From positions 1-31,121 of IMG/VR virus record IMGVR_UViG_3300009104_000077: a stretch of 31,121 nt of DNA; one strand, 5' to 3'. Positions 1 to 31,121 of the stretch are shown one piece after another (position 1 is the stretch's first letter; the number at the start of each line of letters is the position of its first letter). Under the pieces are notes generated by a model that was given only the letters and a program-made list of their open reading frames with translations, did not search any database and was not told where the DNA came from. The translations under genes were made by a program, and so were the position numbers. The DNA comes from a virus.

Positions 1-1590
1 TTCAATGCGATTATTCAAAGTGCTTTACCAATAGCAAACAACAATGCTCAAGCACTTCAACAAAGAGCTTCTCAAAATTTAAGTAATCAACAACAAGCAA
101 ACTTACAAGAAGCTACACAAGAACAACAATTAAGAATGCAGAACTTGGCTAATCGTCAAGATGCTGCAAGTCAAACTGCTCAAATGGCTCAACAAATGGG
201 AGTCCTTCAGAGTCAGTTTAGACAAGAAGCTGTTATGACAACAGCCCAACAGCAACAACAAACAAGAACACAGAATCTTCAGAATCAGCAACAAGCTGCT
301 GTACTGAACGCACAGAACCAACAAGCCATGAATGCTCAGAATTTAGGTAATGAGCAACAAATGGAAATGGCCAATCTTCAATTAGAGGCTCAAGCAGAAG
401 GAGCAAACCAAGCTGCAGTTAATCAAGAAAGATTAGCAGAGATGCAAGTAGCTGCTCAGTTCCTTAGTCAAAATGCTAATTTAAGACAAGATATGGCAAA
501 AGCTAATTTGTCTGCAGACCAACAAATGAGATTAGCTAATTTATCTTCACAGAACCAAGCGAGTTCTGAAAACCTTAGTGCTTCTCAACAAACTGAATTA
601 GCAAATCTTAATGTTCAGATGCAAACGAATATTAGGAATGGTGAGTTAGCACAACAAATGGGTGTAGCACAACTTAATGTAGACCAACAAACAGCCATGC
701 AGAATGCAAGTATGGTTGCTAATATGGATATGGCTAGGTTTACTACAGAACAACAAGTTGAATTAGCTAATAGTAAATTTATGCAAACAGTTGCAATAAC
801 AAATATGAGTGCAGAACAACAGTCTATTATGCAAAACGCTACAGCAATGGCTTCATTAGACTTAGCAACCGTTGACCAAAGAACAAGAATTGCTGGACAG
901 AACGCTCAGTCTTTCTTAGCAATGGATATGGCTAATCTTAGTAATGACCAACAAGCTAATATGTTAAGTGCCCAACAAGACCAACAAAGAATGTTATCAA
1001 ATCAAGCAGCAACTAACGCTGCACAACAATTTAATTCTGCTAGTGAGAATCAAACGACTCAATTTATGACAAGTATTTCTGCTCAAATAGACCAGTACAA
1101 TACATCACAATTAAATGCTGCTAAACAATTTAACACGCAATCTCAAAATGCTGCTAATGCTAGAGATTCTCAAAGAACTTTTGATGTTAATAGAGCAAAC
1201 GCTGCTATTATTAATCAAACTCGTCAGTTTAATACACAAATGGATTTTGCAAGAGTACAATGGAATGCAGCAAATGAACAAGCAGTTATTAATTCAAACT
1301 TTAGTTGGCGAAGACAGGCAAACTTAGTTGATACTGCTGCACAAAATGCGGTTAATCAACAGAACGCACAAAATGCTTTTAATTTAACTTCACAAGCACA
1401 GTCATTTTTATGGCAGGAACTAAGAGACCAAGCTGATTATGACTTTAGATGGGCTGATAATACAGCTAATAGAAAACTACAAGCAATGATAGCTGCTGCT
1501 AGTTCTGAAGGAGATGCAGCAAAATATTGGTCAACTAATTTTAAAAACGCATCAACAACAATTGATAATATATTTGGAACAGGAGGATAG
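1..1590 (+). CDS. Gln/Asn/Ala-rich repetitive virion-type protein (5' end cut off)
   Basis: The reading frame is open from the first base of the window, so the true start lies outside; an internal ATG at 136 should not be taken as the start. The visible ~529 codons are dominated by Gln, Asn, Ala and Ser, with a loose recurring unit of the kind (D/E)QQxxLANLS spaced by about 18-20 residues over most of the length. The last ~150 residues are less repetitive and carry aromatic-rich stretches (SWRRQAN, LWQELRDQADYDFRW). Such proteins sit between tail and ejection-protein genes in marine phages, but I know of no assigned function. A long helical or fibrous virion component is an inference from composition and position. 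The next gene follows after 4 nt. Confidence 0.8.
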   Translation, partial: FNAIIQSALPIANNNAQALQQRASQNLSNQQQANLQEATQEQQLRMQNLANRQDAASQTAQMAQQMGVLQSQFRQEAVMTTAQQQQQTRTQNLQNQQQAAVLNAQNQQAMNAQNLGNEQQMEMANLQLEAQAEGANQAAVNQERLAEMQVAAQFLSQNANLRQDMAKANLSADQQMRLANLSSQNQASSENLSASQQTELANLNVQMQTNIRNGELAQQMGVAQLNVDQQTAMQNASMVANMDMARFTTEQQVELANSKFMQTVAITNMSAEQQSIMQNATAMASLDLATVDQRTRIAGQNAQSFLAMDMANLSNDQQANMLSAQQDQQRMLSNQAATNAAQQFNSASENQTTQFMTSISAQIDQYNTSQLNAAKQFNTQSQNAANARDSQRTFDVNRANAAIINQTRQFNTQMDFARVQWNAANEQAVINSNFSWRRQANLVDTAAQNAVNQQNAQNAFNLTSQAQSFLWQELRDQADYDFRWADNTANRKLQAMIAAASSEGDAAKYWSTNFKNASTTIDNIFGTGG

Positions 1591-1594
1591 ATAA

Positions 1595-2797
1595 ATGGGA
1601 ATTTTTAGTAAAATTTGGAAAGGAATAAAAAAGGTTGTTAAAAAGGTAGCTAAAGGTGTAAAGAAAGTCTTTAAAAAGATTGGAAAATTTGTAGGCAAAT
1701 TAGGTATCGTAGGTCAAATAGGGATGATGTTTCTAATGCCCTATGCGATGGGGGCTTTGGGGAGTTTCTTCGGAGCCACAGGTAAAATAGCAACTTGGGG
1801 TGCAAAACTTTTAGGGCCTAATTCAGGTTTCTTATCTAAAGCAGTAGGGCACACACTTAATGCAATTAATACAGCAGGAACTTTTATTGGTAAAGTCTAT
1901 ACAGGAATTACTGAAACAATTAGTGCAGCTTTTGATGTTGTAACAGGTAAGGGAACGTGGACAGACTTTACAGATTCTGCGAAGTCTATATTTAAAGCTC
2001 CTGGTGAAAGTTTAAAACTTATGGACCCTACTTATGTTAAAAATGAATTAAAATTAGCAGAAGAAGCAGCTAAAGCTTCACAAACAGCTATCACAGAAGT
2101 AACTACTGATACAACAGTAACGACAGAAACTCCTGTAGATACAGTAACTGATACAGCAGAAATAATAACAGAGACTACTGTTACACCTACAGATGTTTAT
2201 AATGTTGCTGACCAAAATATTATAAATGATATAAATGCTTATAAAGAAAGAGGATTGGAAAATCTCGCTGATGACCTTGTAACAAAACTATCTCCAGAAG
2301 GACAAGAAATATATCAAAGAAGTTTAGATACTTCTACAATTGTAGACACAACAACTACAGGTGTTGATGTGGGTGCTGATGTAGTTAGTGATGTAGCTAC
2401 AGATGAAGATTTTAGTCTTTTAGGAAAAATGAAACAAGATATCAGAGATATTGATGTAGAAGATATTTATGAAAAAGGAAAAGAGACTGTTATAAGTTCG
2501 GCTTGGCAAACAGGAAAACAAAAACTAGCTATGGAAATGGGATATGAAGTAGGAGATTTTAATCAATATAACATTAGTTTACCTGACCTTACAGACTACG
2601 CTTCTCTCAATCGTGGTGTTTTCCAAGAAGTTGACTTTATGAATGTATTTGCTAAAAATGGGCAAGAGTCTTTTCCGTATATGCTGTCAAATGTAGGATA
2701 TATTAATAATTTATTAGGAAGCCCCGAAAAAGAATATACAGACTATATGGCTGCGTTTGGAACAAGTATGTATGAACCAAAACCCATAGCGGTTTAA
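1595..2797 (+). CDS. Structural protein with cationic amphipathic N-terminus
   Basis: 400 aa. The start is supported by AGGAGG a few bases upstream, just at the end of the previous gene. Residues 1-37 are a Lys-rich amphipathic segment with Lys pairs every 3-4 residues (KKVVKKVAKGVKKVFKK), followed at about 38-60 by a hydrophobic stretch (GQIGMMFLMPYAMGALGSFF). The middle (about 165-205) is a Thr/Val/Glu-rich low-complexity linker and the rest is acidic. The order suggests a virion protein that meets a membrane, possibly during DNA ejection; this is inferred from sequence shape and from its position among late genes. No enzyme motif was recognised. Confidence 0.75.
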   Translation: MGIFSKIWKGIKKVVKKVAKGVKKVFKKIGKFVGKLGIVGQIGMMFLMPYAMGALGSFFGATGKIATWGAKLLGPNSGFLSKAVGHTLNAINTAGTFIGKVYTGITETISAAFDVVTGKGTWTDFTDSAKSIFKAPGESLKLMDPTYVKNELKLAEEAAKASQTAITEVTTDTTVTTETPVDTVTDTAEIITETTVTPTDVYNVADQNIINDINAYKERGLENLADDLVTKLSPEGQEIYQRSLDTSTIVDTTTTGVDVGADVVSDVATDEDFSLLGKMKQDIRDIDVEDIYEKGKETVISSAWQTGKQKLAMEMGYEVGDFNQYNISLPDLTDYASLNRGVFQEVDFMNVFAKNGQESFPYMLSNVGYINNLLGSPEKEYTDYMAAFGTSMYEPKPIAV

Positions 2798-2812
2798 TAA
2801 TAGGAGTTTAAT

Positions 2813-3424
2813 ATGGTTCCATCTGAACAATATAATCAAGAAGCAATAGATGCCTTTACTAAGCAAGGTAAGCCTATTCCTGGACAGTCTTTAACATCTA
2901 ATCCTGATGAGCCTAGACCTTTTGAAGGTCCACCTGAGTTTACAGAATTTAGAGAAGCTTTAAACTTTACTGCAGCAGAACTACTACAACAAGATAATTA
3001 TATGTCTATAGTAACTGCAGTAGGTAGTGGAGTACCTATTACTGACTTGGTAATGCAGATAGGTTATGTAGGTTTCAGAGAAGGTAAATGGAACCCTGAT
3101 TTAATGATGATGCTGATAGAACCTTTAATGTATTTAATTATGGCTCTATGTGAAAAAGCAGGTGTTGAATATAGAATTGATGATGAAGACGATGAAGAAG
3201 ATATTGATGTTTCTATCTTAGAAGAGAAAACTAAAAATATCGCAGAAGTCGCACAATCTAAAATTGCTCAAAGTGGAAAAATCCCTAGTGGGGCTTTACC
3301 AAGTGAAATTGTAGAACAAATAGAAGAGACTGAAGTACCTGAAAGTTTATTAGCAAAACAAGAAGAAACTACAGAAGAGGAAACTCCTCCTCCAACAGAA
3401 AGTTTATTAAGTAGAGGACAATAA
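2813..3424 (+). CDS. Hypothetical late protein, acidic centre and tail
   Basis: 203 aa, start supported by AGGAG 8 nt upstream. The N-terminal 50 residues are Pro-rich, residues about 50-120 look globular and helical with a hydrophobic stretch (LMMMLIEPLMYLIMALCEKAG), residues about 122-133 are an Asp/Glu run, and the C-terminus is rich in Glu, Thr and Pro. It lies between the cationic protein and the 658-aa protein, with 1 nt before the next start, so it is in the same late operon. I recognise the type from marine phage genomes but know no function. The hydrophobic stretch could be a membrane or oligomer interface. Confidence 0.72.
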   Translation: MVPSEQYNQEAIDAFTKQGKPIPGQSLTSNPDEPRPFEGPPEFTEFREALNFTAAELLQQDNYMSIVTAVGSGVPITDLVMQIGYVGFREGKWNPDLMMMLIEPLMYLIMALCEKAGVEYRIDDEDDEEDIDVSILEEKTKNIAEVAQSKIAQSGKIPSGALPSEIVEQIEETEVPESLLAKQEETTEEETPPPTESLLSRGQ

Positions 3425-3425
3425 G

Positions 3426-5402
3426 ATGGCACGATATGATGATGGTGGAATAAAGTTTGCTGAAGGGCAATTTAATGCTGCTAGAAAATATAGAGATAAG
3501 TTACAAAAGAAACAAGAAAAACTTTTTTGGTTCGATACAGCAGCTAAAGGAGCCCATTGGTTAATTAATCAAAGAGCAGACGAATTAGATTCTAAGAATA
3601 TTCCTGCTCTAGCAAGTTATGCCTCTTTTATAGAACAACAAAAATCTATAATGGATGAGGTTAGTCCTTATATGGAAACAGGAGTTACTGAAGAAAACTA
3701 TTATAAGTATTTACAAAATCAATACAAAACCGAGGCTCAGAATATAGAAAATTTAGATATATCTGCAGCTCAAGCGTTTCTTAATTCAGAAGCTAAAAAA
3801 GAAGCAGCTTTAAGATTTCCTTCATTTAAAAAAATGTATGAAGAATGGTTAGAAACACCAAATTTTAAAACATTTGAAGGGGAAGCTCTTAAATATTTAA
3901 AAAGAGAAAACCCTAGAACCATTGCAGGTGCAGTAGCTAAGAAGTGGAGAAATAGACGAGGAGCAGAAACCCCTGAAAGTATTGCACTTAAAGAAAAAAA
4001 AGCAACAGATGCTTTATATGGTACAGAAATATTCAATCAAATTTCAGAACTTAAAGAAGCTGTACAAGAATATAATAAAAAAGGAAATCCTATTGGAGAC
4101 TTAGTTGAAAATTTACAAACAATGTTAGATAAAGGAGAACTTCCATATAAAGTAATAGGTTTAGAATTTAAAGATTCAAAAAGACCAACATTATATGGAG
4201 AAGAAACAGTTACAGTTATAAGGGGTATTCAAATAACACCTACTGGACCTGAAGCATATTATAAAGAAGTTGAAGGTTCTCAAACTTTTAAACCACAAGA
4301 AAGAAAAGAATATACTAAAGCACAGGCGGAAGTAGCTTGGAACGCTGCTTTAAATTATGTTAGCGGTCTTGCTAAAAAAGACCCTTTATCTTTAGAATAC
4401 GGTAATCTTAAAGATAAGGATATAGGACTTACTATAGGGATGCATATTTTACGTGCAGCTGAAGATTTTGAAAGATTAGGACTTTCTAAAGAAGAATCTC
4501 TTCAAAGAGCTTCTCAATTTATATTAGCACAATCGGCTGCTAATAGAGCATCAGGAAGTACTCAACCTTTAACAACAACAGTAACATTGTTTGATGCAAT
4601 TTTACAATCTCCCAATGTAGATTTAAAAAAGGATATTCTTGATAGAATAACTGATATAAGAAGTGATATTAGAATGAAATTCGGAGAAGATTCTGTTTAT
4701 GAACAAGAAACTTATAAAAGAATTGTAGGAGAAATAAAAAAGATTCCTGATAGTTTTGCATCTATAGATACTAAAAATGAATGGATAACTGACCTTAATA
4801 AACAATTTGGTTTTTCTGAAGAAATTTCTAAAATAGTACCAACAGAAACAGAAGACCCTGATGACTTAATCGTAAAAACAGGTTCTAAAAGAGATGAAAA
4901 AGAGTTCTTAAAAGAATCAAACGAAGTTACTTATATTGGGGCTGTATCTGAATTTATGTTTGGAGAAGAACTTGATTTAGTAGATGCTCTTTGGTTAATC
5001 CCTGGTTTTGGAGTTCTTAAAATTGTTGGAAAAGCAGGAACAAAACTTGCAGTAAATAAAGTTATAAGTACAGTTTTAGCAAAATCATCTACACAAAAAC
5101 TAATAACTACAACTTTAAATAAAATTTCTACTAAAGGACCTTTAATGGGTTTTAAAACACAAGCTCAATATGATAAATATGTTGCTAGTTTAGCTCCTCT
5201 TGAGCAAGCGATTATTAAAAGTATGAGTAAAAGTGGTAAATCTTTTAACCCTTCTACATTTCAAAACGAATTTCTAAAATTAAAAGGGGCTCAAATTATG
5301 GCCTATGTTCCTTCTCTTGGAAAAATGGCTAAGTGGGGAGCTGCAATAGGCTTACCTGTTGGAGCAGCATATTATCAAAGAGCCACTGAAGATAAGGAGT
5401 AA
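3426..5402 (+). CDS. Large hypothetical virion-associated protein
   Basis: 658 aa, charged and helix-rich. The start lies 1 nt after the previous stop, with an AGAGGA-like ribosome site. The first ~480 residues are Lys/Glu-rich and look alpha-helical. Two less polar parts lie near the C-terminus: about residues 515-545 (ALWLIPGFGVLKIVG) and the last ~30 residues (KWGAAIGLPVGAAYY). The size, the place directly before the 1269-aa protein and the helical character are like internal or ejection proteins of short-tailed phages, but no family was recognised and the role is an inference. Confidence 0.72.
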   Translation: MARYDDGGIKFAEGQFNAARKYRDKLQKKQEKLFWFDTAAKGAHWLINQRADELDSKNIPALASYASFIEQQKSIMDEVSPYMETGVTEENYYKYLQNQYKTEAQNIENLDISAAQAFLNSEAKKEAALRFPSFKKMYEEWLETPNFKTFEGEALKYLKRENPRTIAGAVAKKWRNRRGAETPESIALKEKKATDALYGTEIFNQISELKEAVQEYNKKGNPIGDLVENLQTMLDKGELPYKVIGLEFKDSKRPTLYGEETVTVIRGIQITPTGPEAYYKEVEGSQTFKPQERKEYTKAQAEVAWNAALNYVSGLAKKDPLSLEYGNLKDKDIGLTIGMHILRAAEDFERLGLSKEESLQRASQFILAQSAANRASGSTQPLTTTVTLFDAILQSPNVDLKKDILDRITDIRSDIRMKFGEDSVYEQETYKRIVGEIKKIPDSFASIDTKNEWITDLNKQFGFSEEISKIVPTETEDPDDLIVKTGSKRDEKEFLKESNEVTYIGAVSEFMFGEELDLVDALWLIPGFGVLKIVGKAGTKLAVNKVISTVLAKSSTQKLITTTLNKISTKGPLMGFKTQAQYDKYVASLAPLEQAIIKSMSKSGKSFNPSTFQNEFLKLKGAQIMAYVPSLGKMAKWGAAIGLPVGAAYYQRATEDKE

Positions 5403-5408
5403 TTAATT

Positions 5409-8400
5409 ATGCCTCCTATTAAGTATGGTGGTTATACTTCTGATTCTTCTAGTAGTATGTATGGTAACACTTCTTATTATAAAGGAAGTTATACTTTAGA
5501 TGATTTAGAAGAAGACGAAGAATTTCAAAGTATCGCAGAAAGATTTTTAGAATCTGTTGGAGAAAACTCAGATGATGTTTTTGAGTACCTAAGAGATTCT
5601 AATTTTAATCTTTTTTCTGGTATGAATCGAGCCATAGAAACTGGCAAATTTACCGACCAACAAAAACTAGACTATTCCTATTTGCGTTCTAAATTTGATA
5701 ACGCAGATATGGGTAGTTTCAAACAGTATCTTGAACTCATCAAAGATGCTTCTATTGATATCGCTACAGACCCTACAGCTATTGTTGCTGCCTTAACTAC
5801 TCCTATCTCAGGAGGAACTAGTCTTGCAGCTCGTCAAGGAGTTGTAACAGCAGCTTTAAAAGGTGCTAATGCAGTTGCTAAAAACAAACTAAAAGATGTA
5901 GGTAAAAAACAAATCTATAAAGCAACAGCAATTACAAGTGCTGAAGTGGGAGCCTGGACAGGTTTAGATAATCATTTTAGACAAAACTCAGAAATTAATG
6001 TGGGTCTTCGTAAGATGTACTCTAATCCAGAACTTGTTGGTTCTACTGCTATAGGCCTTTTAACAGGTGGAATTTTTGGAAATCTTGCACAACGACATAG
6101 GTTGTATAATGAAGATTTAAACAGACTTTTTACTAATGATGAATATAGAAAAGATGCAGGAAGTCAGCTATTTTATAATATAAGAAAAGCTAGAGATGTT
6201 GCATTATCTAATAGTTTTGGTACAACTGCTAGGATTCTTAGAACATTTTCTGAATATAGTCCTACTGCAAAACAATTAGGACAAACTATTAATGAAGAAT
6301 TTTCTAAACGAATAGGTGAAAGAAGTACTAAAACATTAGGTTGGAGTTATTTTGAAAACTTAGGACAACGTAGAGGAGACTATATGTTTGCTTTTGATGC
6401 AGCTGTTGCTCCTATTAGAAAAACAGGTCAAGTTTTAAAAGAAGATGAAATTGCTGTTATTAGAATACTAAGAGGAGGTAGTACTCTTAACGCTAGTAAA
6501 CAAGTTAAACAAGCTGCTAGAAGTTTAAGAAATTTTTATGATGATATTTATAAAGATGCTTATAAGTCTGGATTAATTAGTAAAAAACAATATGAGATAT
6601 TTCTTAAAGACCAAGCAGAAGGACTAATAAATTATTTTCCTCGTTCTTGGAATAGAAAAGCTATTCAAGATGATATACCTGAATTTAGAAAGATGCTCTT
6701 AGCAGAAAACATAGAAGATGTTACTGAAAAAAATGTTGATGATATTATTGAAGGAATGTTAAATAAACAAAATGAATTATTTGCTTCACATTCTAATCTA
6801 TTAACTCAAGCTAGAGTTTTTAGAGGATTAAATGATAATAAATTTGAAAAGTTTTTAACTAATGATTTAGTTCCTGTAACTACAAATTATTATATGAATG
6901 CTGCTAAATCTATTCAACATAAAATAGATTTCTTAGCTCAAGGTAGTACTATGAGAATAGCAGGAAAGACTCAAAAAGAAGACCTAATACTTTTTAAACA
7001 ATCAAATGAACAGCAGTTTATACAAAGATTTATTAATCCTATAAATGAAGAATTAATTAAAGTAAGAGGAAGAGGATTAACAAGAAAAGATAAAAAAAGA
7101 ATTACTAATGCTTATAAATCAGTAACAGGACAAGTTGATTATTTTGATAATGGTTTAATACAAGGTATATACGATACTACAAAGTTAGCAAACGCTATGG
7201 CATATCTACCTCTAGCAACCGTTTCTTCTTTGACAGAAGCTTTTATTCCTCTAACAAAAGCACCTATACGTTCTTCAGTTCAAGGAATGCAAGACTCTAT
7301 TACAAAAGGTCATAAAATATTTACTCATGAAATATATAGCATATTAAAAGAAAAACATAATATGAAGCGTTCTGACATAATGGAAGAAATGAATAGATTA
7401 TTTATAGCTGTTGATGAAGCTATGGGAGATGTAACTAATAGAATTTCAGGAGAGGGTTTACAAAATGAATTTTTAAAAGCTCAAGCTAGAAGATTTTATA
7501 GATTTAATTTACTGGTTCCCTGGACAAAGACAGTCCAACTTGCTTCTTTTTCTACAGGCAAAGATTTAATTAGACAAAACTTAACAAAACTTAATGCTAT
7601 TAAAAAAGAAGGTGTAGATATATTTAGTGAAACTGCACCTATTAAAGTACAAAATTTAAAAGGAGAACTATTTGATTTAGGTATAAATATTGAAGACGGA
7701 ATTAAATGGTTAGATGCAGGAGCTAAACAAACCGATGCTTTTTATAATGAACAATTAGTAAGGGGAGCAGGAAGATTTACAAATGCGGTAATCCTTCCAA
7801 CAGCTAGAGAGTCAGCGAGAGTGCCTAGATTTATGACTAATCCAAAAGTAGATATACTTACACAGTTTTTAAGATATCCAACAGTCTTTGGTAATACTAT
7901 ATTAAAGAATTTTGCTAGAGACACTATTAATAATCCTGCTACTAATGCTCCTAAAGTTGTTGCTTTTGTTGCAATGGCTACTAATGTAGCACTTGCCACA
8001 AACTATTGGAGAAGTCCAGAACAAATTCAAGATACAATAGATAGAAGAGGAGTTAGTTGGAGAGATACCGTTAAGGCTTATCAAAGAGTAGGTTTATTAG
8101 GTCCTTTAGAATATGGATTACGTTTTTCAGAAGCTGTATCGTATGGACAAAATCCAGCTCTTGCTTTTTCTAATTTAGGTGGTCCTGTTATGGGAGATGT
8201 TATAGGAATGGCTTTTTATGATAGAGGTTTATTGGAAACTATGGCACGAAAAGCTCCGTTAGTAGGAACAAAAAATATTCTTAAACGATATACAGGACTT
8301 GACCCATATACTCCTATTAAAGAAGCAGCTAAAAAACAAGATAAAAAAAGAAAACTAATCCTTAGAAATGCAGCAGATTTATTTGCAGGAAGAGAAGAAG

Positions 8401-9218
8401 AGGGTTCTGGGTTTTCAAACCCTTTTAAAAATACAGGTTTTAAATCAGGATTTTCTAAAGGTGGTAGAGTTTCATATGCACAAGGCTTGGGTGTATCTAA
8501 AGATGTTCCTAATGTTAAAGACGAACCAGAAAATAAAATAAATCCTTACACAGGAGAACCTTATAGTGCTTCTAGTTCAGTTACTTCTGATGCTTTAAGA
8601 CGAGAAAAAATGCAAGATGAACTAAGTCGTTTAGGTTTTAAAACAGGCGGGCAATCCAAGTCTTCTATTATTCTTCAAGCTATTCAAAGAGCAAGAGGAT
8701 TCTCAGATGAAGAAATGGAAAAGCTTAAAGAGTACTCAACTAGTGTAGGTTATACAGAATCAGACAACATTGCTGATAGGGCTCAAGAAGGTGGAGGCCC
8801 TGGAAGAGGAAAATATCAATATGAATTATCAACCGAAAAAGGAAGTGGAGCAAATAAAACTGCTTTACAAAGATATGAAAATTTCTTAACTAAACACAAA
8901 CTTGAAATGAATGCGAGAGACTTAGAAATTATTAATTCTAAGAATTTAGATTTTTCTACTTTATCTGAAGATGAACAAGATGCTATATTCTATGCAGACC
9001 AGGCAATGGGAAATCTTCCTCTTGCTGATTTGGTTAGTGGAAAATTAAGTTTTGATGATGCTTGGTATACATATCATTATGCAGGTAAGGATGAAACTAA
9101 AAGAGGATTACTAGGTAGAAGAACTTCTCAAATGACAGAAGAAGATTGGGAAAAGTATCGTAAAACTACAGAGACAAGTTCAGTACCTAAAATACCTCCT
9201 CCTCCCCAACAACCTTAG
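5409..9218 (+). CDS. Giant virion protein with C-terminal lysozyme/transglycosylase-like domain
   Basis: 1269 aa, the largest gene here, with a clear AAGGAGT ribosome site. Residues about 110-230 hold small-residue-rich segments that could be membrane-active; the middle is helical and charged. At about 1110-1215 a short globular domain has E1117 (in TESDN) and then GGGPGRGKYQYE (1128-1139), a layout like the catalytic Glu plus G-L-x-Q motif of lytic transglycosylase/lysozyme folds. The C-terminus is Pro/Gln-rich. The position, length and the possible peptidoglycan-cutting domain suggest an internal virion protein that opens the cell wall at infection. Since no separate endolysin is visible, this domain may also serve lysis. 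The domain call is by motif only. Confidence 0.75.
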   Translation: MPPIKYGGYTSDSSSSMYGNTSYYKGSYTLDDLEEDEEFQSIAERFLESVGENSDDVFEYLRDSNFNLFSGMNRAIETGKFTDQQKLDYSYLRSKFDNADMGSFKQYLELIKDASIDIATDPTAIVAALTTPISGGTSLAARQGVVTAALKGANAVAKNKLKDVGKKQIYKATAITSAEVGAWTGLDNHFRQNSEINVGLRKMYSNPELVGSTAIGLLTGGIFGNLAQRHRLYNEDLNRLFTNDEYRKDAGSQLFYNIRKARDVALSNSFGTTARILRTFSEYSPTAKQLGQTINEEFSKRIGERSTKTLGWSYFENLGQRRGDYMFAFDAAVAPIRKTGQVLKEDEIAVIRILRGGSTLNASKQVKQAARSLRNFYDDIYKDAYKSGLISKKQYEIFLKDQAEGLINYFPRSWNRKAIQDDIPEFRKMLLAENIEDVTEKNVDDIIEGMLNKQNELFASHSNLLTQARVFRGLNDNKFEKFLTNDLVPVTTNYYMNAAKSIQHKIDFLAQGSTMRIAGKTQKEDLILFKQSNEQQFIQRFINPINEELIKVRGRGLTRKDKKRITNAYKSVTGQVDYFDNGLIQGIYDTTKLANAMAYLPLATVSSLTEAFIPLTKAPIRSSVQGMQDSITKGHKIFTHEIYSILKEKHNMKRSDIMEEMNRLFIAVDEAMGDVTNRISGEGLQNEFLKAQARRFYRFNLLVPWTKTVQLASFSTGKDLIRQNLTKLNAIKKEGVDIFSETAPIKVQNLKGELFDLGINIEDGIKWLDAGAKQTDAFYNEQLVRGAGRFTNAVILPTARESARVPRFMTNPKVDILTQFLRYPTVFGNTILKNFARDTINNPATNAPKVVAFVAMATNVALATNYWRSPEQIQDTIDRRGVSWRDTVKAYQRVGLLGPLEYGLRFSEAVSYGQNPALAFSNLGGPVMGDVIGMAFYDRGLLETMARKAPLVGTKNILKRYTGLDPYTPIKEAAKKQDKKRKLILRNAADLFAGREEEGSGFSNPFKNTGFKSGFSKGGRVSYAQGLGVSKDVPNVKDEPENKINPYTGEPYSASSSVTSDALRREKMQDELSRLGFKTGGQSKSSIILQAIQRARGFSDEEMEKLKEYSTSVGYTESDNIADRAQEGGGPGRGKYQYELSTEKGSGANKTALQRYENFLTKHKLEMNARDLEIINSKNLDFSTLSEDEQDAIFYADQAMGNLPLADLVSGKLSFDDAWYTYHYAGKDETKRGLLGRRTSQMTEEDWEKYRKTTETSSVPKIPPPPQQP

Positions 9219-9224
9219 AGAGAT

Positions 9225-9572
9225 ATGACAAAGGAAAAACAATTAGCACTCAAAGAATCAAGTCAATTAACCTTAGATGTAAAAAGTTTAGTAGGTATAC
9301 TCGCTGTTATATTGTCTATAGCAGGTGTTTATTTTACCTTAACAGGGTCTTTAGCTCAGACACAACTTGATGTTATTAGAATGCAAGATTCTGTAGAAAT
9401 GAACTCAGAGTTTAGGGTCAAGTGGCCTCGTGGAGAACTTGGAGCCCTTCCAGATGATGCTGTTCAGGATTTAAATATTCAGTATTTACAAAAAGAAGTA
9501 GAAAAATTACAAGAAGAATTTGATAAACATTTAGACGAGCATAAAGAAATAATAAAACAGAGTTCAGAATAA
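9225..9572 (+). CDS. Small membrane-anchored coiled-coil protein
   Basis: 115 aa. A hydrophobic segment at about residues 20-44 (LVGILAVILSIAGVYFTL) is the likely single membrane span. It is followed by a mixed region and a charged heptad-like helix at the C-terminus (LQKEVEKLQEEFDKHLDEH). It starts 6 nt after the giant protein and precedes a set of small, mostly membrane proteins, which is the usual place for lysis functions. A spanin-like or holin-helper role is possible, but no family was recognised and no lipobox is seen. Confidence 0.7.
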   Translation: MTKEKQLALKESSQLTLDVKSLVGILAVILSIAGVYFTLTGSLAQTQLDVIRMQDSVEMNSEFRVKWPRGELGALPDDAVQDLNIQYLQKEVEKLQEEFDKHLDEHKEIIKQSSE

Positions 9573-9573
9573 C

Positions 9574-9720
9574 ATGCCAAACTTTAAAGAGTATCAAAGA
9601 AAACTTATTGATTTAAATTATGATGGACAAGAGGAAGATGCTCCGTTAGAAAACGATGAGCCTCATATAGAGAGTAAAGACAAGAGAAGAAGAATAGTAT
9701 GGGAATGCCTTTTGAAATAA
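9574..9720 (+). CDS. Small hypothetical charged protein
   Basis: 48 aa, read directly from the sequence. It starts 1 nt after the previous stop and its end overlaps the next gene by 22 nt. The product (MPNFKEYQRKLIDLNYDG...) is strongly charged, with an acidic centre and a KDKRRR patch near the end; it has no membrane segment. Tight packing between two accepted genes is the main support. No function is proposed. Confidence 0.5.
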   Translation: MPNFKEYQRKLIDLNYDGQEEDAPLENDEPHIESKDKRRRIVWECLLK

Positions 9721-10130
9721 TAACAATGCTTGGGTCTACTTTATTAAGTGGATTCATGGGTATTTGGTCACAATCTTTAAAAGCAAAACAGCAAGAACAA
9801 AAGATGTTAATTGCTAGGGCTGGAGTACAGATAGAAGCTGTTAAAGATGCCAGGGAATATGATAACAAAGGATTTCAATGGACTCGAAGAGTCATAGCAA
9901 TAACTACAATTTTTGCTGTTATTGTTTTACCTAAACTTGTGGCTATTTATTATCCAGATATATTAGTATCTGTAGGATATACACAGTTTAAACCAGGGTT
10001 TTTCTTTATTCCTGAAAAGGAAGTACTTAAATGGATTTCTTTAGAGGGATTAGTAATCACTCCACTAGATACAAACTTAGTTGCAGCAATAACAGGTTTG
10101 TATTTTGGAGGGAGTTTAATTAAAAGGTAA
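9699..10130 (+). CDS. Holin-like membrane protein
   Basis: 143 aa with three hydrophobic parts: an N-terminal stretch (about 5-22, IITMLGSTLLSGFMGIW), a central span (about 64-84, RVIAITTIFAVIVLPKLVAIY) and a C-terminal one (about 123-140, LVAAITGLYFGGSLI). Between the first two lies a Lys/Gln/Arg-rich helix. The layout recalls 3-TM holins of the gene-transfer-agent type, and the gene sits among small membrane proteins after the last large virion gene. A role in making the lysis hole is inferred from topology and position, not from a decisive motif. Confidence 0.68.
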   Translation: MGMPFEIITMLGSTLLSGFMGIWSQSLKAKQQEQKMLIARAGVQIEAVKDAREYDNKGFQWTRRVIAITTIFAVIVLPKLVAIYYPDILVSVGYTQFKPGFFFIPEKEVLKWISLEGLVITPLDTNLVAAITGLYFGGSLIKR

Positions 10131-10136
10131 AAATAA

Positions 10137-10310
10137 ATGTTTGAATTAATAGAAACTATAATATGGGTTATAGCAATATCTTCAATTATTGCATCATTAA
10201 CCCCAACAAAAAAAGACGATGTTTTTATGGCAAAGGTTCTGAAGTATGTTGATGTCTTGGCCTTGAATATTGGTCAAGTTAGAAAACGATTGTTAAATAA
10301 AAACGATTAA
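10137..10310 (+). CDS. Small single-span membrane protein
   Basis: 57 aa, read directly from the sequence. Residues about 4-23 (LIETIIWVIAISSIIASL) form a membrane span, followed by TPTKKDD and a basic, probably cytoplasmic helix ending KRLLNKND. This span-plus-TPTxKDD layout is common in small proteins next to phage lysis genes, but its function is not known to me. It lies 6 nt after the holin candidate, so it belongs to the same transcript. Confidence 0.65.
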   Translation: MFELIETIIWVIAISSIIASLTPTKKDDVFMAKVLKYVDVLALNIGQVRKRLLNKND

Positions 10311-10318
10311 AAGATAAA

Positions 10319-10534
10319 TTGGCTAAGAACAAAACACCTAAAAAAGAACTTATATATTCTAAGAAAGATAAAACCTTCTTAGAGAAAATAGGTGGAATTG
10401 GTAAGGGGAGAAACAAAGAAGATTATATTGAGTCTTCTTTGCCTCAATCAAAACAAAAACATATAGGTTGGTTTTATAATTATCCAACAAAAAAATACTA
10501 TAGATGGGATAATTTTCCTAATATAGAGAAATAA
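10319..10534 (+). CDS. Small basic hypothetical protein, TTG start
   Basis: 71 aa starting at TTG (10319), 8 nt after the previous stop; no ATG in frame gives a better start, and the resulting N-terminus MAKNKTPKKE looks natural. The ribosome site is weak. The protein is Lys-rich with aromatic residues near the C-terminus (GWFYNYPTKKYYRWDNF). It is the last gene of the rightward late block before the convergent junction. No function recognised. Confidence 0.55.
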   Translation: MAKNKTPKKELIYSKKDKTFLEKIGGIGKGRNKEDYIESSLPQSKQKHIGWFYNYPTKKYYRWDNFPNIEK

Positions 10535-10569
10535 ACTCTGTCATACCCCTAAATATAGGAAAATCCTCT

Positions 10570-10602
10570 GAGAGCTTCGTAGAGGCTCTCTAAAGACTTT
10601 TT
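10570..10602 (+). terminator. Hairpin between convergent operons
   Basis: GAGAGCTT at 10570-10577 can pair with GAGGCTCTC up to 10590 (8 pairs including one G-U, 5-nt loop). A T5 run lies 7 nt downstream on the plus strand, and ATTTT lies a similar distance away on the other strand. It sits between the ends of the rightward late block and the leftward replication operon, so a two-way terminator is likely, but the T-runs do not touch the stem. Confidence 0.45.
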
Positions 10603-10673
10603 GTATTTAGTGGACTCCTACCCTTACTTAACCTCTAAACGTTTAACCACGAGGCTTATATAAAGAATTTTTT

Positions 10674-10892
10674 TCATAAAGCTTGGATTTCATCCTGTAA
10701 ATAGGAATGAAGAGGCTTTAACTTCAATTCTGCTTGTTCGATTAAAGTTTTAATAATTTTTCTATCTGCTTTAGAAAAAACAGAATTAACTTTGTGTAAT
10801 GGTAGTCCTGAAATTTCCGTTACAAGGTTTCCATCGTAGGTTAATAATAGTTTAAAACTAATTAAGTTAGCTTCCTTTCTCTTTTTACTCAT
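10674..10892 (-). CDS. Small hypothetical protein after nrdB
   Basis: 72 aa. It begins inside the end of nrdB (8-nt overlap) and is the last gene of the leftward operon. The N-terminus is basic (MSKKRKEAN), the rest a mix of strand- and helix-like segments, ending in a charged helix (TLIEQAELKLKPLHSYLQ). The overlap suggests it is co-translated with nrdB. No family was recognised; a link to ribonucleotide reduction rests only on position. Confidence 0.6.
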   Translation of the reverse strand: MSKKRKEANLISFKLLLTYDGNLVTEISGLPLHKVNSVFSKADRKIIKTLIEQAELKLKPLHSYLQDEIQAL

Positions 10893-11862
10893 TTTCTAAA
10901 CTCGCAAATGTAATATTATTTTGTCTGCCACGCAACCCTGCTTTCATATAAGTAGTTGCTCTGCCTTCAAAAAAATTTTGATGCTCCACACCCATCACTT
11001 CATCAATCCAAAGTAAAGGATTGTCTTTCTGATTAAAGTTTGGTTTTAATCCCAACTGAAGTAATCTTCTATCAGCTATGTATCTGTTATAAGAATACAT
11101 ATCTTTCTTTGTTAATCCTGGAAGGTCTCCCTGTTCAAACACCAAATCAAGAAACTTATCTTCAAGCTTCACCATTTCTCTACAAATTTGATACAGTTCC
11201 TTTTTAAAATCGTCAGTCCAAATATCTAAGTTCTCCTGGATAAACTCCCTAAACAATTTAGTCATAGCTTCAACGTGTAATGATTCATCACGTATAGAGT
11301 ATGTCACTATCTGCCCCATCCCTTTCATCTTTCCAAATCTAGGAAAATTCAACAGGATTGCAAAACTACTAAAGAGTTGGAGTCCTTCTGTGAAAGCTGA
11401 ATAGACTGCTAGAGTCTTGGCGATAGTTTTCTTATTACCCCTCTTTGGTCTAAAATCCCCAACATAATCATGTTTAGCTGCCATCTCTTCATATTCAGCA
11501 AAAGCTTTATATTCTATTTCAGGCATTCCTACTGTATCCAACAATAAGCTATAAGCATCTTGGTGTATGGATTCAATGTTAGCAAAAGAACTCATCATCA
11601 TTCGTGCTTCAGGCTTTTTGAAAACAGGCATATATTTATCTATATACCCTGAAGCCACATCAACATCTGACTGAGTGAACAGTCTAAATATTTGAGTAAG
11701 TAAGTTCTTTTCGGTTGGTTTTATATCTTGCCAATCTTTTACGTCTGTATGTAGAGGTACAGACTCAGGCATCCAATGCATTTGATTCTGTAATTTATAA
11801 TAGTCATACATCCAGGGGTAATCAAAAGGCTTGTAATAATTTCTAGTTGTTAATAGACTCAT
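10885..11862 (-). CDS. nrdB: Ribonucleotide reductase class Ia, beta subunit
   Basis: 325 aa; holds the di-iron centre and tyrosyl radical that NrdA needs to reduce ribonucleotides to deoxyribonucleotides. The ligand pattern is complete: D66, E97 and H100 in ESIHQDAY, E159, E193 and H196 in DESLH, and the radical-type Tyr at Y104, four residues after H100 as in E. coli (H118/Y122). Length is a little below the cellular ~375 aa. It lies downstream of nrdA with an oxygenase gene in between, all on one strand. Phages use this enzyme to supply dNTPs during rapid replication. Confidence 0.96.
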   Translation of the reverse strand: MSLLTTRNYYKPFDYPWMYDYYKLQNQMHWMPESVPLHTDVKDWQDIKPTEKNLLTQIFRLFTQSDVDVASGYIDKYMPVFKKPEARMMMSSFANIESIHQDAYSLLLDTVGMPEIEYKAFAEYEEMAAKHDYVGDFRPKRGNKKTIAKTLAVYSAFTEGLQLFSSFAILLNFPRFGKMKGMGQIVTYSIRDESLHVEAMTKLFREFIQENLDIWTDDFKKELYQICREMVKLEDKFLDLVFEQGDLPGLTKKDMYSYNRYIADRRLLQLGLKPNFNQKDNPLLWIDEVMGVEHQNFFEGRATTYMKAGLRGRQNNITFASLENE

Positions 11863-11877
11863 AACATTCCATGTCCT

Positions 11878-12456
11878 TTATTTAAATGGTTCAATGCCTT
11901 GTATCCAAGTTACTAAGGCCCATCTTTCTCCTTTGGTTATAGGTTTAATTTTATGTAAAACATAACTTGGAAATAATACCATGTCTCCAAGTCCTAATTC
12001 AATAGTGTGTGGTTGTCCTGTATTAATAATCAACTCTCCTCCCTCAAAATCATTTGATAACAAAATAGTAACTCCTAACTTTCGGTTGGAATACTCACCT
12101 TCTGCTAAATCAAAATGATAATCATACAGGTCTCCCTTATTATATTTAAGTAATTGTAAATCATGGAAGATTCCTAAAATATCGAAACAAAAATAATTAT
12201 TATTATAAGTAAGAACAGTTTCATAAATGATTTCATATAACCACCTCATATCTTCTGTATCATAAATAGGGTAAACATCAACACTTCTAATTTTAGAGTC
12301 TTTAGTTACCTTACCTTCGTTGTTGTGTATACCTCCTTTTAAAGGTTCACGACCATTAGCAAAACTAATAATAGTTTTACATTCTTCAGAGGTAAACATT
12401 TTAGGAACCCTATGAAAGGATTTTGGTTTGTCGTAATATGGCAGGTTTATATACAT
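11878..12456 (-). CDS. 2-oxoglutarate/Fe(II)-dependent oxygenase (prolyl-hydroxylase-like)
   Basis: 192 aa with the double-stranded beta-helix signature: iron ligands H114 and D116 (YDYHFDL), H168 (VLHKIKP) and R178 as the probable 2-oxoglutarate anchor, ten residues after the last His. The part around GGELIINTG and LGLGDMVLFPS matches the PKHD/P4H-like group. Its ATG overlaps the nrdA stop as TAATG, so translation is probably coupled. The substrate cannot be told from the sequence; a protein side chain, a nucleobase or a small metabolite are all possible. Placement between the two RNR subunits is unusual. Confidence 0.88.
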   Translation of the reverse strand: MYINLPYYDKPKSFHRVPKMFTSEECKTIISFANGREPLKGGIHNNEGKVTKDSKIRSVDVYPIYDTEDMRWLYEIIYETVLTYNNNYFCFDILGIFHDLQLLKYNKGDLYDYHFDLAEGEYSNRKLGVTILLSNDFEGGELIINTGQPHTIELGLGDMVLFPSYVLHKIKPITKGERWALVTWIQGIEPFK

Positions 12457-14351
12457 TATCCCTCACACGCAATACATTCAATTTCATCAAGTTTTATACG
12501 TGGTACTTTAATGTTCACGTTCTCTACATTTCTTGCAGCATTAGACCTAAAGTAATATAAAGACTTCAATCTTTTCATTCCATACCAATGAACATCATTT
12601 ACATACTGCATATATTCATCATGGATTTCCTGACTTTCTGTTGCTTGGGGTAGAGTAAAAAATAAATTAACGCTTTGGCTTTGACAAATATATTGTTGTC
12701 TCATGAAAGCGTGTTCTATAATCCATATCTGATTTATCTCACTAGCTGTTTTAAAAACTTCTTTTTCTTCATCAGTAAATATATCCATGTGTTGAATAGA
12801 GCCTTCGTTAGCTGAAATTTCTTTCCAAATCTTTTCTATCTTAGCTACCTTAAAACCTTTTGATTTTAAAAGTCTCTCCAGGAACTTGTTCTTAACCTGA
12901 TAACTTCCTGATAAAGTTTTATGAGTAAATATGTTAGCCCTATAAGGCTCAATAGAAGGGGAAGTACCACCACAGATAATAGAACTACTAGCGTTAGGAG
13001 CAACGGCAACAAGATGAGCGTTCCTAAAACCTGTACCATGTACATCAGGAGCCTCACCTCTTCGCTCTGCCAAATCTTTTGTAGCTTTGACAGACTCTTT
13101 TTTAATATAGTTGAAAGCTTTGTTATTAAATCCTGTAGCGAAAATCCCTTCGAAAGGAATCTTTTTGTTTTGGAGATAAGCGTGGAAGCCCATAGCCCCA
13201 AGACCAAGAGACCTTTCTCGATAAGCGGAATAAGCTGATTTTGTGTAACCCTCTTTACCCTCTCGTATGTAGTTTGAAAACCGTTTAAAATTTGCACTAT
13301 ATTCTCCTAGTTGCGTTGTATCAACAGCGTTATCAATATAATGTTGAAGAACGTTGTCAAGCATTGTTATTAAATCACTAATAAAGTTAGGGTCTTTAGA
13401 CCACTTATCAAAATGTTCTAAATTAACACTAGATAAACAACAAACTGCTGTTCTTTCTTCGTTAGTAGGAAGAGTAATCTCAGAACATAAATTACTTTGA
13501 TTAATTTTTAAACCTAAATCTTGTTGAGATTTTGGTAAGGCTTCATTGCACGTATCAATATTAATAAGATAGGGCTCACCTGTTTCAGCACGAGCAAAAA
13601 GAAGTTGCCACCACAAATCTCTTGCTTTAACAATCTTAACTGCTTCGTTTGTTTTAGGGTCAACCAACCTCCAATCCTCATCATCTTCAACAGCTTTTAA
13701 AAAAGCATTAGTAATGTTCACTCCGTTGTGAAGGTTTAAACATTTTCTATTTATATCTCCTCCTGACTCCTTACGTATATTAATAAACTCTTCAATTTCA
13801 GGATGGCTTATATCCAGGTAGGCTGCATAACTTCCTCTTCTTGTTACCCCTTGATTAAAGGCCAACATTTGAGAATCTACGACATGCAGGAAAGGGATTG
13901 AACCAGTAGAACGACTGCCATGAGTAGTAGATATACCGTTACTACGAACATGCCCCCAAAATCCGCCAATCCCTCCACCTGAGCTTGCAAGCCATATGTT
14001 TTCATCATAATGAGAAGAAAGACCGCCCCTGCTGTCAGGTACATAATTGAGAAAGCAGCTAATAGGTAAACCACGACTGGTTCCTCCGTTACTAAGTATA
14101 GGAGTGCTAAACATAAACCAACAATCGGAACTGTAGTTATAAAGTCTTTGAGCAATTTCAAAGTCTGTGTTCCCTTTGTAGGTGGCTCCGAAGACGGAGG
14201 CTCTTGCGAATGCTTCTTGTGCATGTGTTTCTTTCTCCCAAAAATATCTATCCTTTAAGGTATCTAAACCAAACTTATCAAGATTTTTTTCTTTATTATA
14301 ATTTATGTTAATACCTAGATAGGGTTTAACTCCTACTTTATCTTCAATCAT
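12456..14351 (-). CDS. nrdA: Ribonucleotide reductase class Ia, alpha subunit
   Basis: 631 aa, the catalytic subunit. Active-site residues are present: C99 and C304 as the redox pair, N287/C289/E291 in the NLCSEI motif (thiyl radical Cys), the radical-transfer Tyr pair in KSLYYFRS near the C-terminus, and a C-terminal C626/C629 pair (CIACEG) for re-reduction. The first redox Cys comes about 126 residues earlier than in E. coli NrdA, which means the N-terminal ATP-cone is absent, so dATP feedback through that cone should be missing. The ribosome site is weak. It leads a three-gene nrdA-oxygenase-nrdB set at the end of the leftward operon. Confidence 0.96.
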   Translation of the reverse strand: MIEDKVGVKPYLGININYNKEKNLDKFGLDTLKDRYFWEKETHAQEAFARASVFGATYKGNTDFEIAQRLYNYSSDCWFMFSTPILSNGGTSRGLPISCFLNYVPDSRGGLSSHYDENIWLASSGGGIGGFWGHVRSNGISTTHGSRSTGSIPFLHVVDSQMLAFNQGVTRRGSYAAYLDISHPEIEEFINIRKESGGDINRKCLNLHNGVNITNAFLKAVEDDEDWRLVDPKTNEAVKIVKARDLWWQLLFARAETGEPYLINIDTCNEALPKSQQDLGLKINQSNLCSEITLPTNEERTAVCCLSSVNLEHFDKWSKDPNFISDLITMLDNVLQHYIDNAVDTTQLGEYSANFKRFSNYIREGKEGYTKSAYSAYRERSLGLGAMGFHAYLQNKKIPFEGIFATGFNNKAFNYIKKESVKATKDLAERRGEAPDVHGTGFRNAHLVAVAPNASSSIICGGTSPSIEPYRANIFTHKTLSGSYQVKNKFLERLLKSKGFKVAKIEKIWKEISANEGSIQHMDIFTDEEKEVFKTASEINQIWIIEHAFMRQQYICQSQSVNLFFTLPQATESQEIHDEYMQYVNDVHWYGMKRLKSLYYFRSNAARNVENVNIKVPRIKLDEIECIACEG

Positions 14352-14383
14352 GTGTTTTTTTCTTCTTAAATATATGTGTTATT

Positions 14384-14671
14384 TTATGGTAAATTTCTGT
14401 GGTGGGTCGTGTTTTTTTCTTCTAAAAGATATAAAGCAATTATACCGTAGTGAATAATTTTTAGTAAATCTTTTGCGTTTTTTCCATCCTTCTTTCCGTA
14501 TCGCATTGCGTACTTCATAATGTTACCAAGACAAAAACCTTCACCATGACCTGCATCTAAAATCATATCTGTTGCTTGGTATTTTCCATGAGCATAATGC
14601 TCTTTATAAGTATTATCTATATGAGTTTTAATATGTTGTAAAATCTTATCTTCGTTGAATTTATATTTCAT
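14384..14671 (-). CDS. DUF3310 family protein (T7 gp1.7-like domain)
   Basis: 95 aa. The core DAGHGEGFCLGNIMKYAMRYGKK, read here as two parts (about residues 39-50 and 51-62), followed by KDLLKIIHYGI, matches DUF3310. This domain occurs in many phage proteins and in T7 gp1.7, a nucleoside monophosphate kinase, so a role in nucleotide supply is possible. The protein is much shorter than T7 gp1.7 (196 aa), so kinase activity should not be assumed. It overlaps the preceding gene by 4 nt and precedes nrdA, which fits nucleotide metabolism. Confidence 0.8.
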   Translation of the reverse strand: MKYKFNEDKILQHIKTHIDNTYKEHYAHGKYQATDMILDAGHGEGFCLGNIMKYAMRYGKKDGKNAKDLLKIIHYGIIALYLLEEKNTTHHRNLP

Positions 14672-14913
14672 AATTTATCTACCTTTTTATATCCATATTT
14701 AACTATTTTATTTTGCTCTTTTATTGCTTCATCTAATTCTACCTTCCTGTTTGTAGACCAATTTCTTCCAACACGCTTCCAAGAGTCTCCTCTAAAAGCT
14801 TCGACAATAGATACATGACCATCATCTAAAAGAACAAACGTAATCGAATGTCCTTCACTACTCCAAGTACCTGAACAGACAGAGCCTGTATTATTAACAC
14901 TCATAGCTTTCAT
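14668..14913 (-). CDS. Small hypothetical protein
   Basis: 81 aa. The start overlaps the endonuclease I stop as ATGA, and its own end overlaps the DUF3310 gene, so it is embedded in the operon. A second ATG three codons in is also possible. The N-terminal half looks like a small beta-sheet (GTWSSEGHSITFVLLDDGHV), the C-terminal half is Lys/Glu-rich. No family recognised. Confidence 0.62.
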   Translation of the reverse strand: MKAMSVNNTGSVCSGTWSSEGHSITFVLLDDGHVSIVEAFRGDSWKRVGRNWSTNRKVELDEAIKEQNKIVKYGYKKVDKL

Positions 14914-15344
14914 AGGCTATCACTTCTCCATTCAATAGGTAGTGTGGCCTCACTGAACCATCTAAAATTATTAGTCTCCGCCCACTCAGCATGGGTTCTT
15001 TTGGTTCCATCTCTTCTAACTTTAGCTCCTGGCATAGGAGAAGTAGGTTTTTGAAATAAGAACACTAACTCTACGTTCTCTTCTAAGGCTTCTCTAATCC
15101 AAATATATTTACTGTACTCCGCATAATCCCAAAACCTTCCTTTTGCTTCTAAAAGTATTGTATGTCCATGTAGTTTAAAAACAAAATCAGGTTCATAGCT
15201 TTTCTTAACTATATAATCTATTTTAAAACTATGGTGTTCCCAATCTTTAAGAACTGTTTCATGAAGGTTGGCCTCCCAAAGACTATCATATCCTTTAGGA
15301 ACCCCTACTTTTTTAGGTCTAGGTTTTCGTGGTACTCTAGGCAT
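14910..15344 (-). CDS. Endonuclease I / Holliday junction resolvase (T7 gp3-like)
   Basis: 144 aa, close to T7 endonuclease I (149 aa). The PD-(D/E)xK active site is complete: E24 (SLWEANL), D53 (EPDFVF), E66 and K68 (LLEAKGRF). The C-terminal part (HAEWAETNN...FSEATLPIEW) follows the T7 pattern ending in LIPAEW. The enzyme cuts four-way junctions and branched DNA, clearing replication intermediates before packaging and helping to degrade host DNA. The start has GGAAG 8 nt upstream and overlaps the previous gene by 8 nt. Confidence 0.92.
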   Translation of the reverse strand: MPRVPRKPRPKKVGVPKGYDSLWEANLHETVLKDWEHHSFKIDYIVKKSYEPDFVFKLHGHTILLEAKGRFWDYAEYSKYIWIREALEENVELVFLFQKPTSPMPGAKVRRDGTKRTHAEWAETNNFRWFSEATLPIEWRSDSL

Positions 15345-15606
15345 TTATATCTTCCAAAGTTATTTCATTAATATTTTTATTATTAACTTTATTAAAATTT
15401 TTAATTTTTTTAATAAACCATTTAAAAGAATGAGAAGACAACATTAATTTCCTATTAAAATAAACATGTGTATCTTTAGGTAATAATTTATATGCGTCTT
15501 CAGGTTTCATTTTCTTTGCCTCCTCTTCAGGAACCAATCCTTTAACCCAAACATAAAGTAACTTCAGTGCTTGTCTTCGTATTGCTTTAGCTTTTCTACC
15601 ATTCAC
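15337..15606 (-). CDS. Small basic hypothetical protein, GTG start
   Basis: 89 aa. The start is GTG, overlapping the stop of the upstream nuclease as GTGA. The N-terminus is strongly basic (GRKAKAIRRQALKLL), the rest mixed, with a Lys/Asn-rich end. It lies between two nucleases in the replication block, so a nucleic-acid-binding helper is plausible, but this is position and charge only. I have seen similar short GRKA-type proteins in marine phages, without assigned function. Confidence 0.62.
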   Translation of the reverse strand: MNGRKAKAIRRQALKLLYVWVKGLVPEEEAKKMKPEDAYKLLPKDTHVYFNRKLMLSSHSFKWFIKKIKNFNKVNNKNINEITLEDINA

Positions 15607-16475
15607 ACCATTATCTCTTCTACATTAGGAAGTTTTTCAACATGAGTTAAATATACATTTCCTTTGGCATATTTAAATGTTCTTAAACCGTTTCCATTAT
15701 TAGATTCTTTATGACACTCATATTTATGAGGACACCAAGTACATTCCCTGGGTAGTTTAAGATTACCACTCTTGCCTTCAGGTACAGGAGTGTAACAAAA
15801 AATAGGAGGAGTCTTTCTTTTGATATCTCTTTTCAGAGTTTTAATTCTATCTTTAATGTTTGGTTTATCTAAATCTTCAGGTCGAAAAAATACTAACTCC
15901 CCTGTTTCTTTATTTAAAACTAGAAAACCTCCTTTGTTTGTTTGTTCTGCTTCTTCATAACCTGCAAGCTGTGCTAAGTAACCAAAGGCATCGTCTTCAG
16001 CTAATGTTCCTTCCTTAAATTTTTTAAAAGCATAGCCTGAAGCTGTCTTAACATCCACAACCTCTCCGTTTATCTTGCAATCCATGTGTCCTTTAATACC
16101 ACTTACACTTACTTCCTTCTGTTGTGAGTCTATTTGATACCCTGCGAGTTTAACAAAGAACAACACCAAGACTTCAAGTAAGTGACCATACAAAAACTTT
16201 ATATATAAACTTGCAGGATTTTCTTGTTCTCTGTTTTCAGTAGAATTAATATCAAACCAAAGTCTCCTACTTGGTCTACCGATATTAGACATTCTTAATC
16301 CTGGTTTACCCTCTTGGTCTTGAGGAGTTGCCCAATGCTGTAGGGCTTCAGACATATCTTTACCAAAAGTTTCAAGCATTTCTTCAGGGATATCAATCTC
16401 TTTTCCGTTGGGAAGAGCAGATATAATTCCGTATATATCTTCTACTACATTATTTAGATTCTTTTTCTTGCTCAT
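15603..16475 (-). CDS. PD-(D/E)xK exonuclease, RecB/Cas4-like
   Basis: 290 aa. Motifs in order: H98/E101 (GHLLE), D132 (GHMDC), D141 and K143 (VVDVKTA), Q169 and Y173 (QLAGY), then Cys C245, C248 and C254 (ECTWCPHKYEC) near the C-terminus. With an earlier Cys such as C227 these could hold an Fe-S cluster, as in Cas4/AddB-type nucleases. It probably acts as a DNA exonuclease in replication or recombination, taking the place that gp6 has in T7. No cas genes or repeat array are present, so there is no reason to call it a CRISPR protein. The start overlaps the previous gene by 26 nt. Confidence 0.85.
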   Translation of the reverse strand: MSKKKNLNNVVEDIYGIISALPNGKEIDIPEEMLETFGKDMSEALQHWATPQDQEGKPGLRMSNIGRPSRRLWFDINSTENREQENPASLYIKFLYGHLLEVLVLFFVKLAGYQIDSQQKEVSVSGIKGHMDCKINGEVVDVKTASGYAFKKFKEGTLAEDDAFGYLAQLAGYEEAEQTNKGGFLVLNKETGELVFFRPEDLDKPNIKDRIKTLKRDIKRKTPPIFCYTPVPEGKSGNLKLPRECTWCPHKYECHKESNNGNGLRTFKYAKGNVYLTHVEKLPNVEEIMV

Positions 16476-16884
16476 CTTCTATAGCCTCCTTAAATGCTTT
16501 AATAACGTCTGATGAAAATAACTTTTGAAGATTAACTAAATACATTTTACTAGCGTTGTGGTCACCACCTGATACAGTTTTAAAATTATCTAATTTATCT
16601 ATTATTAACTTTAACATATCCGTATCAAAGACTAAAGTACAAAACTCTTTATCGCCTACACAAAGATTGTGAAACCAATAATCTGATTCTGTTGCTTTAA
16701 TTCCTGATGGTTTATTATAGCACTCATATTCAATCGCTATGTTTCCTGTATGCATCCACATACCTCTTTCTGATTTAACTTCAATCTTTTTATTTTGAAG
16801 CATGTCTTTGATTTTATCTTCTCTTATTTCTCCATACTCTAAATCTAAATCAAATTTCTTTCTGTCTTCCTTAGTGGGTTTCAC
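16450..16884 (-). CDS. PD-(D/E)xK nuclease-like protein, GTG start
   Basis: 144 aa from a GTG start that lies inside the end of the DNA polymerase gene (14-nt overlap) with GGAG upstream. The pattern E20, then E35-V-K37 (KKIEVKSER), then TGNIAIEYEC (47-55) and PSGI/SDYWFHNL (59-73) fits the restriction-endonuclease-like fold, with E35/K37 as the ExK pair. It could be a structure-specific nuclease or an inactive relative. It is the second of three nuclease-type genes in a row after the polymerase. Confidence 0.7.
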   Translation of the reverse strand: MKPTKEDRKKFDLDLEYGEIREDKIKDMLQNKKIEVKSERGMWMHTGNIAIEYECYNKPSGIKATESDYWFHNLCVGDKEFCTLVFDTDMLKLIIDKLDNFKTVSGGDHNASKMYLVNLQKLFSSDVIKAFKEAIEDEQEKESK

Positions 16885-18607
16885 TCCAATTGTCTCCTAT
16901 ACTGTACTCGGCATCTAACGGACACCTCATCTTATAATAATCTGCTACATCCTTAATAGCCTGTACTGCTACCTCACCAACAAACTCTGCTGTTTCTTCT
17001 GACGTTTCTATCTGCCACTCATCGTGGATATTAGCTACGAATTTGTAAGGTATAGTATTTAATTTGAGTTTACTATCTAAAAGAATTAATCCTCTCTTCA
17101 TCACAAAAGCACCTCCACCTTGTAGTAAAGTATTAAGTGCTGCATGTCTATGTCTAAGTCTTATCTTTCTTCCATCGAGGCCTTTAAGATAGCCTTTGCC
17201 TGAAGCTCTTTCCACTCGTTCTTTAAGAGTAGCAAATGACTTGTTACTACTGAAAAAGCGTTCTCGCAAGACCTTACCTTCTGTTCTGTTTCCTCCAACA
17301 ATACTCCCAATCTTTGCATCTCCTGCTCCGTATATGAGGGCATAGATGAAAGTTTTCGCCTCATCTCTTGATTTAAGTCCAGCAAGTCGTTGGTTAGTTG
17401 TGTGAATGTCTCCGTTGATGATTTCATTAATATACTCCTCGTCAGCCATGTAGTGTGCTAACAGTCTTAATTCTAATTGACTTGCATCTACACCTACAAG
17501 TTTGTTTCCATCCTCAACAATCCAACAGGTTCTGCATTCTTTTCCATAAGGATTATGAACACTTGGAATTTGTGCCATGTTAGGATTGCGATGGCTCATA
17601 CGACCTGTGATTGCTCCTGTTGAAATAACAAAGCCATGAACCCTACCATCATCTTCTAAGGAATCCACCCAGGATTGTATTTGGGCTATTCGTTTTTGAA
17701 GTAATAGAAACTCTGCAATCAGATTAGCTTCATGAATATGATTTATTTTTTTAAGAGTACCTTCATCTACAATAGGTTGTCCTGTTGGAGTAAACCTGTT
17801 TGGTTCCCATCCAAAATCTATCAGATACTCTCCTATTTGTTTTCGAGAACCTAGATTAAACTCAACCAATTTCTTTCTAACAAACGGTTCAGGCTCTTCC
17901 TCACTCTTTAAAAAATATTGGTACTCATCTTCTGTCAATCCTCTTTTAGAAAGAGTTCCATCCTTTTTAATATAAGGTGTTACTGTTTTGTCCTCTACCC
18001 ATTTAGGTTTAAAGGTTCTGTGTACCTCTTCTTCAACTTCCCTCTTTCGTTTATTTAAGGAACCTAATAAAAGCATCGCTTCCTTTTCATTAAATTTAAA
18101 ACCATTTCTACTTTGTTGTTCTAATATCCTGGTAGTTTCGTGTTCTAAATTAACAGACTCTTTTGAAAAACCTTTACTGATGGTTTGAAGATAGTGATAA
18201 AGTTTTTTGTTTAACCTAACGTCTTGTGTACAGTATTTGAGCATGTCTTCATTATAAGAAGTAAAGTCTTCAGGAGACTCTGTCTTGTGATATTCCAAAG
18301 TGAAGCCCCAAGCTTTCAGGCTGTGTCCTCCCTCTCTGTTAGGATTAATTAATCTTGAGATAACTAACGTATCTATAACCTTACACGAGTGGTGTAGATT
18401 AATACCCATCAATTTTTCAATGACAGGTATATCAAACCCTATAATGTTATGACCAATTAAAGTATCGGCTGACTGTAAAAATTTAATTCCTTCTTTTAAT
18501 TGATTAGGTTCAAACTGATAGACTTTATTGTTTTCATCTATCGCTACAATACACCATATTTTTGTAGCTTTTAAATCGTCTGTCTCTATATCAAAAACTA
18601 ACTTCAA
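16871..18607 (-). CDS. polA: DNA polymerase, family A (T7 gp5-like) with 3'-5' exonuclease
   Basis: 578 aa replicative polymerase. Proofreading motifs: D6/E8 (FDIETD), N54/D59 (GHNIIGFD), Y125/D129 (YCTQD). Polymerase motifs: A with D374 and E379 (DASQLELR), B with R414, K418 and Y422 (RDEAKTFIYALIYGAG), C with H528/D529 (NIHDEW). Y422 aligns with T7 Y526, the position linked to lytic phages. T7 gp5 is 704 aa; here the region matching the thioredoxin-binding loop (about 198-255) is shorter, so dependence on host thioredoxin is unclear. The start is TTG, overlapping the primase-helicase stop as TTGA, with GAGGAG upstream. Confidence 0.96.
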   Translation of the reverse strand: MKLVFDIETDDLKATKIWCIVAIDENNKVYQFEPNQLKEGIKFLQSADTLIGHNIIGFDIPVIEKLMGINLHHSCKVIDTLVISRLINPNREGGHSLKAWGFTLEYHKTESPEDFTSYNEDMLKYCTQDVRLNKKLYHYLQTISKGFSKESVNLEHETTRILEQQSRNGFKFNEKEAMLLLGSLNKRKREVEEEVHRTFKPKWVEDKTVTPYIKKDGTLSKRGLTEDEYQYFLKSEEEPEPFVRKKLVEFNLGSRKQIGEYLIDFGWEPNRFTPTGQPIVDEGTLKKINHIHEANLIAEFLLLQKRIAQIQSWVDSLEDDGRVHGFVISTGAITGRMSHRNPNMAQIPSVHNPYGKECRTCWIVEDGNKLVGVDASQLELRLLAHYMADEEYINEIINGDIHTTNQRLAGLKSRDEAKTFIYALIYGAGDAKIGSIVGGNRTEGKVLRERFFSSNKSFATLKERVERASGKGYLKGLDGRKIRLRHRHAALNTLLQGGGAFVMKRGLILLDSKLKLNTIPYKFVANIHDEWQIETSEETAEFVGEVAVQAIKDVADYYKMRCPLDAEYSIGDNWSETH

Positions 18608-20265
18608 AATGCAATCTCCTCAGAATCCGTTTCAATATCATCCATGTTTACCTCTGATAGTCTGCCTGTATTAGTATCATAAACTAAATGCGTAGCCATC
18701 CCTACATCCCCTGTATACCTTGATTTTAATATACGCAATCTCGTAGTCCTGGCTTCTAAATCATCATCAGATTGTTGGTTTCTTTCAAGAGCTATAACAC
18801 AATCAGACAGTTGAGCGATGCTATTGGAACCTCTTAAATGTGATAAAGAAACTTCAATACCATTCTCGTGTCCTCTGTTTCCATCTATCCTTCTTAAATG
18901 AGATACTAAAATAATTCCTGCTCCTGTCTCTTCGACTATACTTCTTAATCTAGTCATGATGTTATCAATTGCTCTTCGTTCATCTCCCTCTTTTAAAGAG
19001 CTTACGAGCATGTGTAGGTGGTCTACTATTACCCACTTGCAATCACACCCTACAATCAAGTATCTAAGTTTAGCAAAGATGGCCTCGATGTCATTAGTAC
19101 CAAAATGAGCATGAATAAAAACCTTATCATTTTTAAAAGTTTTGTCATATTTTTCTTCTAAAGTTTTTTGGTCAAACGAATCTCGAATGTGGTCTATATA
19201 TAATCTTGAGTTGGTTTCAATAGAAAGAATCCCATCTACTGTTCTAGTCCAATCTTCTTCTAAAGCTATGATACCCACGTTGTCTTCTGTCTGATTTATA
19301 ATCCAATGTTCAAGTTCTCTTGTGATACTTGATTTACCTAAACCTGTACCGCCTGTTAAGGTTAAGAGTTCTCCTTGACGCATTCCATAAATTTTTCTAT
19401 TTAAACCTTTCCAGGGGAAGGGTAAACTTTCCTTAACATCCCTATCAAAAAAATCAGTCTTCTTTTCAGATACTCTAATGATACCGCTTGGTGTATAAAG
19501 TTTTGCATCCCACCACGCTCTAGTAAACTGCTCATACTTTTTCTGTTTGAGCATATCATTAGCATCTTTAAATCCGTTAGGAAGAGAAACTATCTTAGCC
19601 TTTCCAGGTTTTAATATAGTAGCTACTTCTAAAGCTGCTTTTTCACCTTGAGCATCTTTGTCAAAACAAATAACAATCTTGTCAAAACTTTCTACATACT
19701 CAAGATTTTCTTTTATATCTTTAACTGCTGATGAAGCTCCTCGTTTAATTGAAACAACCGCCCATTTGCTTCCTAGCAATTCATAGGCTGCCATCGCATC
19801 GCACTCACCTTCTGTAATAGTTAAATACTTACCGCCTTCTTTAAAAAGATTTTGACCAAACAAGGCTGTGCCTGTTGGTGAACCTTCAAATTTAAAACGC
19901 TTGTCTTTAACATATCTAATTTTATTAGCAGTCAATTCGTTGTGAATATAAAAAGGATATATGTGCTGAGATATCCTTCCTTGACTATCATAAACCACCT
20001 TAACCCCAAAACGTTTAGCAGTATCACCGCTAATACATCTATCACTTAAAGCCCCAAAAGAACTTCCATCTACATTAAGATTTGTATTGTAATTTTCTTT
20101 AGGTCGAATTTTTTTTACTACTCCTGGTTTATCTTTGTTATAGTTTGGAAAGAAAGCATCACAACTAAAACATTTAGCCGAACCATCTTCATTAACTGAA
20201 ACTGCATCACTACTTCCGCACTTGTGGCAGGGCAAGTGATACTCCACAAATTTTAATTCTTCCAT
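18604..20265 (-). CDS. DNA primase-helicase (T7 gp4-like)
   Basis: 553 aa, close to T7 gp4 (566). Order: zinc-binding domain with C13, C16, C32, C35; TOPRIM primase core with E152/E154 (TEGECDA) and D202/D204 (CFDKDAQG); linker; then the hexameric helicase with Walker A at 305-312 (GGTGLGKS, K311) and a Walker B-like strand ending in VDHLH. It unwinds the fork and makes RNA primers for the polymerase encoded next, whose start overlaps its stop. The start has AAGGAGA 8 nt upstream, and a long inverted repeat lies in the leader just before it. Confidence 0.96.
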   Translation of the reverse strand: MEELKFVEYHLPCHKCGSSDAVSVNEDGSAKCFSCDAFFPNYNKDKPGVVKKIRPKENYNTNLNVDGSSFGALSDRCISGDTAKRFGVKVVYDSQGRISQHIYPFYIHNELTANKIRYVKDKRFKFEGSPTGTALFGQNLFKEGGKYLTITEGECDAMAAYELLGSKWAVVSIKRGASSAVKDIKENLEYVESFDKIVICFDKDAQGEKAALEVATILKPGKAKIVSLPNGFKDANDMLKQKKYEQFTRAWWDAKLYTPSGIIRVSEKKTDFFDRDVKESLPFPWKGLNRKIYGMRQGELLTLTGGTGLGKSSITRELEHWIINQTEDNVGIIALEEDWTRTVDGILSIETNSRLYIDHIRDSFDQKTLEEKYDKTFKNDKVFIHAHFGTNDIEAIFAKLRYLIVGCDCKWVIVDHLHMLVSSLKEGDERRAIDNIMTRLRSIVEETGAGIILVSHLRRIDGNRGHENGIEVSLSHLRGSNSIAQLSDCVIALERNQQSDDDLEARTTRLRILKSRYTGDVGMATHLVYDTNTGRLSEVNMDDIETDSEEIAF

Positions 20266-20291
20266 TAATTTGTTCTCCTTAAATTAAAGGT

Positions 20292-20430
20292 GGTGCTGAG
20301 TGTAGAGAAGAATGGAGAACAATAATACTTCTTCGTTCCTATATTGTTAGGCTAAGTCTTAGAATGAATAATAAAAATTCTAAAACAAACTTTGACTAAA
20401 AAGTATTTTTGAAACTCTACACCCAACACC
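20292..20430 (-). ncRNA. Candidate structured RNA in the primase-helicase leader
   Basis: A 16-nt arm at 20415-20430 can pair with 20292-20307. Read as minus-strand RNA, 14 pairs are Watson-Crick and 2 are G-U; on the plus strand the same two positions would be mismatches, which points to a fold in the leftward transcript. Inside the ~107-nt loop lie two further inverted repeats, AACAATA/TATTGTT (318-324 with 342-348, offsets from 20000) and TTAGAAT/ATTCTAA (359-365 with 377-383). The element fills the only long gap in the replication operon and ends about 26 nt before the primase start. Function unknown: translation control, processing or an origin-type element. Confidence 0.4.
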
Positions 20431-20446
20431 GTTGGTTAAAAGGAAA

Positions 20447-20722
20447 CTAAGAGGCATCCTCCTTGTTGTTCTCCACCTTCTTAGTTTCACTTTCTTCGAC
20501 AGGACTAGCTTCTATTTCTACTTCTGCTTCAGGAGCGTCACCAAGAAGGGTTTCTAAGTGATTCCTGTGAGTAGCACTAGCAAAATTTAAAGCTTCTAAA
20601 ATGATTTCAAGATTACCGACCTTCTGTATTGTAACAGTAGCTTCAGTCTTCTTGTTTTCATCCTTGATTTTATCAGTGTCGTAGGCTGTCTCGCCATCGT
20701 CTTTTCTAATAGTTACAATCAT
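20447..20722 (-). CDS. Hypothetical protein after the ssDNA-binding protein
   Basis: 91 aa. I place the start at ATG 20722 rather than a longer upstream one, because GGAGG lies 8 nt before it and it follows the previous stop by 1 nt. The first ~60 residues look globular (MIVTIRKDDGETAYDTD), the C-terminus is very rich in Glu, Ala and Pro (PEAEVEIEASPVEES). It sits between the ssDNA-binding protein and the primase-helicase; a replication accessory role is likely by position only. Confidence 0.65.
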   Translation of the reverse strand: MIVTIRKDDGETAYDTDKIKDENKKTEATVTIQKVGNLEIILEALNFASATHRNHLETLLGDAPEAEVEIEASPVEESETKKVENNKEDAS

Positions 20723-20723
20723 T

Positions 20724-21161
20724 TTAAAATTCCTCCCCACCTTCGATGGTATCAAATTCGTCACCATCTCCAGTTTTATAAGATACCAATTCTATGACTT
20801 GCATTGCTTGAAAGTCAAGGCCTTTAAAGTCACCGTACTTGTTTGAGGTTTCCCACTCATTGTACTGTACTTTAACCTTAGACCCATTTCCAACCAACTC
20901 ATCCAAAGGTATTTTATCTTTATCAAAAAGCTTGGGAGCTTTACGAACCATTCCATTTGGCCCATTTACTTTACGTTTAATAGTAATAGCTCGACCAACT
21001 TCTTCATCATTAACTACCAGGTCTTTAACCCTGAAGCCACGATTTTCAAAATCATCAGCTACACTATCCTCTACTACTAGGTCTACTGTGTATACAGGTT
21101 CAAAAGTCGTGTTAGGACTTGTCGCTGATACCCAATAGCCTATTCCTTCTACTATTGCCAT
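20724..21161 (-). CDS. Single-stranded DNA-binding protein (T7 gp2.5-like)
   Basis: 145 aa with a strong AAGGAGG ribosome site. It has an OB-fold-like pattern (VYTVDLVVEDSVADDFENRG, later WETSNKYGDFKGLDFQAMQ) and a short acidic tail ending in Phe (GGEEF), the hallmark by which T7 gp2.5-type proteins touch the polymerase and helicase. It is shorter than T7 gp2.5 (232 aa). It stands directly upstream of the primase-helicase and polymerase, completing a T7-type fork set. The call rests on tail, fold pattern and context. Confidence 0.82.
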   Translation of the reverse strand: MAIVEGIGYWVSATSPNTTFEPVYTVDLVVEDSVADDFENRGFRVKDLVVNDEEVGRAITIKRKVNGPNGMVRKAPKLFDKDKIPLDELVGNGSKVKVQYNEWETSNKYGDFKGLDFQAMQVIELVSYKTGDGDEFDTIEGGEEF

Positions 21162-21172
21162 ACTTTCCTCCT

Positions 21173-21442
21173 TTAGGTTTTAGGCTTATTTAACATGAGA
21201 AAATCATTATACTTTGAGTAATTATGTATTGCAACAATTATGTCTTTCAAATTTAAAAATTTATTAGGTGCAAGAACCACCTTAAATTTATCCTCCGAAA
21301 GTCGCTCTACTAAAAAACCAATTTGGTTTTCATGTAGCATTTCATTGTTTAGTGTTACATAAGTTTCAAAGTTTCTAAAATCGTTTTTACTAAATATATG
21401 CGTATTTATATCATCCGTTTGGGTCAATAGGTTCTCCTCCAT
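21173..21442 (-). CDS. Small hypothetical protein
   Basis: Up to 89 aa. The ATG at 21442 has no ribosome site; a TTG five codons later (21427) has GGAGGAG 6 nt upstream and may be the real start, giving 84 aa. Either way it overlaps the end of the previous gene. The product has no membrane span and alternates strand- and helix-like segments (GFLVERLSEDKFKVVLAP). It directly precedes the ssDNA-binding protein. No family recognised. Confidence 0.6.
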   Translation of the reverse strand: MEENLLTQTDDINTHIFSKNDFRNFETYVTLNNEMLHENQIGFLVERLSEDKFKVVLAPNKFLNLKDIIVAIHNYSKYNDFLMLNKPKT

Positions 21443-21656
21443 CTACAAATACATACTTAAAATGAGTGAGTTGGTCTCGATAATTTGTTAGTTTAGACAT
21501 CTCCTCAACCAACATTTTAATTATATCAGGATGTTCCGCAACCGATACAGGATTATTCATAATCAATTCAACGTTTGCTGTATGCTTTGCTATTAAACCT
21601 TCATAGTATTTAATAGTAGAATCCTGAATAATCTTTCTCATAAATCTTTTATCCAT
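21411..21656 (-). CDS. Small helical hypothetical protein
   Basis: 81 aa, starting on the stop of the TonB-shaped membrane protein (TAATG) and running into the next gene. It is mainly helical and charged (KIIQDSTIKYYEGLIAKH, LVEEMSKLTNYRDQL). The coupling suggests joint expression with its upstream neighbour. No family recognised, no membrane span. Confidence 0.6.
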   Translation of the reverse strand: MDKRFMRKIIQDSTIKYYEGLIAKHTANVELIMNNPVSVAEHPDIIKMLVEEMSKLTNYRDQLTHFKYVFVDGGEPIDPNG

Positions 21657-22528
21657 TACACTTTTATAGCAAAAGGAATGCTACACTCCAATTTAGTAAA
21701 GTTATTATCAACCTCTATTGAATCATTTAAATACCTGGATACTGCTGTTTTTAATCTTTTAAAGATTTCTCTGCTATATCTTTCGTTAGTAACTTGTCCG
21801 TTTATAACATCAAAAGTTACTGTAAATTTCATTGACCTGTTAAAGGAAACATTTTGAATGTAATCAGAAAAATTTACAGACGCAAGAGGTTTAGGACAAG
21901 AGACCACAACAGGTTTTTCAACAGGAGGATTCTTACCGACCACATGCTCTCCTGTTAAAACTCCAAAACCTCCTGTAGCTCCTCTACCAAAAGCTTCGTC
22001 TTCAGTTTCTTCAACCCAAACAACAGATTCTTCTATAACTTCAGAGGTTTCAATACCATCAATCTCCTGTTGGGTTGCCCAAGGCAGCTCTTTGTTTAAA
22101 TCTTCATTAGATTCTTCTTCTGTTGGTATTAGTTCAGGATGTTCATGATTTTTATATACCTCAGTAGAAATTCTAAGTTCTAAAAGGTTGTCTTGAATTT
22201 CAGATATAGTCTCTATGATATCCACATCTTTATTTTTAATCCTTTCACTAACTTCGTTTAGGCCTTCTGTTATTAAAGGTAACGAATTTAATACATCTTC
22301 TCGTGAAGAGATTGTTTCTGTATTAAAATTTATCTTAGCCTCCAGGTTATTCTGTTTCTTATCAATTGTAACTAGAGACTTATCAAGAACTCGTAGTTTG
22401 CTATCCAAAGATTTTAGTCTATCATTAACAACGTCAAGTCTTGAATTGTTTTGAAAACCAATAAAAATTACAGCTACTATCAATACTGCAACTCCAACTG
22501 TTGCTGTCTTACTATTAAAAATATTCAT
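21656..22528 (-). CDS. Membrane-anchored periplasmic protein with TonB-like layout
   Basis: 290 aa with GGAGG upstream. An N-terminal span (about 9-24, ATVGVAVLIVAVIFIGF) is followed by a long coiled coil (about 30-125), an acidic, Pro-containing linker (about 128-210) and a small C-terminal domain (about 215-290) of the pattern FTVTFDVINGQV...FKRLKTAVSRYL...SIPFAIKV. That strand-helix-strand pattern and the whole span-linker-domain layout look like TonB. Two Cys (C211, C282) flank the C-terminal domain and could form a disulphide in the periplasm. A role in blocking other phages or altering the host envelope is possible. The TonB likeness is by eye only. Confidence 0.7.
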   Translation of the reverse strand: MNIFNSKTATVGVAVLIVAVIFIGFQNNSRLDVVNDRLKSLDSKLRVLDKSLVTIDKKQNNLEAKINFNTETISSREDVLNSLPLITEGLNEVSERIKNKDVDIIETISEIQDNLLELRISTEVYKNHEHPELIPTEEESNEDLNKELPWATQQEIDGIETSEVIEESVVWVEETEDEAFGRGATGGFGVLTGEHVVGKNPPVEKPVVVSCPKPLASVNFSDYIQNVSFNRSMKFTVTFDVINGQVTNERYSREIFKRLKTAVSRYLNDSIEVDNNFTKLECSIPFAIKV

Positions 22529-22571
22529 ACTTAATTACCTCCATAGGTTTTGAAATTATATTTTATCATGT

Positions 22572-22925
22572 TTAATATCCTGAAGTCCAATGCGAGTAGG
22601 CATCAGGACAATCTACTTCACCACAAATACACGCTCCTCCATCATTCGGATAGGGTTTTCTGATTACCTCATAAGGTAGCGTCTTAGTAGCAGAAAGTTT
22701 TTTTATTTGAAAGCCCCAAGCCCAATGGTCGTGGTCTTTAAAATCAACCAGGATATGTCTGCCTTCTGCATTAGACCATAAGGTAGCCTCAACCTGCTCA
22801 CCATCTTTAGAATTTTCCTGTTCACAAAGCGTTATACTTTCTATCGTGGCTTCTTTATAAGGGTCAGTACCCCACGAGTGTGACCACAAAACTCTGTCAC
22901 CAACCTTTAGTATATCTCCATTCAT
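22572..22925 (-). CDS. Hypothetical protein with C-terminal Cys cluster
   Basis: 117 aa, start supported by AGGAGA. The N-terminal part looks like a small beta-barrel (LKVGDRVLWSHSWGTDP, ILVDFKDHDHWAWGFQIKKL), the C-terminus has CICGEVDCPDAYSHW, with three Cys that could bind a metal. It is the first gene upstream of the TonB-shaped protein. No family recognised; KOW/SH3-like nucleic-acid binding would be one guess for the N-terminal half. Confidence 0.62.
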   Translation of the reverse strand: MNGDILKVGDRVLWSHSWGTDPYKEATIESITLCEQENSKDGEQVEATLWSNAEGRHILVDFKDHDHWAWGFQIKKLSATKTLPYEVIRKPYPNDGGACICGEVDCPDAYSHWTSGY

Positions 22926-22926
22926 T

Positions 22927-23196
22927 TTATATCTCCTGTATTATATTATAATCATCATCATAGACAAAAGCTTTTTCACCCCATTTATAATCTGTTTCGT
23001 CAAAAGTTCCTTCTATTACTACAGACCTACCATCTTTAAGAGTAGCATGAAGCTCACCCCATTTAATGTAATGGTCTTCAACATCATCCCAAGATTCAAT
23101 TCCTGAACCTTCTAAATCAATCTGAACAACTGCTATGTATTCAGATAAAATAAAAGAAGGGATTTCTTTTTTAAGTTTTAGTTTTTTTTCTGCCAT
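22927..23196 (-). CDS. Small hypothetical protein
   Basis: 89 aa with AAAGGAG ribosome site. It has a Lys-rich N-terminus (EKKLKLKKEIPSF), then a beta-rich acidic body with several Trp and Tyr (ESWDDVEDHYIKWGELHA). It ends 1 nt before the next gene, showing co-transcription. No family recognised. Confidence 0.6.
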   Translation of the reverse strand: MAEKKLKLKKEIPSFILSEYIAVVQIDLEGSGIESWDDVEDHYIKWGELHATLKDGRSVVIEGTFDETDYKWGEKAFVYDDDYNIIQEI

Positions 23197-23207
23197 AATT
23201 TTCTCCT

Positions 23208-23396
23208 TTACTTTTTAGTACAGATAACAGTGACTTGTGGGATATTAGAATTTATTTTTGATTCTAATAGTTTTATCTTATTCACCAACGACCAATCCGT
23301 TATACTGTATTTTGAATAGTACGAAATAAGACCATCTTTTATATCCTCAATTTCTGCACTCGTTAATTTAATTGTATCAACTTCATATGTTTCCAT
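23208..23396 (-). CDS. Small hypothetical protein
   Basis: 62 aa. The start is set at ATG 23396, which has GGAGAG 5 nt upstream; a longer frame to 23468 has no ribosome site and would lie deep in the previous gene. It still overlaps that gene by 14 nt. The product is helical (SAEIEDIKDGLISYYSKY) with a short strand-like end. No family recognised. Confidence 0.58.
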   Translation of the reverse strand: METYEVDTIKLTSAEIEDIKDGLISYYSKYSITDWSLVNKIKLLESKINSNIPQVTVICTKK

Positions 23397-23634
23397 TTTC
23401 TCTCCATTTTTTAGCGAGTTCATTTGCTTCACAAATAGCCATATCAATTTCGTTACTTGTATAAACAACCTCTTCTAAAATCTTATTCGTTTCTCTGTCC
23501 GTAACTTTTAAAAGCCACTCCTGTCTTTTCCTGCGGTTAGGTCTCGGTAAAGATTTAACAGTTCCTTCAATTCTTCGTCTAGGAATATAACCACCACCTG
23601 AAGAAAAAGCAAACCTTTCTGCTACACGCTTCAT
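23383..23634 (-). CDS. Small basic hypothetical protein
   Basis: 83 aa. Its ATG overlaps the methyltransferase stop as ATGA, with AGGAGAA upstream. The N-terminal half is rich in Arg, Gly and Lys (YIPRRRIEGTVKSLPRPNRR), the C-terminal half is a charged helix (AICEANELAKKWRE). The basic part may bind nucleic acid. Coupled translation with the methyltransferase is likely, but no partner function can be shown. Confidence 0.62.
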   Translation of the reverse strand: MKRVAERFAFSSGGGYIPRRRIEGTVKSLPRPNRRKRQEWLLKVTDRETNKILEEVVYTSNEIDMAICEANELAKKWRENGNI

Positions 23635-24953
23635 CTGTTTTCTCCTATATCAGGGCCTTTTAAAACCTTTGCTTTCATAGAGTTTTCTTCTATAAATTCC
23701 TCTACCATTAGCTCATCTAAATAGTCTTGAAAGGTTGCCCCTGGATTATGTTTTATAAAAGTCTTTAGGTTCAGAGGAATCTTAACCTTACAGTCTTCTG
23801 CCATGAATTTAAAAATATGAGCGACCACATCCACTGTCCATCCATTGCCTAACATTTTATATCGTTGAGTATTACTAACCCCTTCGGTGTATCCGTCAGG
23901 TACAGTTTGTAATCTTTCACACTCAAGAGGTGTAAGCTTTCTCCAATACACTTCGTCTTCTTTTTCAACACTAATTTTATGGTCATTGTTTAAATTAGGA
24001 GTAACTGTTCCTATCTTCCCATCCTTTCTTGGCTCTAATTTTTTAGCTCTAAAAGGTGTAAAATCTTTTCCTGTTTCTTTCTTAACTTCTCTTCTTAAAC
24101 GTTTTGCTTCTTCAGTTCTAACTTCTCTATATGATTGAACAATAACTTTAGGTTGTCTATTACCACCACTACAAGTATTTAATGTCGGTGATTTTCCATC
24201 AGGCGAATAAACTCTTTTAAGAATATCGTGGCCTTTAATATCAGCAGCAGTTCCAACTCGTATTGGTTTTTGAGGTATTATAGTAGTGCCATTATTACCT
24301 GCCCCTTTCCACATAGTCGCTGTTAAAGTAAGAGATTTATCAGCTTCACTTTTTAAATGTCTTCTGTTTCTCTCGGTTTGTTTAACAGGTCTATGCTCCA
24401 CATCAGGGTTCTCGTCTAAAATATCCCTCAGTACAAGCCCTCTATCTTCAGGCTGTTTAACTCCAGGAATATTAGTCCAATAGTATCTCTGCCTATTTTG
24501 AGCAGACACTAATGCAGAGTTTATAAGAATGGGTTCCACTTCTAAATACTCTGTAATCACATCTAAGTGTTCTTTCTTCATTCGGACATTCTCAAGCAAG
24601 AAATACTGAGGCTTGCACTCATGTAAAATTCTAACAAATTGAAAAAACAAAGCACTTCTTGGGTCGTCAAAAGCTAATTGGTCTCCTGCAAAACTAAAAC
24701 CTTGACAAGGCGAACCGCCTATTAGTAGGTCTATATCTAAAGAGGCTGCATCTAATTTAGTTACATCTCCTAGATGGATAGTGTTCGGAAAGTTCTTCTT
24801 TGTAATTTCAATAGCGTACTTGTCAATCTCACTAGCATAGTAATTCTTAACAGGTAGTCCTATTTTTTCTAAAGCTAATTGTCCACAAGACATCCCATCG
24901 AATAACGATAAAACATTTATTTTTGGATAGCCTATAAAATCAGGTTCGGTCAT
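23631..24953 (-). CDS. DNA cytosine-5 methyltransferase
   Basis: 440 aa. C5-MTase motifs in order: I (LSLFDGMSCGQLAL, 15-28), IV with catalytic Cys C83 (GGSPCQGFSFAG), VI (ENV, 121-123), VIII (QNRQRYYW, 152-159), a long target-recognition region (about 170-370), then IX (RKLTPLECERLQ) and X (GNGWTVDVVAHIF). It moves a methyl group from SAM to C5 of cytosine at a site that cannot be read from sequence. No restriction enzyme partner is adjacent, so it is an orphan, likely shielding phage DNA from host restriction. Start has GGAGAACAAAC upstream, overlapping the previous stop. Confidence 0.95.
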   Translation of the reverse strand: MTEPDFIGYPKINVLSLFDGMSCGQLALEKIGLPVKNYYASEIDKYAIEITKKNFPNTIHLGDVTKLDAASLDIDLLIGGSPCQGFSFAGDQLAFDDPRSALFFQFVRILHECKPQYFLLENVRMKKEHLDVITEYLEVEPILINSALVSAQNRQRYYWTNIPGVKQPEDRGLVLRDILDENPDVEHRPVKQTERNRRHLKSEADKSLTLTATMWKGAGNNGTTIIPQKPIRVGTAADIKGHDILKRVYSPDGKSPTLNTCSGGNRQPKVIVQSYREVRTEEAKRLRREVKKETGKDFTPFRAKKLEPRKDGKIGTVTPNLNNDHKISVEKEDEVYWRKLTPLECERLQTVPDGYTEGVSNTQRYKMLGNGWTVDVVAHIFKFMAEDCKVKIPLNLKTFIKHNPGATFQDYLDELMVEEFIEENSMKAKVLKGPDIGENR

Positions 24954-25168
24954 GTTTGTTCTCCATTAAAAATTAGTGTCTGTCCTGCTTCTTTTAAAGA
25001 TTCCCATTGTAAAGACTCCTGAAGTTCTTTAGTAGGATAACCTAGATATTCAGAAAGCACAATTAAGTTAAGTAAATCTACTTGCATTTTCTTTTCTAAA
25101 TAATCTCGATGCTCTTTTAAATCATAATGAGCTTCAAGACCTTTTTGAATATCTTCATCAACGCTCAT
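24950..25168 (-). CDS. Small helical hypothetical protein
   Basis: 72 aa. I choose ATG 25168 (AAGGA 7 nt upstream) over a longer start at 25189; it overlaps the previous gene by 11 nt and the methyltransferase by 4 nt. The product is acidic and helical (EDIQKGLEAHYDLKEHRDYL), with no known motif. Its place is between two overlapping genes in the early accessory block. Confidence 0.58.
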   Translation of the reverse strand: MSVDEDIQKGLEAHYDLKEHRDYLEKKMQVDLLNLIVLSEYLGYPTKELQESLQWESLKEAGQTLIFNGEQT

Positions 25169-25454
25169 AAGTAATTCCTTCAACTGCATCTAAATCAGTA
25201 TCTTGAGTGATTTGTTTTAGAATGTGAGCGTTTGAAATGTTCGGAACTTTAAATCTTTTAAAATTCTCTACTCCAAATTCGCTACCGCCTACTAAAACCT
25301 CTCCATTGCCTGACCACTCCAGGTCTTTAATAGAAAGGACTCTGTTGCTAACGCTGTTATCATCTTTAGTGTAAGTAAAGGATAATAAAAAAGTATCTTT
25401 ATTAAAAAATACAGTTGCTATTGCTCTTTGTGTGTTTGTAAGTTTTTCATGCAT
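25158..25454 (-). CDS. Small hypothetical protein
   Basis: 98 aa with GGAGAG ribosome site. It looks beta-rich (ATVFFNKDTFLLSFTYTKDD, GEVLVGGSEFGVENFKRF) and soluble. It overlaps the start of the next gene by 11 nt. No family recognised. Confidence 0.6.
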   Translation of the reverse strand: MHEKLTNTQRAIATVFFNKDTFLLSFTYTKDDNSVSNRVLSIKDLEWSGNGEVLVGGSEFGVENFKRFKVPNISNAHILKQITQDTDLDAVEGITYER

Positions 25455-25469
25455 AATTGCTCTCCAAAT

Positions 25470-25817
25470 TTATCTAGTATAAATATAAACATCCCATCTT
25501 TGAGCATCGTCTAATCTACAAATGCTCCAATCTACAACACGATTACCACTACCATAGTAGTTATCGTAAGTGTATTTGTGTAGATGGGGATTCTTTTTGC
25601 CAAACCTGCCTTGACACTTAACGTAATACTGTCTAGGTGTATCTGTTTCGTGTAAAGTTTCCCATTCATTCGTTACGGTATTATAAACATAATTACCTCT
25701 ATGATTTCTCAAATCACTATTAATAACTTTAACGGCCTTACGGACTTCTTTAAGTTTTTTAATATGGTTTTGATTGTCAGGTTCGACTGTCATAACATAA
25801 CTACTTGTTCTTCGCAT
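25470..25817 (-). CDS. Hypothetical basic protein
   Basis: 115 aa with AAAGGAG ribosome site. Rich in Arg, Asn, Tyr and His, with paired basic and aromatic residues (YYVKCQGRFGKKNPHLHKY, GNRVVDWSICRLDDAQRW). The composition could suit an RNA- or DNA-binding protein, but no motif decides it. It lies directly after the Gp88-like gene in the leftward operon. Confidence 0.62.
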   Translation of the reverse strand: MRRTSSYVMTVEPDNQNHIKKLKEVRKAVKVINSDLRNHRGNYVYNTVTNEWETLHETDTPRQYYVKCQGRFGKKNPHLHKYTYDNYYGSGNRVVDWSICRLDDAQRWDVYIYTR

Positions 25818-25828
25818 AATTTTCTCCT

Positions 25829-26563
25829 TTAATTAATAGTTATAGTTTGAATTACAAAGCCACTCGTATCGTGCTTGGCTTTACCTTTAGCTTTAAGTCC
25901 TACGACTACGTTAGGTTCATCTAAGAACCTCATGTCCGATTCATCTCCGTTGATAACTTTCATCCCTTTAAAAAACATAGGGATTTCTCCATTAAAAACA
26001 ACAGCAATGTTGTGTTGTATTTTATCAAACCAATGAGCAAACTTTGCATTGGCTTCTGAATAACTCCACGTTAAATGATAATTAGGAACGTGGTCAATTT
26101 TTCTCGTGGGTATTTTAGTATAATCATAAAATTGAATATGAGGGAAATGCTCAAAAATTGTTTTGTTCTCAAAGACTAAATGTTCCCATTGAATATCCGA
26201 AGTTCCGTTCAATCTAACACAAGGAAGCTTGCCTTTCTTAGCACAGTAATTCTCAAGTTTAGTTATGTCCTGGATTAAAAGAAACATAAAGGAATCAAAG
26301 TGGTCATGAAAGAGTTTTGTTTTACGAAGCCTTGCTTCTTGTATAACATTAGTAGAGCTGCCTTTCTTAAATATACCGCCTCGACCTGCTGTATTTAAAC
26401 AAGCATCCTCACACTTTGCTATTTTAGCATAAGGGCAAACTGTCTTGCCTGACAGGTCGCTAGGTGCTAGATGTAAAATGGCTGAGATATAATCAGGATG
26501 AGTCTTGAGACTTTTTAAAATCTTAGGATTTTGTGTTGGTGCTGTTAATAAACTATACGTCAT
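25829..26563 (-). CDS. Gp88-like phage protein with N-terminal Cys cluster
   Basis: 244 aa with GGAG upstream. The pattern is that of a widespread phage family, which I think is mycobacteriophage Gp88: LAPSDLSGKTVCPYA (32-46), Cys at C43, C51 and C55, AGRGG (59-63), then VRLNGTSDIQWE (116-127), FYDYTK (145-150), LTWSYSEAN (164-172) and VVF (188-190). The strand-ending motifs at regular distance suggest a beta/alpha barrel with a metal or Fe-S site from the three Cys. The function of the family is not known to me. It sits among small accessory genes far from the replication core. Confidence 0.62.
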   Translation of the reverse strand: MTYSLLTAPTQNPKILKSLKTHPDYISAILHLAPSDLSGKTVCPYAKIAKCEDACLNTAGRGGIFKKGSSTNVIQEARLRKTKLFHDHFDSFMFLLIQDITKLENYCAKKGKLPCVRLNGTSDIQWEHLVFENKTIFEHFPHIQFYDYTKIPTRKIDHVPNYHLTWSYSEANAKFAHWFDKIQHNIAVVFNGEIPMFFKGMKVINGDESDMRFLDEPNVVVGLKAKGKAKHDTSGFVIQTITIN

Positions 26564-26585
26564 TTTTCATACTCCATAAGTTACC

Positions 26586-26780
26586 TTAAACTTTTTCATT
26601 TAAAACCTCCTTAGTTCCAATTACCTTCCAATTATAATTAATGTTATAAACAACCTCTTCATCATTAAAATTTCCTTCTAGTACTTGCTCTTCAGCTTCT
26701 TCTTTAGATGAGGCTTTTAATTGGATAACTTCCTCAGAGGTACTTGTTAAAACTACTTGATATAAATTTGGTTCACTCAT
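26586..26780 (-). CDS. Small acidic hypothetical protein
   Basis: 64 aa, starting on the stop of the previous small gene (TAATG) with GGGAG upstream. The sequence is a beta-alpha-beta mix (YQVVLTSTSEEVIQLKA, then an acidic helix KEEAEEQVLEG, then NINYNWKVIGT). Such small acidic folds are common among phage host-takeover proteins, but nothing here proves a target. Confidence 0.6.
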   Translation of the reverse strand: MSEPNLYQVVLTSTSEEVIQLKASSKEEAEEQVLEGNFNDEEVVYNINYNWKVIGTKEVLNEKV

Positions 26781-26932
26781 TAGCCATCTCCCAATTTAAA
26801 AGGGTCATTTCTAATAACCTCACCATTGTCTAAAGTTAAAAGGGTAAAGGGTTTTTCATATTCAATATGGGTAACTTTCTGCCCATTAACATCCATACCT
26901 ACCCAATAATGATTTAAATATACAGTTTTCAT
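26780..26932 (-). CDS. Small hypothetical protein
   Basis: 50 aa, read directly from the sequence. It runs MKTVYLNHYWVGMDVNG... to ...DPFKLGDG and ends in a TAATG overlap with the next gene. The first half is beta-like, with a central LLTLDNGEVIRN stretch that resembles a small SH3-like strand pair. GGGG serves as a weak ribosome site. It fills what would otherwise be an odd 160-nt gap in a packed operon. Confidence 0.58.
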   Translation of the reverse strand: MKTVYLNHYWVGMDVNGQKVTHIEYEKPFTLLTLDNGEVIRNDPFKLGDG

Positions 26933-26941
26933 CTTGCCCCC

Positions 26942-27166
26942 TTAATCTAATAACACCATGTAGGCATCAGGTTCGTGTTGTATAAACCAATCAAGGCCTT
27001 TACGAACAGTCTTCCATTGATTTAAACGCTCGGCTCCCATGATGGTATCGTAAACCGCTACAGCATCAGGTTGTAAAACAACTTTCTCACCTGAAAAACG
27101 ATTAGCGACTTCGATGGGTTCTTTATCCAGGATAAGACAATCAAAAGGTAATTTTCTATTATTCAT
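26942..27166 (-). CDS. Small hypothetical protein
   Basis: 74 aa. Start placed at ATG 27166, which has GGAGAAAAAA directly upstream; a longer frame to 27211 lies within the previous gene. The sequence (DCLILDKEPIEVANRFSGE, VAVYDTIMGAERL, then WFIQHEPDAYMVLLD) is of a type I have seen in marine phages, with no assigned function. It overlaps the end of the operon's first gene by 8 nt. Confidence 0.62.
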   Translation of the reverse strand: MNNRKLPFDCLILDKEPIEVANRFSGEKVVLQPDAVAVYDTIMGAERLNQWKTVRKGLDWFIQHEPDAYMVLLD

Positions 27167-27530
27167 TTTTTTCTCCGTTTTTAATTTTAGTAGGTTTAAG
27201 TAAATCGTCAAAGAAACTTTCGTAAGCTTCTATAAAACTTTTAAACTCCCTCCTATCTTTTAGTTTAGTAGAGCCTTTGGTTGCCCATTGCTCTGCCATC
27301 TTATCTAAGTCTTTACTTGAAATAGCATCGGCTGCTTTTTCAGATAAAAACTCAATCATAAGTTCTTCAATACTTTTTACATCTTCAAAGTAATCGTATT
27401 GGTCAGTTACATAATCAATACAATCATCTAGTAAGTCTTCTCTATCATCTAACTTCCAAAGCTCTGAAACTGTGTCAACAATAGTCTGTGCTATTTGTTC
27501 TAGTCGTTGGTCATTTCCTTGATGGCTCAT
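27159..27530 (-). CDS. First gene of the leftward operon, acidic hypothetical protein
   Basis: 123 aa, very acidic and helical (KLDDREDLLDDCIDYVTDQY, DVKSIEELMIEFLSEKAA). It has a clear GGGAGAAC ribosome site and stands first after the control region, where early host-takeover proteins usually are. A DNA-mimic or inhibitor role is possible from charge and place but cannot be shown. Confidence 0.65.
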   Translation of the reverse strand: MSHQGNDQRLEQIAQTIVDTVSELWKLDDREDLLDDCIDYVTDQYDYFEDVKSIEELMIEFLSEKAADAISSKDLDKMAEQWATKGSTKLKDRREFKSFIEAYESFFDDLLKPTKIKNGEKNE

Positions 27531-27556
27531 TTTTGTTCTCCCTATTATATTAACAC

Positions 27557-27664
27557 CTCTATAGAGTTCTATAAAGTTCTATAAAATTCTATAAAGAAAC
27601 AGTAAAGGAAAACAGTAAAGATACTATATAGAAACGATAAGGACTATATAGAATTTTATAGATA
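27557..27664. repeat. Iteron-like array with direct and inverted TTCTATA copies
   Basis: Four adjacent 10-bp units run from 27557 to 27596 with consensus TTCTATAAAG, one per helix turn. Two AACAGTAAAG copies follow (27598 and 27611), then ACTATATAGAA at 27623 and 27643 (20 bp apart) and TTTTATAGAT near 27654, which carry the TTCTATA core in reverse. Face-to-face binding-site arrays of this kind fit a repressor/activator or an initiator protein. It lies just upstream of the first leftward gene. Confidence 0.65.
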
Positions 27665-27746
27665 GGAAAAAAAGGATTTGGGGAAAACCTATCATTTAAA
27701 ATCACTATCTCTACCATTTTCCTGATGTGCCTTTCAGCACCCCAAT

Positions 27747-27775
27747 AATCTACGAAATTTTTTTGGTAAAGTCAA
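27747..27775 (-). promoter_or_regulatory. Likely leftward sigma70-type promoter
   Basis: On the minus strand TTGACT (27775-27770) and TAGATT (27752-27747) are 17 nt apart. The start of RNA would be near 27740, at a small GTGC/GCAC hairpin (27727-27740), about 210 nt before the first gene, and the transcript would cross the TTCTATA array. The -35 is 5/6 and the -10 4/6 of consensus, so this is a moderate call. Confidence 0.4.
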
Positions 27776-27811
27776 CAATTTTTTTTCTAGGCCTTTTATA
27801 TTAACTAACAA

Positions 27812-27920
27812 CTTTAAGCAGCTCCCAGGAAAATAATTATTTTTTTGTGACCTAGTTATTAACTTGTTAAAGTTTTAAAATTATTAAAATTATTAATACA
27901 AGTCTTTAAGAGCTGCCAGG
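27812..27920 (+). repeat. Pair of CTTTAAG-AGCT-CCAGG direct repeats
   Basis: The copy at 27812-27829 reads CTTTAAGCAGCTCCCAGG and that at 27904-27920 reads CTTTAAGAGCTGCCAGG, 92 bp apart, the second with one base fewer and one change. Each is followed by an A+T-rich partly palindromic stretch. A shared protein site or promoter element is possible. Confidence 0.5.
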
Positions 27921-27942
27921 TATATTAAGATATATTTTTCTA

Positions 27943-28008
27943 GCAATCTTGGTGTTGGCCTTACAACTAGTTTTAAGGTTCACGCAATCTTAGTCTTGGG
28001 CTTACAAC
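27943..28008 (+). repeat. Tandem 25-bp direct repeats
   Basis: Copies at 27943-27967 and 27984-28008 match at 22 of 25 positions (GCAATCTT...TTACAAC at the ends), 41 bp apart, close to four helix turns. The length is like phage RNA polymerase promoters, but no such polymerase is seen in the window, so operator or initiator sites are as likely. Confidence 0.6.
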
Positions 28009-28085
28009 CAATTAGTGAAATTACCTGGAGGATTGTATTTAAACAATTAAAAAGGTTATTTTTTGGGTGGTGATTTGGTGAGGAT

Positions 28086-28196
28086 TTGCAAGACCTAGAA
28101 ATTTTTGGTAATGTGGTTTCTGTTGATGGATTCTCTAACTTTGAGGATTTAAAAATTAAAGCATTAACATCTAAAAAAAGGAGTAAAAAGTTATGA
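28086..28196 (+). CDS. Possible micro-gene, TTG start
   Basis: 36 codons from TTG 28086 to a TGA that overlaps the next ATG as ATGA. The product (QDLEIFGNVVSVDGFSNFED... ending in KKRSKKL) looks protein-like, and the ATGA junction is typical of this genome. Against it: no proper ribosome site and no ATG or GTG near its start. It could also be a leader peptide or chance. Confidence 0.22.
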   Translation: MQDLEIFGNVVSVDGFSNFEDLKIKALTSKKRSKKL

Positions 28197-28489
28197 ATAA
28201 ATTTATAACTTCAGAAAATAAAGACAATCCAATAACCCATAAGCAAATAAACTTATTGGCTTTTAGATTGGCTGAAAGGAAAGGTGATAAAAAACTTTAT
28301 AATAAAATTAAATCAGCAATTTATGCTGAGTCTTTTAAAAGAGAAAATAACGATGATGGAAAAATTCGTTATGATTTTAATTCTAGATTAAAAAGTTGTT
28401 TATTAAATCATCAAGTCCAAAAACTTTTAGAAGGTAAAACAGTACCTAAAAGATACCTTCCAAAAGTATCTAAAAAGAAGGCTAGTTAA
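28193..28489 (+). CDS. Small basic hypothetical protein
   Basis: 98 aa with a strong AAAGGAG ribosome site. Lys/Arg/Asn-rich and helical (HKQINLLAFRLAERKGDKKL, KRYLPKVSKKKAS at the end). It starts a two-gene rightward unit lying alone between two control regions. A DNA-binding regulator would fit the place and charge, but no helix-turn-helix is clear. Confidence 0.65.
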   Translation: MNKFITSENKDNPITHKQINLLAFRLAERKGDKKLYNKIKSAIYAESFKRENNDDGKIRYDFNSRLKSCLLNHQVQKLLEGKTVPKRYLPKVSKKKAS

Positions 28490-28491
28490 TC

Positions 28492-28677
28492 ATGAGTAGC
28501 CTTATTAGAAATGCACCTCAGTCAGAAACACAATTGCACATAAAACTTAATCATAAGGAATGCTTAAATTGTGGCACTGTTGAGGATGTAGAATTTAAAG
28601 AAGAGCATCAGAGTTATTTATGTTCAGATTGTGAGCATATTTTTGCAGATGTTTTTTATAGAAGGGCTATTTTGTAA
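28492..28677 (+). CDS. Small zinc-ribbon protein
   Basis: 61 aa starting 2 nt after the previous gene. Two CxxC knuckles, C24/C27 (CLNC) and C44/C47 (CSDC), 16 residues apart between them, make a zinc ribbon. Such small proteins often bind nucleic acid or host RNA polymerase. It ends at a strong terminator, so it forms a short unit with the upstream basic protein. Confidence 0.7.
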   Translation: MSSLIRNAPQSETQLHIKLNHKECLNCGTVEDVEFKEEHQSYLCSDCEHIFADVFYRRAIL

Positions 28678-28701
28678 ATAATTAACTTTCTAAAACTAAA
28701 G

Positions 28702-28733
28702 AGAGGCGGTCTAATAAATCGCCTCTTTTTTTT
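28702..28733 (+). terminator. Strong intrinsic terminator
   Basis: AGAGGCG (28702-28708) pairs with CGCCTCT (28720-28726), extended by a G-U and a T-A pair to 9 pairs with a 7-nt loop, followed at once by a T7 run. It closes the two-gene unit. On the opposite strand the T-rich part is weaker (TCTTTAGTTTTAG), so it may slow leftward RNA too. Confidence 0.85.
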
Positions 28734-28760
28734 GTCTAAAAATTACCTACTCAATTATTA

Positions 28761-28841
28761 AAACCTTAAAGCCTCTATAAGGGCTATATGCTCCCATTAG
28801 TATCCTAGTATTAACTAAACCTTAAAGACTCTCTAAGGGCT
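28761..28841 (+). repeat. Pair of 25-bp direct repeats
   Basis: Copies at 28761-28785 and 28817-28841 match at 23 of 25 positions (AAACCTTAAAG at the left, TAAGGGCT at the right), 56 bp apart. They are a different family from those at 27.9-28.0 kb. They lie under a possible leftward transcript from 29.27 kb. Confidence 0.6.
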
Positions 28842-28994
28842 TCTATGGCTTTCTAATGGCTAGTTAACGTTACAGGTTCTAATTAACTCTTAATAACTTT
28901 GTTAAATCCTTCTAAGTGATGGGTAAAAACTTACTAAGCTTTTGGTGTGGTTGGTTTTCTGTTGGGTTCTGTAGAGTTTTAAAAGTTATTTTAC

Positions 28995-29046
28995 AGCCTC
29001 ACAATTTACGCACTCACTTCGTAAACTTCTAAAACTTTTTGAGGCT
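28995..29046. repeat. Nested inverted repeat
   Basis: AGCCTCA (28995-29001) pairs with TGAGGCT (29040-29046), and inside it TTTACG (29005-29010) pairs with CGTAAA (29020-29025) around a 9-nt loop. It could fold in RNA from either strand. No T-run follows, so it is not a normal terminator. Confidence 0.45.
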
Positions 29047-29280
29047 TTCTAATATAAGGGGTGATTTTAGAGCCTTTAAAGTCCTATTATGTAACAGGCC
29101 TATGCAGGGTGCCAGGGGGGCTACCGTATATATATGCACAATCCCATACATTTTTCAGGATTTTGAAGTGTTAAGTAGGGAGCGTAGGTTTGGTGAGGTT
29201 CGTGGAGTTTTTGAGGAGGTTTGGTCGGACTTAATAGGGGTAGATATATTACTATTCAACCCTGGGCAACCACAATGTTC

Positions 29281-29309
29281 ATTATACAGTCCATATTCAA
29301 TTCTGTCAA
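29281..29309 (-). promoter_or_regulatory. Leftward consensus sigma70 promoter
   Basis: On the minus strand TTGACA (29309-29304) and TATAAT (29286-29281) are 17 nt apart: both boxes perfect and the spacing ideal. RNA would start near 29274 and run left over about 550 bases without a gene, toward the terminator hairpin at 28.7 kb. It is back-to-back with the rightward promoter. Confidence 0.72.
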
Positions 29310-29332
29310 GTAAAATCGTATATGTCTTGACA
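29304..29332. promoter_or_regulatory. Inverted repeat joining two -35 boxes (possible operator)
   Basis: TGTCAAG (29304-29310) and CTTGACA (29326-29332) are exact inverted copies, 15 nt apart. Each contains one of the two divergent -35 boxes. A dimeric regulator could cover both promoters, or the symmetry may simply follow from two consensus boxes. Confidence 0.4.
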
Positions 29333-29354
29333 AATCCTATAAAGTCTGTATAAT
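29327..29354 (+). promoter_or_regulatory. Rightward consensus sigma70 promoter for the packaging/late genes
   Basis: TTGACA (29327-29332) and TATAAT (29349-29354) are 16 nt apart, both boxes perfect. RNA should start about 29360-29362, right at the ATG of the terminase small subunit. It is the only strong rightward promoter seen before the late genes, so they may depend on host RNA polymerase. Confidence 0.75.
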
Positions 29355-29361
29355 ATAAAGT

Positions 29362-29781
29362 ATGCATAATCTTCCTACACAACGCAAGCTTACAGAAAAG
29401 CAAGAGCATTTTCTTCAGAATCTTTTAGAAACAAAAGGAGACCTCAAGCTTTCGGCTGAACTTGCTGGATACTCAGGAAATCACTACCAAGTTATAAAAA
29501 GTTTAAGACAAGAAATAGTTGATTTAGCCTCAGACGTACTAGCAAAAGAAGCCCCATCAGCTGCTTTTAAGTTGATTGAAGTTATGCAGGATACGGAAGC
29601 AATTCCACAAGCTAATGTAAAGCTACAAGCTGCACAAACTATACTCGATAGAGTAGGAGTTTCAAAAAAGGAGAGACTAGACGTAAATCATAATGTTCAA
29701 GGAGGTATTTTTATCCTCCCAGAAAAGGAAACATTAGATTTGACTAGGGCCGAAGATGGGGTCTATGAGGACCTTTCTTGA
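29362..29781 (+). CDS. terS: Terminase small subunit
   Basis: 139 aa. The N-terminal helix-turn-helix pattern (LTEKQEHFLQNLLE, then LKLSAELAGYSG) is that of DNA-recognising terminase small subunits; the middle (PSAAFKLIEVMQD...ANVKLQAAQTILDRVGVSKK) forms the oligomer helices, and the C-terminal tail would meet the large subunit. It binds the packaging site and directs genome cutting. No ribosome site precedes the ATG, which nearly coincides with the predicted RNA start. The only other in-frame starts lie far inside the HTH, so a leaderless mRNA is likely. Confidence 0.85.
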   Translation: MHNLPTQRKLTEKQEHFLQNLLETKGDLKLSAELAGYSGNHYQVIKSLRQEIVDLASDVLAKEAPSAAFKLIEVMQDTEAIPQANVKLQAAQTILDRVGVSKKERLDVNHNVQGGIFILPEKETLDLTRAEDGVYEDLS

Positions 29782-29878
29782 GGAAATATGGTTTTTTTGT
29801 AAGGCTTACCCAGGTTGGGCATTAGCTTTCTTTTTCTGTGGTTATTTATTAGGATTATCCCTTACAGGTAAATTATGA
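29765..29878 (+). CDS. Small single-span membrane protein
   Basis: 37 aa (40 if ATG 29756 is used), read directly from the sequence. It begins inside the end of terS and overlaps the next ATG as ATGA. Residues about 14-31 (YPGWALAFFFCGYLLGLS) form one membrane span; the N-terminus is acidic. A phage membrane peptide of unknown role; the overlaps at both ends make it likely real. Confidence 0.58.
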   Translation: MRTFLEEIWFFCKAYPGWALAFFFCGYLLGLSLTGKL

Positions 29879-30087
29879 AAGATGGAATGAAAATATATTT
29901 GACAGAAGTAACGATGGATGGTCAAGCTTTTGCAGGTCCTAATATAATAGCATTAGATTTTGAAACAGCTAATAGAGCTGCTGAAGATAATGGATTAACC
30001 TTAATAGGTGAATTAGATACTATAATTGTTAATGAGAAAAATTCATATACTTATACAGAATTACCTTTAGACGCAACCGTACATTAA
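29875..30087 (+). CDS. Small hypothetical protein
   Basis: 70 aa, starting on the ATGA overlap. The pattern MKIYLTEVTMDGQAFAGPNI followed by an acidic helix (FETANRAAEDNGL) and IGELDTIIV is of a kind seen near terminase genes in marine phages, with no function known to me. It looks like a beta-alpha-beta fold. Confidence 0.65.
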   Translation: MKDGMKIYLTEVTMDGQAFAGPNIIALDFETANRAAEDNGLTLIGELDTIIVNEKNSYTYTELPLDATVH

Positions 30088-30103
30088 TAAACAGAGAAAT
30101 TAT

Positions 30104-30265
30104 ATGGCACAATTTGGAAGCAACGAAAAACCTGTTTTACTAACTAGTAAAAAGAACAAAGGAAGACTCTTTACAAAAGGCTCTAAACCGAGACCTGGTG
30201 TATACTCACAACAGTACAAGGACAACTTTGATAAAATTTTTGGAAAGAAAAAAGATGAAAAATAA
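30104..30265 (+). CDS. Small basic hypothetical protein
   Basis: 53 aa, read directly from the sequence (MAQFGSNEKPVLLTSKKNKG... ending FGKKKDEK). Lys/Gly-rich, probably poorly folded (FTKGSKPRPGVYSQQY). Its end overlaps the next gene by 11 nt. The AGAGAA ribosome site is modest. No family recognised; it may bind DNA near the packaging machine. Confidence 0.58.
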   Translation: MAQFGSNEKPVLLTSKKNKGRLFTKGSKPRPGVYSQQYKDNFDKIFGKKKDEK

Positions 30266-30521
30266 AAAAGTCAACCAAGCTGCAAAGCTGAGTATGCGTA
30301 AGAGGCTTTTTGGGAGTTTAAACCTAAAAGTGCTGCAAAAATGGTTTACCCAAAAAGTCCAGCTTTTAAATAAAATATTTATCAGTTGGGGTAAAAAGGT
30401 ACCTAAAATTTTAAAATCAGGTAGGATTCAAAAGGTTATTAAAAATATTATACCTTCTGAAAAACCAAAACCTAAAACTAAACGAACTAGAAAGAGTCCT
30501 GCTAAAAAAGTAAAGAAATAA
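30255..30521 (+). CDS. Very basic protein with histone-like tail
   Basis: 88 aa. Start at ATG 30255, since the longer frame to 30198 is inside the previous gene and has no ribosome site. About 30 percent Lys/Arg: a helical part with Trp and hydrophobics (LKVLQKWFTQKVQLL) and a C-terminal Lys/Pro tail (KPKPKTKRTRKSPAKKVKK) like those of histone H1. Nucleic-acid binding is very likely from charge; a role in packaging or DNA condensation is inferred from the neighbouring terminase genes. Confidence 0.65.
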   Translation: MKNKKVNQAAKLSMRKRLFGSLNLKVLQKWFTQKVQLLNKIFISWGKKVPKILKSGRIQKVIKNIIPSEKPKPKTKRTRKSPAKKVKK

Positions 30522-30719
30522 GTGCCTATTAAATTTAAACCTTCTCAAAAAACATACGATAGACGTACTGATATAACAACGGTTACCCATTATTACATGA
30601 AGAACATGAGTAGAATATTTTTAGTTGAGGAACTTAATAAAGAAAAAACAACTCCTAAACTTAAACAGAAAATAAGAAATGAGTTAGTTAGACGCAATCT
30701 ATTATCTGCTAGAGTCTAA
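30522..30719 (+). CDS. Small basic hypothetical protein, GTG start
   Basis: 65 aa from a GTG directly after the previous TAA; weak ribosome site, so coupled translation is probable. It contains YDRRTDITTVTHYYMKN and a Lys/Arg-rich helix (LKQKIRNELVRRNLL). It ends in a TAATG overlap with the probable terminase large subunit. Similar short proteins occur next to terminase genes of marine phages; no function known to me. Confidence 0.62.
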   Translation: MPIKFKPSQKTYDRRTDITTVTHYYMKNMSRIFLVEELNKEKTTPKLKQKIRNELVRRNLLSARV

Positions 30720-31121
30720 TGTCTAAAATACCTGCAGATTACATTAAAAAGAAAAGTGTAACCATTCCCTTTGGTTATAAGATAAGTCCTATCAAAGGCT
30801 ATTTAGAGCCTATCCCAAAACAACTTAAAGCTCTCAAGAAATACTTAAACGGTATTTATACGAAACAGTATTCCTTACGAGAAGCTGCTCAACTATTAAC
30901 TCAGGAAACAGGTAGGAGCATTAGTCATGTAGGTTTAAAAAAACAACTAGATAAAGACTTGTGGGATATATTCCCTGAACAATATGAAACTCAAAATGAT
31001 GGTTCTTTTGTTTTAAATGAGGATGGTACTCCTCGAAAAAAAGGAGGTAGACCAAAAGGTACGAAATCAAAATATAATTATTCCGCAGAACATAAAAGAA
31101 AACTTAAACTAGCAAGGGAGA
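30719..31121 (+). CDS. Probable terminase large subunit, N-terminal extension (3' end cut off)
   Basis: 134 codons visible, running off the window. It starts on TAATG. The part PFGYKISPIKGYLEPIPKQ, then a helix-turn-helix-like stretch (SLREAAQLLTQETGRSISHV) and GRPKGTKSKYNYS, resemble the N-terminal extension I know before the ATPase of some marine phage terminases. The Walker A motif would lie further on, outside the window. Position after terS supports it. If not the terminase itself, it is a DNA-binding protein just before it. Confidence 0.55.
   Translation, partial: MSKIPADYIKKKSVTIPFGYKISPIKGYLEPIPKQLKALKKYLNGIYTKQYSLREAAQLLTQETGRSISHVGLKKQLDKDLWDIFPEQYETQNDGSFVLNEDGTPRKKGGRPKGTKSKYNYSAEHKRKLKLARE

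Follow-up and report, generated by a model that had tools for sequence, protein, structure and literature searches.

In bacteriophage T4, the Shine–Dalgarno (SD) sequences of genes e, soc, 49 and I-TevI are hidden in helices (PMC3014915), and the leader of gene 32 carries a pseudoknot operator that is bound by gp32 (PMC3014915, PMC535899). In a review of T4 published in 2010, the T4-type gene 32 pseudoknot was the only viral example that could be named for translational autoregulation (PMC3014915). SAM-V is an H-type pseudoknot riboswitch that hides an SD sequence in Pelagibacter (PMC6061858), and the operator of rpsO (S15) in Escherichia coli is mentioned in the T4 review (PMC3014915). The element described here, from the leader of a viral primase-helicase gene, would work like the SD-hiding helices of T4 and would be shaped like the gene 32 and SAM-V pseudoknots, but would control a different gene.

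As at T4 e, soc, 49 and I-TevI, a structure in cis is proposed to hide the SD of a phage gene inside a longer upstream transcript. The T4 hairpins, however, hide the SD and/or the AUG in a simple helix, whereas here the SD belongs to a replisome gene and its partner is carried by the loop of another helix, one that covaries. As in the gene 32 leaders of T4, T2 and RB69, a pseudoknot (here a proposed one) is found in the leader of a phage replication gene, with an SSB gene in the same operon. The T4 gene 32 knot is approximately 28 nt long and lies upstream of an unstructured ribosome-binding site; it is a nucleation site for gp32, and the gene under its control is gene 32 itself (PMC3014915, PMC535899). 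The knot proposed here would include the SD, and the gated gene would be that of primase-helicase. The arrangement that defines the T4 operator, a knot upstream of the unstructured, UUAAA-rich ribosome-binding site of the SSB gene, was not found at this locus, where primase-helicase lies downstream and its SD is in the pairing. An H-type, SD-occluding knot is likewise the form taken by SAM-V, SAM-II and other pseudoknot riboswitches, and Pelagibacter hosts the nearest isolated relatives of the virus. In contrast to SAM-V and SAM-II, the closing helix (P1) is 14–18 bp long, the loops are variable, and neither a conserved ligand core nor an Rfam match was found. At Rfam gathering scores (SAM-II, SAM-V and preQ1 included), the window and eight related loci gave no match, and the best matches of a permissive Rfam search had E values of 1.2 or more and scores far below the gathering level. 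The rpsO operator is also a pseudoknot in a translational operator, but it serves a cellular gene and has a known protein ligand. No earlier report of the present element was found in the open-access literature, and the sequence evidence points to a new element within the known kind of SD-sequestering RNAs.

The element is situated in a 181-nt gap (positions 20266–20446) that precedes the primase-helicase gene on the minus strand of a 31-kb IMG/VR virus record, analysed here over its whole length of 31,121 nt (the window). The first-pass annotation had called a gap of about 180 nt exceptional for this operon, and so it is: all other gaps in the operon are of 43 nt or less, and many of the genes overlap. 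A search for tRNA and tmRNA genes found none. The relevant features are as follows.

16871–18607, minus strand: DNA polymerase A gene (DNA_pol_A), whose start overlaps the end of the primase-helicase gene (18604–18607)
18604–20265, minus strand: primase-helicase gene, the proposed gated gene (DnaB_C and Toprim; phrog_239, DNA primase/helicase, E value 3e-180)
20263–20265, minus strand: ATG start codon of the primase-helicase gene
20270–20278, minus strand: SD region of the primase-helicase gene, GGAGAACAA, positioned before the ATG; 3′ strand of the proposed helix P2, with a predicted duplex energy of −14.0 kcal/mol with the anti-SD
20292–20307, minus strand: 3′ strand of P1, CUCUACACUCAGCACC, pairing with 20415–20430
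20314–20322, minus strand: anti-SD UUGUUCUCC in the P1 loop, the exact reverse complement of the primase-helicase SD
20323–20414, minus strand: L1, the part of the P1 loop 5′ of the anti-SD, 92 nt, with inner helices specific to the window
20415–20430, minus strand: 5′ strand of P1, GGUGUUGGGUGUAGAG, with 16 of 16 positions paired with 20292–20307; covaries in relatives
20447–20767, minus strand: small ORF directly upstream of the gap, 106 aa as listed, of no family
20724–21161, minus strand: Gp2.5-like SSB gene (phrog_112, E value 6e-7), with 74–86 % identity within the clade described below

The small ORF, which lies between the SSB and primase-helicase genes, encodes an acidic tail and is conserved in the clade; it had no match in Pfam or PHROGs. 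The start of the polymerase gene lies inside the end of the primase-helicase gene, so that gating one start would probably gate both.

We consider it likely that the gap is a cis-acting translational gate, in which a pseudoknot between loop and SD hides the primase-helicase SD and limits synthesis of the replisome relative to that of the SSB. In the proposed mechanism, the message of the SSB gene and small ORF would run on into the long hairpin P1, the loop of which would present UUGUUCUCC for pairing with the primase-helicase SD, GGAGAACAA, just 3′ of P1; this second pairing is P2. P1 and P2 would use different bases and cross, giving an H-type pseudoknot with the SD inside it. Ribosomes would then be blocked at the primase-helicase start and, by overlap-coupling, also at that of DNA polymerase. 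The likely purpose would be one of stoichiometry, i.e. much SSB and little replisome. The gate may be opened by a protein such as the SSB or by an RNase, or it may simply leak.

The two 16-nt arms of P1 had been reported in the first-pass annotation as pairing with two G-U wobbles on the minus strand and containing mismatches on the plus strand. The arms are exactly as described, with 16 of 16 positions paired on the minus strand (two of them G-U) and two mismatches on the plus strand (88 % complementary). When the gap was folded as that annotation had suggested, the minus strand gave −49.8 kcal/mol (z −5.9), and none of 200 dinucleotide shuffles was equally good; the plus-strand fold was weaker (−44.2 kcal/mol, z −4.0). 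Additional inverted repeats claimed for the loop are indeed present (e.g. an imperfect 17-nt repeat at 20320–20336/20395–20411), but they lie in a long loop that is peculiar to the window: 5′ of the anti-SD it measures 92 nt there and 10–30 nt in relatives.

IMG/VR was scanned seven times for related loci, with proteins as guides. Scans one to six gave 377 loci that included the upstream region, representing 123 distinct contexts; the seventh added hardly any new contigs and was left out of the counts. Fifteen of the 123 contexts, the window among them, have a long P1 hairpin (14–18 bp) whose loop carries GUUCUCC in its 3′ part. In a primase-helicase tree constructed by a quick method, these 15 form one clade (SH-aLRT 99) amid relatives with other hairpins; they correspond to about six lineages, with nine of the contexts in one tight group, and are not 15 independent observations. 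The gene order SSB-element-primase-helicase is present in all 15, and the polymerase gene is downstream in the 11 that reach that far. Among the other relatives, the SSB gene is upstream in all 97 contexts with enough sequence, and the polymerase gene downstream in all that were checked. The element pattern occurs at one place per genome in nine whole records, where a reversed-pattern control gave no hit. A strict DNA pattern matched ten stretches in IMG/VR, and only L001 and L023, both already-known loci, had a primase context. The nearest isolates by primase are the Pelagibacter phages HTVC115P and HTVC103P/104P (45–48 % identity). A DNA-level search of isolated phages found nothing alignable within the gap, and the element is absent from HTVC115P, which has a 21-nt gap, and from HTVC104P, which has other hairpins (z −2.7). 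The HTVC104P gap between SSB and primase (L029, 2752–2964) is 213 nt long and structured, with different hairpins.

Pairs were counted on a gapless core of 46 columns and 13 distinct rows, excised manually from the proposed elements because unaided MAFFT misplaced P1 in the L068 group. In this core, 98.4 % of the P1 cells are in standard pairs, and two of the pairs never vary. The first-pass annotation had made its reading depend on covarying pairs in relatives, and these were found: 10 of the 14 P1 pairs have changed on both sides. The number of double-changed cells was 31, as compared with 10.4±2.3 in shuffles, none of 500 of which reached it, and in all slid registers of P1 50 % or fewer of the cells were paired. 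When P1 and P2 were taken together, all five measures were higher than in any of the 500 shuffles, and a shift of the partners by 1–3 columns lowered pairing from 93 % to 39–50 % and double-changed pairs from 10 to 1–4. RNAalifold recovered the same P1 unprompted. When L001 alone is compared with the window, both bases are different in four pairs (columns 2, 11, 12 and 13), and no pair is lost. P1 is a real RNA helix, conserved by compensatory change.

The exact 9-nt complementarity between 20314–20322 and 20270–20278 was missed in the first-pass annotation, and this pairing of anti-SD and SD is the main clue to mechanism. GUUCUCC is present and invariant in all 15 gaps of the clade and in none of the 108 other relatives, and a GGAGA SD is found in 15 of 15 as against 3 of 108. 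Within the clade, GUUCUCC lies 1–6 nt 5′ of the P1 3′ strand, and the SD 5–15 nt past P1. The SD takes the forms GGAGAACAA, GGAGAAUAA, GGAGAACC, UGGAGACAA and UGGAGACGG, of which GGAGAAUAA and UGGAGACAA still pair with the anti-SD by means of G-U or a bulged U. The predicted duplexes of anti-SD and SD (−9.5 to −14.0 kcal/mol) are stronger than those of the 16S tail and SD (−6.4 to −9.1 kcal/mol, for an E. coli-type tail). When the loops were dinucleotide-shuffled, 0–12 of 1000 gave as good a duplex with the SD in eight of nine sequences, L155 being weaker (73 of 1000); in the other relatives, loop-SD complementarity reached P<0.05 in 8 of 103, with a median P of 0.49. A cruder test of whole-gap complementarity gave P values of 0.05–0.92 and was not significant for most L068-type contexts, where the SD window includes part of P1. 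In the window, GGAGAACAA also serves as the SD of a C5 DNA methylase gene (24956–24964, minus strand) and of the gene at 27159–27530 (27533–27541, minus strand), so that the exact 9-nt match partly reflects a preferred SD sequence.

None of the nine P2 pairs has changed on both sides, five never vary, and 84.6 % of the P2 cells are paired in the register without a bulge; the absence of covariation follows from an anti-SD strand that never varies. The locus has the conserved SD-complementary segment in the same transcript that characterizes SD-sequestering elements, whereas covariation of the sequestering helix was not found for P2; P1 covaries but does not sequester. Conservation and complementarity make the hiding of the primase-helicase SD by the anti-SD a well-supported prediction, although covariation does not contribute to it, and P2 would be expected to lower primase-helicase translation. 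The suggestion in the first-pass annotation of a structured RNA bearing on that translation is supported by the P1 covariation and the conserved anti-SD. The role in priming that it also offered found no support, and no result spoke specifically for its third idea, cutting into separate messages.

The layout of an H-type pseudoknot, i.e. P1 5′ strand, loop with anti-SD, P1 3′ strand and SD, with separate bases in the two helices, is apparent in all 15 contexts. P1 and the linker between P1 and SD lengthen together (14 bp with 5 nt, 15–17 bp with 9–13 nt and 18 bp with 13–15 nt), as is expected if the linker must span P1, and the linker lengths permit a pseudoknot. Energies were obtained with ViennaRNA, without pseudoknot scoring, and that of the knot was roughly estimated as the nested energy plus P2, less a knot penalty of 9.6 kcal/mol. 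This estimate favours the knot over the nested optimum in ten contexts, by only 0.7–4.4 kcal/mol, and slightly disfavours it in five contexts of the L068 type. In the nested fold of the window, AAGGAGA pairs with UUUCCUU just past the upstream stop codon, so that the SD would be covered with or without the knot; the cost of opening the primase-helicase start site in the nested model ranks sixth of 28 genes, which is not decisive.

Were P1 and a plain SD/anti-SD hairpin mutually exclusive, the leader could instead be an alternating switch, set by a protein, the ribosome or folding kinetics. In L005, L006 and several L068-group contexts, the P2 hairpin is predicted to be at least as stable as the P1 fold, which makes a switch possible in these contexts. 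The bases of P1 and P2 are all different, however, and the P1 fold is more stable than the P2 hairpin by 8–18 kcal/mol in the window, L001, L002 and L004, so that no switch is expected in them; as a general explanation, a switch is unlikely.

P1, a near-perfect stem of 14–18 bp at an intercistronic boundary, resembles processing hairpins such as those of T7. RNase III or another RNase might part the SSB message from that of the replisome, with the anti-SD of secondary importance. Processing leaves the invariant GUUCUCC and its match to the SD unexplained, however, and the short stems and U-runs of the relatives look terminator-like rather than RNase III-like, which makes this reading distinctly doubtful.

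The invariant loop element could instead be a protein site, for example an operator for the SSB comparable to that of T4 gp32 on its own leader, with an incidental match to the SD. The SSB gene lies two ORFs upstream, and a different conserved UCUCC box (UAUCUCC) is found at the same junction in 61 of the 108 relatives without a match to their SDs. The complementarity of loop and SD, on the other hand, exceeds chance in most clade members and is absent in the relatives, and an operator of this kind appears very improbable. That P1 is an intrinsic terminator or attenuator is scarcely credible: a hairpin with a T-rich tail occurs at the SSB/primase junction in 88 of the 108 other relatives (an upper bound, as our own pattern was a loose one), but only 3 of the 15 clade contexts score as terminator-like, a terminator scan of the window found no strong one at P1, and P1, with loops of 21–107 nt and no U-run directly after it, does not show the combination of GC stem, short loop and immediate U-run of an intrinsic terminator.

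The SD-hiding pseudoknot that is likely at the replisome genes of this clade of uncultured marine phages would have a different RNA device, a terminator-like hairpin, as its counterpart at the same SSB/primase junction in relatives. Replisome output below that of the SSB may be the common theme, achieved by termination in most relatives and by SD hiding in the clade. With two junction devices, the control of SSB-to-replisome dosage in marine phages becomes directly testable. A more specific proposal is rather unlikely: an SSB/replisome valve that is a terminator in most relatives and, in the clade, an SD-hiding pseudoknot that a phage protein, for example the Gp2.5-like SSB, opens or stabilizes, in a manner like T4 gene 32 but of independent origin.

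Several minor observations were made at this junction. In most relatives (L046, L180, L043 and others), terminator-like hairpins, several of them UUCG-looped, run straight into the primase-helicase SD. The UAUCUCC box (TATCTCC in DNA; L034, L035, L063, L102 and others) lies 1–13 nt past the upstream stop codon; the 278 kb of these loci contain only six other forward copies, and no consistent partner for the box was found, among the relatives' SDs or elsewhere. In L139 (listed with L224) the junction gap is 342 nt long; its SD is GGAGAUGU, with a separate, strong hairpin around it. Within the clade, L005 (at about 2845–2890) and, similarly, L006 have an extra GGUAGUCUAUGUGUAAAACUACC-type hairpin before P1, resembling the short hairpin of L136-like relatives. 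The tail of the small upstream ORF contains a second copy of GGAGAACAA in the window (20466–20474, minus strand), a potential competitor of the SD for pairing with the anti-SD in the loop; GGAGAAC is also found in this tail in L005 and L006, and not in L001 or the L068 group. The P1 loop could in principle also act in trans on the C5 DNA methylase gene and the gene at 27159–27530.
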